A program made the position numbers and the translations under genes. From Marinibacterium anthonyi (GTDB lineage Bacteria > Pseudomonadota > Alphaproteobacteria > Rhodobacterales > Rhodobacteraceae): a stretch of DNA of 64,000 bases. Below, piece after piece: positions 1-64,000 of this stretch (its first letter is position 1; every line of letters begins with the position of its first letter). The DNA lies in the NCBI GenBank assembly GCA_003217735.2, contig CP031585.1, forward strand, positions 1 to 64,000. Reading direction: 5' to 3'. The notes beneath the pieces were generated by a model that saw nothing but the letters and a program-made list of their open reading frames with translations, did not search any database and had not been told where the DNA came from.

Positions 1-1419
1 ATGACACAAGAGAAGTGGGGACTACTTCGCAAGAATCTGCTCCGTACGATCGGGCAGAACAACTACAAGAACTGGATCGAGCCACTCGAATTTTCCAAGC
101 TCAGTGATGGTGTCGCCGTTTTCAAGGTTCCCACAACTTTTACGGGAAACTATGTTCTTCGTAACTTCGGAGACCTGATTCTTTACGAACTCAACAATTC
201 CGGCGAACGGGTGCAGCGCGTCACCTTCGAGGTGGCCAACATCACGGCGCGTCCGACCGCCCGCGCCGCCGCCGCTTCCGACAAACCGGCCGATTACGTC
301 GCCGCGACCCGGGCCGACATGCCGGCCGTCAGCGCCGAACGCCCGGCCACGTCGCGCGCCGCCGATGCGCTGGAAGACCTGCAGGCCGCGCCGCTGGACG
401 CGCGGTTCACCTTCGACAGCTTCGTCGTCGGCAAGCCGAACGAACTGGCCCACGCGGCCGCGCGCCGGGTCGCCGAGGGCGGCATGGTCACGCTGAACCC
501 GCTGGTGCTGTATGGCGGCGTGGGGCTGGGCAAGACCCACCTGATGCACGCCATCGCCTGGGAATTGCAGGCCAGGCATCCCGAGCTGAACGTGCTGTAC
601 CTGTCGGCCGAACAATTCATGTACCGCTTTGTCCAGGCGCTGCGCGAACGCCGCATGATGGACTTCAAGCACCTGTTCCGGTCGGTCGACGTGCTGATGG
701 TCGATGACGTGCAGTTCATCGCCGGCAAGGATTCCACGCAGGAGGAATTCTTTCACACGTTCAACGCGCTGGTGGACCAGAACAAGCAGATCATCATCTC
801 GGCCGACCAGGCCCCGGGCGAGATCAAGGACCTGGAGGAACGGCTGAAATCGCGCCTGCAATGCGGTCTGGTCGTCGACCTGCACCCGACCGATTACGAA
901 CTGCGGCTGGGGATCCTGCAGACCAAGGTGCAGCATTACCGCACCACCTACCCGGACCTCAAGATCACCGGCGGCGTGCTGGAATTCCTCGCGCACCGGA
1001 TCTCGACCAACGTCCGCGTGCTCGAGGGCGCGCTGACCCGTCTCTTCGCCTTCGCCTCGCTGGTGGGCCGCGAGATCGACATGGATCTGACCCAGGATTG
1101 CCTGGCCGACGTGCTGCGCGCCTCGGAACGCAAGATCACCATAGAAGAGATTCAGCGGAAGGTGTCGGATTACTACAACATCCGGATCTCGGACATCGTA
1201 GGGCCCAAGCGGGTGCGTTCCTTTGCGCGGCCGCGCCAGGTGGCGATGTATCTGTGCAAGCAACTGACGTCGCGCTCCCTGCCCGAGATCGGCCGGCGCT
1301 TCGGCGGCCGCGACCACACCACCGTCATGCACGGGGTGCGCCGCATCGAGGAGCTCAAGCTGACCGACGGGCAGATCGCCGAGGACGTGGAAATGCTGCG
1401 CCGCGCGCTCGAAGCCTGA
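1..1419 (+). CDS. dnaA: Chromosomal replication initiator protein DnaA
   Basis: DnaA binds DnaA boxes at oriC and melts the origin as an ATP-bound filament. The 472-residue product has the full domain order: an N-terminal interaction domain (about 1-75), a low-complexity Ala-rich linker (about 76-125), the AAA+ domain with Walker A GGVGLGKTHL (about 172-181) and Walker B VDVLMVDDVQF (about 229-239), and a C-terminal DNA-binding domain with the signature GRRFGGRDHTTVMHG (about 431-445). The length is normal for the family. The gene starts at the first base, so its promoter and any upstream origin lie outside the window. dnaN follows after 436 bases. The stop codon lies inside a 14-base tandem duplication. 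The identification is certain. Confidence 0.98.
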   Translation: MTQEKWGLLRKNLLRTIGQNNYKNWIEPLEFSKLSDGVAVFKVPTTFTGNYVLRNFGDLILYELNNSGERVQRVTFEVANITARPTARAAAASDKPADYVAATRADMPAVSAERPATSRAADALEDLQAAPLDARFTFDSFVVGKPNELAHAAARRVAEGGMVTLNPLVLYGGVGLGKTHLMHAIAWELQARHPELNVLYLSAEQFMYRFVQALRERRMMDFKHLFRSVDVLMVDDVQFIAGKDSTQEEFFHTFNALVDQNKQIIISADQAPGEIKDLEERLKSRLQCGLVVDLHPTDYELRLGILQTKVQHYRTTYPDLKITGGVLEFLAHRISTNVRVLEGALTRLFAFASLVGREIDMDLTQDCLADVLRASERKITIEEIQRKVSDYYNIRISDIVGPKRVRSFARPRQVAMYLCKQLTSRSLPEIGRRFGGRDHTTVMHGVRRIEELKLTDGQIAEDVEMLRRALEA

Positions 1420-1435
1420 AACTCGAAGCCTGAAA
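1408..1435 (+). repeat. Perfect 14-bp tandem duplication across the dnaA stop codon
   Basis: The unit CTCGAAGCCTGAAA occurs at 1408-1421 and again at 1422-1435 with no mismatch. The first copy carries the last codons and the TGA of dnaA. The second copy is out of frame and lies downstream. It looks like a recent replication-slippage product without effect on the protein. Confidence 0.9.
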
Positions 1436-1855
1436 CCGGGGGTCACGTACGGGCCCTGACACCGCACCTGTCTTCTTCTTGGCCCAAATACCCAATCCGA
1501 CCGTGCCGCCAGTGACACGGTCGGGTTCGGGTATTTCAGAAGAGAAAGAAGCAGCAGGCCACGCGCCTTCGTGCGACTCTTGGGATCTTCGACCTTCAGG
1601 GGCATTGCCCGCATCAGGATCCCGACGGTCCTCACAGGTGGCCCTGACAGGGACACCTCATGAGGTCGGGGAGGATGTTTCGGCGCCGGCACGGCCCGGT
1701 CCGGCGCGCATTTCCCACACATTAAAGCCATTCGGAGAATCGCGATAGCCGCCCCCTTGACCACCGGTCGGGAACAGCGGAGAAACTTTGAAAAACCTTG
1801 TGCCTGAGGGGAGAAAGGGTAACCTGCCTCTCCCGGCTGAGTGAAGGGATGGGAC
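1420..1855. other. dnaA-dnaN intergenic region (no gene seen)
   Basis: About 436 bases separate dnaA from the dnaN start codon. No open frame here resembles a protein and no TTATCCACA-type DnaA box is visible, so I do not call an origin. The notable structure is a long imperfect inverted repeat centred near 1510, annotated separately. The last 15 bases hold the dnaN ribosome-binding site AAGGGA at 1844-1849. Confidence 0.7.
1487..1535 (+). terminator. Large inverted repeat after dnaA, possible terminator or regulatory hairpin
   Basis: The arms at 1487-1505 and 1516-1535 pair over about 19 bases with one bulge or mismatch region around a 10-base loop. Pyrimidine-rich sequence before it (TCTTCTTCTT) and purine-rich sequence after it (AGAGAAAGAAG) can extend the stem imperfectly. 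No T tract follows, so it is not a classical intrinsic terminator on the plus strand. It may end dnaA transcription or protect the mRNA 3' end. Confidence 0.45.
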
Positions 1856-2974
1856 ATGAAGATCAGCATCGAACGCAGCGCGCTTCTCAAGGCCGTCGCC
1901 CAGGCCCAGTCGGTTGTCGAGCGGCGCAACACCATCCCGATCCTGGCCAACGTGCTGATCGAGGCGGAAGGCGACGGCGTGACGTTCCGCGCCACCGACC
2001 TGGACATCGAGGTGGTCGACAAGGCCCCCGCCATGGTGGAACGGGCCGGGGCGACGACGGTGGCGGCGACCACCCTGCACGAGATCGTGCGCAAGCTGCC
2101 CGACGGGTCGCTGGTGACGGTGACCGCCGATCCGACGACCGGGCGGCTGACGGTGGAAACCGGCAAGACGACCTTTTCGCTGGCCACCCTGCCCAAGGAA
2201 GATTTCCCGGTCATGGCGACGTCGGAATACGCGTCGAATTTCTCGGCCCCCGCGCCGCTGCTGCGGCGGCTGTTCGACAAGTCGAAATTCGCGATCTCGA
2301 CCGAGGAAACGCGCTACTACCTGAACGGCGTCTACATGCACGTGGCCGACGGCGAGGACGGCAAGGTGCTGCGCTGCGTGGCCACCGACGGCCACCGGCT
2401 GGCGCGCATCGATGCCGACCTGCCGGAAGGCGCGGCGGACATGCCCGGCGTGATCGTGCCCCGCAAGACCGTGGGCGAACTGCGCAAGCTGCTGGACGAC
2501 GACGAGGCCGAGATCGCCGTGTCGGTGTCCGAGACCAAGGTGCGGTTCGCGACGCCGGTGATCACGCTGACATCCAAGGTCATCGACGGCACCTTCCCGG
2601 ATTATTCGCGTGTCATCCCGCAGGGCAACACCCGCCGGCTGGAAGTCGATGCGGCCGAATTCGCCCGGGCGGTGGACCGGGTGGCGACCGTCAGTTCGGA
2701 GCGTTCGCGCGCGGTGAAGCTGCAGCTGGACGAGGATCGGCTGACCCTGTCGGTCAACGCCCCCGACAGTGGCGCGGCCGAGGAAGAGCTGGCCGTGGCC
2801 TATTCGGACGAGCGGCTTGAGATCGGGTTCAACGCCAAGTACCTGCTGGAGATCGCCAGCCAGGTGGATCGGGAAAACGCCGTCTTCATGTTCAATTCCT
2901 CGGGCGATCCGACCCTGATGCGCGAAGGCAACGATCTGAGCGCGGTCTATGTCGTCATGCCCATGCGGGTGTGA
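1856..2974 (+). CDS. dnaN: DNA polymerase III beta subunit (sliding clamp)
   Basis: The 372-residue protein is the dimeric ring that tethers DNA polymerase III to DNA. The N-terminal MKISIERSALLKAV, the internal TIPILANVLIEA and the end AVYVVMPMRV are typical of DnaN, and the length matches the family (about 370). I choose ATG 1856 over an in-frame GTG at 1841 because AAGGGA lies six bases before 1856 and the protein then starts as in homologues. dnaA is upstream and recF downstream, the conserved replication cluster. Confidence 0.98.
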   Translation: MKISIERSALLKAVAQAQSVVERRNTIPILANVLIEAEGDGVTFRATDLDIEVVDKAPAMVERAGATTVAATTLHEIVRKLPDGSLVTVTADPTTGRLTVETGKTTFSLATLPKEDFPVMATSEYASNFSAPAPLLRRLFDKSKFAISTEETRYYLNGVYMHVADGEDGKVLRCVATDGHRLARIDADLPEGAADMPGVIVPRKTVGELRKLLDDDEAEIAVSVSETKVRFATPVITLTSKVIDGTFPDYSRVIPQGNTRRLEVDAAEFARAVDRVATVSSERSRAVKLQLDEDRLTLSVNAPDSGAAEEELAVAYSDERLEIGFNAKYLLEIASQVDRENAVFMFNSSGDPTLMREGNDLSAVYVVMPMRV

Positions 2975-2980
2975 GGGAGG

Positions 2981-3024
2981 CGGAATTTCCCGGAAATTCT
3001 CGGAAATTTTTCGTGGAAAAATTT
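2981..3024. repeat. 10-bp phased CGGAAATT repeats and an AT-rich hairpin between dnaN and recF
   Basis: Three near-identical 10-base units start at 2981, 2991 and 3001 (CGGAATTTCC, CGGAAATTCT, CGGAAATTTT). They are followed by a perfect 9-base inverted repeat, AAATTTTTC at 3004-3012 and GAAAAATTT at 3016-3024, with a three-base loop. The AT tracts are spaced at about one helical turn, which can bend DNA. It may be a recF promoter element or a weak dnaN terminator. Neither role is shown by sequence alone. Confidence 0.6.
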
Positions 3025-3099
3025 GGCACCGGCCCTGGCGGGAGAGACCCCTGGCGAAACCTCTGGCGTGGCTGAAGGCCGCGCGCTAGGCCGGGAGCC

Positions 3100-4209
3100 A
3101 TGTCGCTGTACCTGACCGATCTGACCCTGTCGCATTTTAGGTCGCACAAGCGCGTGCGCCTGACGGTCGATGCGCGGCCCGTGGTGTTGTACGGGCGCAA
3201 CGGGGCGGGCAAGACCAACATCCTGGAAGCCGTGTCGCTGATGTCGCCCGGCCGTGGCTTGCGCCGCGCCAGTGCCGAGGAGATGACGCGGCGTCCCGAG
3301 GCGCTTGGCTGGAAGCTGAAGGGCGGGATCGTGTCGCTGGGCCAGGGCTTCGAGGTTGAAACCTGGTCCGAAGAGGGCGCCGCCCGGCAGGTCCGGATCG
3401 ACGGCAAGACCGCCAGCCAGACGGCGCTGGGGCGGGTGGCCCGGATGCTGTGGCTGGTGCCGGCGATGGACCGTCTGTGGATCGAAAGCGCCGATGGGCG
3501 GCGCCGGTTCCTGGACCGCATGGTGCTGAGCTTCGATCCGTCCCATGCCGAAGCCTCGCTGGCCTATGACAAGGCGATGCGCGACCGCAACCGGCTGATC
3601 CGGGACGAGGTGCGCGATGCTTCCTGGTACAATGCGCTCGAGGCGCGGATGGCCGAGGCCGGGCACCGGATCCACGCGGGCCGGATCGAGGCGCTGGAGT
3701 TGGTGCAGGCGGCGCAGGGCGCGGCGGAAACCGCCTTTCCCGCCGCCGAGCTTGAGCTGGTGCAGAGCGAGGGCGAGATGCCCGCGACCGAGGCCGACCT
3801 GCGCACCGCGCTGGCCGAAAGCCGGTTTCGCGATATGGCGGCGGGCCGCGCGCTGGTGGGGCCGCACCGGACGGACCTGAACGGGGTCTACGCGGCCAAG
3901 GGCGTGCCGGCGAAGGAATGTTCCACGGGCGAGCAGAAGGCGCTGCTGGTGTCGCTGATCCTGGCCAATGCGCGGGCGCTGGCCGACCGGATCGGCGCGC
4001 CGCCGCTGTTGCTTCTGGACGAGGTTTCGGCCCATCTGGACGTGCACCGCCGCGCCGCGCTTTATGACGAGATCTGCGCGCTGGGGGCCCAGGCCTGGAT
4101 GACCGGGACGGGGGTCGAGCTGTTCGCCGAACTGGGGGAACGGGCGCAGGGGTTCGAGGTCGTCGAGACCGGCAACGCCAGCGCGGTCGAGGAAAGGGAG
4201 TTGTCATGA
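3100..4209 (+). CDS. recF: DNA replication and repair protein RecF
   Basis: RecF is an SMC-like ATPase that loads RecA at gaps with RecO and RecR. The 369-residue product has Walker A GRNGAGKTN (about 31-39) close to the N-terminus, the characteristic FRSHKR motif just before it, and a C-terminal signature/Walker B block with STGEQKALL and LLLLDEVSAHLD. The length is typical. ATG 3100 has GGGAG just upstream. Its stop overlaps the start of the next gene by four bases (ATGA), so the VOC gene is probably translationally coupled to it. Confidence 0.97.
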   Translation: MSLYLTDLTLSHFRSHKRVRLTVDARPVVLYGRNGAGKTNILEAVSLMSPGRGLRRASAEEMTRRPEALGWKLKGGIVSLGQGFEVETWSEEGAARQVRIDGKTASQTALGRVARMLWLVPAMDRLWIESADGRRRFLDRMVLSFDPSHAEASLAYDKAMRDRNRLIRDEVRDASWYNALEARMAEAGHRIHAGRIEALELVQAAQGAAETAFPAAELELVQSEGEMPATEADLRTALAESRFRDMAAGRALVGPHRTDLNGVYAAKGVPAKECSTGEQKALLVSLILANARALADRIGAPPLLLLDEVSAHLDVHRRAALYDEICALGAQAWMTGTGVELFAELGERAQGFEVVETGNASAVEERELS

Positions 4210-4622
4210 AGGTCAATCGCATCACGCTGGTCACTCTGGCGGCAGACGACGTCGAAGCGCTGGCGGGGTTCTACGACTCCATCGGCTGGGTCCGGGAAGA
4301 GGCGCAGCCGGGCGTGTGTTTCTTCGACATGGGCGGGGCGAAATTCGGCATCTACAAGCGGGCCGACCTGGCAAGGGACCTGGGGCGCGCGCCCGAAGAC
4401 CTGGGCACCGGGGCGATGACGCTGGCGCAGAACTTTCCCGACAAGGCATCGGTCGACGCGGCCTTTGCCGTGGCGGTCGGCGCCGGTGGAACCGTCTGCA
4501 AACCGCCCGAGGAGGTCTTCTGGGGCGGCTATTCCGGCACCTGGGCGGATCCGGAAGGCCACGTCTGGGAATACGCCCACAACCCGTTCTGGCCCCTGAC
4601 GGAGGATGGCGCACTGGCATGA
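4206..4622 (+). CDS. VOC (glyoxalase/bleomycin resistance fold) family protein
   Basis: This 138-residue protein has the size and beta-alpha-beta-beta-beta pattern of a vicinal oxygen chelate protein. It starts MKVNRITLVTLAADDVEALAGFYDS, contains a paired second module with FWGGYSGTWADPEGHVWE, and ends with YAHNPFWPL. That family binds a divalent metal with His/Glu residues and includes lyases, dioxygenases and antibiotic-binding proteins. The substrate cannot be read from the sequence. Its ATG overlaps the recF stop by four bases, so it belongs to the replication operon by arrangement. Confidence 0.85.
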   Translation: MKVNRITLVTLAADDVEALAGFYDSIGWVREEAQPGVCFFDMGGAKFGIYKRADLARDLGRAPEDLGTGAMTLAQNFPDKASVDAAFAVAVGAGGTVCKPPEEVFWGGYSGTWADPEGHVWEYAHNPFWPLTEDGALA

Positions 4623-4638
4623 GGGCACTGGCATGACG
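4611..4638 (+). repeat. 14-bp period tandem duplication across the VOC gene stop codon
   Basis: GCACTGGCATGA occurs at 4611-4622 and again at 4625-4636. The period is 14 bases and 12 of 14 positions are shared. As in dnaA, the first copy contains the native TGA, so the protein is unaffected. Confidence 0.85.
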
Positions 4639-4672
4639 GCGCTGGCCGTGCTGCGAGGGGGCCTTGATCCGT

Positions 4673-5329
4673 TCAGTGCATGTCTTGCGGCGGCGGCGCG
4701 ACAACCAGGTCCACGCCGTCCGCGGCCGCCGTTTCCAACGCCTCGCGGGCGACGGCGGCGTTATGGGCGGGCCGTTCGCGGCAGCGGTGGATATAGGCGC
4801 TGAAGGTCTCGGACAGGTCCAGCAGCCGGAAGTTGGCCATCGCCTGGATGCCCGAACAGATCATCAGGTCGGCCACCGTGAACGCATCCCCCACCAGCCA
4901 GTCGCGGCCCGTCAGCCGCGTTTCCAGCGCCCCCACCATGCGGTCGAAGGACCCCCAGGAATAGGCCGTCGGCCTTGGCTTGAATTCCTCGATCTTCTCG
5001 ACCATCGCGCCTTCCATCGCCGAAGGCACGAAGAACATCCAGTACAGGAATTCCCCCCGCAGCGGATCGTCCAGCGCCGGCGCCAGGGTTCCGGACGTGT
5101 AGCGGTCGGCCAGGTACAGCGCGATCGCCGCGCTGTCGGCCATCTTCACGGCGCCGTCGCGCAGCGCGGGGACCTTGTGCAACGGGCTCGCCTCCTCGAA
5201 CTCGGGATCGGCGGGGCGGGGGGCGCTGCGGATGTCGACCAGGCGCATCCGATAGGGCTGCCCGATCTCCTCCAGCAGCCAGAACATGCGGCCGGCGCGC
5301 GTGCGCGGCGCCCAGTAACAGGTGATCAT
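4673..5329 (-). CDS. Glutathione S-transferase family protein
   Basis: The 218-residue product has the GST layout: an N-terminal thioredoxin-like domain beginning MITCYWAPRTRAGRMFWLLE with the cis-Pro segment HKVPAL and the glutathione-contact segment MADSAAIALYLAD, then an all-helical C-terminal domain containing WLVGDAFTVADLMI. GSTs conjugate glutathione to electrophiles or act as reductases. I choose the ATG at 5329 because AGAGAGG lies just upstream and the frame further upstream lacks GST sequence. It is convergent with the VOC gene and divergent from gyrB. Confidence 0.9.
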   Translation of the reverse strand: MITCYWAPRTRAGRMFWLLEEIGQPYRMRLVDIRSAPRPADPEFEEASPLHKVPALRDGAVKMADSAAIALYLADRYTSGTLAPALDDPLRGEFLYWMFFVPSAMEGAMVEKIEEFKPRPTAYSWGSFDRMVGALETRLTGRDWLVGDAFTVADLMICSGIQAMANFRLLDLSETFSAYIHRCRERPAHNAAVAREALETAAADGVDLVVAPPPQDMH

Positions 5330-5528
5330 CGTGAACCTCTCTGCCTGTCCGAAACCGGTACTGTTGGCCCCGACCCTAGCACGGTGAACCCCCGCTTCGG
5401 CCAGCGTAATTCCGCCCCGCCCGGGCCTGTGGAAAACCCCGCCGGAAATCGCCTGCCAAAACCACAAAATCTGGGGCAAACGCGTGACATTCCCCCCCGG
5501 ATTTCGTAGGTTCTTGACAAAATAATGA

Positions 5529-7958
<2,430 letters not shown>

Positions 7959-7967
7959 ACCGGCGTT

Positions 7968-7998
7968 CGTCAGGGGCGCTATCGTTGCTCCCCTGACG
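7968..7998 (+). terminator. Candidate gyrB terminator hairpin
   Basis: Ten bases after the gyrB stop, CGTCAGGGG (7968-7976) pairs perfectly with CCCCTGACG (7990-7998) around a 13-base loop. No T tract follows, so it may work only weakly as an intrinsic terminator or may stabilise the mRNA end. Confidence 0.5.
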
Positions 7999-8098
7999 AT
8001 CATCCCGCCCCCTGCACGCCCGGTGACGGGACAGTCCAGATCCTAACAAATCATGAATCCGCCTCTGTAACCTGTTGAATTCATTAAGGCGTCTTCAT

Positions 8099-8114
8099 GT
8101 CCCACGCGTGGGAC
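8099..8114. promoter_or_regulatory. Perfect 16-bp palindrome GTCCCACGCGTGGGAC
   Basis: This perfectly self-complementary 16-mer lies in the 288-base gap between gyrB and the next gene, 132 bases before that gene's likely start. It does not match the parS consensus. A dimeric regulator could bind it, but no regulator gene is adjacent. Confidence 0.4.
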
Positions 8115-8246
8115 ACCGGTCGCAAAGCCCTCCCCCGGCCGCCTTTTCGACCGGCCCGATTTGACCAATCGCTTTGCCGACAAATATTACCTGACAGGCA
8201 TCGGTTCCCCCATCCCGGGCGCGACCGGACAGGACCGGAGGCGACG

Positions 8247-9893
8247 ATGACGGAACAGGGCGCAACAGGCAGGATCGCCATCATCGGCATGGGCCCGCGC
8301 GGCCTCGGCGCGCTGGAGGCGCTGGCGACCCGCCTGCACGCCCGCCCGATGCCCGTTCAATCCGTTCAGCCCATTCAGGTCGATATCTTCGACCCCTTCA
8401 CCGCCCCCGGCGCCGGCCCCAATTTCGACCCCGACGAAAGCCCCCTCTGCCGGCTCAACATCCCGATGCGCGACATCGCCATCCGCCCGCCCGAATTCTC
8501 CGCGATCGGCCCCTTCGCCGACTGGCTGCCCGACGCCCCCGACCCCGATACCTTCCCTGCCCGCGCCACCCTGGGCCGCTACCTGGAAGCCCGCTACGCC
8601 GACCTGCGCGACCGCGGCGCGCTGGCGATCACCCTGCAGCCCCACGACATCGACCACATCGCACCCGACCCAACCGGCGGCTGGCGCCTGCGGGCCGGCG
8701 ACCGCTGGCACGGCCCCTACGCCGAGGTCCTCCTTGTCCCGGGCCAGCCCGAAGTCATCCCCGACGACCAGCTGGCCGAATGGCAACGCCACGTCCGCAC
8801 CGGCCCCGCCGCCTTGGCCCGGGCCTATCCCGCCCGCCGCCTTCAGCACCGCGCCGCCGACTGGACCGGCCGGACCGTCGCCATCCGCGGCCTCGCCCTG
8901 TCGGCCTTCGACGTGCTGCGCGTGCTGACCACAGGACAGGGCGGTCGTTTCGAAGACGGGGGCTATATCGCCTCGGGCCGCGAACCTGCGCGTGTCCTTC
9001 CCTTCTCGCTGGACGGCAAGCCGCCCAGCCCCAAGCCCGCCACCACGGAGCTTGACGCCCGCTTTGACCCCACGCCGGACGAAACCCGCGCCTTCACCAC
9101 GGCCATCACCGCCGCAGCCACCGCCGATCCCGAAACGGCCCAACACCGGATCACCGCCGCGCTGCTGCCCGCCATCGCCCGCATCCTGCGCGACACCAGC
9201 GGGGACGCGGATGGCCTGTCCGGCTGGCTTGCCGCCGAATGGTCCGACCCCGGATCGCAGGAGACGGACGGCCCGCTTGATCACCTGCAGGCGGGCATCG
9301 CCATGGCCGAAGGCCGCATCCCGCCGTCGATCGGCTATGCGGTCGGGCAGGTCTGGCGGAAATGGCAGGACGAATTGCGCGGCGGGTTCAACCCGGCGCC
9401 CACGGCACCCGAAACGGCCAGTGCCCTGGTTGGCTTCGACGAGGGGCTGAAACGCTATTCCTACGGGCCGCCGGTGTCGTCCAGCCACGAGCTGGCCGCG
9501 CTGATCAAGGCGGGCCTTGTCGATCTGGACCTGGCCAGCGATCCCGATATCGCGCTGATCGGCGGGGGCTGGCGGCTGACGACCCGGGCCGCGACGGCCG
9601 AGGCGTCTGTCATGATCGACGCCGTGTTGCCGTCGCCCGATCTTGAGGCCGTGCGCGCGCCGCTGGTCGCGGGGCTGGTGGACGAAGGCCGGCTGAGCCC
9701 GCTGGCCGACAAGCTGGCCGCCCATACGGCGCCGGACGGAACCCTGATCGGGAACGACGGCGCGGCGTCCAATGGCCTGTGCCTGTTGGGGCGGCTGGCC
9801 CTGGGCAGTGTGATCGCGGCGGATTCCCTGCACGATTGCTTTGGCGAGGCGTCGGACCGCTGGGCCGGTGGCGTGATCGACCGGATGGGCTGA
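8247..9893 (+). CDS. FAD/NAD(P)-binding protein (NAD_binding_9 / HpyO-like)
   Basis: The product is 548 residues from ATG 8247, which has GGAG about seven bases upstream. An in-frame ATG at 8097 would add 50 non-conserved residues over the palindrome. The N-terminus RIAIIGMGPRGLGALEALA is a Rossmann dinucleotide-binding motif with the GxGPRG signature of the FAD-NAD(P)-binding family, followed by DIFDPFTAPGAGPNFDP and LNIPMRD, also typical of that family. A second conserved block is VAIRGLALSAFDVLRVLT. The substrate is unknown. It is co-directional with the ABC importer downstream. Confidence 0.8.
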   Translation: MTEQGATGRIAIIGMGPRGLGALEALATRLHARPMPVQSVQPIQVDIFDPFTAPGAGPNFDPDESPLCRLNIPMRDIAIRPPEFSAIGPFADWLPDAPDPDTFPARATLGRYLEARYADLRDRGALAITLQPHDIDHIAPDPTGGWRLRAGDRWHGPYAEVLLVPGQPEVIPDDQLAEWQRHVRTGPAALARAYPARRLQHRAADWTGRTVAIRGLALSAFDVLRVLTTGQGGRFEDGGYIASGREPARVLPFSLDGKPPSPKPATTELDARFDPTPDETRAFTTAITAAATADPETAQHRITAALLPAIARILRDTSGDADGLSGWLAAEWSDPGSQETDGPLDHLQAGIAMAEGRIPPSIGYAVGQVWRKWQDELRGGFNPAPTAPETASALVGFDEGLKRYSYGPPVSSSHELAALIKAGLVDLDLASDPDIALIGGGWRLTTRAATAEASVMIDAVLPSPDLEAVRAPLVAGLVDEGRLSPLADKLAAHTAPDGTLIGNDGAASNGLCLLGRLALGSVIAADSLHDCFGEASDRWAGGVIDRMG

Positions 9894-10030
9894 GGCCACG
9901 ACCCTAACCGTTTGAACAGGGGCCGCCATGGGGATATGGGCCAAGCATTCCGGCAGGCCGTCCTGGCGGTTGGCCGGACCCCTTGCCGGTTCACCCGCCG
10001 GCCCGGCCCGCGCAGTTCGGGAGGCACCAA

Positions 10031-10855
10031 ATGCCCCGTTGGAAAGACGAAATTCGGCAGGCGGCGCGCGATCTTGAGTGGATCGCGCAGATCCCGGCGC
10101 ATGTCTGGCTGCGGCTGGCCCTGCTACCGATACTTCTGTGCGCCTGGTCGATGCTGGCCCGGATCGCGCCCGACGGGTATATCGCCGGCCCCTACCTGAC
10201 GCTGCGGGCCTTTTTCCAGATGCTGATGGACGATCGTCACAAGTTCCCGGTGGCGCTGTGGCAGACCGTTTCGGTCTATGTCGCCGGCCTGGGCCTGGCG
10301 GCGGCGATCGGTATTCCGCTGGGCCTGCTGCTGGGCATGTGGCGCATCCTGGGGCGGACGCTGTCGCCCTATGTGCACGCGCTGGCCGCCACGCCGGTGG
10401 TGGCGCTGATCCCGCTGATCATCCTGATGGTCGGGCTGGGGGCCGAGGCCAAGGTTGTCATCGTGACCCTGTCGGCCGTCATGCCCGTGCTGATCGCCAC
10501 CGAGGCCGGCGTGCGCGGCACCGATCCCGACCTGCTGGAAATGGCGCGCGGCTATGGCCTGGGCCCGCTGGCCCGGCTGCGCCGCGTGATCCTGCCGGGC
10601 GCGTTGCCGCAGGTGATGGCGGGGCTGCGGCTGGGTGCCGTCATGGGGCTGGTCGCGACGGCGATATCGGAACTTTACACCGCGATGACCGGGCTGGGCG
10701 CGATGTTGCAATCGCTGGGCAACACCTATCGCATGGACAGCTATTTCGCGGTGGTGATGACCTTTGCCGCGATCGGAGCGCTGGCGACGGGGCTGCTGAG
10801 CTGGCTTGAATACCGGCTGACGCCGCCACCCGACCGGGCGCGGCGCGCCCACTGA
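10031..10855 (+). CDS. ABC transporter permease (SsuC/TauC/NitT type)
   Basis: This is a 274-residue inner-membrane permease with about six hydrophobic segments and the cytoplasmic coupling loop EMARGYGLGPLARLRRVILP, which carries the EAA-type motif contacting the ATPase. I choose ATG 10031 because GGGAGG lies six bases upstream. An in-frame ATG at 9983 would add an unconserved tail. It precedes a binding protein by 24 bases and an overlapping ATPase gene. The family imports sulfonates, taurine, nitrate or pyrimidine precursors. The substrate here cannot be told from sequence. Confidence 0.88.
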   Translation: MPRWKDEIRQAARDLEWIAQIPAHVWLRLALLPILLCAWSMLARIAPDGYIAGPYLTLRAFFQMLMDDRHKFPVALWQTVSVYVAGLGLAAAIGIPLGLLLGMWRILGRTLSPYVHALAATPVVALIPLIILMVGLGAEAKVVIVTLSAVMPVLIATEAGVRGTDPDLLEMARGYGLGPLARLRRVILPGALPQVMAGLRLGAVMGLVATAISELYTAMTGLGAMLQSLGNTYRMDSYFAVVMTFAAIGALATGLLSWLEYRLTPPPDRARRAH

Positions 10856-10879
10856 CCGACACCAAACGAAAGACCTTTC

Positions 10880-11905
10880 ATGTTTCCCACCCTCTCCAAG
10901 CTCCTGCTCGCGACCGGTCTGTCGATTTTGGCGACGGCGGCGGTGGCGGACCCGTTCCGCATCATCGTCACCACGACCGAGACTCCGCTGGTGCCGAATT
11001 CGCTGATGTACCTGGCCCAGAGCGCGGGCTATTTCGACGACCAGGGGGTCGATGTGGACCTGGTGCCCTCTGGCCAGACGCCAATGGCGGTGGCGGCGCT
11101 GCGCAGCGGCGGCGGCGAGATGGCCAATATCTCGGTCGAAAGCGTGCTGGCGCTGCAGGCGGAAGGGGCCGAGGATATCGTTGCGGTGCATTCGTCGGAC
11201 AAGTCGATCCCGTTCATGATCGTCGGGCGCAAGGGGCTGACGCTGGACCGGATGGCGGGGGCGGCTTATGGGGTCGGGCGGATGCACAGCCTGGATTACG
11301 ACCTGTCCAGCGTGGTGCTGGAAAACCTGGGCGTGAATTTCGACAGCCTGAACCTGGTTCCGCTGGGCGCCCCGGCGGTTCGGGCGCAGGCGCTGGGGGC
11401 CGGGCGGATCGATGCGACGACGATTTCGATCGGGAGCTTCCTGGCGATGCCGGGGCACGGTGATTTCGACACGCTGGTCGACGTGGCCGAGTTCTTTCAC
11501 CAGGTGCCGATCGTCAGCAAGGTCGACGTGGTGACGGCGGATGTGCTGGCTAACCGGCGCGGAGACCTGCAAAAGGTCCTGACCGCGCTGACGCTTGCGG
11601 CGCGCGATTATGCAACCGATCCGGACCGCTGGGTGAAGGACATGACCGCCGCGCGGCCCGATGTCGATCCGGCGACCCTTGGGCAGCTGGCGCAGACCTA
11701 TCGCGACAGTTGGACCGTGAATGGCGGGTTGCAGCGCGAGGAACTGCTGTATTCGATGCGCGCCATCGGCCAGCCCTACAAGCGCGAGAACGGCGAGGAT
11801 ACGCCGTTCCGGGTGGAGCTGGAGGATTGGGTCGATTTCGCGCCGATGGATGCGGTGCTGGACAAGCTGGGCACGTCCATGCTGGGCGACGAGATCAGCC
11901 GGTGA
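10880..11905 (+). CDS. ABC transporter substrate-binding protein (NMT1/THI5-like)
   Basis: The 341-residue product carries a Sec signal peptide with likely cleavage after AVA at residue 23. The mature part resembles SsuA/TauA/NMT1-like periplasmic receptors: FRIIVTTTETPLVPNSLMYLAQ, then GYFDDQGVDVDLVPSGQ and a long C-terminal helical lobe. It should deliver a small organic or anionic ligand to the neighbouring permease. The spacing to the permease is 24 bases, and its stop overlaps the GTG start of the ATPase gene. No pathway gene nearby betrays the ligand. Confidence 0.87.
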   Translation: MFPTLSKLLLATGLSILATAAVADPFRIIVTTTETPLVPNSLMYLAQSAGYFDDQGVDVDLVPSGQTPMAVAALRSGGGEMANISVESVLALQAEGAEDIVAVHSSDKSIPFMIVGRKGLTLDRMAGAAYGVGRMHSLDYDLSSVVLENLGVNFDSLNLVPLGAPAVRAQALGAGRIDATTISIGSFLAMPGHGDFDTLVDVAEFFHQVPIVSKVDVVTADVLANRRGDLQKVLTALTLAARDYATDPDRWVKDMTAARPDVDPATLGQLAQTYRDSWTVNGGLQREELLYSMRAIGQPYKRENGEDTPFRVELEDWVDFAPMDAVLDKLGTSMLGDEISR

Positions 11906-12645
11906 GCGAGCCGTTGCTTTGCCTGCGCGACGTGGGGCACGCGTTTGACGGCGTGCCGGCGCTGAAGGATCTGTCCTTTGAGTTGGCCGCGGGCGAGCGG
12001 CTGGCGGTTCTGGGGCCGTCGGGCTGTGGCAAGACGACCTTGCTGCGGCTGGTGGCGGGGTTGCTGCCGGTGCAGGCGGGGCGGATCACGCTGGATGGCG
12101 TGCCGCCGGTTGCCGGGCGTGGATCGGCGATGATCTTTCAGACGGCGCGACTGCTGCCCTGGTACCGGGTGGCGGAGAATATCGAGCTGGTCCTGGGGCG
12201 CATGCCCCGGGCGGACCGGCGGGCGCGGGTGGTGGAGCTGCTGGATCGGCTGGGTCTGGGGGATCGGGCCGACGACTGGCCCGGCGCGCTGTCGGGCGGA
12301 CAGCGGCAGCGCCTGGCGCTGGCCCGGGCGCTGGCGATGGAGGAACCGTTGCTGTTGCTGGACGAACCCTTTGCCAATCTCGACCCGCTGGCGCGCGAAC
12401 AGATGCAGGAAGAACTGCTGGCCCAGACCGGACGGGAGGGCCGCGCCTTTGTTCTGGTGACCCATTCGGTGGACGAGGCGCTGGCGCTGGGGGACCGGAT
12501 CCTGCTGATGCGGCCGCGCCCCGGGCGTGTTCTGCGCGAGATCCGCCCGGACTTGCCGGGCATCGGCATGGCGCGGCGGCGGAATGGCGGGTTCTATCCC
12601 GCACTGGCCGCGTTGACGGAGGAGTTGCGGGCCGCGGCGGCCTGA
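11902..12645 (+). CDS. ABC transporter ATP-binding protein (SsuB/TauB type)
   Basis: The 247-residue product energises the importer encoded just upstream. It shows Walker A GPSGCGKTTLL, Q-loop MIFQTARLLPW, signature LSGGQRQRLALARAL, Walker B LLLLDEPFANLD and the H-loop VTHSVDEA, all intact. The best start is GTG 11902, which overlaps the preceding stop as GTGA and gives the normal N-terminus SEPLLCLRDVGHAF. The gene is followed by a strong hairpin terminator at 12669-12697. Confidence 0.92.
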   Translation: MSEPLLCLRDVGHAFDGVPALKDLSFELAAGERLAVLGPSGCGKTTLLRLVAGLLPVQAGRITLDGVPPVAGRGSAMIFQTARLLPWYRVAENIELVLGRMPRADRRARVVELLDRLGLGDRADDWPGALSGGQRQRLALARALAMEEPLLLLDEPFANLDPLAREQMQEELLAQTGREGRAFVLVTHSVDEALALGDRILLMRPRPGRVLREIRPDLPGIGMARRRNGGFYPALAALTEELRAAAA

Positions 12646-12668
12646 TCCTTGGAGAACAGGGCAAATGA

Positions 12669-12697
12669 AAAACGGCACGCCGGGGGCGTGCCGTTTT
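12669..12697. terminator. Bidirectional intrinsic terminator
   Basis: AAAACGGCACGC (12669-12680) pairs perfectly with GCGTGCCGTTTT (12686-12697), a 12-base stem with a five-base loop and A/T tracts on both flanks. It sits between the ABC operon (plus) and the glucose dehydrogenase gene (minus), which converge here, so it can serve both. Confidence 0.92.
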
Positions 12698-12721
12698 CCG
12701 TTTCAACGGATGCCTTGCGGC

Positions 12722-15157
12722 TTATTCGAGCGTGTAGGCGATGACCGAATCCCCGGGCGTCGTGCCCAGCGATCCATGGCCGCCCGCCGCGATGACGACG
12801 TATTGCTTGCCGTCCGCGCCGCGATAGGTCATCGGCGTCGCCTGGCCGCCGGCCGGCAGATGCTTTTGCCAGATGGTCTGCCCGGTCTGCATGTCGTAGG
12901 CGCGCATGGTGTCATCCAGCGCCGCACCCGAAAACGCCACGCCGCCCGCGGTGGTCAGCGCACCGCCGTGGGCCAGCATCCCCATTTCCATCGGAATCGG
13001 GAACTTGACGCCGGCGATCTTCTGACCGGCGACGGTGCCGTTGCGATACTTCCACGCGGTCTGGCCATCGGTCAGGTCGACGCCCACGCGCACGCCCCAG
13101 GGTGGGGTGTTGCAGGGCACGCCCAGGGCCGACCGAAGGTGCTTGATCGACACGCCGTAAGGTCCGCCAAGGTTCTCGTTGCCGGGCTTGGATTCACCCG
13201 CCGGACCGGCGGTCGAGAACAGGCGTTCGTCGAAATGCCCCTCTTTGCGGGCGAAGAGTTCGTAGCGATAGCCCAGGTACTGCGGCGTCGCGATCATCCA
13301 GTGGTTCACCGGATCGACGGCGACCGAGCCCCAGTTGAAGACGCCGATATTGCCCGGCCAGACCAGCGATCCGCCATCGGTCTGCGGCGGCGTGAACGGG
13401 TTGCCGTCATAGCGCAGCGACCGGAAGTCCCTGCGGCACTGGATCTGGTCGAACGGCGTGGTGCCCCACATGTCCGCTTCGGTCAGCGGCGCCGGCGTGA
13501 AGCTGATCGACGACATCGGCTGCGTCGGCGACAGGTCCTCGCCCGGGATGTTGGTGTCGGTGGACACGGCCATCTCGGTCACCGGGCGGATCGGATCGCC
13601 CGTGCGGCGGTCCAGCACCCAGACGTTGCCGATCTTGGTCGGGATCAGGATCGCGGGAACGTCGTCGCCATTATACGGCAGGCTCAGCAGGACCGGCTGC
13701 GAGGGGATGTCGCGGTCCCACAGGTCGTGACGCGTGGTCTGGAAGTGCCAGACCATCTTGCCGGTGGCGATGTCCAGCGCCGCCAGGCTGTCGACCATTT
13801 CCTCGTCGGTGGCATCGCGGCGGATGCCGACCTGGTCCGGGGACATGTTGCCGAACGGCACATAGACCAGGCCCAGCGTTTCATCCGCGGCAAGCTGGGT
13901 CCATGCGACGGCCGAATTCGGTTCGTACATTTCGCCATCGGCCAGCGGTTTTGTGTCGTCCGGCTTGCCGGCGTCGAACTTCCAGACGATTTCGCCGGTG
14001 CGGACGTCATAGGCGCGGATCACCCCCGAGGGGTTGTTTTCATAGTAATTGTCCGCGATCGCGCTGCCCAGGATGATCAGGTCATCGGTGACCAGCGGTG
14101 CCGAGGTCTGTTGATAGGTGGCGCGTTCAATGTCGGGCTGCTTGTCCTTGAGGTTCACGAACCCGTCGGTGCCGAAGCTTTGGCACAGCTCGCCGGTGTC
14201 GGCGTTGATGGTGTAAAGCCGTGCGTCCACCGTCGAGGCGACGATGCGGCGCGGGCATTCGGCCACTGCGGCCCGGATCGCGGCGGCCTTCACCGGATCG
14301 CTGCTTGCCGGCACCTGGTAGGCGGTGGAATCGTTGTAGGACACGCCGCGACAGGTCTGGTGCTGGTATTGCGGGTCGCGTTCCATGTTGGGATCGTATT
14401 GCCACTTGAGCTCGCCCGTGACGGGATCAAGCGCCTGGACGATGTTGTGCGGGGTGCAGAAATACAGCATCCCGTTCACCTTGATCGGCGTGGCTTCGAA
14501 CGTGTATTCGCCGGAATCCTGGTCGGCGATGCGCAGGTCACCGGTGTGGTGTTCCCATGCGACCTTCAGGTTCTTGACCGTATCGGTGTTGATGTCCTTC
14601 AGGGCCGAATAGCGCTGGCCCAGGTTGGTGCCGCCATAGGCGACCCAGTCGTCGGCCGGATACGGAATGCCGCTGGGATCGACGCCGGGGTCCGAGGCGT
14701 CGGCGACCGGCTGAAGCTTGCCGTCGATGACGATGGGATCGACGAACCACGACAGGACACCGAGAACGATGATGATGGCCAGCACCGCGCGCAGGGCGAA
14801 GGGGCCGCTTTTCAGCGAGGGTGCCCAGGTGCGGGCGGGGCGGTCGACCAGGGCGTTGACCACGAAGGGCAGGGCCAGAAGGATGCCGAGGAAGACGATC
14901 AGCGCGCCGCGCGGGATCCATTGCCATTTGTCGAAGCCGACCTCGAACAGGGTCCAGGCGAAGGACACCACGAGGGTCAGCGCATAGATCCAAAGACCGT
15001 TCTGGCGGCGGCGCATCAGCTGAACGCCCGATGCGATCAGTCCGACAGCCATGATGACGTAGAAAGGGCTACCCCCTGCAAGAGCCAGCTGGCCCCCGTA
15101 GAACAGGATCGCGAGCCCCAGAACCGTGGTAAGAGCACCACCTATCCGAGCTAACAT
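12722..15157 (-). CDS. gcd: Membrane-bound PQQ-dependent glucose dehydrogenase
   Basis: The 811-residue protein has about five N-terminal membrane helices (residues 1-140) followed by a large periplasmic eight-bladed PQQ domain, the layout of quinoprotein glucose dehydrogenase. That enzyme oxidises aldoses to lactones and passes electrons to ubiquinone. Visible landmarks are DWVAYGGTNLGQRYSAL at the start of the catalytic domain, several WKF/WKY-type propeller repeats, and the C-terminal QYVVIAAGGHGSLGTTPGD. The start at 15157 has AAGGA upstream. No pqq synthesis genes are in the window. A related membrane quinoprotein specific for another polyol or sugar cannot be excluded. Confidence 0.9.
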   Translation of the reverse strand: MLARIGGALTTVLGLAILFYGGQLALAGGSPFYVIMAVGLIASGVQLMRRRQNGLWIYALTLVVSFAWTLFEVGFDKWQWIPRGALIVFLGILLALPFVVNALVDRPARTWAPSLKSGPFALRAVLAIIIVLGVLSWFVDPIVIDGKLQPVADASDPGVDPSGIPYPADDWVAYGGTNLGQRYSALKDINTDTVKNLKVAWEHHTGDLRIADQDSGEYTFEATPIKVNGMLYFCTPHNIVQALDPVTGELKWQYDPNMERDPQYQHQTCRGVSYNDSTAYQVPASSDPVKAAAIRAAVAECPRRIVASTVDARLYTINADTGELCQSFGTDGFVNLKDKQPDIERATYQQTSAPLVTDDLIILGSAIADNYYENNPSGVIRAYDVRTGEIVWKFDAGKPDDTKPLADGEMYEPNSAVAWTQLAADETLGLVYVPFGNMSPDQVGIRRDATDEEMVDSLAALDIATGKMVWHFQTTRHDLWDRDIPSQPVLLSLPYNGDDVPAILIPTKIGNVWVLDRRTGDPIRPVTEMAVSTDTNIPGEDLSPTQPMSSISFTPAPLTEADMWGTTPFDQIQCRRDFRSLRYDGNPFTPPQTDGGSLVWPGNIGVFNWGSVAVDPVNHWMIATPQYLGYRYELFARKEGHFDERLFSTAGPAGESKPGNENLGGPYGVSIKHLRSALGVPCNTPPWGVRVGVDLTDGQTAWKYRNGTVAGQKIAGVKFPIPMEMGMLAHGGALTTAGGVAFSGAALDDTMRAYDMQTGQTIWQKHLPAGGQATPMTYRGADGKQYVVIAAGGHGSLGTTPGDSVIAYTLE

Positions 15158-16334
15158 TGAAGATTTCCTTGAGCTGGTTCACGGGTTTCCCCCCTCTCGC
15201 GCGTCCAAAGGACGCAGGAGCTCGTATACCGCCGTACACCGATGCCAGGTGCATGACAACCAAACCGAAAGGATGAATTGCCGGATCCGGTTCCTTGTGC
15301 CGACACGAATTTGTGTTCACGCGCGCGCCATCGGGCCTGTCTTTCGGTTCGGCGCGCATCCCTGGCCAGCACGTCCGCCTTCAGGACCCGTTCTATCACA
15401 AGCACGAAGCCGATCGAAGGCGCCGGCACCAGCAGCGCCCTGATCGCGGCGATCTGGCAATTGCCATTTATCGGAACGATACAGGGCAGCCCCGGCATGA
15501 CAATCCCGTAGACCTTCATCTTGCGCCGCCGACATCTTCTAATGCTACAGGGCTCGTTGTCGGTGGCACCAAAGGGAAAGTGGTGGAGACCAACGATCCG
15601 CATTCGCCGGAGCTGACGGTTGATGGTCAGCAGACACGAATCGTAATCGGTGTACGGCGCCTTTGGCCGGTGCCGGAAACTCGGAAACATCAGAAATGAC
15701 CTGCGCAGAAGCAATTCCGAGGTGGACGCCCGGAGCTTTCAGCGCATTGCGGCATATGTGAACCGCCGTGTTGCTGAATATCTGTGCGGCTAGGCTCACT
15801 GGATTCCTGTATTCCCGGCCGTTGCGGGAATGCGCCAGGATGGCGATCGACAGAAAATTCGGAAAGCTATCCTGGCCGGCCTAAGCAACAGTCGGCAACA
15901 TTGCATCGGGGAATGGGAAATTGATGCATGGAAGGATGATTTGCAGACAAACAATTGAAAAAAATAGTTAATGGGAGCGCCCCGCGGAAATTATCATTGT
16001 TAATCATTTACAATTGATCGCCGTTAACGAACTGGTCGATCAAAGTAGACAAAACGCGAAGAAATAGAGGGAAAGCGATGGAAACTACGCTGAACCCACA
16101 GGCGGGGTCCTGATTGTTTGCAAGAAAGGCGTGACCTCAGGTAAGGAAAAAGGATGGAAAAAAGGTAAATTTAAGAATAACTATTGCGTACGCATTAACC
16201 TTTAATGAGAAAACCGCTTAGAGACGTGTGGGTAGGGGCAATGGAAATTGATGATCCTTCGCCAAAAAAGATGGGGCTTTGCCAAGTTAACTTTGTTCGA
16301 GAATTCTTCAGTTTGATGTAATGGGTGACTAACA
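15158..16334. other. Long intergenic region before the EPS locus, possible decayed gene
   Basis: About 1.2 kb without a convincing gene. A minus-strand frame around 15320-15540 contains RRRKMKV, INGNCQIAAIR and PSIGFVLVIE, faintly recalling a PilZ (c-di-GMP-binding) domain, but the diagnostic DxSxxG is missing and the frame looks broken. I treat it as a possible pseudogene only. From about 15900 on the sequence turns AT-rich, with several TTAA and A-tract stretches, and leads into the promoter region of the first EPS gene. Confidence 0.4.
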
Positions 16335-17030
16335 ATGACTGACTCCGATTTTGAGGGCGCAAGCTCTGAAATGGGGGCGTCGCCATTGGACGTTCGTGAC
16401 GATGGAAGACGCCACCTGGAAAAGTTGACCAAGCGTTTGTTTGATTTGATTTTTACCGTTGTCGCTATACTGGCCTTCTCTCTGCCGATGTTGGCAATCT
16501 GCATCGCGTTGAAGTTCATAACCAGAGGACCAATCCTGTTCTGTCATGAACGTATTGGCGCTGGCGGAAAAACCTTTCGGTGTATGAAGTTCCGCACGAT
16601 GGTCATTGATGCTCAGCAACAGCTGGAAGAGGTGTTGTTGCGAGATCCCGCAGCTGCGGCGGAGTTTGCCGAAACCCGAAAGTTAAAGAAGGACCCCCGC
16701 ATCATACCCGTTGTCGGTCATATCTTGCGGAAATCCAGCTTTGACGAGTTGCCACAGTTCTTCAACGTCCTGTTTGGCCATATGAGCATCGTCGGCCCGC
16801 GCCCTGTGCCCATCGACGAGTTTCAGGAGCACTATGGCGCGAATCATCCTTACACTCAGGTCAAGCCAGGGATCACCGGCTTATGGCAGGTCTCAGGGCG
16901 AAATAACGTAAGCTACGCCGACAGAGTTCGAATGGACCGTGAATACGTCTCCCATTGGAGCATTTTTTTTGACATCCAGATCATTTTCAAAACCATCATA
17001 ATGGTTTGTCTGGATAGAAATGGCTATTAA
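16335..17030 (+). CDS. ExoY/WcaJ-like sugar transferase that initiates EPS synthesis
   Basis: This 231-residue bacterial sugar transferase should move a hexose-1-phosphate from a UDP-sugar to undecaprenyl phosphate in the inner membrane. It has one hydrophobic segment (about 34-57) and the catalytic core motifs KFRTM, LRKSSFDELPQFFNVLFG, MSIVGPRPVP and KPGITGLWQVSGRNN. It lacks the large N-terminal membrane domain of WcaJ, so the size fits ExoY of rhizobia. ATG 16335 has GGGTGA six bases upstream. It is the first gene of the EPS locus and lies in a lower-GC stretch than the replication genes. Confidence 0.92.
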   Translation: MTDSDFEGASSEMGASPLDVRDDGRRHLEKLTKRLFDLIFTVVAILAFSLPMLAICIALKFITRGPILFCHERIGAGGKTFRCMKFRTMVIDAQQQLEEVLLRDPAAAAEFAETRKLKKDPRIIPVVGHILRKSSFDELPQFFNVLFGHMSIVGPRPVPIDEFQEHYGANHPYTQVKPGITGLWQVSGRNNVSYADRVRMDREYVSHWSIFFDIQIIFKTIIMVCLDRNGY

Positions 17031-17187
17031 GAAAGGTATTTCCAGAACCAAACCGAAGTTTCAAATTTTTATGATTTACACCTTGTGGTCCGCCAGAGGT
17101 TTACCTATTTTCGTGTTTCGCGCGAACACTGGAACGCATAGAATGCGTCGATGGTACGCTAAACAAGAACTGGCTTGGAATTCGAAT

Positions 17188-17355
17188 ATGAGGCACCTCC
17201 TGGTGAGTGGCCCCGCAGTTGCGACTGTGCTGGCCCTGACACTGTTTTTATTGGGAGCGAGCCTGTGGGTTGTAGCGGGCGCGTTCTTTTTTGGGGCGCC
17301 AGCTATTGCGACGCTGGCGTACCTAATATGTAACTACATCTACCCTTGCTCCTGA
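17188..17355 (+). CDS. Small two-helix membrane protein, unknown function
   Basis: From ATG 17188 the frame encodes 55 residues with two hydrophobic stretches (about 9-25 and 29-50), starting MRHLLVSGPAVATVLAL. The frame extends upstream to 17020, overlapping the sugar transferase end, but that part is basic and unlike a membrane protein. The ribosome-binding site is weak (CTTGGA). Its place directly after the initiating transferase suggests a role in the EPS apparatus, but I do not recognise a family. Confidence 0.4.
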   Translation: MRHLLVSGPAVATVLALTLFLLGASLWVVAGAFFFGAPAIATLAYLICNYIYPCS

Positions 17356-18161
17356 CATGCCGTCGCATGGCATCTCGTTGTAGAGACGGGGCAGGTGAAT
17401 TGTTTCACACAAGCCCCAAGAGTGACTTTCCCAGGCTCCGGGCTGATGGAGGTTCATAACCACATCCAGACGGTCGCTGTGAGGGCGATGGCGGAATGGA
17501 ACGTCTCCGGCCAGCGGTCATATCGGGGTGCGACGCGCCTCAGGCATTTTTCTAACGCACGGACGAATCCGAGAGGTGCGCTTTCAGGCAGGTCTCCTCT
17601 TGTTGTCTGCGTCCTTTGCCGCAGGGCCGATCAAATTCCTGGCAAAGCGACCAATGTCGGTTCATCAAGCCCAGAAATTGTGGAGGGTCCTGACCGGCGC
17701 GTATTCTTTTTGGCGCATTGCGCTGCCGCATTGTATTACGATTTCAAGTGCCTACGCCGTTTAGGGCGTGTCGGGCATCAACGCTTGGGGCCATTGGCGC
17801 CTGGTAAGGAAGTGCTTTAGGCGCTCAACTTGGACGTGGCTCAGTTGGAAAATGGTTTTTTGTCGTTCTGATTCTCCAAGGCGGCTTGAACGATGCCGGC
17901 AATCGAAAGCCTATGATCCTGGATCCTAGATTTCTCGGCAGATATATTTCGATCAACATTTTTTTGCGGGTGGCGTTAAAGGGTCAATCTTCAGAAGTTG
18001 CCTTAATTTATTTAGTTAGAAATAATCCGCTTTCAAATTTGCGAAATAACAGCGATACTTCAAAACCTGATTTACGAGTTAAATTTTTCGGCCATCAGGA
18101 TCTGACAAGATTCGCTTGGATTTTCAATGCACTCATAGCCACATTTAATTTCGGAAAGCCC
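17356..18161. other. AT-richer spacer with no recognisable gene
   Basis: About 800 bases. Short open frames are present (for example 17528-17764, with one hydrophobic stretch), but none has a good ribosome-binding site or a known motif. The stretch 17880-18160 is strongly AT-rich and is probably the promoter region of the next gene. No intact insertion sequence is visible. It may contain decayed DNA. Confidence 0.45.
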
Positions 18162-19553
18162 ATGAATGATCCCCGGATAGAGATTCGAGAAGGTACAGCT
18201 GTCGCTGACCGGTGCGCAGATGTCATAATTCTTGGCGCAGGAGCGGCCGGTTTGACCGCCGCCAGCGAACTGAGCAATGCAGGGCTGACAGTGATCGTGA
18301 TCGACAAAAGGTCCCGCTGCGGAGGAATGCACCGGTCGTGCAATATCGGGAATTTTACCTTCGACTCAGGGTCAATATTCTTTGAGGACACGCATCCTTT
18401 CTTTGAGATGTTCGAAAGTGTAAAGCCGCTTTACGTGAAGGTGCTCCGCAGGCAGGGCCGAGTCACACCGGCAGGAAAAGTGCAGCATTATCCATTCGAA
18501 CTCGGCGAGGTGCTGACGTGGCCCCTTGAAAAATTGACACGGATTGCATTCGAGTTGCTGTATCAAAGGCTGGCGCGAAGGCTTTCTCGACGCGCCCCCG
18601 AGGACGCAGAAGCTTTTTCAATTCAGCGGATCGGTCGAACTGCATACGAAGCGTCCGGCTTGAAATATTATATCTCTCGGTTCCACCGACATGACCCGAA
18701 GCGAATCGACATTATGTTTGCTGGCCAGAGAATGAGGTTTGTTCAGAACGAAACACGATTTCGGTCCGTGGTAATGGCAATTACGCGCCAATTGATCGGA
18801 AAGACCGCACGTACGAAAATTCGAAAAGAGCTTCTTGTCCGCCCACGCGAAGGCTTCGATTCGGTCTACGATGAGGTCCGGTTTCAGCTTGAGGCCCGAG
18901 GTGTACAATTTGTGATGAATGCACCCTTTGGGGAAATGGAGCGTCAAGACGGGGTTTTCAAGGTCATGACACCCATTGGAGCAGTGTCGGCGCCGAACGT
19001 TGTTTCAGCAATCCCGCTTGAGACACTTCATCATGCCGTATTTGGATGCGAAGCCGAGCTCGAAAGCCTTGATTTACTGACGCTTTTCGTCAGCGTGTCA
19101 AATATTCCCGGTTTCGATGGAAACGTGCTTTTCAACTTTCACGAGCGCGGATGCTGGAAGCGCGCGACGATTTATTCCCGAATTTACGGGCAAGTCGATG
19201 GACGAGAGTACTTTGCCGTTGAGGTGACGCAGCGCAAGCATGCACGGCAGGAGCCAGCAGCTGTTTTTGAGGATTTCCGCAGGGATGTCATGGGCTTATC
19301 CTTATTTTCTGATGACCTGGAAATGTTGGGGTGGGATGTTATCGAAGACGCTTATCCACTGTATCACAAGGGGTGTCGTCAAACCCTGGATCAAGCAGTA
19401 AAGCGTGTGATGGATTTCGGAATTGTTCCAGTCGGGAGGCAGGGACGTTTTGCCTATTTACCCGTCTCGGCTGGCGTAGTTGCTAAAACACGTGCCGAAC
19501 TTGAAGAGTTCGAATTTAAAAGGCAAGTGAGCACGTCGCTTTCCAATAGCTAA
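18162..19553 (+). CDS. FAD-dependent amine oxidase/UDP-galactopyranose mutase-like oxidoreductase
   Basis: The likely start is ATG 18162 (GGAAAG upstream), giving 463 residues. An upstream extension to 17886 is low-complexity and AT-rich. Near the N-terminus VIILGAGAAGLTAASELS followed by VIDKRSRCGGMHRS is the FAD-binding Rossmann motif plus the GG motif of the amine oxidase/protoporphyrinogen oxidase/UDP-galactopyranose mutase superfamily. Members in polysaccharide loci often act on nucleotide sugars or lipid-linked intermediates, but the reaction cannot be assigned. GC content is visibly lower than in flanking housekeeping genes. Confidence 0.8.
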   Translation: MNDPRIEIREGTAVADRCADVIILGAGAAGLTAASELSNAGLTVIVIDKRSRCGGMHRSCNIGNFTFDSGSIFFEDTHPFFEMFESVKPLYVKVLRRQGRVTPAGKVQHYPFELGEVLTWPLEKLTRIAFELLYQRLARRLSRRAPEDAEAFSIQRIGRTAYEASGLKYYISRFHRHDPKRIDIMFAGQRMRFVQNETRFRSVVMAITRQLIGKTARTKIRKELLVRPREGFDSVYDEVRFQLEARGVQFVMNAPFGEMERQDGVFKVMTPIGAVSAPNVVSAIPLETLHHAVFGCEAELESLDLLTLFVSVSNIPGFDGNVLFNFHERGCWKRATIYSRIYGQVDGREYFAVEVTQRKHARQEPAAVFEDFRRDVMGLSLFSDDLEMLGWDVIEDAYPLYHKGCRQTLDQAVKRVMDFGIVPVGRQGRFAYLPVSAGVVAKTRAELEEFEFKRQVSTSLSNS

Positions 19554-19643
19554 TTGTTGACTCGCGGTCTCTGCGGTCGTTTTCTGTTTGTGTTAAGTCT
19601 GCGCGCAGGTGAAGGTTGAAGGATGATTAACTAAACAGTTTTT

Positions 19644-21401
19644 ATGTCGGAGAGAAAGGGTCGCAAGTTCGTGCGCAAAATCATTTTCGGTCTTTGTCCA
19701 AAGATATTTGGTGTTCTGATTTTATCGGGGCTTGCATCCGTTGTGATTGGCGAAAACGAACGGGCGCCTTCAGATCAACTTGTCCTCGCAGGCCCCGGTC
19801 TGGCAGCTGCTTCGAACTTCGGTCATGGTTGGGTGCCGATGTTGTTCAACCAAGCCGTCCAGTTGGGTGTCACGGATTTTCGCGACATCATTTACTGGCA
19901 ATCGGTTGAACGCGAGCCTGGTGTGTTTGACTTCGACAAGCCGGAGACGACATACGCCAAGGAAATCGGCGCGGCCGGGGGGCACATGAGCCTTACGGTC
20001 AACTGGGGCAACGAATTTTACGACGATGGTCATACGCCTTATACCCAAGAGGGGCGCGCGGCTCTTGGGAAGTTTGTTTCCAAGGCCTTGGATCAGTTTC
20101 CCGAGATCAACGCCGTCGAGATCGGAAACGAATTCAATGGCCAGAATTTCGTGTCCGGACCAATTCTGGATATCAAGAGGGAAGACCGGGCGGCCATTTA
20201 CTTCGAGATCCTGAAATCCGTGTATCTGGAAGTGAAGGCGCATCATCCAGAAGTGGAAGTCCTGGGAGGCGCCGTTCATTCCATCCCGGCGGGTTATCTG
20301 TGGGCGCTTCTGAATCTGGGGGGGGCGGATTACATGGATGCGCTTGTCCTGCACCCGTATACGACGCAGCCAGAACAGCTGATGCGCCAGATTGCGGTTC
20401 TGCGGCGTCATCCCAAAGCCAGGGCACTGCCTATCCAGGTGACCGAATTCGGCCACCAAAGCCGCACCATGGCACCGGGGTTTCTGGTTCGGACGTATTG
20501 TGCGCTGGCGTTGTCGGGGGTTGAAAGGGTCGTTTGGTATCCGCTGTCCGACCGTGGTGATGAATTGCAGCCGCTGATTGACCCCCTGAATGGGCGGCCG
20601 ACTGCGGTCGGTCGTGCTTTCGCGTTTGTTCAGGATAACCTGGCCGGGTTGCCCGTGAAGGACGTCAGCCCGGATCCATACACTTATGCCTGCCTGTTTG
20701 GTGAAAACCACCTGGTCATCTGGGGTGAACCGCGCGCGGTTGTTATCGCGGATGACGTGGACGCCGCTAATGCGACCGGTGTGACGTTGGATCCCGTGCT
20801 ACTGCGCCTGTCGATGACCGAGCCGCTTCTGATTTCCTCTGATAATCCCATCGTGATCGGGGAAAATGTTCAGGTAGAGGCGTCCGACATCATTGCGGAC
20901 AGTTATCATCAATTCGCCTTTCCGGAAGACGGCGACGAAAACGTTCCTGCTGATCCATTTCTGCGCTTTGCGCAACGTGGCGAACGGTCAATTCCGCTTG
21001 TCACGATGCCCGGTCAGGAAAGTCCTGGAACGATATGGACGCCTTACCTGGGCAATCGTTATATCCGGCCGTCCCGTCTGACTGCTGAATCGACCGTAAT
21101 AACCGGCGCAGGGGAAGATGCGGTCGAAATCGTTCACAGGTACACCGCCGATCATCAGGAAGCCGTCGCCGTTGAAGCGTCTTGGGAACCCTCCGGGCAA
21201 GGCGATGGCGGCATAGACATCACGATTCAGGCCGGTGGTCACACCTTGCTGGAAAAGACCGGTGTCAAAACGCTGGAGAGGGTTTCCCTTCCAAATATCG
21301 AGCTGAGTTCGGGGGAAAATCTGGATTTTATCGTCGGCCCGGGTCCGGAATCGGATCGAAGTCTTGTCGGTTATCGAATTGTATTGCGCAAAGCCGACTG
21401 A
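19644..21401 (+). CDS. Membrane-anchored clan GH-A-like glycoside hydrolase
   Basis: This 585-residue protein has an N-terminal signal or anchor (about 10-36), then a TIM-barrel resembling GH39/GH5-type enzymes. The segment AVEIGNEFNG places an acid/base candidate at Glu163, preceded by Asn as in clan GH-A, and IQVTEFGHQS places a nucleophile candidate at Glu268. The C-terminal about 230 residues look like beta-sandwich modules. In EPS loci such enzymes cut the nascent or cell-bound polymer. The family is inferred from the two catalytic motifs and the fold pattern only. No clear ribosome-binding site precedes ATG 19644. Confidence 0.7.
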   Translation: MSERKGRKFVRKIIFGLCPKIFGVLILSGLASVVIGENERAPSDQLVLAGPGLAAASNFGHGWVPMLFNQAVQLGVTDFRDIIYWQSVEREPGVFDFDKPETTYAKEIGAAGGHMSLTVNWGNEFYDDGHTPYTQEGRAALGKFVSKALDQFPEINAVEIGNEFNGQNFVSGPILDIKREDRAAIYFEILKSVYLEVKAHHPEVEVLGGAVHSIPAGYLWALLNLGGADYMDALVLHPYTTQPEQLMRQIAVLRRHPKARALPIQVTEFGHQSRTMAPGFLVRTYCALALSGVERVVWYPLSDRGDELQPLIDPLNGRPTAVGRAFAFVQDNLAGLPVKDVSPDPYTYACLFGENHLVIWGEPRAVVIADDVDAANATGVTLDPVLLRLSMTEPLLISSDNPIVIGENVQVEASDIIADSYHQFAFPEDGDENVPADPFLRFAQRGERSIPLVTMPGQESPGTIWTPYLGNRYIRPSRLTAESTVITGAGEDAVEIVHRYTADHQEAVAVEASWEPSGQGDGGIDITIQAGGHTLLEKTGVKTLERVSLPNIELSSGENLDFIVGPGPESDRSLVGYRIVLRKAD

Positions 21402-21452
21402 AATTTCCGCTGGCTGCAATGCAGAAACAGAAGTTTGACTGGAAAGCATTGA

Positions 21453-22562
21453 ATGCGAATTGCTGTTATCCACTACTGGCTCATTGGCATGCGGGGCGGA
21501 GAGCGGGTTCTTGAACAGATCCTGCAGTGCTATCCCGACGCCGACCTGTTCACCCACGTGCTTGATCCTGCACGGGTTTCAGATCAGATTCGTGCGCACA
21601 AGATCACTGAAAGCTTTGTTGGCCGGCTGCCTGGGGCAAAACGGCATTACCAGAAATATCTGGGCTTCATGCCGCGCGCGCTGGAGGAGTTCGACCTGTC
21701 GGGTTACGATCTGATCATCTCGTCGGAATCCGGCCCGGCCAAGGGGGTCCTGGCGCCGCCGTCCGCCTTGCATCTGTGCTATTGTCACACGCCGATGCGC
21801 TATATCTACGATTATTACCCGCAATACCGCGCCGGTCTTGGACCGTTGCGACGCACCTATTTCTCGCATTTGGCCCACCGCATGCGGCAGTGGGATCATG
21901 ACTCGGCAGTACGGATCGACCACATCGTCGCCAATTCGAATTTCACCGCGTCGCGCATCCGCCGGTTCTGGGGACGCGAAGCGGATATCCTGCATCCGCC
22001 GGTCGATCTCGACACCTTTTCGCCGGGGGTGGTGAGGGACGGAAGCTATTATCTCGCCGTGTCCGAGCTGGTTCGCTACAAGCGGATCGATCTTCTGATC
22101 GAAGCGTTCCGCGACTTCGGCCGCAGGCTGGTTATCGTGGGCGATGGCGAAGAACGTCAGGCCCTGATGCGGAACGCGCCGCCGAACGTGGAATTTCGCG
22201 GCCGTGTCGGGTCTGATGAACTGCGCGAACTCTATCAGGGCGCTCGGGCCTTTGTCTTCCCGGGCGAAGAGGATTTCGGCATCACGCCGATCGAAGCCAT
22301 GGCTTGCGGCGCTCCGGTGATCGCCTATGGCTCGGGCGGTGTGCTTGACAGCGTCCAGCAAGGACGCACGGGACTGTTTTTCGACGAACAGACACCGGCC
22401 GCCCTGCGGGCCGCGGTTGAACGGTTCGAGACGCAAAGCTTTGACAGCAATGCCATGGTTGCGCGTGCCCGCGGCTTTTCCAACGAGGCCTTCCGCGACG
22501 GATTCCGTCGTGCCGTGGAAACGGCAGAGCGCAACCGTCGTGTCCTGCAGCCGACTGCGTGA
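21453..22562 (+). CDS. Glycosyltransferase family 4 (WbaZ-like)
   Basis: The 369-residue product starts MRIAVIHYWLIGMRGGERVLE, typical of retaining GT-B glycosyltransferases of the WbaZ/mannosyltransferase group. It has the conserved CHTPMRYIYDYY, YLAVSELVRYKRIDLLIEAF and the donor-binding E-x7-E segment EDFGITPIEAMACGAPVIAY. It should add a sugar to the lipid-linked EPS repeat unit at the cytoplasmic membrane face. The donor is probably a GDP- or UDP-sugar and cannot be fixed. It follows the glycosidase by 51 bases and is convergent with the pyruvyl transferase gene. Confidence 0.92.
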   Translation: MRIAVIHYWLIGMRGGERVLEQILQCYPDADLFTHVLDPARVSDQIRAHKITESFVGRLPGAKRHYQKYLGFMPRALEEFDLSGYDLIISSESGPAKGVLAPPSALHLCYCHTPMRYIYDYYPQYRAGLGPLRRTYFSHLAHRMRQWDHDSAVRIDHIVANSNFTASRIRRFWGREADILHPPVDLDTFSPGVVRDGSYYLAVSELVRYKRIDLLIEAFRDFGRRLVIVGDGEERQALMRNAPPNVEFRGRVGSDELRELYQGARAFVFPGEEDFGITPIEAMACGAPVIAYGSGGVLDSVQQGRTGLFFDEQTPAALRAAVERFETQSFDSNAMVARARGFSNEAFRDGFRRAVETAERNRRVLQPTA

Positions 22563-22584
22563 GCTTTGATCGCGCCGTCGGCGG

Positions 22585-23802
22585 TTATTCCGCCGGGGCC
22601 AGTTTCCGGGTGGTTGCAACCGGCCGCCCGGTGCAGGCCGCCAGCATGCGGTCTATCCCGCCCTGGGCTTCGCGCAAGACCTGGGCGTGGCGTTCACCGT
22701 CGATCCCCTTGGCCAGGCAATGGTCGACATGGCTCAGAACCGTTTGTGTCGTAACATCGGCGACGGGCACGAAGTGCTCCTGCCGGCCGACAGAGGCAAA
22801 GAAGCTTTCGACCTTGCCGTCCCAGCCCAGGCCCACGACGGGCACCAGGTACGCATAGCTCAGGATGCAGGCGTGCAGCCGGTGCGCGATCACCGCATCG
22901 AAGCCGCCGATCATCCGGGCAAGTTCAGCCGGGCGCCTGGGGGCGGGTATCACCTGCACGCCGCGCCGCGTCAGGTCCTGTTTCTCCGCCAGCCGGCTCA
23001 GCACGGCCTGGTCTTCGGCCGCACCGTTGCAGAACAAGCTGACCTTGTGCCCACGTTCCGACAACGCGATGGCCAGGGATGCGAAGAAGTCTTCGTCGAG
23101 TGCCGCCCGTTTGGGGTCGTCGGCGTGGTAGGCCAGGATTTCCGTCGCCGTGACCCCAATGCCGATGCCGCCGCGCCAGGGCGCCGCGCCGTAGCAGCCG
23201 GCGGCAAGTAGGCCTGGGTCGCGGGTCAGTTCGGGCTGTGGGGCGCGATCGGCGCCGGGTTGGCCAGACATCTGCTGCAACCATGCCGAAATCGACGGAG
23301 CGTCGCGCAGCCCGATGGCCCGCAGGTCCGTGGCCAGCACCTTTGCGAACAGGTCCCCACCCCGAGGCGACCAGTTTCTTGCAACGCCCACCGCGTGGAT
23401 GGCTACCGGCACATTGGCGTCCCTCAGCAACGCGCTGGCCCTGGCGATCTTCAGGCAAAAGTTGAGATCCGCATCGGAAAACAGCTGCCCGCCCCCGACG
23501 ATGGCCAGGTCCGCGTCGGCAATCGCCTTTTGCCATTCGGGTTCGACCTGATCGAGAATGCGACCGAGCCGTGCGCTGACCAGCGTGCGCCGCACCGGCG
23601 CGGGCAGCAATTCGAGGATCCGGATGATCTGTGCGCGGTTGGAAACGATGACATCGCCGAACCCCTGGCGCCCGGACAGATCGACCCGCTTCAGTTCGAT
23701 CCCCGGTTGGCTGACGCGAAGCCCGTATTCGAGGCAGTCCGAAATAACCCCGTCCCCAAGATTTGGACTGAACGGGACCCCGAATTGAACAACCTTTGTC
23801 AT
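22585..23802 (-). CDS. Polysaccharide pyruvyl transferase family protein
   Basis: This 405-residue protein is of the CsaB/ExoV-type family, which transfers pyruvate from phosphoenolpyruvate to sugar hydroxyls as a ketal. Features are the N-terminal NLGDGVISDCLEYGL, IVGGGQLFSD in the first half, and DAVIAHRLHACILSYA with VPVVGLGWDGKVESFF near the C-terminus. The start at 23802 has AAGAGG upstream and gives the normal N-terminus MTKVVQFGVPF. It is the last gene of the minus-strand block, 184 bases after the methyltransferase gene. Pyruvyl ketals would add negative charge to the EPS. Confidence 0.85.
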   Translation of the reverse strand: MTKVVQFGVPFSPNLGDGVISDCLEYGLRVSQPGIELKRVDLSGRQGFGDVIVSNRAQIIRILELLPAPVRRTLVSARLGRILDQVEPEWQKAIADADLAIVGGGQLFSDADLNFCLKIARASALLRDANVPVAIHAVGVARNWSPRGGDLFAKVLATDLRAIGLRDAPSISAWLQQMSGQPGADRAPQPELTRDPGLLAAGCYGAAPWRGGIGIGVTATEILAYHADDPKRAALDEDFFASLAIALSERGHKVSLFCNGAAEDQAVLSRLAEKQDLTRRGVQVIPAPRRPAELARMIGGFDAVIAHRLHACILSYAYLVPVVGLGWDGKVESFFASVGRQEHFVPVADVTTQTVLSHVDHCLAKGIDGERHAQVLREAQGGIDRMLAACTGRPVATTRKLAPAE

Positions 23803-23939
23803 CAAAGCAGAACCTCTTGAATGCGACCGGCCGTTCGATGGCCCGGCCAAACTGGCCAGCCAGTGTCGGAGAGCGCGGCTGTCACTGGCGCGCAAACAGA
23901 CCGACGCGGCCCGGGGTGCGATCAGGCAAGATCACGGTT

Positions 23940-23963
23940 GCCGGCGCGCGACCCTGCGCCGGC
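23940..23963 (-). terminator. Hairpin after the methyltransferase gene
   Basis: GCCGGCGC (23940-23947) pairs perfectly with GCGCCGGC (23956-23963) around an eight-base loop, 23 bases past the stop of the upstream minus-strand gene. No T tract follows, so it may only reduce read-through into the pyruvyl transferase gene. Confidence 0.4.
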
Positions 23964-23986
23964 AGACCCGCGTTTCAGGTCCGGGG

Positions 23987-25177
23987 TCAGATCGCCTCGA
24001 CGGTCCCGTCGACGCCCAGATCCGCCAGTTGCCGGCGAATTTCGTCGATATAAAGCGCGTTGGACACCAGCACATCGGACACCGGCAGGTCCTTCAGGTC
24101 TTCGGGGGCAACCACCGGAAGCCCTGCGCCCGGAATGAACTGGCCGTGCTTGCGGGTGTTCAGGTCGATCAGCGTCGTCAGGTATTCACCGGACCCAAGC
24201 AACGCATTGGCAAAGGTGATGCCCTTGGACCCGGCGCCCCACAACGCGGCCTGTCTGCCGCCACGGGAAAGATCGGCGATCTTGCCGCTCCAGAATGCCA
24301 GCTTTTCCTCGGCCCGTTTGCGCATGCTGTCTTGCAGTTCGGCCATCTCCTGGCGGATGACGGCGTCGGGCAGGTAATCGGTGTTCCCGGTGTCCGGCAC
24401 CGCCTCGACCGACAGGAACTGTCCGCCATAGGCGCTGCGGATGCTCAGCGGCTTGAACCCGGCGCGGCGGAACAGCGTATCCAGCGCGGGGCCGGTCCAA
24501 TAGGTGACATGTTCATAGATCAGGTCCCAGATGCTGCAATCCTTCAGGATCCATTCGCCGTTGGGAACTTCGAAATACAGCACGCAGGACCGGTCACCGA
24601 CCGCATCGCGGATGTCCTTCATGAAAGTCAGCGGTTCGGTGATGTGTTCCAGCACGTGGCGACAGACGAGAAGGTCGAAATCGCTTTCCAGCTGCCCCTT
24701 GCGGAACAGTTCGGGCACGATCTGAACGTCGGGGGAGGTGGTGAATTCCGACGGGCGGTCTTTCATCGACGGATCGAACCCGATGGCGGACCCGACACCG
24801 TTTCGCTTCATCAGATCCAGGAAATACCCGTCGCCGCAGCCGATTTCGACCACCTGTCCACCGTCCAGCCCGTGGCGGGCGATCAGGTCGCGGCCCAGGT
24901 CCTCGGCGAAATCGCGGAACCGGGGCGAGAAATGCAGCGCGTTCTCGTAGCCGGTGGAATAGGCGATGGCGTCGGGCTGAAAGCTGCGGTTGGCCAGCAG
25001 GGTGCAATCGGGACAGAAGGACAGGTCGATCCCGATGGTGGGCGCCAGGCGGGCCGCGTCGGCGGTGGGCCAAAGCTGATTGCACAGCACCGGCTGGTTG
25101 CCCAGGCTGACGACATCGCGGATCGACGGGCTGCCGCAGCTTGGGCAGGTGCGGGGGGGCTGCATGATGCTGTTCAT
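23987..25177 (-). CDS. Class I SAM-dependent sugar C-methyltransferase (third of three)
   Basis: The 396-residue product has the architecture of sugar C-methyltransferases: an N-terminal zinc-binding module (CPSCG near residue 10 and CPDC about 45 residues later), a SAM-binding domain with VVEIGCGDGYFLDL, the active-site region LIYEHVTYWTG, and a C-terminal Rossmann-like domain with AALWGAGSKGITFAN. It overlaps the preceding gene by four bases. Homologues add a methyl branch at C3 or a similar carbon of a keto-sugar nucleotide. It is clearly a paralogue of the upstream methyltransferase and of the C-terminal half of the fusion protein. Confidence 0.88.
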   Translation of the reverse strand: MNSIMQPPRTCPSCGSPSIRDVVSLGNQPVLCNQLWPTADAARLAPTIGIDLSFCPDCTLLANRSFQPDAIAYSTGYENALHFSPRFRDFAEDLGRDLIARHGLDGGQVVEIGCGDGYFLDLMKRNGVGSAIGFDPSMKDRPSEFTTSPDVQIVPELFRKGQLESDFDLLVCRHVLEHITEPLTFMKDIRDAVGDRSCVLYFEVPNGEWILKDCSIWDLIYEHVTYWTGPALDTLFRRAGFKPLSIRSAYGGQFLSVEAVPDTGNTDYLPDAVIRQEMAELQDSMRKRAEEKLAFWSGKIADLSRGGRQAALWGAGSKGITFANALLGSGEYLTTLIDLNTRKHGQFIPGAGLPVVAPEDLKDLPVSDVLVSNALYIDEIRRQLADLGVDGTVEAI

Positions 25178-26394
25178 ACCGCCACCAGTTCGGGCGAGAG
25201 GCCAAGCCGCGCGAGGTCGGCGCCGATTTCGTCAAGGTAGACTGGGTTCATCACGATCACCGTATCTGGCGGATCCGCCTGCAGGGCCTCGGGGCCGGAA
25301 ACGGGCAGGCCCGTGCCGGGCAGGAAACGGCCCTGCTTGAAAGGGTTGATGTCGATCACGCGGGAAATCTCGGGGCCGAGGTCCAGCGAGGTCAGGAAGC
25401 TGACGCATTTCGACCCGCCACCCCAGACTGCCACGCGCTTGCCCATGGCGTGGCGGGATTGCACGAAGTCGCGCCAGTAGGCCATGCGTTCCGCAACCTT
25501 GGCCGGAAAGGCCGCGGCCAGGGCGCGCAGGTGGTCCAGCGATTCCTCGGCCTCGCAGGGGGGCAGGGGGGATCCGGTGGTAGGATGGGCGTTCTGGATG
25601 ATGTATTGGTCGCCATAGTCAAGCCGCAGGGCGGTGACGTCGAACCCCGCGGACCGGAACAGGCGCGCATGCGATCCCGGCGTGAAGTACGAGCAATGTT
25701 CGAAATAGATGTCCCAGAAGGCGCCTTCGTCCAGCACTCGACCCACATCCGGGGTTTCGAAAAAGATCGCGACATTGGGGCGGCCGCCCGTCATGTCGTG
25801 GATATCCTCCATGAACCGCCGCACGTCGCCGATATGTTCCAGCGTGTGCCGGCAGATCACCAGGTTGGCCACCACGTCCACGTGCGTGGGATCGAAATAT
25901 TCCCGTTGAAAGGTCAGCGACGCGCCCTCGGGCACGTCCAGCCGGTCGGTGATGAAGCCCGGGTCGATTCCCAGCGCATCACAGGGCACGGCCAGGCAGA
26001 GTTCGCGCAGGAAGTCGCCCTTGCCACAGCCGACTTCGACCACCTGGCGGCCCCGCAGCGGCCAGGTTTCGACGATCTCGGCCACCAGTTTCTTTGCGAA
26101 AGCGTTGAACGTGCCTGAGAAATGCTGCGATTCCTCGGTTGTCGACGAATAGTCGATCAGCCGCTCGTCGAAGGCCGCGTTGAAGACAAAGCCGCAGCCC
26201 TCGCAGAAGGTCATCCGCATCTCGTGGCGCGGAAAGGTCGCGCCCTCGTGCGAACTGTCCAGCAGGATGCAGCTTTGCACGGGGATCGACGGAAGGTGCA
26301 GCAGCTCGGTCAGATCCGTGCCGCCGCAGGCCGGGCAGTCGCAGCGGGGCACGACCTGCCAGGCCCGGGGTCCGGGAAGGGTCTCCTGCCTCAT
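25174..26394 (-). CDS. Class I SAM-dependent sugar C-methyltransferase (second of three)
   Basis: This 406-residue paralogue of its neighbours has zinc-binding CPACG and CEGCGF, SAM motif [28 protein letters not shown] in the active-site region and a C-terminal [14 protein letters not shown]. The start at 26394 overlaps the stop of the fusion gene by four bases. The open frame continues further upstream, but only as a shadow of that gene. The sequence has diverged clearly from the other two copies, which argues for distinct substrates or successive steps rather than recent duplication. Confidence 0.88.
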
Positions 26395-28712
26395 GACGGC
26401 ACCACCTCCATGTCCGGGATCGGCACGATGAAGCGGCCGCCGCCGGCCAGGAAGTCCTGCTGCTGGCGGATGATTTCCTCGCGGAAGTTCCATGGCAGGA
26501 TCATCACGTAGTCGGGCTTGTCCGACTGCAGCCTTTCGGGGTCGTCGATGCGCACGCGCACGCCGGGCATGTACTTGCCCTGCTTGTGGATGTTGCGATC
26601 CACCGCGTATTCGATCGCGCGGGAATTCAGCTGAAGGAAGTTCAGCATGATCGTTCCCTTGGCGGCCGCGCCATAGGCGGCGATGCGTTTGCCGTCCGCC
26701 TTCAGATCGCCGATCAGCTTGCGCGCCGCGTCGCGGAAGGCGCGGACCCGCTGGCCGAAGCTGGCGTAATAGTCGAACCGGTCCAGGCCCAGCTCGTGTT
26801 CTTCCGCCAGGATCCGGGTGACCGCTTCGGACGGGGTGTTTTCCTTGCCGAAGTACAGCCGCAGCGACCCGCCATGGATCGGCAACCGCCGCACGTCGTT
26901 CAGATAAAGCCCGTGCCGTTCGAACAGCGTCTTCGCCGAACCGACCGAGAAATAGCACAGGTGTTCGTGATAGATCGTGTCGAATTCGATGAAATCGATC
27001 AGGTCGCGCACATAGGGGAATTCGACCGACACGATACCGGTGTCCGCCAGCAGCGTCGCCATGCCCGCCACCAGGTCGTTCTGGTCGGCCACGTGGGCCA
27101 CGACGTTGTTGGCGATGATCACGTCGGCCTTGCGCCCCTGACCGGCCAGGTCGGATGCCAGGCGGGTGCCGAAGAAGTCGTTGATCGTGTCGATCCCCTT
27201 CTCGATCGCCGCTGTCGCCGGTTGCCTGGCCGGGTCGATCCCCAGAACCGGCACGCCCTTTTCCTTGAAGTTCTGCAGCATGTAGCCGTCGTTCGACGCG
27301 ATCTCGGCCACCAGGCTGTCAGGCCCCAAGCCCCGCATCTCGATCAGCTCAAGCGCGTTCTCGCGGCTGTGCTTCAGCAGATCCTCGGAGAAGGACGAGA
27401 AGTAGAGGTAATCGTCGCCGAACATCTCTTCCGCGGGCCGGGTTTCCAGCAGCTGGACCAGCGTGCAGCCCGGGCAGTAGCCCAGCCGCAGCGGCACCAG
27501 CGATTCCCGCCGGTCCAGGATCGAGGTGTCCAGCAGACCGTCGGACCGCGGCATCAGCCCAAGGTCCAGGATCGGCTTCAGCCCGTGGTGGCCGCAGGCG
27601 ATGCAGTCGACCTTGGCCGCGTCGGCCTCGAACGCCGGATCGATGGCCGCGTCGGGGGTGGACGCCCGCGCCGCGATCGCCTTGGGCGTATGGGTCAGCG
27701 TCTCGTCGATGATGCCGTCGCTGATCAGCTTCTTGATATGGCCGATCCGCTGGTACCGCGGCCCCTCGAATTCCTCGAGCGTCAGGTCCACCGCCTTGTA
27801 GGCTTCGTACAGCGACTGCGCGCCCTTGCGTGCGTCCCACTGCGGCTGGAAATGCGGCATCACGCGCTGGATCTTGTCGCAGTTCACCCGGTAGCTGCGC
27901 TTGTCCGGGCCCGCATCGTCGGCGAATGTCACCTGGCACCCGGGCACGACCGATGCCACGATCTCGGCCAGTTCCTTGATCTGGTAGTTGTGACCGGTGA
28001 CGCCGACGTTGAACGCCTCGTTGCGGATCACGTCGACCGGTGTCGACAGCGTGGCCAGGAAGGCGCGCGAGATATCCTCGATATGGGTGATGGGCCGCCA
28101 GGGCGTGCCGTCGGACTTCATGTGGATGTTGCCGGTGGTGACGGCCCAGGCGACCAGGTTGTTCAGCACCAGGTCGAACCGGGTGCGGGGGCTGACGCCA
28201 TAGGCCGTAGCCGACCGCAGGAAGGTCGGGCAGAAGCTGTCGTCGGCCATTTCGGCCAGCGCCTGTTCGGACCGCACCTTTGATATGCCGTAGGGCGTCA
28301 CCGGGTTGAAGGCGCCGGTTTCATCGATGAAATCGGGACCCGACGCACCGTAGTTGGAACACGACGACGAGAAGACGAACCGTTCGACCCCGGCCGCCTT
28401 CGCGGCGCGGGCGACGTTCATCGTGCCTTCGTAGTTGATCTCGTAGGTGGTTTCCGGGCGGAAATCCCCCAGCGGATCGTTCGACAGGGCGGCCAGGTGC
28501 AGCACCGCGTCAAAGCCCAGCAGATCGGCGGGCGTGATGGCGCGGATGTCCTTCAGCACGGTGGGCACGTCGGGCATTTCGCCGCCCGGTGCAAAGGTGC
28601 AGCGTTCGTAAAGATCGCTGTCGATGCCCAGGACGTCATGGCCGGCCTTGACCAGCATGGGCGTCAGCACGGTGCCGATGTATCCGCGGTGGCCGGTTAC
28701 AAGGACCTTCAT
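26391..28712 (-). CDS. Fusion: NAD-dependent epimerase/dehydratase + sugar C-methyltransferase
   Basis: A 773-residue two-enzyme protein. Residues 1-330 are an extended short-chain dehydrogenase with the NAD motif TGHRGYIG (6-13) and the catalytic YGISK (Tyr141, Lys145). Residues 330-365 form a linker. Residues 366-773 are a complete C-methyltransferase: zinc Cys at about 370, 373, 413 and 416, SAM motif [15 protein letters not shown], active-site YHEHLCYFS, and a C-terminal [15 protein letters not shown]. These activities are usually on separate adjacent genes. The frame runs unbroken across the junction. Four-base overlaps link it to genes on both sides. It probably makes a branched, reduced or epimerised CDP-sugar. 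Confidence 0.9.
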
Positions 28713-29491
28713 GCGTTCGCTTCCCAGACTGCCCAGGGACGGTTCCCGGTGTCCCAGATCTTCTGCAGCGTGTGCTTGTCGCGCAGCGTGTCCATCGCGG
28801 CCCAGAAGCCATCGTGGCGATAGGCCATCAACTGGCCGTCGCGGGCGAGGTTTTCCAGCGGCGCGTGTTCGAACATCACGTCGTCGCCGTCGATGTAGTC
28901 GAGGACTTCGGGTTCAAGGACGAAGAAGGCGCCGTTGATCCAGCCCTCGGCGGTCTGGGGCTTTTCCTCGAACGCCTCGACCCGGTCGCCGTCAAACCGC
29001 ATGTGGCCGTAGCGCGCCGGCGGACGGACCGCGGTGATCGTGGCCAGCTTGCCGTGCGACTTGTGAAACCGCAGCAGGTCGTCGATGTCGATGTCCGACA
29101 CGCCGTCGCCCCAGGTCAGCATGAAGGTGCTGTCGCCCAGGTAGGGCTTCAGCCGCTTCACCCGGCCGCCGGTCAGGGTTTCATCGCCGGTTTCGATCAG
29201 GTCGACCGTCCAGGGCGCATGTTCCTGTTCGTGGCGGACCAGCGTTTCATTGCCTTTCATGTCGACCGTCAGGTTGCCCGACAGCGTGCCGTATTCCATG
29301 AAATAGCGCTTGATATGGTCACCCTTGTACCCCAGCGCAACAACGAAATCGTTGAAGCCATAATGGGAGTAGATTTTCATGATGTGCCAGAGGATTGGAC
29401 GGTTTCCAATTTCGACCATGGGTTTCGGTCGTACCGACGTTTCCTCGGCCAAGCGGGTGCCTTTGCCTCCGGCGAGAATTGCAATTTTCAT
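28709..29491 (-). CDS. rfbF: Glucose-1-phosphate cytidylyltransferase
   Basis: RfbF makes CDP-glucose from CTP and glucose 1-phosphate, the entry to CDP-6-deoxy and branched sugars. The 260-residue product carries the nucleotidyltransferase motif [15 protein letters not shown] followed by [16 protein letters not shown] and the family-typical [17 protein letters not shown] and [13 protein letters not shown] choose ATG 29491, since MKIAILAGG matches the family start. An ATG at 29503 is also possible. A CDP-glucose 4,6-dehydratase gene (rfbG) is not present in the window. An intrinsic terminator lies 27 bases before the start, so expression probably requires read-through or a very short leader. 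Confidence 0.93.
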
Positions 29492-29517
29492 TTTGTTTCT
29501 CATTACCTGTTGGACAG

Positions 29518-29549
29518 AAAAAAGTGGGCCGACCGAAGGGCCGGCCCAC
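29518..29549 (-). terminator. Intrinsic terminator in the rfbF leader (putative attenuator)
   Basis: Read on the minus strand, an 11-bp GC-rich stem with one G-U pair and a CUUC loop (29549 down to 29524) is directly followed by six T residues (29523-29518). This is a textbook intrinsic terminator. It lies only 15-27 bases before the possible rfbF start codons and six bases after the stop of a 40-codon ORF. On the plus strand it has no T tract and carries an A-C mismatch, so the minus-strand reading is favoured. Confidence 0.85.
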
Positions 29550-29554
29550 AGGTG

Positions 29555-29677
29555 TCAGTTTTCAGTGCCAAACAGCGAAAAATGCCCGCATGATGAAACG
29601 AAGCGGAGCTGGTTGGCAGCTGAGCGGCAGGCTCGAAAGAGCCTGTAGTTCAATATGTTGACCATGAGCGAGTTCAT
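29555..29677 (-). CDS. 40-residue ORF upstream of the rfbF attenuator, possible leader peptide
   Basis: The ORF starts at ATG 29677 with a good ribosome-binding site (GTGGAGA, about eight bases upstream), starts MNSLMVNILNYRLFRACRSA and ends FGTEN just before the terminator hairpin. An internal perfect hairpin with a 7-bp stem sits at 29628-29645. The peptide has no known domain. No run of a single regulatory amino acid is seen, so if it is a leader peptide the sensing mechanism is not obvious. It could instead be a short independent gene that owns the terminator. Confidence 0.5.
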   Translation of the reverse strand: MNSLMVNILNYRLFRACRSAANQLRFVSSCGHFSLFGTEN

Positions 29678-30453
29678 GAAAAATTTCTCCACGGAATAAT
29701 TTGGAATCAATTCCTTGTCGTTTTTCGCGCCTTTCGTTGGCAACCCGCCTATTGGGTGCGACGCTGTTTGGCGCAATAGTACCATTGAAACTCATTGCCA
29801 AAACTTTTGTGAGCCAAAAGAGCCGCCCTCACGACTCAATTAAGATTCGCATTAAAATTACGCTAGCACGTCGCCAAAAGGATTTGGACATATTTGTGCT
29901 TTCGAGTACGGGGTTTTGGATGCGTTCAATCGGATTGGCGGGATCTATTGCGTAATTTATAATCATTGCGTTTGATGCTTAATAAATGAAGTATTTCTGA
30001 CTTATGCGGCCCGGATGGAAATTCCAAAAATAAAGAAACTATCAAGCTTCTGAATTTACAACATCTACCAGAGGGTTAATGGGCAGATGCAGAACACGCT
30101 GCGCTGTGCATGTCCTGAAGGTGCAAATTGCAAGGCGACTGGTGGGACTTCCCGTCGGGACTGCTGTCCGATCAATGGCTGATTCCCCGTCGGTTGCCGG
30201 GGGAAGGTCTGTGGCCACCGGTCATACGCGCCCGCCCATGGACGCATGCCTTTGCATCCGCGCACCGATCCACTTGCTGATCAGTCCGGTGGCCACGAAC
30301 AGGGTCGGCTGGGGGTCTTCGCTGACAAGACCGGTGGAATTGGGGCGGGTGGCTTATGTCGCCTGGCTGGAACCCGTGGGTCCTGGCCCCGGGCGCGCAG
30401 GGACCGCCGACGTATTTGCCCGACCCGCGGTGATGCGCGGGCCGGGCCGGGCG
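29678..30453. other. AT-rich spacer upstream of the leader ORF
   Basis: About 780 bases between the leader ORF and the end of the export gene. The half at 29690-30060 is AT-rich and would be the place for the promoter of the minus-strand block. The half at 30070-30450 is GC-rich and codon-like in texture, but no frame resembles a known protein. It could be a remnant. Confidence 0.45.
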
Positions 30454-31749
30454 TCAGTCGGCCTCCGCCAGTTCGGCGCGCAGCGCGCCTTCGGCCCCGG
30501 TTCGGGCGGCAAGTTCTGGCGTGTCCGTGATATAGACCTGCAATGTGTCGCCCGGCATGATCCGGTCGTCCGGCCCGGCCGTGATCGATTCCACCGCACC
30601 ATTCCGCCGGCGCCTGATCTCGAATTGGACCGTCGTGTCGGCCTCGCCGACCATGGCGAGCGCCGAGGAGTCGCCGAGGATGAGCATCTTGGCGAGTGTG
30701 GACTGGCGATCGTGTCCCAGCTGTTCCAGGGCGGCGCGCATTTCCGCCGAATTCTCCAGAAGTTTCACGCGCCGGACACTGCGGGCCTGTGACATGGTAC
30801 TGGCAATGTCGGCCTGACGCGTGCGCGCCTGCGACAGCGCGGCTTCGATATCCAGGACCTGCGCCTGCAGGTTGGCCGAATCCCGTTCGACACGCGCCAT
30901 ATCCATGCGTGTTCTCAGCCCCCGGGACTCCAGCGTTTCGGCGGCCGCTATCTCTTCCTGGTGCAGCGCGATCATGCCGTCCTGCACCTTGCTCCGCTCC
31001 TGCAGCAGGGCGATCTGTTTCTCGACGTTTTCCAGTTCGACCTGCCGCAGGTGCTGAAGCTCCTGCATGCCCTGTTTCTCCTCGGTCAAGATCGCCTGCT
31101 CTCGTGACAGAAGCTGGTTCAGAAGCCGGGTGTCGACCTTGGGAAAGGGAATGTCCCTTGCGGGGTCGAAATCGATCGCGTCGAGATCTTCCAGCTGAGC
31201 CTCGACTCGCGCCTTGCGCAGCAGGAGGCTCAGGTAATCGGTTTCGATCTTCTGCAGGCGGTTGGCGAGTTCCGCCGATTGCAGGGACAGCCCGGTGCTG
31301 TCGATGCCGGTCGGCGCGACGCCGCCGGCAAGGCCGGCCGTGGTGCGTGCCGTCAGTTGCGGCGTGTAGTCGAAAAGACCAGGTGCGCGGACCGCGCCGG
31401 TGACGAGGACCGGAGCGTAGGAGAGGATCGAAAGTGACACCCGGGGCGCAACAAAAAGGTCGGTCTTTTCGATCTGCGCCTTCAGGGCCGCTTCGGCTTC
31501 GTCCAGGGTCATGCCCTCGGCCTGAACGCGGCCAAGCGCCGGCAGGCGCAAAGACCCGTCCAGATCGATGCCGGTCTCCCAGGTTTCCTGTTCACCGAAG
31601 ATGCTGACGCTCACCTGGTCCCCGGCGACCAGCCGGTAGGTTTCAGCCTGGGCCTGCGTGGCCAATGGCCCTGCGGCCAACCGGATGGCAACGATCAATG
31701 CGGTCAGGCCGACCCAGCGGCGCGGCGATATGCCTGGTGTCCGGGTCAT
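30454..31749 (-). CDS. Polysaccharide export protein with coiled coil (Wza/GumB/ExoF-like)
   Basis: The 431-residue product has an N-terminal signal peptide ending near AQAE, then the polysaccharide-export domain (YRLVAGDQVSVSIFGE) and an SLBB-type segment (APVLVTGAVRAPGLFDY). About 200 residues rich in Glu, Gln and Leu follow as a long alpha-helical coiled coil (about 180-370), then a second beta-grasp-like tail with RIMPGDTLQVYI. This fits ExoF/GumB-type periplasmic or outer-membrane export components that meet the Wzc co-polymerase. Its start overlaps the wzc-like stop by four bases, so the two are co-translated. Confidence 0.85.
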   Translation of the reverse strand: MTRTPGISPRRWVGLTALIVAIRLAAGPLATQAQAETYRLVAGDQVSVSIFGEQETWETGIDLDGSLRLPALGRVQAEGMTLDEAEAALKAQIEKTDLFVAPRVSLSILSYAPVLVTGAVRAPGLFDYTPQLTARTTAGLAGGVAPTGIDSTGLSLQSAELANRLQKIETDYLSLLLRKARVEAQLEDLDAIDFDPARDIPFPKVDTRLLNQLLSREQAILTEEKQGMQELQHLRQVELENVEKQIALLQERSKVQDGMIALHQEEIAAAETLESRGLRTRMDMARVERDSANLQAQVLDIEAALSQARTRQADIASTMSQARSVRRVKLLENSAEMRAALEQLGHDRQSTLAKMLILGDSSALAMVGEADTTVQFEIRRRRNGAVESITAGPDDRIMPGDTLQVYITDTPELAARTGAEGALRAELAEAD

Positions 31750-34049
31750 GCTCTGGCCTGCCGACGTACAGCGCCCGGGCCGCTTTGACGGAATTCGCTG
31801 ATGCGGTTGCGCTTGACCTCGGTCAGGACGATGCCGTGCGGCACGATCCCGAAGGCGCCCAGGGCGTCCAGCCCCTGGCGGACCGTGCTCTTGGGCGTTC
31901 CGTTCCATTTCACGAGGTACACCAGGGATTCGGTCGAGCGTGCGATCAGCCGGGCATCGGCCGCGTATACCAGCGCGGGCACATCCACGAGAACCAGGTC
32001 ATAGCGGTCCTCCAGATCGGCGATCATGTCCTGGAACCGGTCCGGATCAAGAATGTCCGAAACATTTTCCACCGGGGCCGAAACGGACAGGACATCGAAG
32101 CTGAGGGCGCGATCGGACCAGATCGCTTCGGCGAGCGTTGCCTTGTTCCTGAGCACGGCAACGAAATCCGCCCCCTTCGACCAGCCGAACACCTTGCCCA
32201 GCGTGGCGCGCCGGAAATCGCAGTCGATGAGGATCACCCGCTTGCCCATGAGGGCATTGGCATGGGCAAGTGCCAGCGCAGTCTCGGTCTTGCCTTCGCC
32301 AACCAGCGACGAGGTGATGCCGATGCTTTTGGGCGGTTCGCCGGACCCGAACATCAGGGCCGTACGCAATTGCCGGACGCGTTCGCCGTACCCGTCGTTC
32401 GAGCTGTCAGCCAGCCAGTTCGCCACATCCGCGGCCCGGCGTTTGCGCCGCCGCCGCCTTGGCAATGCGGCAAGGACAGGCAGGCCGAGATCCTTCACGA
32501 CCTGCTGGGTGGTCCGCAACGTGCTCGAGCTCAGTTCGAGGATCAGCAGCAGACCCAGGCCAAGACCCCCACCGGCGACGGCCGCCGCCGAAACCAGTAG
32601 CTTGGAGCGAGGGTACGATGGCGACCCCGGGGGCAGGGCGAATTCGATCACCTTGGCCTCTGCCTGCGCCAGCGCTTCGTGCGCACGGGTCTCCTTGAGC
32701 CGCGCCAGCATGTTTTCATAGACTTCCCGCAGGGCATTCACCTCGCGCTCAAGATCGCGCAGGTCGGTAGAGGTGCGCGAGATGGACGAAACCCGCTCCT
32801 CCAGCGACAGCAGGTCCGAGGCGATGGTCCGTTCGCGGATGCCGGCCACCTCGACTTCTTTCTCCAGCCCCTTGATGATCTTCTGCACTTCCGACACCAG
32901 GTCTTCTTCGGCGCGGGCAATCTCGGCATTGATGCGGATCACCTGGGGGTGATCCGGCCCATAGCGCGAGGTCAGCTCGGCCCGGTCGCGCATCAGGGAC
33001 GCGTAGGTGGTGCGAAACGTGACCACCAATTCCGAGCTGAGAACATCTGCAGCAGCGGCAAGTCCCTTTGTTTCGATCAGCGCGGTGATCTGATCATAGC
33101 GCGACTGCGCGGCCGCCTGATCGGCACGGGCCGAGGCAAGTTGTGCGGACATGGCCGCCAGTTGCTGTGACGCGGTCTCGAGGCCGCCGCCATCCGCTGT
33201 CAGCTTCTCGGCCCGCCGTACCTCGACGGCTTCCTCGGCCATGGCGACTTGCAGGCGAAGGTCCCCGACCCGGGTCTCCAGCCAGGCCGTCGCGCGGCGC
33301 GTGCCCTGGATACGTTCTTCCAGCTGGCTCGCGATGTATTCTTCGGCGACCGTGTTGACGATCAGCGCAACCAGCTCGGGATTTTCGGCTGTGGCCGAGA
33401 TCGAGATCACGTAGGAACTGCCCTGCTGCTTGATGATGAGAAACCCGCGCATGCGACCGACAATTCTTCGTTCGATGGTGTCGGCGGCATTGACGGTCAC
33501 GTCTTCCGTTTCGCCTCCCTCGCCGGACGTCCCCGTCTTGTCGTCGTCCCCCTCGGACCAGGCGATTTCCGGTTCTGAAAGGGGCTCGCCGGAAAGGAAC
33601 GTCGTCGCCCAGGCAATGGCCCGGTTCAGCCGCTGCGCCCAGACCGACGGCTCGGAGGCCTGGGTGGGGTTGAATTCCGTCAGCCGCTCGGGCCCGATCC
33701 GGCGAACTGCGGCTTCCAGAAGCACGCTTGAACTCATGAGGGCGACCTCGCTTTCGATGACCGGGTTGCTGAGGTCGAGGTCAGACACGACCTCTTGCGA
33801 GGTCACGACCCGCGTTTCGCGCGGGTTCAACATGACCTTGGCGGTGGCACCATAGCGCGGGGTGACGAAACTGACGCCGATTGCGACAAACCCGCCAAGC
33901 AGCATGGCCGACGCGATAACAATCCATTTTCGATACCAGATATTCCGAAGCAGGTCGAAAATGTTGACGATGTCGGAACCGTCACTTCCCGCTGGTGAAG
34001 CGCCTGCGTAATCAGAGACAGATCGAGGGAAAGATTTCTGAGTATTCAT
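31746..34049 (-). CDS. Wzc/ExoP-like polysaccharide co-polymerase with BY-kinase domain
   Basis: This 767-residue inner-membrane protein has a first membrane helix (about 43-63), a Wzz domain with extended periplasmic coiled coils, the Pro-rich PPGSPSYPRSK before a second helix, and a cytoplasmic P-loop kinase domain with SSLVGEGKTETALALA, VILIDCDFRR and LVLVDVPALVY. It controls chain length and export of the EPS. The C-terminal tail has no tyrosine cluster, which most BY-kinases autophosphorylate. ATG 34049 is preferred. A GTG at 34070 lacks a ribosome-binding site. Confidence 0.9.
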   Translation of the reverse strand: MNTQKSFPRSVSDYAGASPAGSDGSDIVNIFDLLRNIWYRKWIVIASAMLLGGFVAIGVSFVTPRYGATAKVMLNPRETRVVTSQEVVSDLDLSNPVIESEVALMSSSVLLEAAVRRIGPERLTEFNPTQASEPSVWAQRLNRAIAWATTFLSGEPLSEPEIAWSEGDDDKTGTSGEGGETEDVTVNAADTIERRIVGRMRGFLIIKQQGSSYVISISATAENPELVALIVNTVAEEYIASQLEERIQGTRRATAWLETRVGDLRLQVAMAEEAVEVRRAEKLTADGGGLETASQQLAAMSAQLASARADQAAAQSRYDQITALIETKGLAAAADVLSSELVVTFRTTYASLMRDRAELTSRYGPDHPQVIRINAEIARAEEDLVSEVQKIIKGLEKEVEVAGIRERTIASDLLSLEERVSSISRTSTDLRDLEREVNALREVYENMLARLKETRAHEALAQAEAKVIEFALPPGSPSYPRSKLLVSAAAVAGGGLGLGLLLILELSSSTLRTTQQVVKDLGLPVLAALPRRRRRKRRAADVANWLADSSNDGYGERVRQLRTALMFGSGEPPKSIGITSSLVGEGKTETALALAHANALMGKRVILIDCDFRRATLGKVFGWSKGADFVAVLRNKATLAEAIWSDRALSFDVLSVSAPVENVSDILDPDRFQDMIADLEDRYDLVLVDVPALVYAADARLIARSTESLVYLVKWNGTPKSTVRQGLDALGAFGIVPHGIVLTEVKRNRISEFRQSGPGAVRRQARA

Positions 34050-35146
34050 AAAGTGCCTGTCATTGGCCACAACGCAAACTAACTCGACAAAAGATCAATG
34101 CAGTCACAATACTGATCAATCAGGATTTGTCCCAATCAAATTTCCGCAAAGGTCCCGTAACACCGCCTTCCTTTCTTTGGATCAACGTTATGGGGAAAAA
34201 TGAGGCCGACATGACATTGAGCGTGTGGTTTTTGCTTGAATCAGGATCAAGGCGGGAGAAGGTTTTTCAGTGTCGGCGAATCATGGGATTGCCTTGTTTC
34301 TGTGGCGACTTCGACGCGAAGGGTGGAACGTAGAAGCCGCCGGGAGGTGGAGCTTGATAGTCACGCCAGCCGAGATTTTCTTTTGGTCGATCCTTTGAAG
34401 ACTGTCTTATTTTTCGCTTCCACACCGACACTTGGCGGCCATATCAAACTGCTGAACCTTTGGCCTTGTGAAGTGGTTCAGATTTCGGCGCGTGGTTTTC
34501 GCGGTAAAGACCAGGCCACGGTCCTTGACAGTATTTCTGCGCCCACCCGAATGTTGAAAGCGCTTTCCAAAGAATTCGGATGTATAAGGGTGATCGTCGT
34601 TGCGTTGTGTTCGTGCGGCATGAAACGAATTCATGACAATTTCTTGGATCTCAGGTGTAGGCGGCTTAATATTTCATTTTTATCAAAGACTTACGTTTTG
34701 GCTTCCAAGCGGCCGCGCCGCCGGAAAAGTATCTCATACGTGCCACGCATCCAAATCTGTGCCGTAAAATTTATCGGTTTTAAAAATTCTCAGAACGTCA
34801 ATAAGCACATTTTTGGGAATCGCTTGTTTACTTGGTCAGTCACATGTTATTCCATTTTAAAATCATAAATCAATTGAGTAGCGACGGCTTCGATTGCGGT
34901 AATTCATGGCATATCGGGGCGGCGTCGAAGTTCCGGTGTGAATGAGCGAAGGTTTTCCTTGATACAGCAATCATTTCAATCAGCTGGTCGTCGTGGTGGC
35001 AGGGATGCCTGCCATGTTCCTCCTCGGCCAACGATGAAGTCGCGTGCATCTTCGCGGGATAATCGGGCAGAAGGCATCATGTGCCGCTTCCTGGAATCGG
35101 CGAGTGTGTCGGAGCGTTCGGAGATTTCGGCGGGATGGATCATTTG
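34050..35146. other. AT-rich divergent regulatory spacer (about 1.1 kb)
   Basis: This region separates the minus-strand wzc-like gene from the plus-strand glycosyltransferase gene and must hold both promoters. A 210-codon plus-strand frame at 34236-34868 has no known motif, poor codon texture and no ribosome-binding site, so I do not call it a gene. The size and AT content are notable for such a GC-rich genome. Confidence 0.5.
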
Positions 35147-36157
35147 ATGAAAACTGCCATGCAGACCCCGGACCCCGATATTCGCGTTCAGGATTTTCGG
35201 CCTGAGCAAGATGAATTTGCAAGCCCGGTGCCAACCTTGCAAAGCCAGCAGGAATCGTTGAGCCGCGTTTGTGTCGTTGTCAGCTCTTCCGGGCGGCCGG
35301 AATGCCTCGCCTTTCTTTGGCGGCGCCTATGTGCTCAGACCCGGAAACCCCATCGCGTCATCTTTTCCGTTCCGAGAAAGGAAGATCTTCCCGCCTCGTT
35401 TTGCGCGGATGATCAGGTCGTGCCAGAAGTGATCCTGTCCCCCAAGGGCCTGACGCGTCAGCGAAACAAGGGGATGGAGATGGTGTTGGACGATGCCGAT
35501 GTGATCGTCTTCTTCGACGACGATTATGTGCCTTCCGTCACGGCCATCGAAGGGATCCGGCGCGCCTTCGAAACCTTACCCGATGTGACAGGGCTGACCG
35601 GCAAGCTGTTGGCGGATGGCGCGGGGGGGCCCGGCCTTGAACCGGCGGAAGCGGCCCAGCTGGTCGATGAATGGGATGCCGGTCCCGGGCGAGCGGTGAT
35701 CGCCGCGCCGCCACGGGAAATCGCTCCGCGCCCGTGGCTGTACGGCTGCAACATGGCCTACCGGGCCTCGGCCATCGGAGAGACGCGGTTTGACGAGCGG
35801 CTGCCGCTGTATGCCTGGCAGGAGGATATCGACTTTTCGGGGCGTATTCCCGGTCGAATGATGCTGAGCGACGCACTGGTCGGTGTTCATTGCGGGGTGA
35901 AGCGTGGTCGAGAAAAGCGCGGTGAACTCCTCGGGTACAGCCAGATCGCAAATCCGGTGTATCTCTTGCGCAAGGGGTCGATGACGCCGCGCTTTGCCCT
36001 TCGCCTGTGCGTCCGCAATTTCCTGTCGAACCATGCCCGGGCGTTTTGGCCGGAACCCTGGGTCGACCGCCGTGGCAGGGTGCGTGGCAACTGGCGGGCG
36101 ATCTTCGATCTGTGTCGCGGCAAGATCGACCCCGAGAGGCTTCCGTCGTTGCAATGA
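35147..36157 (+). CDS. Glycosyltransferase family 2
   Basis: From ATG 35147 the protein has 336 residues. The GT-A nucleotide-binding fold is shown by SRVCVVVSSSGRPECLAFLW, KGLTRQRNKGME, and the DxD region VIVFFDDDYVPS, which binds the metal and nucleotide-sugar. The acceptor part has YGCNMAYRASA and WQEDIDFSGR, the ED motif of inverting GT2 enzymes. GGATGGA upstream favours this start over an in-frame ATG at 35135. The stop overlaps the sulfotransferase start by four bases. Confidence 0.88.
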   Translation: MKTAMQTPDPDIRVQDFRPEQDEFASPVPTLQSQQESLSRVCVVVSSSGRPECLAFLWRRLCAQTRKPHRVIFSVPRKEDLPASFCADDQVVPEVILSPKGLTRQRNKGMEMVLDDADVIVFFDDDYVPSVTAIEGIRRAFETLPDVTGLTGKLLADGAGGPGLEPAEAAQLVDEWDAGPGRAVIAAPPREIAPRPWLYGCNMAYRASAIGETRFDERLPLYAWQEDIDFSGRIPGRMMLSDALVGVHCGVKRGREKRGELLGYSQIANPVYLLRKGSMTPRFALRLCVRNFLSNHARAFWPEPWVDRRGRVRGNWRAIFDLCRGKIDPERLPSLQ

Positions 36158-37101
36158 CACAGTTGGCCACCGACCCTGCGCCGACCCTGGAACGCGACGA
36201 TGCCGCCGCCGGCGCGATGCCGAATCTCTTCGTGATCGGCGCGTCAAAGACCGGTTCCTCGGCGCTGCATGCCTATCTCAGGCTGCATCCGCAGATCTTC
36301 ATGAGCGCTGAAAAGGAACCCTGTTTCTTTGTTGACCAGCAAGAGCTGGAAGAAGCATGGCCGATCATGGCCAGGAAGCCCGTTTCACATGACATCGCCG
36401 CCTATCGCGCGATGTTCCGCGATGGTTCTGATCTGGCCTATCGGGGCGAAGCCAGCGTTTATTATTCGCAATATCCGCATCGGTCGGGGGTCGCGGCCAG
36501 AATTGCCGCAGCCGTACCGGACGCGCGCATTCTTTATATTGTTCGCGAACCTGTGACACGCACGATCGCGCATTATTGGCAGCGGGCAAAGGAATTCCAG
36601 GACCTGCTTCCGATCGACGAGGCGATTCGATCCAATCCAATTTATCGTGACACATCCGATTACGCGGCGCAGCTTGATCAATACCGAAAGGTCTTTGACG
36701 ACAGCCAGATTCACGTGATCGTGTCCGAGGAATTGCGCAGCGATCGACGCGCCGTTCTGAACGGGCTTTTTCAATGGCTGGGTGTCGAATGTCACGATTT
36801 CCTTGAGGAAGATCTGGCGGACGTGCATGTATCGTCGTCCAAAAGCCGCCGCCAGCGGTTCGGCTTCGTCCGAACGATCAGGGATTCCGGGATCTGGGCG
36901 AAGGCCCGCCAAAGCCTCCCCTCGCCAGTCGTTGACCGACTGAGGGATTTGGCCACTGAATCCTTTGACAAAAAGGCGGTCGAGGACCGCGAGATCCGGG
37001 CGTGGCTGCGGGAATATTTCGCGCCTCGCATCGACCGCTTCGAGGACATGATCGGGCGGCGCCTGGACGTCTGGCGCGCGGATGTTCACAAGCCGCGTTG
37101 A
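36154..37101 (+). CDS. PAPS-dependent sulfotransferase, EPS-associated
   Basis: The 315-residue product has the 5'-phosphosulfate-binding loop FVIGASKTGSSALHAYL (about 27-43) and the 3'-phosphate-binding segment YIVREPVTRTIAHYWQ (128-143), the two defining elements of sulfotransferases that use 3'-phosphoadenylyl sulfate. Overlap with the glycosyltransferase gene implies co-translation and a sugar acceptor. It resembles heparan sulfate-type enzymes in motif layout, but the acceptor is unknown. A second, distant sulfotransferase lies at 48996-49793. Confidence 0.9.
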   Translation: MTQLATDPAPTLERDDAAAGAMPNLFVIGASKTGSSALHAYLRLHPQIFMSAEKEPCFFVDQQELEEAWPIMARKPVSHDIAAYRAMFRDGSDLAYRGEASVYYSQYPHRSGVAARIAAAVPDARILYIVREPVTRTIAHYWQRAKEFQDLLPIDEAIRSNPIYRDTSDYAAQLDQYRKVFDDSQIHVIVSEELRSDRRAVLNGLFQWLGVECHDFLEEDLADVHVSSSKSRRQRFGFVRTIRDSGIWAKARQSLPSPVVDRLRDLATESFDKKAVEDREIRAWLREYFAPRIDRFEDMIGRRLDVWRADVHKPR

Positions 37102-37343
37102 ATGTCGTTGTGGAAAGGCAGGGTAATTGCCGTTTTGGCATATTCATTTGATGCATTTTGCTGGCGTCGGATTTTCTTCGCATAGCGACGTTGATTTCCT
37201 TGGGCGTCGACATGGCGGTGTGAATGGGAAAAGCAGCCTGTTTTTGAGGGCCGCTTTAATTCGGGGAAATCAAGTGAGCGCAGGTATTAGAATTTCTTGT
37301 CGACATTAATTCAAAAGCGGGTAAATTGCCCTGGGGATTATTA

Positions 37344-40300
37344 GTGAGGTGCGTTTTGAGAAACTTTCGCGTATTTGATCGGCCCATTTTCAACCTGCAA
37401 TTTTCCGAGCGGACCCCTGATGAGCCTGCGGAAGACTTGGATTTTGTTGAAAGGTCCTTGTCCGATGTGTCCTTTGAATTGGGCGTGCCGGATACCGGGA
37501 GCATTGATTTTTCCGATGGCATCCCGGGCAATGGTGCGTTTCCGGCCCGCTTCGGCCTGATCGACAGCGTCCTGTCAATTGACCTGCTGCCCGTTCGCGA
37601 CCGAATCCCTTTGCGCCAGTCCGACGTGGAAACACCCGTTGCCAGCCCCCGCGCCGCCGCCACGAGCGTCCAGTTGACCGGTGCCGAGACGTTGAACCTG
37701 ACGACCAGCGCCACGACGGAACCGGGTCAGCTTGTGTCGGATGATTTCGCGGATGGCAGCCTCGCCGCGGTGTGGAGCATCGAAGGACCGTCCGAGGCTT
37801 CGGTCGCGTTCGCGACCGCGGGACCCGAAGCGTATCTTGAACTGATCTCGCCGGATGGCAGTTACGACATCTGGGATTCGAACGGCAGCGTCCGGGTGAT
37901 GCAGGCCGTCGATGACGGGGATTTCCAGATCGAAACCCGGTTCCTGTCCACGCCGACCGAAAAGTTTCAGATGCAGGGCCTGCTGATTGAGCAGGACGAG
38001 AACAACTGGATCCGCCTGGACACCTATTCGGATGGCAAGAACCTTTATGCTTTCGGGGCGATCACCACGGATGGCGCCTCTTCGAGCCAGTTCAAGGTGG
38101 CCATCACGGGGGGGGTAGCCCCTTACCTGCGCGTGACCCGCGAGGGCGATGTCTGGACGCTGGAATATTCGGTGGATGGTGCGACCTACGTGACAGCCGG
38201 CAGCTTCAGTTACGACCTGACGGTTTCCGAAGTTGGCGTCTTTGCGGCCAACACCGGACGGTCCCCCGGGTTCACGGCGCAGGTGGATTATTTCGTGAAC
38301 ACGGCCAATCCGCTGGCGGAAGAAGACGGGACCATCGTCGTGGCGAATGCCGCGCCCGTCGCGTCGGACGATGCGCTGGTGACCACGGCGGGGTCCGCTT
38401 TGCTGATCACCGTGGCAACCGACCTGCTGGACAATGACAGCGATGCTGATGGCGATGCCATATCGGTGACGGGGTTCACTGCCCCGGAACACGGCACGCT
38501 GATCGACAACGAGGACGGCACCTGGAGCTATACGCCGGACACCGGCTACAGCGGGACCGACAGCTTTGCCTATACGGTCACTGACGGAACGGACACCGAC
38601 ACGGCGACGGTGGCGCTGACGGTGAATGCTGTTGGCGAAGAAAACATCGCGCCGTCGGCGGCCGATGACGCGCTGGAGGCAACCGCGAACACTGGTTTCC
38701 TGATTGCCGTGGCGACGGATCTGCTGGCCAATGACAGCGACGTGAACGGCGATGCGCTGAGCGTGACGGGGTTCACCCAGCCGGCAAACGGCACGCTGGT
38801 GGACAACGGGGATGGCACGTGGAGCTACACGCCGAACGAGGATTACACCGGCGGCGACAGTTTCACCTATACGGTCACCGACGGCGAACTGACCGATACC
38901 GCCACGGTGACCCTGACCGTCAACGCCGAGACGGCGCCAAGCGCGCTTGTCTCGGACGATTTCGCCGGCGGCAGCCTTGGTGCGGCATGGGTCATCGAAG
39001 GCCCGTCCGAGGCCACGGCAAGGCTGGGGACGTCGGGGTCGGAGGCCTACCTTGAGCTGGTCTCGCCGGACGGCGCCTACAACATCTGGGATTCAAACGG
39101 CAGTGTCCGGGCGATGCAGGCCACCGAAGACGGGGATTTTCAGATCGAGACCCGCTTCCTGTCCACGCCGACAGAGAAATTCCAGATGCAGGGCCTGCTG
39201 GTCGAGCAGGACGAGAACAACTGGATCCGGATGGACACCTATTCCGATGGCGCCAATCTGTATGTGTTCGGCGCTGTCACCATCGACGGAGAGTCGTCGA
39301 GCGCGTTCAAGGTGGCCATCCCGGGAGGTGTCGCGCCGTACCTGCGGCTGACCCGCGAAGGCGACGTCTGGACCCTGGAATACTCGGTCGATGGCGCGAC
39401 TTACGTCACAGCCGGCAGTTTCAGTCACGACATGACGGTGTCGCAGGTCGGCGTCTTCGCGGCGAACACCGGCCAGGCGCCGGGGTTCACGGCGCAGGTC
39501 GACTACTTCGTGAACACGGCTGATCCACTGGCCGAGGAAGACGGGACGATCGTATCGGTGAACGCCGCCCCCGTGGCGTCCGACGACAGCCTGGCGACAG
39601 CGGCCGGGGCGGCCCTGCTGATCACCGTGGCGACGGATCTGCTGGGCAATGACAACGATTCCGATGGCGATCCGCTGAGCGTGACGGGCTTCACCCAGCC
39701 CGAGAACGGCACGCTGGTCGACAACGAGGACGGCACGTGGAGCTACACGCCGGTCGATGGCTTCAGCGGGACGGACAGCTTCACCTATACCGTGAGTGAC
39801 GGCGAACTGACCGACACGGCCACGGTGACCGTGATCGTCGCGGGCGGGAACACCGCGCCGGAGGCGGCCGACGACACGCTGGCAACGACCGAGAACACCG
39901 CGCTGCTGATTGCCATCGCGACGGATCTGCTGAGCAATGACAGCGACGCCGAAGGTGATACGTTGAGCGTGACGGGCTTCACCCTGCCCGAGAACGGTAC
40001 GGTCGTGGATAACGGGGACGGCACCTGGACCTACACGCCGGACACCGGTTTCAGCGGGACCGACAGTTTCACCTATACCGTCACTGACGGCGAATTCACC
40101 GATACCGCGACGGTCGACATCGCGGTCGGTAACCCGATCGATGTCTGGTACGGAGAACAGCAGACGTTCGGTTCGCCCGGGAATGCCCAGCAATGGATCA
40201 ACATCCTGGGCTCTGTCGGCGGCGACGTCGTCTCGCTGACCTATTCGTTGAATGGTGGCGACGAGAGGGAGCTGTCCATCGGGCCGGATGGCAGGCGGCT

Positions 40301-41477
40301 CGAGAGCGACGGCGATTTCAATATCGACCTGGCGTATTCGGAACTTGACGGGACATCGGGCGATGACGTCATCACGATCACCGCGACCATGTCAAATGGC
40401 GACACCTACACAAGCGACGTGACGGTGCACTACCAGGCCGGCAACGTCTGGAACCCCAACTACAGCATCGACTGGGCGACGGTGGACAACATCCAGGACG
40501 TGGTTCAGGTGGCGGACGGCCTTTGGACGTGGGACGAGAACGGCGCGCACGTCGTTGACACCGGCTACGACCGGATGCTGGTGCTGGGCGATCAGAGCTG
40601 GGACAACTACCAGCTTGATATCAAGGTCACGATGAATGACCTCACGAATGAATCGATGGGCATCGGCTTTCTGTGGAACGGGCACACGGATGACCCGATT
40701 GCCAACAAGCAGCCGAACGCAGGCTGGAACCCGGGCGCCGCGTTCTTTTACAAGTACAACACCAAGAAACTCAAAAGCCACAGCTACCACGACTGGAGCG
40801 ATCTGCTGGGGACGGTCGGGGGCATTAAGCTTGAAGAAGGCCATACCTTCAACTTTCAGATCAGGGTCGAACAGATCGGGATCTATGACCGCCAGTACAG
40901 CATCAAGATCTGGGAGGACGGCTTTGACGAGCCGTCGCAATGGACCCTGCAGACGATCGAGACCTTCAGCCTGGACGAAGCTCCGGCGACCGGGTCGATC
41001 TATCTGGACCTTCATCACTACGATGTCACCTTCGGGGATCTGACCGTAACCGAGATCACGGGCAACGACATCATCCAGGGCAATGACACCGCCGAAATCC
41101 AGGTTGCCGCCGATACATCCAGCAGCAACCCGGGGCAGGGTGAGATCGACGTCTTTGTCGGGGCAGGGGGCGCGGACCTGTTCGTCTTCGGAGACGAAAA
41201 CGGAACGTACTATGATGACGGCGTGGCCGTCAGTTCCGGGGAAGAGGATTACGGCTTTGTCTGGGATTATGTCGCCGGAACGGACCAGATCCAACTGGCC
41301 GGAAGTGCCGCAAGCTACGTCCTGACGACGGATGCACCCGGCCTGACGGCGGGCACGGCCATCTGGCTCAAGGGCCAGGATGGCGACGCCGATGAACTGA
41401 TCGGCGTCCTGAATGGAATTTACGGTCTCGACCTCGACGGGACCGACTTTGTCTACGTCACCACGCTTGTCGCCTGA
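37344..41477 (+). CDS. Large repeat protein with lectin-like and cadherin-like domains, type I secretion-like C-terminus
   Basis: The protein has 1377 residues from GTG 37344 (GGGGA six bases upstream). There is no Sec signal. Order: N-terminal tail (1-129); concanavalin-like domain (about 130-329); two cadherin-like/VCBS-type repeats with NDSDADGD and GTWSYTP (about 332-530); a second concanavalin-like domain (535-734); two more repeats (736-929); another beta-sandwich with WDNYQLDIKV (about 1035-1235); and an Asp/Gly-rich end (from 1236) with FVGAGGADLFVFGDENG, as in RTX/M10-type type I secretion substrates. It is probably secreted, calcium-binding and polymer-binding. No type I transporter is in the window. 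Confidence 0.85.
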   Translation: MRCVLRNFRVFDRPIFNLQFSERTPDEPAEDLDFVERSLSDVSFELGVPDTGSIDFSDGIPGNGAFPARFGLIDSVLSIDLLPVRDRIPLRQSDVETPVASPRAAATSVQLTGAETLNLTTSATTEPGQLVSDDFADGSLAAVWSIEGPSEASVAFATAGPEAYLELISPDGSYDIWDSNGSVRVMQAVDDGDFQIETRFLSTPTEKFQMQGLLIEQDENNWIRLDTYSDGKNLYAFGAITTDGASSSQFKVAITGGVAPYLRVTREGDVWTLEYSVDGATYVTAGSFSYDLTVSEVGVFAANTGRSPGFTAQVDYFVNTANPLAEEDGTIVVANAAPVASDDALVTTAGSALLITVATDLLDNDSDADGDAISVTGFTAPEHGTLIDNEDGTWSYTPDTGYSGTDSFAYTVTDGTDTDTATVALTVNAVGEENIAPSAADDALEATANTGFLIAVATDLLANDSDVNGDALSVTGFTQPANGTLVDNGDGTWSYTPNEDYTGGDSFTYTVTDGELTDTATVTLTVNAETAPSALVSDDFAGGSLGAAWVIEGPSEATARLGTSGSEAYLELVSPDGAYNIWDSNGSVRAMQATEDGDFQIETRFLSTPTEKFQMQGLLVEQDENNWIRMDTYSDGANLYVFGAVTIDGESSSAFKVAIPGGVAPYLRLTREGDVWTLEYSVDGATYVTAGSFSHDMTVSQVGVFAANTGQAPGFTAQVDYFVNTADPLAEEDGTIVSVNAAPVASDDSLATAAGAALLITVATDLLGNDNDSDGDPLSVTGFTQPENGTLVDNEDGTWSYTPVDGFSGTDSFTYTVSDGELTDTATVTVIVAGGNTAPEAADDTLATTENTALLIAIATDLLSNDSDAEGDTLSVTGFTLPENGTVVDNGDGTWTYTPDTGFSGTDSFTYTVTDGEFTDTATVDIAVGNPIDVWYGEQQTFGSPGNAQQWINILGSVGGDVVSLTYSLNGGDERELSIGPDGRRLESDGDFNIDLAYSELDGTSGDDVITITATMSNGDTYTSDVTVHYQAGNVWNPNYSIDWATVDNIQDVVQVADGLWTWDENGAHVVDTGYDRMLVLGDQSWDNYQLDIKVTMNDLTNESMGIGFLWNGHTDDPIANKQPNAGWNPGAAFFYKYNTKKLKSHSYHDWSDLLGTVGGIKLEEGHTFNFQIRVEQIGIYDRQYSIKIWEDGFDEPSQWTLQTIETFSLDEAPATGSIYLDLHHYDVTFGDLTVTEITGNDIIQGNDTAEIQVAADTSSSNPGQGEIDVFVGAGGADLFVFGDENGTYYDDGVAVSSGEEDYGFVWDYVAGTDQIQLAGSAASYVLTTDAPGLTAGTAIWLKGQDGDADELIGVLNGIYGLDLDGTDFVYVTTLVA
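37731..40130 (+). repeat. 1215-bp internal tandem duplication plus cadherin-like repeats
   Basis: The block lectin-like domain plus two cadherin-like repeats starts at 37731 and again at 38946, exactly 405 codons later, with long stretches of near-identical protein (for example FQIETRFLSTPTEKFQMQG in both). The four cadherin-like repeats share GTLVDN-DGTWSYTP and GTDSF-YTV. The unit is in frame and could expand or contract by recombination. Confidence 0.9.
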
Positions 41478-41602
41478 ACGGACCGTCTTTGGGCGGGCCC
41501 TGTCCGGGCAAGGGCTGCATTGGTTGAAAGGGCCGGGTTCGGTCGGCGGGGATCGAATTGTCCCTTCGAAACCGTCCGGGGCGACCTTCCGGGAGAGTTG
41601 AA

Positions 41603-42688
41603 ATGTCCCAGCAACGCAATCTGAATGCGATCGATCTTGTCCGGTTCTGGGCCATCTTCTTCATGATGTATGCCCATTATCGTGTTGGCGAACTGTCCGA
41701 CCTTCAATCGTACCTGCGCCCGGATGGCGCCGTCTATCAGGCCCTGCACTTCGGCCTCAGCCGAACCAGCTCGGCCTTCCTGGGCATCACGTCGGGGTAT
41801 TTCGTTTACAGGCAGATCAACAGATACGGCTTCCCCCAGACGCTGCGAAAGCGTTTCGCGACCCTGGTTGTGCCGGCCATCTACTGGTCTGCGATCTTCC
41901 TGCTGTTCACGGCCGGAACCTATTTCATGGTCACCAACCGGCTTCCGCCGGAACTTACCCAGGGTCCATGGCGGGGGCTGAACAAGGTCATACCGATCCA
42001 ATACTGGCCGGGGAACTTTCCGCTGCATTATCTCGTGGACCTCTTCAAGCTTTGCCTTGTCGCCCCGATCCTGATTTTCCTCATCGAGAAGGTGCCGGCG
42101 CGCGGCAAGATCGCGATCATCGTGATCCTCATCCTGGTTCCGAACTCGGTCAGTGACCCCGGAAATTCGGAAAGCATCCTTCCGCGTTGGGACTTGATCG
42201 TATTCTTCGTGACAGGTTTGGCCATTGCATCAGAAAAGATCTTGCTGGAAGATCTCTTGCGCCATCCGATCCCGTTGACGTTTATTGTGGCAGCATTGAT
42301 CATGGTCCTCGTTCTGGCGCCCTTCTGGGAAAGCCTGTTGCGGTCGGGTGCTTTTCCGCAACGTTATGCCGGATACCTCATGATCATGGCGATCAAGATC
42401 CTGGGGATCGTGTTGTTTTCAGGAATTGCGCAGCGCTGCGTGTCTTCCGCTTTCTTTGCCAACATAACACCCGAGCGGGAAACGATCTTCAGCGCATTTT
42501 GCCTGCACGCCGTCATCCTGTATTTTCTGGTGCGGGCTGCCAGCAAGGCGGACAGTGTTCTGGCGGCCGACCATACAGTCAATTTTCTGGCCTTCCTGAT
42601 TTTCCCCGCCACGGCATTCATCGGCGCCCTGGCCTTGAAGAAGACAAGGGTCTTTCTGTTTGAAAGGAAGCGGGTCCGCACCAGTTGA
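41603..42688 (+). CDS. Acyltransferase 3 family membrane protein
   Basis: The 361-residue protein has about ten hydrophobic segments. It begins with NLNAIDLVRFWAIFFMMYAHY, where the early Arg and His are the conserved catalytic residues of acyltransferase 3 proteins. Members acetylate or succinylate sugars on the periplasmic side (OafA, ExoZ/ExoH type). ATG 41603 has GGGAGA upstream. It stands 125 bases after the large repeat protein and is convergent with a GT2 gene. The acyl group cannot be told from sequence. Confidence 0.88.
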   Translation: MSQQRNLNAIDLVRFWAIFFMMYAHYRVGELSDLQSYLRPDGAVYQALHFGLSRTSSAFLGITSGYFVYRQINRYGFPQTLRKRFATLVVPAIYWSAIFLLFTAGTYFMVTNRLPPELTQGPWRGLNKVIPIQYWPGNFPLHYLVDLFKLCLVAPILIFLIEKVPARGKIAIIVILILVPNSVSDPGNSESILPRWDLIVFFVTGLAIASEKILLEDLLRHPIPLTFIVAALIMVLVLAPFWESLLRSGAFPQRYAGYLMIMAIKILGIVLFSGIAQRCVSSAFFANITPERETIFSAFCLHAVILYFLVRAASKADSVLAADHTVNFLAFLIFPATAFIGALALKKTRVFLFERKRVRTS

Positions 42689-42780
42689 CGGAACGGACCC
42701 GGACCCGACCGAAATCTTGGCAGGAAGAAAGCGCGGCAGCGCCCAACGCCCGGTATCAACACTTTCCAGACGGAAGGGCG

Positions 42781-43752
42781 TCAGGTCTTGATGTACCGGT
42801 CCGATTTCTTGAACGTGCGGTAGGCTCTCACCATCAGGCGGCGGGCTTCCCCATAGGCTCCGGGGGCGCTGTACTCGCAGGTTTCGTCCAGGTACCTGAA
42901 GAATTTCTTTGGTGAAAAGAAGAAACCGGCAGAACTCAGGAACAACTCACTGCGGGAGGCGACATCGGGATACCGCCCGCAGATCTCCAGGAAATGGCCC
43001 AATCTGCTCAGGTGTTGCGTGGAATGCCGCTTGCTGTTCCCTGAATCTTCCCAGGTGTTCAGGAAGATGCGATTGGCGGATTGCGCCATCGACTGATTTT
43101 CGTGCTTTCGATTGTAAAACGTGGCCTCGGGGACGGTTACAAAACGCCCCAGCAAAGCCGTTTCGGCAACCAGATTTCGATCCGACGTATAATAGGGACA
43201 ATGCAGTCGCGTTCTGTCCAATACGCTCCTGCGGTACAATCCGAAGACCGCATGGCAGGTTCTGGGCATGCGCATGGCCATGGCAAAGCGTTCCACCGGC
43301 CCGGCATCCCCCCATTCCGGTGCCGTGAATGTGCTTTTGGCATATGGCGTGTCTTCGTCCAGCATCTCCTTCGGCTTTCCGAATGCCACGCTGGCATCGG
43401 GATTCGCATCCAGGGCGGCGACACATTTTTCGATGTAATTCGGCGAGATCCAGTCGTCATGGGCAAGCCACTTGAAGAACTCACCATCGGAAATTTCCAC
43501 GCACTTGTTGTAGTTCGCGCCGGCGCCAAGGTTTGTGGCATTGCGGTGATAGTGAATGCGATCGTCTTGCGCGCAATATCTTCGGGCGATGGCTTCCGTG
43601 CTGTCCGTCGATGCATTGTCGGAGATCACCAGAGTCCAGTCCTGATAGGTCTGGGCCAGAACGGAACGAATCGCTGTTTCAAGAAAATTCTCACCCATAT
43701 AGACGGGAATTCCGATTGAAACCCGAGGGTGGCCGTTATTGTGTGCAGCCAT
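42781..43752 (-). CDS. Glycosyltransferase family 2
   Basis: This 323-residue inverting GT-A enzyme has RVSIGIPVYMGENFLETAI at the N-terminus, ISDNASTDST (nucleotide contact), FKWLAHDDWISPNYIE with the DD pair as metal-binding DxD equivalent, and a C-terminal helical region. The start at 43752 has AAGGCAC upstream. It is transcribed away from the polymerase gene, sharing a 537-base spacer with it. The acceptor is presumably the EPS repeat unit. Confidence 0.9.
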   Translation of the reverse strand: MAAHNNGHPRVSIGIPVYMGENFLETAIRSVLAQTYQDWTLVISDNASTDSTEAIARRYCAQDDRIHYHRNATNLGAGANYNKCVEISDGEFFKWLAHDDWISPNYIEKCVAALDANPDASVAFGKPKEMLDEDTPYAKSTFTAPEWGDAGPVERFAMAMRMPRTCHAVFGLYRRSVLDRTRLHCPYYTSDRNLVAETALLGRFVTVPEATFYNRKHENQSMAQSANRIFLNTWEDSGNSKRHSTQHLSRLGHFLEICGRYPDVASRSELFLSSAGFFFSPKKFFRYLDETCEYSAPGAYGEARRLMVRAYRTFKKSDRYIKT

Positions 43753-44289
43753 TATAGTGCCTTGATATCATGGGACAGTTAAATGGTATGGAAATTGTAG
43801 CGCAGCGTGTACTGGCGGGCAAGGGAATTGCCGGACGTTGAATCCAAAAATCCCTTCATCGGCTTAAAGCGACTTGGATTCGCGCGTTTGGGGGATAAAA
43901 TTAATTGCGGTCATATGACCGACTGAGAATCGCCCTGATGTTTTCTACGCCCTGTCGGTCAAGCCCTGAAATCCGCCTTACATGGGGGGTAAAATCATTT
44001 GGGCGCAAATGCGCTGACGCCTCAGTGTAAATCCGCCTGTCACATATTTTTTGTTATTTTCCGGTCGGTTGGGTCGGTATCGACGTGTTTGCGGGTATCT
44101 GTGTAGGATTCAGAAATCGTGTGCCCCTGCCTGAAATTGATGCAAAATTCGACGGTGGATGTTTCAAGTCGGAAATCTTGGCGCTTTTATATAGGAGGCG
44201 CTATTTGTTTTGACGAAAACGGAATTTAGATTTCTTTCTACGGCACAAGATTCTTTTACGCAGTTATCAGTCAATCGCGTTGGACATGA
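43753..44289. other. Divergent promoter region between GT2 and polymerase genes
   Basis: No gene is seen in these 537 bases. The region is AT-richer than its neighbours and holds a perfect 14-base palindrome at 43908-43921. Promoters of both flanking genes must lie here. Confidence 0.55.
43908..43921. promoter_or_regulatory. Perfect 14-bp palindrome CGGTCATATGACCG
   Basis: A fully symmetric 14-mer, about 156 bases from the GT2 start and 369 from the polymerase start, in a divergent spacer. Its symmetry suits a dimeric regulator, but I cannot assign one. Confidence 0.4.
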
Positions 44290-45723
44290 ATGCAACCTGT
44301 TGCCAGCACACCGATCGCTTTCGCCATTATTCTGGTTCTTCTTCTTCGGGGACCGTACACCGGATTGTACATTCTCGTGGGGATCATGCCGTTTGGCATG
44401 ATGGCGGCCATCAATCTGCCGGCCGTCGGCGGTATGTCGATGATGGTCAGTGACCTTGTGGTTCTGACCATGCTGGCCCTGGCTTTGCTGCGCGTCGATG
44501 TCGGGCGGGATCTGGCGGCGATCTTTGCGCCCCGAAGCGCGGCGCTGCCGCTTCTCGTCATGTTCGCCTATATCGTCTTCGCGACAGCGTTCTTTCCACG
44601 ACTCTTCGCCGGCCATACCGAGGTCTTCAGCCTGAGCAGGGAAGCGAACGAGGATGGCATCGTCTCGATTCCCCTTGGCCCGTCGTCCGGCAACATTTCG
44701 CAGCTGTTCCGCTTTTGCCTGAGCCTGGCGTCCTTCCTCGCGACCGCAATCATCGTCCGGCGCCGTCCCGATGCCGATCTGCTGGTCCGCGCCATGAAGA
44801 TCATGACCGGGATCCATGTCGGACTGGGCCTGATAGACATCATCAGCAACACGGGCGGCTTCGCCTGGGTCCTGGATCCGATCCGAACCGCCAACTACGC
44901 GTTGACCCTGGGCCAGGAAATGGCCGGGCTGAAGCGGATGATCGGCGGCTACCCCGAAGCGTCCAGCTATGGCCTTTACGCATTGGGTCTGTTCGCCTTC
45001 TGGCTCAGTTACTGGCTGTCGTCGCGCAACGACGGCAAGGGCGGGGCCGGCATCTGGCTTGCCCTGTCGGCCTTCGCCTTGTTTCGCTGTACGTCGTCGT
45101 CGGCCTACCTCGGCTTTGCCGCCTATTATTTCGTGTTCCTGTCGATCTGGCTGGTCAAGGGCCAGGCCATCAGTCGGCCGGGCGCCAGTATCGTGATCGT
45201 CGCGATCGCCATCCTGCCGCTGGCGGCGATGGCGGCCTATGTGGCCTATGCGCTGCTCCCCGGGTTCGAAGCCTTCATCGACCGTTCGCTTCTGAACAAG
45301 ATGAACTCGGACTCGGGCGAGGAAAGGATGAGCTGGAATGCCCAGGCTTTGAAGAACTTCGCAGACACCAGCTTCCTTGGGGCCGGAATCGGCTCGGTGC
45401 GGGCCTCGAACTGGGTGGCGGCGACGCTGGGGTCGATCGGTTTGCCGGGGATGATCCTGTACCTGGTCTTCTTCGTGCGGATGTTCGCGACACGGCCGGG
45501 CACGATGGATCGGGCCAGCGCCAGCTTGCTCATGGCGTTGAAGATGGGATGCCTGGGCATGATCCTGCGGTTCCTGGTCGTTGCGGCGACGCCGAACATG
45601 GGGGTCTTCGTGGGCTTCCTCGCCGGAGCGGTCGTAGGCCTGGGCACGGCCGACCGGCAGCGCAGCGGGGCGCACGGGCAAACGGCACGCATGAGAATGG
45701 GCGGCAATCGTGGGCATGCCTGA
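44290..45723 (+). CDS. O-antigen ligase/Wzy-like EPS polymerase
   Basis: This 477-residue integral membrane protein has ten or more hydrophobic segments and a large periplasmic loop around residues 290-360 containing ERMSWNAQALKNFADTSFLGAGIGS, the pattern of Wzy_C/ExoQ-type proteins that join lipid-linked repeat units. ATG 44290 is preferred over an out-of-frame ATG at 44286. The next gene encodes the flippase, as expected for a Wzx/Wzy pair. Sequence identity in this family is low, so the assignment rests on topology, the loop motif and context. Confidence 0.85.
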   Translation: MQPVASTPIAFAIILVLLLRGPYTGLYILVGIMPFGMMAAINLPAVGGMSMMVSDLVVLTMLALALLRVDVGRDLAAIFAPRSAALPLLVMFAYIVFATAFFPRLFAGHTEVFSLSREANEDGIVSIPLGPSSGNISQLFRFCLSLASFLATAIIVRRRPDADLLVRAMKIMTGIHVGLGLIDIISNTGGFAWVLDPIRTANYALTLGQEMAGLKRMIGGYPEASSYGLYALGLFAFWLSYWLSSRNDGKGGAGIWLALSAFALFRCTSSSAYLGFAAYYFVFLSIWLVKGQAISRPGASIVIVAIAILPLAAMAAYVAYALLPGFEAFIDRSLLNKMNSDSGEERMSWNAQALKNFADTSFLGAGIGSVRASNWVAATLGSIGLPGMILYLVFFVRMFATRPGTMDRASASLLMALKMGCLGMILRFLVVAATPNMGVFVGFLAGAVVGLGTADRQRSGAHGQTARMRMGGNRGHA

Positions 45724-45851
45724 TCCAACATATCAGTCCCGCACCTGGTGGCGCAGGCACGCGGGAACCCGCGGCACCCGGCCGCCGCGCCGGTCGCTGT
45801 CCGGGCCTGCGGGCATCGCTGGCCCGGTCTGCAAATCCGGGGGCATGGCCT

Positions 45852-47372
45852 TTGTCTGACAAAAATCAGCCGTCGACCCGACCAGAAGCCAACCTGGTCG
45901 AACGAACTTCCGTCAGCGTGGCCTGGGTGTTCGTCGCACGCATCGTCGTGCGTTTCACCGATGTTCTGCTGCTGGTGGTACTGGCGCGAGTGCTGGTGCC
46001 GGATGATTTCGGCCTGGTGGCCATCGCCACGTCCGTCATTGCGATTCTGGACATGGTCACGGATATGCCGCTGGCCGCGCCGCTCATGCGATTGGAACAG
46101 GTCACCAAGCGCTTTCTGGATACGGCCTTCACGCTGTCCATCCTGCGCGGCCTGATCATCCTTGCGGTGATCAGCCTTCTGGCCGGGCCGATTTCGGGCT
46201 TTTACGGCGACCCGCGCCTGTTCCTTCTGCTGATCGTTCTGGCGGCCGGTTCCACGTTGCGATGTCTGCAGAACCCCAATCTGGCCCGCCTGGTCAAATC
46301 CTTGCAGTACAGGCAGAATTTCGTGATCGAAGTGACGGGCAAGGCGGCCGGCGTGATTGCGGCCATCATATTCGGCCTGATAACGGGCAGCTACTGGGCA
46401 CTTGTCGTGTCGACCTTGGTGAACCGTATCGTCAGCGTCGCGGTCTCCTACATGTTCGTGACCTACCGCCCGGCATTTGCCCTGTCCGAAGTCCGCTATT
46501 TCTGGGAATTCCTCGGATGGCTGTTTCCGTCGCAGATCCTCACGGCCGTGGCCTTGCAGTTCGACCGGCTGTTTCTGGGCCACTTCGTTCCGGCCGCGAC
46601 CATGGGTTTTTACAGCGTGTCAAACAACCTGACGACTATTGTCGAACAATCGGTTCGCACTGCCGTCGCCGGCCCGCTGATGTCCAGTTTCGTTATCGCG
46701 CAATCGGAACCGGAACGGTTGCGCCGCGGCTATATCGTCGCCGACAACGCCATTTTGATGATCGGTCTGCCCACGTACCTGATTGCCCTGTTCTTTGCCG
46801 AACCTCTGATCATGCTGGCGTTCGGGGCAAAATGGCTTCCGGCCGTGCCGATCCTGCAGGGCCTCGCGCTGGCGCAGATGCCGGCGCTTCTGCGGGTGCC
46901 TTTCCGCCCGCTCGTCATGGCAGCCGGCCGCACGGACTACGTCTTTGCGCTGGCCATCTCCTCGATCGGTTTCCGGGTCCCCGCCATTGCCGGGGGCTGG
47001 GCAATTGGCGGAATCGAAGGTGTGATCGTCGGGATCGGGCTGGCGAACCTCGGAAGCGCAGCCGTCGCCATGTACTTCAATCGCCGCATAACAAAGATCG
47101 GTCTCATGCGTCAGCTGACGGCGTCCTGGCGGGTCTGTTGCGCGGCGATCGTGACATCGCTGCTGGCCTGGGGAACCGCAATGGTCTTGCCGGACATGAC
47201 CAACCTCTGGGATGTGCTCCTGCTGGCGGTGGCCTGCCTGGTGATGGTCGGCCTCTATGTCGTGGTCATCTTCGTTCTATGGGAACTGGTAGGCCGGCCG
47301 CTGGGCATCGAATCCAAGATACTCAACCAGATCAGGAATCGGCTGCACAGGGCCAGGGCGCAGGCGCATTGA
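45852..47372 (+). CDS. Lipopolysaccharide/EPS flippase (Wzx/MOP family)
   Basis: From TTG 45852 the protein has 506 residues with 12-14 hydrophobic segments and the MOP-family features RTSVSVAWVFVARIVVRFTDVL and ARVLVPDDFGLVAIATSVI at the N-terminus. It should flip undecaprenyl-linked repeat units across the inner membrane for the polymerase encoded upstream. No ATG or GTG gives a full-length start. The TTG has a GGGGG stretch about eight bases upstream, so the start codon is the uncertain part. It is followed by a small ORF and a glycosyltransferase gene. Confidence 0.87.
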   Translation: MSDKNQPSTRPEANLVERTSVSVAWVFVARIVVRFTDVLLLVVLARVLVPDDFGLVAIATSVIAILDMVTDMPLAAPLMRLEQVTKRFLDTAFTLSILRGLIILAVISLLAGPISGFYGDPRLFLLLIVLAAGSTLRCLQNPNLARLVKSLQYRQNFVIEVTGKAAGVIAAIIFGLITGSYWALVVSTLVNRIVSVAVSYMFVTYRPAFALSEVRYFWEFLGWLFPSQILTAVALQFDRLFLGHFVPAATMGFYSVSNNLTTIVEQSVRTAVAGPLMSSFVIAQSEPERLRRGYIVADNAILMIGLPTYLIALFFAEPLIMLAFGAKWLPAVPILQGLALAQMPALLRVPFRPLVMAAGRTDYVFALAISSIGFRVPAIAGGWAIGGIEGVIVGIGLANLGSAAVAMYFNRRITKIGLMRQLTASWRVCCAAIVTSLLAWGTAMVLPDMTNLWDVLLLAVACLVMVGLYVVVIFVLWELVGRPLGIESKILNQIRNRLHRARAQAH

Positions 47373-47393
47373 TTGCATGAAAGAGGGGAGAAG

Positions 47394-47567
47394 ATGACCA
47401 GTCGAATGGGCCAGATGCTTTATCATCGGCAACCGCAGAACGCGCGAAAGACGCCGTGTGATCTGGAGAAAGCGCTGAGGGGGCGTGGGCATGCGATCAC
47501 CGCGGGTGCCGACATGCCAAAGCGCATTGCCTGCCTGATCGGGACCGGAAGGACCCATTCGGCATGA
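47394..47567 (+). CDS. Small basic protein, unknown function, coupled to a glycosyltransferase gene
   Basis: This is a 57-residue frame with a strong ribosome-binding site (GAGGGGAG) before ATG 47394 and a TGA that overlaps the ATG of the next gene as ATGA. It begins MTSRMGQMLYHRQPQNA and is rich in Arg, Lys and Cys, without membrane segments or known domain. The context favours a real short protein or a coupling ORF that sets translation of the glycosyltransferase. It could also be the residue of a deleted gene. Confidence 0.45.
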   Translation: MTSRMGQMLYHRQPQNARKTPCDLEKALRGRGHAITAGADMPKRIACLIGTGRTHSA

Positions 47568-48634
47568 CCGGCATCACCGTCAACGGCAAGTTCCTGGGCG
47601 GACAATTGAATGGGGTCCACCGCACCGCCGCACTATATACACAGGCGCTTCTGGCGCACGATGGCGACGATGCAGAGGTCGAGATCGTGGCGCCCCGTCC
47701 GGTGCCCGAAGGATCGGTCTTCGGGTCCCTGTCCCCGCGCGTCCTGCCGTCGCGCCTGGGATCGGGCCAGGGGTGGGAAATGATTGCCCTGCCGATGGCG
47801 ACCCGTGACCGTTTGCTGGTGAACCTGTGCAATCTGGCGCCCGTCCTGCACCCGAACTACGTCGTCATGATCCACGACGCGCAGACCTATCTTTATCCGC
47901 AGGATTACTCCGGTCGGCAGGCGGCGGCGTACCGGATGCTGCTGCCGCTGATCGCGCGGCGCGCGCGGCGCGTGTTGACCGTGTCGGAATTCGCCCGACG
48001 CACGCTCGACGCACATGGGGTCGCCCCGGCGGACAAGATATCGGTGGTGCACAACGGAACGGACCACCTCAAGGACGTTGCTCCGGACGACAGCGTTCTG
48101 GCCAGGCACGGTCTTGTCCCCGGCGCCTATGCGATGGCGCTGGGATCGGCGAAGTCCTACAAGAACATCCCGCGCCTCTTCGCGGCCTTCGACCATCCCG
48201 ACCTCTGCGACCTGCCGCTTGTCGTGGCCGGTGGGCCGCCGGCCGAAGCCTATGCCCGCATCGGGGCCGTGGCGCCCGCCAATGCCCGCTTTCTCGGTCC
48301 CGTGACGGACGCGGAACTTCGGGCCCTCTACAGCAATGCCACGATGTTCCTGTTTCCCTCCAGAACCGAAGGCTTCGGCCTGCCGCCGGTCGAGGCGATG
48401 GGGTGTGGTTGCGCGGTCATCTCTGCGGATGCGGGCGCCATGCCCGAGATCTGCGGCAAGGGCGCGTTGTTGGTCGACCCCGAAGACACGCTTGCCTGGC
48501 GCGCGGCCATTCTTCGGTTCCGGGACCCGTCCGCCCGGCAGGCGTTCGCCGCGGACGCCGCCCAGCGTGCGGATCACTTTTCGTGGCAGCGTGCCGGCGC
48601 GCGCCTGCGCGAGGTTGTAAGCGAATATGCCTGA
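47564..48634 (+). CDS. Glycosyltransferase family 4/1 (GT-B)
   Basis: The 356-residue product starts ITVNGKFLGGQLNGVHRTA, a common start in EPS mannosyl-type transferases. It has MIHDAQTYLYPQDYS, VLTVSEFARRTL, the donor-site MALGSAKSYKNIPRLFAAF and the E-x7-E segment RTEGFGLPPVEAMGCG. It is predicted to extend the lipid-linked repeat unit. The start overlaps the stop of the 57-residue ORF. A 361-base AT-rich gap follows. Confidence 0.9.
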   Translation: MTGITVNGKFLGGQLNGVHRTAALYTQALLAHDGDDAEVEIVAPRPVPEGSVFGSLSPRVLPSRLGSGQGWEMIALPMATRDRLLVNLCNLAPVLHPNYVVMIHDAQTYLYPQDYSGRQAAAYRMLLPLIARRARRVLTVSEFARRTLDAHGVAPADKISVVHNGTDHLKDVAPDDSVLARHGLVPGAYAMALGSAKSYKNIPRLFAAFDHPDLCDLPLVVAGGPPAEAYARIGAVAPANARFLGPVTDAELRALYSNATMFLFPSRTEGFGLPPVEAMGCGCAVISADAGAMPEICGKGALLVDPEDTLAWRAAILRFRDPSARQAFAADAAQRADHFSWQRAGARLREVVSEYA

Positions 48635-48995
48635 GAGCGCGGATCGGGCTTTCGGACCTTGAGGCGTGGGGAAATCATGTTTTCATGCCGACAGGAAATT
48701 CCGAAATTTCCGCTATATTATGGCGCTGAGTGTGGATTTTACATAAGGATCCGGAACTTAATTCTTTTAAGTGATTTATTTAAAATTTAGTTTTAATGTG
48801 TGGATGCGCGGAGATGCTCATTTTAATTCACGTCGATTCCCGCCAGTGGAATTTTGCAGGGGAAATTCTGAAGGTTATGATTGCATTTGTCTGCCATCCC
48901 GTGCCGCCACCGTTTTTTCCGCTTTCAGGATTCCGCCGACAGCCACGTAACGTATCAACTTTCCCTGGTATTGTCTTTCCGGGTCCGAAGCGCAC
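48635..48995. other. AT-rich intergenic spacer
   Basis: This 361-base gap has strongly AT-rich sequence at 48700-48810 with several TTAA stretches, and no coding frame or terminator hairpin that I can support. It probably holds the promoter for the sulfotransferase-glycosyltransferase pair. Confidence 0.5.
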
Positions 48996-49793
48996 ATGAG
49001 AGAGACCGTAAAAAACATTTCGGGCACCCTGGTCGGCACCGCCAACCCTCAGTGCCGTTTCGAACGATCGGTTTTCATTCTGGCGCATATGCGTTGCGGA
49101 TCAACGGCATTGTCCAACATCCTGTGTTCCCGCCCTGAAATCAGTGGATATGGCGAAGCCCACATCGCCTATCGCAGCACCGCCGATCTTGGCCGGCTTG
49201 TCGTGAACCAGGCGCTGCGTCATGCTTGGGACCCACGCGCGCGCCACCTGTTCGACAAGCTGCTGCACACACGGCACGACATCGCGGTACCTCCGGAATT
49301 CTTCCGCGCGCGTGCGATCTTTCTCTGTCGCCGTCCCGAACCGACGATCGCGTCGATCCGGCGTCTGTTCATCGGTCTGGGACGGGACGAATACGCGACG
49401 GATACGGCGGCTGCGCAATATTATGTCGAACGACTTGGCCGCCTGGCCGAGTTGTGGTCGTTTTTCCCGGCAAACCGCCGTCTCGGCCTGACACATGACC
49501 AACTGACCGCCCAGACCGACACCTGGCTTCAGCGCATGACGATCCTGCTGGGCCTCGAACCACGACTTGAAAACCACTATCGCAGCGCGGCGGCTTCCAT
49601 TCGTGGCGGGGGCGGGGACCCTACCGCGTCGGCAACCCTCAGCCGGATCGAACGCCGTGTGCCTGCCGCGGATCCCGCAGGCCTGGATATCTCGCCCGCC
49701 CTGCGCCAGCGTGCCGAAGACGCTTATGACCGCTTTGTCGATACGACCGGCGCCGGGGCGAGGGCGCGGCCCGACAGGGCTGCGGTGACATGA
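48996..49793 (+). CDS. Second sulfotransferase family protein
   Basis: The 265-residue product has the phosphosulfate-binding loop HMRCGSTALSNIL (31-43) and a later IFLCRRPEPTIASIRRL segment carrying the Arg and Ser expected to hold the 3'-phosphate of PAPS. It is only distantly similar to the sulfotransferase at 36154, so it likely acts on another acceptor or position. Its stop overlaps the next glycosyltransferase gene by four bases. The ribosome-binding site is weak. A role in EPS sulfation is inferred from context. Confidence 0.8.
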   Translation: MRETVKNISGTLVGTANPQCRFERSVFILAHMRCGSTALSNILCSRPEISGYGEAHIAYRSTADLGRLVVNQALRHAWDPRARHLFDKLLHTRHDIAVPPEFFRARAIFLCRRPEPTIASIRRLFIGLGRDEYATDTAAAQYYVERLGRLAELWSFFPANRRLGLTHDQLTAQTDTWLQRMTILLGLEPRLENHYRSAAASIRGGGGDPTASATLSRIERRVPAADPAGLDISPALRQRAEDAYDRFVDTTGAGARARPDRAAVT

Positions 49794-51085
49794 CGACCAG
49801 CAACCTGCCTTTGATACCCGGCGTACGGGTGGCCCCGAACGATCATCGCGGCCCCGACATGGCGGCCAGGGTCGAACGCGTGGTGATCATCAACGACGCC
49901 AGCACGGCCTGGGGCGGCGCGACCGGCCTGGCGCTGTTGTCGGCCGAACTGCTGACCGCCCGCGGCGTCCCTGTCACCTTCGTCGCCGGCGACAAGGGAG
50001 ACGGCGAAAAGCTGGCCGAACTTGGCGTCGAGATCGTGGCGGTCGGTGGCCGTGGTCTTGTCCACCAGGGCAAGCTGAAGGCGATGAAGACGGGTCTGTA
50101 CAATACAGCCGCCCGCGACCGGCTGGCGGCGTGGATCCGCGACAATGACGGGCCGGGCGTGGTCTATCACCTGCATGGCTGGTCCAAGATCCTATCCCCC
50201 GCGATCTTCGATGCGCTGCGTCCCGTGGCGCCGCGCACGGTGATCCACGCCCACGACTTCTTTCTCGCCTGTCCGAACGGCGGCTTCATGGATTACCGCC
50301 ACGACCAGCCTTGCGGCCGGGTGCCGCTTGGCGTGGATTGCCTGACAACCAATTGCGACAAACGCTCTTACGGGCAGAAACTGTGGCGCGTGGGGCGTCA
50401 GAAGGTGCTGCGGGCGCGTTTTCTGGGTCCGCCCTGGGCGCGGATCGTGATGATCCATGGCCGCATGGCGCCCTATCTCGAAAAGGCCGGGATCGATCCG
50501 CGCCTGATGTTCGAACTGCCCAATCCGACCGAACCGATCTGCACGGACCGCGTGACGGTCGAAACCAACCGCGATTTCCTGTTCATCGGCCGGGTCGAGG
50601 CCGAGAAGGGCATCGAAGACGCGATCGCCGCCGCGCGGCTGGCCGGCGTGCCGCTGAAGGTGATCGGCGAAGGCCCTTTGCGCATGCCGCTGACCCGGCA
50701 GTATCCCGAGGTCGACTTCCTGGGCTGGAAAAGCCGCGAGGACATGGCCGGGATCCTTGCCGGTGCGCGCGCGCTGATCATGCCGTCACGCTACCCCGAA
50801 CCCTATGGCCTTGTCGCCGCCGAGGCCGCCCGCAGTGGTCTGCCGGTCATCCTGGCCCAGACCGCCTTCCTGGGTCCGGATTTCCTGCGCCTGGGCATCG
50901 GGCTGTGCTGCGACACACGGGATCCCGACCGCCTGGCCGCCGCCATCGCCGTGATCCGCGACATGGAACCCGCCCGCATCCGCGAGATGAGCCTGCGCGC
51001 CCGCCGCGAGGCCGACAGGGTCTCGACCACGCCGGGGGCGTGGATCGAGGGCCTGATGGCACAATATACAAGGACGGTGCGCTGA
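49790..51085 (+). CDS. Glycosyltransferase family 4
   Basis: The 431-residue GT-B protein has a nucleotide-sugar domain with FLFIGRVEAEKGIEDAI and the donor-site segment PSRYPEPYGLVAAEAARSG. The N-terminal half includes a Cys-containing region CPNGGFMDYRHDQPCGRVP followed by CLTTNCDKRSYGQK, a four-Cys pattern seen in one GT4 subgroup. It is coupled to the sulfotransferase gene and convergent with an MFS gene 13 bases away. It is the last gene of the EPS locus on this side. Confidence 0.9.
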   Translation: MTTSNLPLIPGVRVAPNDHRGPDMAARVERVVIINDASTAWGGATGLALLSAELLTARGVPVTFVAGDKGDGEKLAELGVEIVAVGGRGLVHQGKLKAMKTGLYNTAARDRLAAWIRDNDGPGVVYHLHGWSKILSPAIFDALRPVAPRTVIHAHDFFLACPNGGFMDYRHDQPCGRVPLGVDCLTTNCDKRSYGQKLWRVGRQKVLRARFLGPPWARIVMIHGRMAPYLEKAGIDPRLMFELPNPTEPICTDRVTVETNRDFLFIGRVEAEKGIEDAIAAARLAGVPLKVIGEGPLRMPLTRQYPEVDFLGWKSREDMAGILAGARALIMPSRYPEPYGLVAAEAARSGLPVILAQTAFLGPDFLRLGIGLCCDTRDPDRLAAAIAVIRDMEPARIREMSLRARREADRVSTTPGAWIEGLMAQYTRTVR

Positions 51086-51098
51086 CCGGTCAGCGCCC

Positions 51099-52358
51099 TC
51101 ACCGTCTGCTCCATTTCTGGAAGAGGTATAGTGTCACGACGGTGACGACGACGGCTGAGAGGAGGTAGAGGGCTGCGGCCCAGAGGCCGAGTGTTGCGGT
51201 GAGTGTGAGGCCCGCGAGGGGGGCGAAGGCGGCGCCGAAGAGCCAGGAGAGGTTTGTGGAGATGGCGGTGCCGGTGTAGCGGAATTCGGGCGGGTAGCGG
51301 TTGGGGACGATGGCGGAGGCCTGTCCGTAGGCGAAGCCCAGCAGCAGGAAGCCCGGCAGGATGAAGAGGGCTGGCGCGAAGTTGAGCGCGCCGAGCAGCA
51401 GGCAGAGGATGACGATCAGCGAGGTCGAGATCCAGAGCACGCGCTGGCGGGTGATGCGGTCGGCCAGCAGGCCGGATGCGACGACACCGGCGACGGCGAG
51501 GACGCCGCCGAAGACCTGCAGCAGCAGGATGTGGGAGATGCGCTGCTGGGTGTAGAGATGTTCGTAGGCCAGCGGGAAGACGGTGACCATGTGGAACAGC
51601 GCGTAGCTGGCCAGGGGCAGGAAGGTCGAGACGAGGATCATGCGCCAGTGGTCGCGCAGCAGCTCGGGCAGGGGGGCGGACTGCATGACCCGGGCATCGC
51701 CGCCCAGATCCGATTCGAGCAGGCGAATCCGTGCGAACAGGGCGACGACATTGACGCCGAAGACGGCGAAGAAGGTGAATCTCCAGCCGAATTCGTAAAA
51801 TTCTTCGGATGTGAGGAAGCCGGTGAGCACGTAGAACAGCGCGGCGGCGACGATGAAGCCCAGCGGACCGCCAAGTTGCGGGATCATCGCGTAAAATCCG
51901 TTCCGGCCCGGAGGTGCGGCATTTTGCAGCTGTAGCGTCAAACCGTCCCATGCCCCGCCCAGCCCGATGCCCTGGGTGAAGCGCAACAGCGCCAGCAGGA
52001 CGGGGGCGAGCCAGCCGATCTGGGCGTATCCGGGCAGCAGGCCGATGGCGACGGTTGAGGTGCCCAGGATCATCAGGGCGACGATGACCTTGGCGCGCCG
52101 GCCGATCCGGGCCTGCACACGCCTGCCGACAAGGCCGGCGATGGGCCTTGCGATAAAAGCCAGCGAAAACAACAGGAAAGACAGCATCGTTCCGGTGACC
52201 GGATCGAAGGTCGGAAAGAACAGATGCGGAAAGACGATGGCCGAGGCGATGGCGTAGACGAAGAATCCGAAGAAATCCGTCACCCGCGCCATGACCACCG
52301 TGGTGATGATCTCGTCGATGGTAACCGGCTGTGACGCCGATGTATCGGTGAGTGTCAT
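51099..52358 (-). CDS. MFS transporter, metabolite:H+ symporter-like
   Basis: This 419-residue membrane protein has 12 predicted helices. Typical sequences are FFGFFVYAIASAIVFPHLFFP in helix 1, AFIARPIAGLVGRRVQARIGRR (the loop 2-3 motif of MFS proteins) and RFTQGIGLGGAWDGLTLQ. These match the MHS/ProP-shikimate-type group that imports organic acids or osmolytes with protons. The start at 52358 has an excellent GGAGGAGG site upstream. The frame continues further without transporter sequence. It diverges from the cyo operon. Confidence 0.88.
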   Translation of the reverse strand: MTLTDTSASQPVTIDEIITTVVMARVTDFFGFFVYAIASAIVFPHLFFPTFDPVTGTMLSFLLFSLAFIARPIAGLVGRRVQARIGRRAKVIVALMILGTSTVAIGLLPGYAQIGWLAPVLLALLRFTQGIGLGGAWDGLTLQLQNAAPPGRNGFYAMIPQLGGPLGFIVAAALFYVLTGFLTSEEFYEFGWRFTFFAVFGVNVVALFARIRLLESDLGGDARVMQSAPLPELLRDHWRMILVSTFLPLASYALFHMVTVFPLAYEHLYTQQRISHILLLQVFGGVLAVAGVVASGLLADRITRQRVLWISTSLIVILCLLLGALNFAPALFILPGFLLLGFAYGQASAIVPNRYPPEFRYTGTAISTNLSWLFGAAFAPLAGLTLTATLGLWAAALYLLSAVVVTVVTLYLFQKWSRR

Positions 52359-52439
52359 GGTTTCCTCCTCCCTGACATGGGCCCGGGGTCCGGGCCGCCT
52401 CCTGAGGCCAGCCTGCCCCAGATAGATTTTAATTTCACC

Positions 52440-52453
52440 ATGATTTGCATCAA
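52440..52453. promoter_or_regulatory. FNR/FnrL-type box upstream of cyoA
   Basis: ATGATTTGCATCAA matches the FNR consensus TTGAT-N4-ATCAA at nine of ten defined positions. It lies about 126 bases before the cyoA start in the 220-base divergent spacer. In Rhodobacterales FnrL controls oxygen-responsive respiration genes, so oxygen control of the quinol oxidase is a reasonable inference. Confidence 0.6.
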
Positions 52454-52578
52454 GAAGCCGTTGCAATTTTCTGCGACTGCGAGATAAGCAGCGCTCGCCA
52501 GACGCAGGGGCCAGCACAGCCTGGCCTGCCGGGAAGTCAGTCTTCGCTCGTCTGGAAACATCGAGACGGAGATTGTCC

Positions 52579-53712
52579 ATGAGCATTTTGCGCTCGCGCT
52601 TCCTGTCAGTATCAGTTGCCCTGGTTTCCCTTACCCTGTTGTCGGGCTGCAACCTGCTGGTCCTGAACCCCTCCGGGGATGTCGCCCGTCAGGAGGGCAA
52701 CCTGATCGTCTACGCGACGATGCTGATGCTCATCGTGATCGTGCCGGTGATCCTGCTGACGCTGTTCTTCGCCTGGAAATACCGGTCGTCGAACACCGAT
52801 GCGACCTATGAGCCCGAGTGGGATCATTCGGTCAGCATCGAGATCGTGGTCTGGTCGGTGCCTCTGGCGATCATCATCTGCCTGGGCGGTCTGACCTGGG
52901 TGGCGACGCACCGGCTGAACCCCTACGACGACGTGAAACGGATCTCGGTGGACAAGCCGCTGGACGCGTCGGTCAAGCCGCTGACGATCGAGGTGGTGGC
53001 GATGGACTGGAAATGGCTGTTCATCTACCCCGAACAGGGCATCGCGACGGTCAACGAGGTGGCGGCGATCACCGACCGGCCGGTCGAGTTCAAGATGACC
53101 TCGTCGACGGTGATGAACGCCTTCTACATCCCCGACCTGGCCGGCATGATCTATACCATGACCGGGATGGAGACCGAGCTGAACGCGGTGATGAACCACG
53201 ACGGCGTCTACGACGGGTTCTCGGCGAATTATTCCGGGATGGGCTACAACTGGATGCGCTTCAAGTTCCATTCGATGGACCAGGCCGGGTTCGACGCCTG
53301 GGTCGACAAGGTGCGCGCCAGCGACGACACGCTGGACCGGCCGACCTTCGTGGAGCTCGACAAGCCGTCCAAGGCCCACCCGGTGACCTACTACGGGTCC
53401 GTCGAGGAAAACATGTGGACGCGGATCCTGAACCAGTGCGTGTCCGACGACGCGCTGTGCATGAACGACATGATGATGGTCGACGCGCTTGGCGGCGGCG
53501 GTCTGGAAGGGCTTTACAACCGCGAGCTCTACCGCGGCATGTGCTCGGCGGACGATCCGCGGGCGCTGCTGGACATCCTGCGGCCGAACGACAGCGAGGT
53601 CCGCAAGGACGCGGTGATGTCGGCCACCGACCTCCTGCCCGACTTCCTGGCCCCCGCGGATGCGGCGTCCGGGGCGCAGGCGCAGACACTTCCCGCATCC
53701 GAGGGGCAATAA
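52579..53712 (+). CDS. cyoA: Cytochrome bo3-type ubiquinol oxidase subunit II
   Basis: The 377-residue lipoprotein subunit has a signal peptide ending in the lipobox LLSGC (Cys24), two membrane helices (about 40-65 and 85-110) and a periplasmic cupredoxin domain with [19 protein letters not shown]. Cu-A ligands are missing, and the sequence [16 protein letters not shown] is typical of quinol rather than cytochrome c oxidases. ATG 52579 has ACGGAG seven bases upstream. It is the first gene of cyoABCD. The bo3 complex oxidises ubiquinol and reduces oxygen while pumping protons. Confidence 0.96.
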
Positions 53713-53716
53713 CGAA

Positions 53717-55741
53717 ATGGCAAGCGAACTGACACATGGCGCGACGGCCCCGGCCGAGGTGAGCCCGATCTTCGGCAAGCTCTCCTGGGACGCGATCCCG
53801 TATCACGAGCCGGTCCTGGTGATCACCTTCATCGGTGTCGCGATCATCGGGGCGCTCGTTCTGTTCCTGATGACGAAATACCGGCTGTGGGTCCCGCTGT
53901 GGACCGACTGGGCGACGTCGATCGACCACAAGAAGATCGGGATCATGTACATGGTGCTGGGCTTCATCATGTTCGTGCGCGGCTTTGCCGACGCGCTGCT
54001 GATGCGCTCGCAGCAGGCGCTGGCCTCGATGGGCTACGCGGGCTACCTGCCGCCGCACCATTACGACCAGGTGTTCAGCGCCCATGGCGTGATCATGATC
54101 TTCTTCGCGGCGATGCCCTTCGTGACCGGCTTCATGAACTTCGTGATGCCGCTGCAGATCGGGGCGCGCGACGTGGCCTTCCCGTTCCTGAACAACTTCA
54201 GCTTCTGGCTGACGGTGTCGGGGGCGGTGCTGGTGATGGTGTCGCTGTTCGTCGGCGAATTCCAGACCAACGGCTGGCTGGCCTATCCGCCGCTGTCGGG
54301 GCTGGAATACAGCCCCTCGGTGGGGATGGATTATTACCTCTGGGCGCTGAACATCGCGGGGGTGGGCACGACGCTGTCGGGCATCAACCTGGTGGTGACC
54401 ATCGTCAAGATGCGCGCGCCGGGCATGACCTGGATGCGGATGCCGATCTTCACCTGGACGACGCTGTGCACCAACGTGCTGATCGTGGCGTCCTTCCCGG
54501 TGCTGGCGGCGACGCTGGCGCTGATGACGGCCGACCGCTACCTGGGCACGCAGTTCTTCGTGCCCGAACTGGGCGGCAACCCGATGATGTACGTCAACCT
54601 GATCTGGATCTGGGGCCACCCGGAGGTCTACATCCTGATCCTGCCGATCTTCGGCATCTTCTCGGAGGTGGTGTCGACCTATTCGGGCAAGCGGCTGTTC
54701 GGCTATACCTCGATGGTCTACGCGACCTGCGTGATCATGGTGCTGTCCTACCTGGTGTGGCTGCACCACTTCTTCACCATGGGCGCGGGGGCCAGCGTGA
54801 ACTCGTTCTTCGGGATCACCACGATGATCATCTCGATCCCGACGGGGGCCAAGCTGTTCAACTGGCTGTTCACCATGTACAAGGGCCGGATCCGGTTCGA
54901 ACTGCCGATGCTGTGGACCATCGCCTTCATGGTGACCTTCACGATCGGGGGCATGACCGGCGTGCTGCTGGCGGTGCCGCCGGCGGATTACGTGCTGCAC
55001 AACTCGCTGTTCCTGGTGGCGCACTTCCACAACGTGATCATCGGCGGCGTGGTCTTCGGCGTCTTCGCCGGGGTCACCCACTGGTTCCCCAAGGCCTTCG
55101 GCTTCCGGCTTGACCCGTTCTGGGGCAAGCTCAGCTTCTGGGGCTGGATCGTGGGCTTCTACCTGGCGTTCATGCCGCTCTACATCCTGGGGCTGATGGG
55201 CGTCACCCGCCGCCTGAGCCAGTTCGAGGACACGATCTACGCGGGCTACTTCGTGACCGCGCTGATCGGGGCGCTGTGCATCGCCTTCGGCATCGCGTGC
55301 TTCTTCATCCAGCTCTACGTGTCGATCCGCGACCGCGAGCGGCTGCGCGACACCACGGGCGATCCCTGGGACGGGCGCACGCTGGAATGGTCGACCAGCT
55401 CGCCGCCGCCCTACTACAACTTCGCCTTCACGCCGCGGATCCACGACATCGACGCCTTTGCCGACATGAAAAAGCACGGCTACACCCGTCCGACCGACGG
55501 CTTCACCCCGATCCACATGCCGCGTTCCACGGCGTCCGGGGCGATCATGGCCGGCTTCCTGACGGTGATGGGCTTCGCGATGATCTGGCACATCTGGTGG
55601 CTGGCCGCCGTCAGCTTCCTGGCGACGATCGTCTGGGGCATCGGCCATACCTTCAACTATGACCGCGACTACTATGTCCCCGCCGACGAGGTCCGCGACA
55701 TCGAAAGCGCCCGCGGCGCCCAGCTGGAGCCTGCCGAATGA
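53717..55741 (+). CDS. cyoB: Cytochrome bo3-type ubiquinol oxidase subunit I
   Basis: This 674-residue haem-copper catalytic subunit shows the conserved [17 protein letters not shown] (haem ligand), [12 protein letters not shown] with the His-Tyr active-site pair, WLHHFFTMG (Cu-B ligands) and [11 protein letters not shown] (haem ligands). It forms the oxygen-reducing site and the proton channels. The start at 53717 is four bases after the cyoA stop. An upstream ATG in frame lies within cyoA. The length agrees with CyoB. The stop overlaps cyoC by four bases. No cyoE or ctaA gene lies nearby, so haem O must come from elsewhere. Confidence 0.97.
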
Positions 55742-56409
55742 GCACTGCACCCCAACCCCTGGACGCCTCCCTTGACGGCCCGCGCGACTTCTTCGTGATC
55801 GAAGACCCGCACCACGACGGGCATGATGGCGGGCATGACGGCGACCACCACCACGAGACCGGCACCATGCTGGGCTTCTGGGTCTACCTGATGAGCGACA
55901 GCCTGATCTTCGGCATCCTCTTCGCGGTCTACGCGGTGGTCGGTCAGAACTATGCCGCGGGCCCGTCCCCGGCGGACCTGTTCGAGATCGACATGATCCT
56001 GATCTCGACCTTCATGCTGCTGTTCTCGTCGATCACCTACGGCTTCGCGGTGATCAACATGCACCAGCGCAAGGTGGGCATGTTCTACCTGTGGATGGTG
56101 GTCACCCTGATCTTCGGCCTGATCTTCCTGGGGCTCGAGATCAAGGAGTTCACCCACCTCTGGCACATCGGCGCCACGCCGTCGGCCAGCGCCTTCCTGT
56201 CGGCCTTCTTCACGCTGGTGGGCACCCACGGGCTGCACGTGACGGCCGGGTCGATCTGGCTGGTGGTGCTGCTGGTGCAGGTCGGGCTGCACGGGCTGAC
56301 GCCCGAGAACACCCGCCGGATCATGTGCCTGAGCCTGTTCTGGCACTTCCTCGACCTGATCTGGATCGGGGTGTTTTCCTTCGTCTACCTGACCGGAGTG
56401 CTGCTATGA
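55738..56409 (+). CDS. cyoC: Cytochrome bo3-type ubiquinol oxidase subunit III
   Basis: The 223-residue membrane subunit has five hydrophobic segments and a His/Asp-rich N-terminal stretch (residues 24-39), a feature also of enterobacterial Cyo[21 protein letters not shown] and [16 protein letters not shown] are family signatures. It supports assembly and stability of the oxidase. Four-base overlaps join it to cyoB and cyoD. Confidence 0.95.
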
Positions 56410-56783
56410 CTTCGCCCGCGCACGACACCTCTCCCGCAACCTACGACGCCCGCGGCGCCTACATGAACTACCTGACGGGCTTTGCCCTGTCGGTGTTCCT
56501 GACGCTGATCCCCTTCGCCCTGGTCATGAGCGGCTGGGACATCGGCATCGGCTGGGCGCTGGCGGTCATCTTCGGCTTCGGCGCGATCCAGGTCATCGTC
56601 CACGTGCATTACTTCCTGCACGTCTCCGCCCACAACGAACAGGGCTGGCAGGTCCTCTCCCTGCTCTTCACCATCATCCTGCTCGTCATCGTCCTGTCCG
56701 GCTCCATCTGGGTCATGTTCCACCTCAAGGAAAACATGATGCCCGCCCACGAACAGATCGAACGCGTCAAGAACCTCCCGTGA
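56406..56783 (+). CDS. cyoD: Cytochrome bo3-type ubiquinol oxidase subunit IV
   Basis: This 125-residue protein has three hydrophobic helices, beginning after ARGAYMNYLTGFALSVFL. HVHYFLHVSA with its following NEQGW is the family signature. The subunit stabilises the haem-copper centre during assembly. ATG 56406 overlaps the cyoC stop, so I do not use the frame that continues upstream. A hairpin at 56835-56861 follows. Confidence 0.95.
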   Translation: MTSPAHDTSPATYDARGAYMNYLTGFALSVFLTLIPFALVMSGWDIGIGWALAVIFGFGAIQVIVHVHYFLHVSAHNEQGWQVLSLLFTIILLVIVLSGSIWVMFHLKENMMPAHEQIERVKNLP

Positions 56784-56834
56784 GACAGGGCGGCGCGCGC
56801 CCCCCGGGCGCGGGTCCGACGGCAGACCATTCAG

Positions 56835-56861
56835 GGGCGGTCCGGCATATCCGGGCCGCCC
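56835..56861 (+). terminator. Candidate cyo operon terminator
   Basis: GGGCGGTCCGG (56835-56845) pairs with CCGGGCCGCCC (56851-56861), an 11-base stem with one G-U pair and a five-base loop, 52 bases after cyoD. The following T content is weak (CTTCGCCGTTTCG). Confidence 0.6.
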
Positions 56862-56921
56862 TTCGCCGTTTCGGGGCTGCCGGGGGGTGAAAGACGATGA
56901 ATGTGACTGATCCTCATGATT

Positions 56922-56938
56922 TTCATTCTTATTATGAA
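56922..56938. promoter_or_regulatory. Imperfect AT-rich palindrome upstream of metH
   Basis: TTCAT-N7-ATGAA lies 59 bases before the metH start codon in an AT-rich stretch. It could be an operator for a metal- or methionine-responsive regulator. The region is too short and lacks the conserved core for a cobalamin riboswitch. Confidence 0.3.
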
Positions 56939-56997
56939 TTTGCGCGCAGTCTTACCCATGGGTTAGGTGGTGTGACCCAATTCGAAAGCCAGATTTC

Positions 56998-58043
56998 ATG
57001 CATGCGTTCAAGCTACCCCGATCCTCCGCTTTCCAGGAGGTCGCCCGCGCGGCCGCCGATCGGATCCTGATCCTGGACGGCGCCATGGGGACGATGGTCC
57101 AGACCGTGGGGCTGACCGAAGAGGATTTCCTGGGCCAGGGCGGCACGCCGCTGGCGCACGCGACGGACCATCCCCAGAAGGGCAACAACGACCTGCTGTC
57201 GCTGACGCAGCCAAATGTGATCGAGGACATCCATTACCAGTTCGCCAGGGCCGGCGCGGATATCGTCGAGACCAACACGTTTTCCTCCACCACCATCGCC
57301 CAGGCCGATTACGGGCTGCAGGGCGCGGTGCATGACCTGAACGTCGCCGGCGCCCGCGTGGCGCGCGCCGCGCTGGACAGGGCCACGGCCGAGGACGGCA
57401 AGCCCCGCTGGGTCGCGGGCGCCGTCGGGCCGACCAACCGGACCGCATCGATCAGCCCGGACGTGAACGACCCGGGCTATCGCGCGGTGACCTTCGACGA
57501 CCTGCGCGTGGCCTATGGCCAGCAGATCCGGGGCCTGATCGAAGGCGGCGCCGACCTGATCCTGATCGAGACGATCTTTGACACGCTGAACGCCAAGGCC
57601 GGCATCTTTGCCTGTTTCGAAGCCTTCGCCGAACTGGGCAAGCGCCTGCCGGTGATGATCTCGGGGACGATCACCGATGCGTCGGGGCGGACCCTGTCGG
57701 GGCAGACGCCCACCGCCTTCTGGCATTCGGTGCGCCATTCCCGGCCGATGACCATCGGGCTGAACTGCGCGCTTGGCGCCGACGCCATGCGCCCGCATCT
57801 GGTGGAACTGGCGGACGTCGCCGACGCCATGGTCTGCGCCTATCCCAATGCCGGGCTGCCCAACGCCTTCGGGCAGTACGACGAAACTCCCGACAGCAAC
57901 GCCGCCCAGGTCGAAACCTTTGCGCGCGAAGGCCTGGTCAACATCGTCGGCGGCTGCTGCGGCACCACGCCGGACCACATCCAGGCCATCGCCGAGGCGG
58001 TGGCCCCCCATTCACCACGCAAACTGCCCCGGGAGGATCGCCA

Positions 58044-58047
<4 letters not shown>
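56998..58047 (+). CDS. metH: Methionine synthase, homocysteine-binding (BHMT-like) subunit of a split MetH
   Basis: The 349-residue product corresponds to the first module of cobalamin-dependent methionine synthase: a TIM barrel that binds zinc and homocysteine. [20 protein letters not shown] opens the fold. The zinc cysteines are seen in LNCALGA and in [12 protein letters not shown] near the C-terminus. In E. coli this is the N-terminal part of one large MetH. Here it ends with a stop that overlaps the next gene by four bases. The split form is known from several alphaproteobacteria. Alone it could also act as a betaine-type methyltransferase, but the overlap argues for a two-subunit MetH. 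Confidence 0.9.
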
Positions 58048-60767
<2,720 letters not shown>

Positions 60768-60818
60768 CAGGCCGGCCCAACAGCCGCCCCCGGTGCGGGG
60801 CGCAGGATCGGAGACGGC

Positions 60819-61046
60819 ATGGATAACGCATTGAAAACCCGGCTGGCAGGCGCCCTGCGCGCGCGGCCCGCCGGGCCGTTCCATTTCCGCGACCTCTACG
60901 GGCCGGGGTGGGACGCGCTGTATATCGGCGACAAGGTGAAGCTGGGCAACGCCTTCCTGCGGCTGGTCCGCGACGGCGATTTCCCCGGGCTTCGCGACAC
61001 CGGGCGCAAGGCCGGCGGCGGCAGGGTGTACGAAAAGACCGGCTGA
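60819..61046 (+). CDS. Small DUF1413-like protein, unknown function
   Basis: The 75-residue product has [32 protein letters not shown], written here as two parts: [17 protein letters not shown] and [15 protein letters not shown]. The pattern of a DL-x-W-L-x-G-x-R/K-LG-F motif recalls DUF1413, a small domain without known role. The assignment is from memory of the pattern and is tentative. CGGAGACGGC provides a ribosome-binding site. It lies between metH and a CobW-like gene, on the same strand. Confidence 0.7.
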
Positions 61047-61080
61047 CCGGCCACCGGAACCGGCCCGAAGGAGACATCCC

Positions 61081-62178
61081 ATGATCAAGTCGAAGGACCA
61101 GGTCCCCGTCTTTCTGCTGACCGGTTTTCTGGGGGCGGGTAAGACGACGCTGCTGAACCGGATGCTGGAAGATCCGGCGCAGCAGGACACGGCGCTGATC
61201 ATCAACGAATTCGGCCTTGTGCCGGTCGATCACGACCTGGTGCGCGAGGGCCGGGAAAAGCCGATGGTGACCACCACGGGCTGCATCTGCTGCACCGTGG
61301 GCAGCGATCTGCGGTCATCGCTGAACGACCTGCTGGCGGGGCGGCGAAACGGCAGCCTGCCGCCGTTTTCGCGGGTCATCGTCGAAACCACGGGGCTGGC
61401 CGACCCGGCGCCCATCGTCAACAGCCTGATCCCCGGCGGTATCCGGGCCATGTCGATGGCCGATCACGCGGTGGCGCGGGCGTTTCGCCTGTCCGGCGTG
61501 ATCACGGTGGTGGATGTGGAAGGCATCGAGGCGGCGCTGGACATGCATCCCGAAAGCCTGCGCCAGATCGCCTTTGCCGATCACGTGGTGCTGTCGCGGA
61601 CGGATCAGGTGCCCGCCGCAGACTGGCCCGACAGGATCCGGGCGATGAACCCCGGGGTGCAGATCCACGATGCTGCCGCGCCCGGGTTCAGGCCCGCCGC
61701 CCTGCTGCAACCCGGCAGCTATTCGGCCTTTGGCAAGGGCGATGGGGTCGAGGCCTGGCTGGCCTGCGAAACCGGCCACGATGGCCACGATCGCCACGGC
61801 GGACAGTTCCATGACCTGAACCGGCACGGCAACGTGCTGGCGGTGCCTTTGACCTTGGATGAACCGCTGGAGCTTGGCGCCTTGCGCAGGTTCCTGGCCG
61901 CGCTGACATCGGACACGGACAACGGGTTGCTCAGGGTCAAGGGGATGGTGGCGCTGCGCGACAACCCGGCGGCGCCGGCGGTGGTGCACGCGGTGCAGCA
62001 TCGGCTGTATCCGCTGATACGGCTGGACGGATGGCCCGACGGCCAGGCGGTCAGCCGGCTGGTGGTGATCGGGACCAACCTGGACGAGGCGCAGCTGCGC
62101 AAGGACTTCGCCGCCCTAGGCCAAGCCGCGCCGCAGCCTTTCCTGTCCGCCGCGCTGGAGGCGTTCCGCAGGGGCTGA
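61081..62178 (+). CDS. COG0523 (CobW-like) GTP-binding metallochaperone
   Basis: This 365-residue P-loop GTPase has Walker [13 protein letters not shown] (15-26), the metal-binding GCICC (67-71), [10 protein letters not shown] and the guanine-specificity segment SRTDQV (SRTD in place of the usual NKTD/SKTD). A His-rich loop [12 protein letters not shown] precedes the C-terminal domain. COG0523 proteins deliver cobalt, zinc or other metals to targets. Location beside a zinc- and B12-dependent methionine synthase suggests service to that enzyme or to cobalamin synthesis. Convergent with the cbiZ-like gene, only seven bases apart. Confidence 0.88.
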
Positions 62179-62185
62179 ACGTGGC

Positions 62186-62827
62186 TCACCGGTCGGCGCG
62201 GATCCAGGCCTGTGCGCCCTGCAGGACAGCCGTGTGCACCGCCCGCCCGATCGCCTCGCCCAGGGCTGTGTGAAGCCCGGCGTAACACGCGGCCCCGTCG
62301 GGGGCCGCGACGGCCAGGCAATCGGTGCCTGTTCCCGTCGCGGGGCCATTGGGCAGGGGCCAGCCGGCGTCGATCACGGCGGTGGTGCGGGCCTGGACGG
62401 CGATGCTCAGCGCTTCGATCAGGGCGGTTTGGGACAGGCCGGCCGACAGCTGCACGGCGACGTTGATCGTGCCCCAGTCGCGCCCCGAATAATCCACCCG
62501 CGCGCCGACCCGTTCGGCGTTCGACAGCCCCGTGGTGGCGACGGCATGGGCGGTGATGTCATCGACCGTGGCGATGCATTGGGTGAAACGGGACACATCG
62601 CGCGAGGTCAGGAAGGCCACGGCATCGTCCGCGCCGCGCGCCGCCAGGTCCGTGGCGAACCAGTCGGTCACGTCCAGGTCGGGCGGCAGGTCGCTGTTGT
62701 GGACCTCGCGCCAGAGGATGCGGGTTGCCGTCACGAAGCCGGGCCGGTGCGGCGCCCAGCTAAGCACATTCTGCGGCGCGCCCAGGTCGAAGTCCAGCCA
62801 GGGCCGGTCCAGCGTGACGCGCGCCAT
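62186..62827 (-). CDS. cbiZ: Adenosylcobinamide amidohydrolase (CbiZ)
   Basis: The 213-residue product matches CbiZ, which cleaves the aminopropanol side chain of adenosylcobinamide or pseudo-cobamides to return cobyric acid to the salvage path. TTGLSNAERVGARVDY and GTGTDCLAVAAPDG are the characteristic segments. CbiZ is known from Rhodobacter, where it remodels pseudocobalamin. ATG 62827 overlaps the stop of the ATPase gene by one base. A GTG at 62830 is an alternative start. Confidence 0.85.
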   Translation of the reverse strand: MARVTLDRPWLDFDLGAPQNVLSWAPHRPGFVTATRILWREVHNSDLPPDLDVTDWFATDLAARGADDAVAFLTSRDVSRFTQCIATVDDITAHAVATTGLSNAERVGARVDYSGRDWGTINVAVQLSAGLSQTALIEALSIAVQARTTAVIDAGWPLPNGPATGTGTDCLAVAAPDGAACYAGLHTALGEAIGRAVHTAVLQGAQAWIRADR

Positions 62828-63582
62828 CACAGCACGCCGAGCGGCTGGAACACCGGCCCCTCCGGCGTCTGTTCGTGAAAGATGGATATGCCATAGGCCC
62901 GCGCCATCAAGTCGGGCGTCAGCACCTTGGCCGGGGGACCATCGGCCAGGATGCGGCCCCCGGCCAGCAGGATCAGCCGGGTGCAGTGGCGCGCGGCCAG
63001 CCCAAGGTCATGGAGCGAGGCAAAGACCGACCGGCCGTCGCGCGCGAGGTCGGCAAAGGCGGTCATGGTCGAGATCTGGTGCGCCGGGTCCAGCCCGGCG
63101 ACGGGTTCGTCCGCCATCAGCAGGGCGGTGTCCTGCGCCATGGCGCGGGCCAGAAGGGCGCGGGCCTGTTCGCCCCCCGACAGCCGCGAGGCGGCGCGCT
63201 GGCGGAACGCCTCCAGCCCCATGCGGGCGATCACCCGGTCGACCAGCGCCTGGTCGGCGGGCGACAGGCGGGCGCCGGCGGGCAGATGCGGCGTGCGGCC
63301 CAGCGACACCAGCCGCTCCACGGTGATCGGCCAGGCGATCTCGCGTTGTTGGGGCATCCAGGCGGCGGCGCGGGCGCGGTCCCGGGGGGGCAGGGTGGCG
63401 AGCGACGAAGTGCCCTGCGCCGGGATCAGGCCAAGGGCGGCACGCATCAGGCTGGTCTTGCCGGCGCCGTTGGGGCCCAGCAGGCCGACGAATTCGCCCG
63501 CCCCGATGGTCAGCGACACGTCGTGCAGCACGGGCCGGTCGCGCAGCGTCAGCGACAGGTTCTGCAGCGTCAGCCCGGTCAT
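62827..63582 (-). CDS. Cobalamin/siderophore-type ABC transporter ATP-binding protein
   Basis: This 251-residue ATPase is of the BtuD/FecE/HmuV class. Walker A GPNGAGKTSLM, signature LSGGEQARALLARAMA, Walker B ALLMADEPVAGLD and the H-loop ASLHDLGLAARH are all intact. Adjacency to cbiZ and to a FecCD-type permease favours corrinoid uptake, but siderophore or haem import is formally possible. The start overlaps the permease stop by four bases (63579-63582). Confidence 0.9.
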   Translation of the reverse strand: MTGLTLQNLSLTLRDRPVLHDVSLTIGAGEFVGLLGPNGAGKTSLMRAALGLIPAQGTSSLATLPPRDRARAAAWMPQQREIAWPITVERLVSLGRTPHLPAGARLSPADQALVDRVIARMGLEAFRQRAASRLSGGEQARALLARAMAQDTALLMADEPVAGLDPAHQISTMTAFADLARDGRSVFASLHDLGLAARHCTRLILLAGGRILADGPPAKVLTPDLMARAYGISIFHEQTPEGPVFQPLGVL

Positions 63583-64000
63583 GCCAGCCCCTTGCGCGTC
63601 TTGTAGATGAGGTGCAGGAACAGCGGCGCGCCGACCAGCGCGGTCAGCACCCCCAGCTTCAGGTCGCGTTCGGGCAGGATCAGGCGCACGGCGATATCGG
63701 CCATCAGCAGCATGGCCGCCCCGCCAAGGGCGGACGCCTTCAGCAGGCGCGCCGGCTGGGCGCCGACGAAGGGGCGCAGGATGTGCGGCACCACCAGCCC
63801 GATGAACCCGATGGCGCCCGCAACGGCGGTTGCGGCGCCGACAAGGCAGGCGGTGCCCAGCACCAGCAGCAGGCGCATCCGGGGCAGGCGGATGCCCATG
63901 GTGGTCGCCGCGTCTTCGCCCAGCGTCAGCGCATCCAGCCCCCGGCCCATCGACAGCAGCAGCCCGGCGCCCAGCAGGCCGAAGGGCAGGAACAGCCAGA
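63579..64000 (-). CDS. FecCD/BtuC-family permease, partial (5' end beyond window)
   Basis: Only the C-terminal 140 or so residues are present. The frame enters from the window end without a start (an internal ATG at 63950 is not the true start). Sequences such as LGEDAATTMGIRLPRMRLLL, GAIGFIGLVVPHILRPFVG and the end LTALVGAPLFLHLIYKTRKG are hallmarks of FecCD-family permeases for siderophores and vitamin B12. With the ATPase and cbiZ it likely forms a corrinoid uptake system. The binding protein and any riboswitch would be outside the window. Confidence 0.92.
   Translation of the reverse strand, partial: WLFLPFGLLGAGLLLSMGRGLDALTLGEDAATTMGIRLPRMRLLLVLGTACLVGAATAVAGAIGFIGLVVPHILRPFVGAQPARLLKASALGGAAMLLMADIAVRLILPERDLKLGVLTALVGAPLFLHLIYKTRKGLA

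Follow-up and report, generated by a model that had tools for sequence, protein, structure and literature searches.

The window, a stretch of 64,000 nucleotides from Marinibacterium anthonyi (contig CP031585.1), carries four overlapping genes, in which a glucose-1-phosphate cytidylyltransferase is followed by an SDR - C-methyltransferase fusion gene and then by two further C-methyltransferase-like paralogues, MT2 and MT3 (Table 1). The cytidylyltransferase upstream of the fusion gene scored 373 bits with its family model against a cut-off of 300, which agrees with the CDP-sugar context proposed in an earlier note on this DNA. All three junctions are ATGA overlaps (28709-28712, 26391-26394 and 25174-25177), and the four genes are thus probably translated as a coupled unit. 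On the MT3 side, domain matches indicated a polysaccharide pyruvyl transferase and a GT4 glycosyltransferase beyond the operon, and on the cytidylyltransferase side a Poly_export protein, a Wzz/AAA chain-length-type protein and a sulfotransferase. With polysaccharide-type genes on both sides, the surroundings look like an EPS region, as the same note had supposed.

Table 1. Features of the fusion operon in the window.
Feature	Position	Strand	Basis
Glucose-1-phosphate cytidylyltransferase (RfbF/DdhA type)	28709..29503	minus	TIGR02623
SDR - C-methyltransferase fusion gene	26391..28712	minus	773 aa, ORF + Pfam + model
SDR domain, residues 1-325, Cj1427-like; S117-C118-S119, Y141, K145	27738..28712	minus	
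SDR tail + linker, residues 326-366	27615..27737	minus	
Zinc C-methyltransferase domain, residues 367-773, TcaB9/MtmC/KijD1 fold; Y435, H540, Y581, E583, H584	26394..27614	minus	
MT2, second C-methyltransferase-like paralogue	25174..26394	minus	Pfam PF13489 + PF08484
MT3, third C-methyltransferase-like paralogue	23987..25177	minus	Pfam PF13489 + PF08484

The earlier note had described one uninterrupted gene of 773 codons, without giving its strand. This ORF was recovered on the minus strand, from ATG to TGA and with no internal stop; the plus-strand reading from 26391 is interrupted by stops. That the chain joins two complete domains, an SDR (residues 1-325) and a zinc C-methyltransferase (367-771), was borne out by Pfam, with matches over cut-off to Epimerase (residues 3-237, 148 bits), to the zinc domain Methyltransf_13 (370-431, 55 bits), to the SAM methyltransferase domain Methyltransf_23 (470-604, 51 bits) and to Methyltransf_14 (611-766, 187 bits). 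The SDR-domain motif, Cys 370/373/413/416 and the SAM region around 468-480, all singled out in that note, were found in place. The whole-chain model was confident (pLDDT 93.1, pTM 0.88), its weakest block being residues 351-360 (67), and none of the 50 PDB matches listed for it covers both domains. Among the 31 fused proteins described below, the spacing from position 325 to the first zinc cysteine (C370) ranges between 35 and 58 residues, and the mean major-residue frequency of the linker (339-366) is 0.45, versus 0.83 and 0.77 for the two domains. Such a variable linker suits a tether, and by itself neither proves nor excludes channelling.

The second domain has the features of a zinc sugar C-methyltransferase of the TcaB9 type (PF08421 + PF08484), namely the domains, the four zinc cysteines, the Tyr/His/Glu residues and the fold. 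The cysteines are kept in 80, 77, 78 and 77 of the 81 aligned rows, respectively, Y435, Y437, Y581, E583 and H584 in all 81, and H540 in 77. The residues mutated in TcaB9 (Y76, H181, Y222, E224 and H225, numbered as in the PDB entry titles) map to this domain at a constant offset of +359. Its fold matched those of TcaB9, KijD1 and MtmC (PDB 3ndi and 4e2w-4e33; 5t64/5t67/5t6b; 4rv9) at TM 0.93-0.97 by target, and the likeness extends over the whole fold of residues 367-771, the zinc cysteines and the SAM region. However, these are single-domain structures, with dTDP-type nucleotides in those entries whose ligands are named, whereas the window domain is fused to an SDR, and its operon is of the CDP-sugar type and includes no dehydratase. 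MtmC of mithramycin biosynthesis, described as a bifunctional ketoreductase/methyltransferase (PMC5103430), resembles the window protein as proposed here, in which one chain would likewise carry out methylation and redox on a sugar, and it has the fold of the second domain; its structure, however, has no SDR domain, and both activities are ascribed to one methyltransferase chain.

In MT2, each zinc cysteine is conserved in 68 of 68 rows and the Y-x-E-H motif in all 67 rows with letters there. MT3 shows I-Y-E-H in 48 of 48 rows, the counterpart of Tyr222 being Ile with Glu and His retained, and its zinc cysteines are kept in 47/47, 44/47, 47/48 and 44/48 rows. The best solved relatives of both paralogues are the same sugar C-methyltransferases, and the MT3 model (pLDDT 93.8) matches MtmC, TcaB9 and KijD1 at TM 0.76-0.83. 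Judged by these residues, all three methyltransferases look active. MT2 and MT3, which were absent from the earlier note, may outweigh the fusion in shaping the product.

A scan of bacterial genome contigs yielded at least 579 confirmed relatives, the best 80 of which were analysed by ORF. Counting homologues with both domains in one chain, as the earlier note had proposed, gave 30 of these best 80 loci (L011-L038, L048 and L049), with 53-91% identity to the window protein. The two activities are split between neighbouring genes in 47 others, which fits the statement in that note that they are normally encoded separately, and the remainder consisted of one frameshift artefact (L062) and two loci without a recovered SDR (L067, L074). 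As the ranking is by similarity to a fused query, it over-represents fused genes and in-frame pairs, and the ratio of fused to split loci is thus not a frequency estimate. L062 was considered as a second bacterial fusion event and rejected, since its SDR tail is out of frame, and it was dropped from the counts. Some split loci have a single stop codon between the two frames (e.g. L041, L045, L054); all split loci among L039-L063 are in-frame pairs, and from L064 onward only L080 is. These pairs were set aside as a sign of stop read-through because the top-80 list favours them.

The same fusion is annotated as a single CDS (K3552_RS21095) in a complete circular plasmid record of Leisingera. Among 394 sampled genomes of the family, 12, own genome included, carry it uninterrupted (E limit 1e-60), with stop-free matches over residues 1-755 or longer and, in one case, 3-767. 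In the class-wide sample, the own genome was the only one of 385 with an uninterrupted near-full-length match (E limit 1e-80), a lower bound, as nearly every genome had two candidates scored; in another genome (G603) residues 1-770 were matched, interrupted by one in-frame TGA. The own genome was also the only one of 61 in the sample of relatives, and no strong match to the fusion was found in the two genomes of the same genus that were searched (best E 5e-15). The distribution of the fusion is patchy.

A tree of 79 rows was built by a quick method with SH-aLRT support, from 722 columns covering the SDR and C-methyltransferase parts and leaving the junction aside. The 31 true fused proteins, the window protein and 30 others, form one side of a branch with a support of 98. 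The fused/split label changes twice on this tree, the second change being the artefact L062, and none of 500 shuffles was equally low. Within the sample, the fusion arose once among bacteria. It is not unique to the M. anthonyi genome but forms one conserved clade, which by locus titles comprises Rhodobacterales and Hyphomicrobiales together with one Phycisphaera MAG (L038). The literature searched, consisting partly of listings and passages, yielded neither a description of an SDR - C-methyltransferase fusion nor a name for the sugar product of the cassette. The fusion is real, conserved and apparently uncharacterised, and it lies within a CDP-sugar cassette.

Fused or split, the usual order of this cassette is glucose-1-phosphate cytidylyltransferase, SDR, C-methyltransferase, and one or two further C-methyltransferase paralogues. 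All 30 fused loci and 38/47 split ones have a cytidylyltransferase (>150 bits) no more than 300 nt upstream of the SDR; in the remaining split loci it was elsewhere in the locus (6) or not found (3). Two extra paralogues are present in 22/30 fused and 26/47 split loci, one in 5/30 and 11/47, and none in 3/30 and 10/47, several of the latter loci being on short contigs. According to locus titles, the cassette occurs in Alpha- and Gammaproteobacteria, Planctomycetota, Opitutales-type Verrucomicrobiota, Acidobacteriota and others. A dedicated reductase was sought in the flanks of the cassette, loci of at least 18 kb making up 46 of the 78. An SDR profile (>15 bits) detected other SDR-like ORFs in 6/78 loci, or 5/77 without L062, where the match is its own shifted tail; this profile detects the own-genome RmlD weakly (12.4 bits, below the limit) and was complemented by direct queries. 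RmlB, RmlD and CDP-dehydratase queries matched near the cassette in 6/80 loci, and AKR and Gfo/Idh queries (ORFs of ten own-genome loci) in 1/80, a Gfo/Idh match, no AKR being found near the cassette in the 80 loci. Elsewhere in the own genome there are RmlB (dTDP-glucose 4,6-dehydratase, TIGR01181, 496 bits) and RmlD, both over cut-off, and 12 AKR matches. As no dedicated ketoreductase recurs near the cassette, it may be the SDR that reduces the ketone again; helper enzymes coded elsewhere in the genome are possible.

No NCBIfam model exceeded its cut-off on the SDR part or on four split relatives. The GalE model (UDP-glucose 4-epimerase, TIGR01179) gave 94.8 bits on the window protein versus a cut-off of 262.3, and the RmlD model scored weakly. 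The closest PDB sequence was Cj1427 (6vo6, 115 bits versus 74 for the runner-up), which was also the first SDR by fold among the 50 PDB matches listed (E 6.9e-23, TM 0.84-0.89 by target; about 27% identity in the fold alignment), and the two proteins have in common the stretch R-x-A-T-x-x-G-x-S-P-R-x-R-x-D-L. Passages on Cj1427 describe a C4-dehydrogenase that oxidises C4 without dehydration, with a tightly bound NADH recycled by 2-oxoglutarate, and after which separate epimerases and C4-reductases act (PMC10680097). Unlike the window SDR, Cj1427 is a stand-alone enzyme, with a GDP-heptose substrate, and its T-N-S active-site triplet is replaced by S-C-S in the window SDR family; owing to this replacement, we say that the window SDR may work like Cj1427, not that it is a Cj1427. 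Y141 and K145 are present in 79/79 rows of the SDR alignment and C118 in 78/79. The counterparts of S117-C118-S119 are T-D-E in the own-genome RmlB and S-D-K in two CDP-dehydratase controls, the identities of these controls being confirmed by family models over cut-off. The Asp of the dehydratase triplet is absent from the window SDR, which has Cys118 instead; the RmlD reductase control shows T-D-Y there, so Asp at this position is not dehydratase-specific. On the strength of these residues and relatives, the SDR is probably of the C4-dehydrogenase type and not a 4,6-dehydratase. The earlier assignment as a sugar epimerase/dehydratase joined to a C-methyltransferase thus stands for the methyltransferase and probably not for the epimerase/dehydratase.

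We hypothesize that the cytidylyltransferase activates glucose-1-phosphate to CDP-glucose, and that the SDR domain, with bound NAD+, would oxidise C4 of this sugar while the 6-OH is kept. The tethered C-methyltransferase would receive CDP-4-keto-glucose, and the His/Glu/Tyr site of this domain would take an acidic proton beside the ketone, most likely at C3, for methylation from SAM. The C-methylated ketone would be reduced by the SDR's own NADH, in an oxidise - methylate - re-reduce cycle, or by a reductase from outside the cassette, MT2 and MT3 may put on further C-branches, and the end product would be a branched, non-deoxy CDP-hexose for EPS. A CDP-hexose is very likely the substrate. C-methylation at C3 appears likely, and oxidation of C4 by the SDR nearly as likely. 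Regiochemistry is not readable from sequence, the C3 site being our inference. That the fusion protein is a bifunctional nucleotide-sugar enzyme we consider fairly probable, whereas physical channelling between its domains is proposed tentatively, and re-reduction by the SDR itself is a somewhat more doubtful suggestion. A bolder picture, which we put forward as a speculation with rather long odds against it, is that the cassette represents a widespread, so far undescribed pathway to non-deoxy CDP-hexoses with C-methyl groups, in which a tethered redox-neutral cycle operates, MT2 and MT3 branch other carbons, and the EPS sugar bears two to three C-methyls. Should the reaction of the fusion protein be shown, no earlier SDR - C-methyltransferase chain would, to our knowledge, have had its reaction demonstrated, and the protein would be a catalyst for carbon-branched nucleotide sugars retaining the 6-OH.

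Two other chemistries have to be weighed against this route. The SDR could be a CDP-glucose 4,6-dehydratase, in which case the cassette would encode an ordinary pathway to a 6-deoxy C-methyl sugar with two steps fused. The adjoining cytidylyltransferase would fit such a pathway, as would the probable counterpart in S. meliloti, where a published table gives ddhB as a CDP-glucose 4,6-dehydratase beside a 3-C-methyltransferase (PMC4053727). We infer that this counterpart, SMb21416 (ddhA) - SMb21417 - SMb21418 of pSymB, corresponds to our locus L111, an unannotated stretch with a cytidylyltransferase, an SDR (61%), a C-methyltransferase (52%) and further paralogues, although SDR and C-methyltransferase are two separate genes there. 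However, the CDP-glucose 4,6-dehydratase model TIGR02622 gave 27.9 bits on the window protein versus a cut-off of 278.45 and was not listed for the S. meliloti SDR at E 1e-5, so that the model search does not support the listing of that gene. No TIGR02622 match over cut-off was found in the own genome or in 27 of the 29 cassette genomes searched (L062's genome included), the other two having one, and the nearly invariant Cys118 in place of the Asp speaks against dehydration as well. We regard a dehydratase as very improbable, and suggest another function for some of the genes that are listed under CDP-glucose 4,6-dehydratase, the probable counterpart in S. meliloti among them. The SDR could also act after the methyltransferase, as a 4-ketoreductase or 4-epimerase of the C-methylated keto-sugar, with the ketone made by an enzyme coded elsewhere. 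The weak GalE and RmlD scores, the lack of a recurrent separate reductase and the dTDP-glucose 4,6-dehydratase elsewhere in the own genome are compatible with this order of events, but Cj1427, the nearest relative, runs in the oxidising direction according to the passages cited above (PMC10680097), and the keto-CDP-sugar would have no obvious source, since those 27 genomes are without a CDP-glucose dehydratase match. We therefore hold this order to be unlikely.

As for the fusion itself, an assembly or sequencing artefact is conceivable, there being one artefactual fusion (L062) among the relatives, but the same one-ORF architecture in 30 other loci and in the complete plasmid record leaves the junction error evoked in the earlier note with a negligible chance. 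A weightier alternative, which is compatible with the route proposed here, is a fusion without channelling: a stop codon lost between co-transcribed genes, the joined form being kept for stoichiometry or because it is harmless. The variable linker, the many split homologues and the single stops in some split loci (from a list biased to in-frame pairs) are in its favour, and tethering would not be required if the split homologues, present in many loci, are active. Against it stand the persistence of the fusion in a single clade, whose 31 proteins come from many genera, the confident whole-chain model and other SDR - C-methyltransferase fusions among viral sequences; on balance, it is a possible explanation, though one that we doubt.

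These viral fusions came from a scan of viral contigs, with no counterpart in a phage record collection, where none of 120 matching records reached 80% coverage. In the best 80 of 507 viral loci, a C-methyltransferase ORF (>60 bits) was found in all 80 and an SDR (>60 bits) as well in 32, and in two of them (L168 and L221) both lie in one ORF. By eye, the SDRs of these two have an R-F-x-T-x-x-G...R-x-D-L-M-x-N stretch like that of Cj1427, with low profile scores (60 and 77). The top match in the viral fold library was a 743-residue Klosneuvirus protein (795 columns, 23% identity), in which the domains are placed differently from those of the window fusion, as the rmsd is 22. The joining of these two activities thus seems to have occurred in other lineages too, and this speaks for a functional link between them.

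In MT3, the third C-methyltransferase-like paralogue, an Ile occupies the position of Tyr222 of the solved enzyme TcaB9. The cassette (glucose-1-phosphate cytidylyltransferase, SDR, fused or split C-methyltransferase, and one or two further paralogues) was present in several phyla among the bacterial relative loci, and no name for its product was found in the literature searched.

Features discussed, with their positions
Feature	Location	Remark
Two zinc C-methyltransferase paralogues (MT2, MT3)	window 23987-26394	same overlapping operon, after the fusion gene
Sulfotransferase gene (PF13469)	window 36007-37098	near polysaccharide export genes
L111	S. meliloti pSymB 685472-703773	
SDR - C-methyltransferase, one chain	L168:1-2598	environmental viral contig
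SDR - C-methyltransferase, one chain	L221:3-2363	environmental viral contig
SDR - C-methyltransferase, one chain	BFVD A0A1V0SJ68	giant-virus protein (Klosneuvirus)

The fused pair of loci L048 and L049 lay on a long branch, and both MT2 and MT3 were absent from these loci. The ORF following the L048 fusion (L048:10315-10890) clustered with a PF00908-type 3,5-epimerase, an assignment tested on the L031 member of the cluster; this neighbour suggests that the L048 cassette makes a different product. In the Acidobacteriota-type split loci (L058-L061), the nucleotidyltransferase was placed after the methyltransferase and was only 33-37% identical, so that the nucleotide may be a different one.

L111 probably corresponds to SMb21416-21418. 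Its SDR did not match the CDP-glucose 4,6-dehydratase family model at E 1e-5, which makes its listing under that name a likely misannotation.

The viral one-chain proteins are apparently separate from the bacterial fusion clade. Among the best 80 of 507 viral loci (L147-L225), 32 carried both an SDR and a C-methyltransferase (each >60 bits), whose genes often adjoined. A seeming fusion in a Thermoleophilia MAG (L062:7998-10289) was rejected as a frameshift; MT2 of this locus was also broken. Finally, the position of the sulfotransferase gene hints that the polymer could be sulfated.
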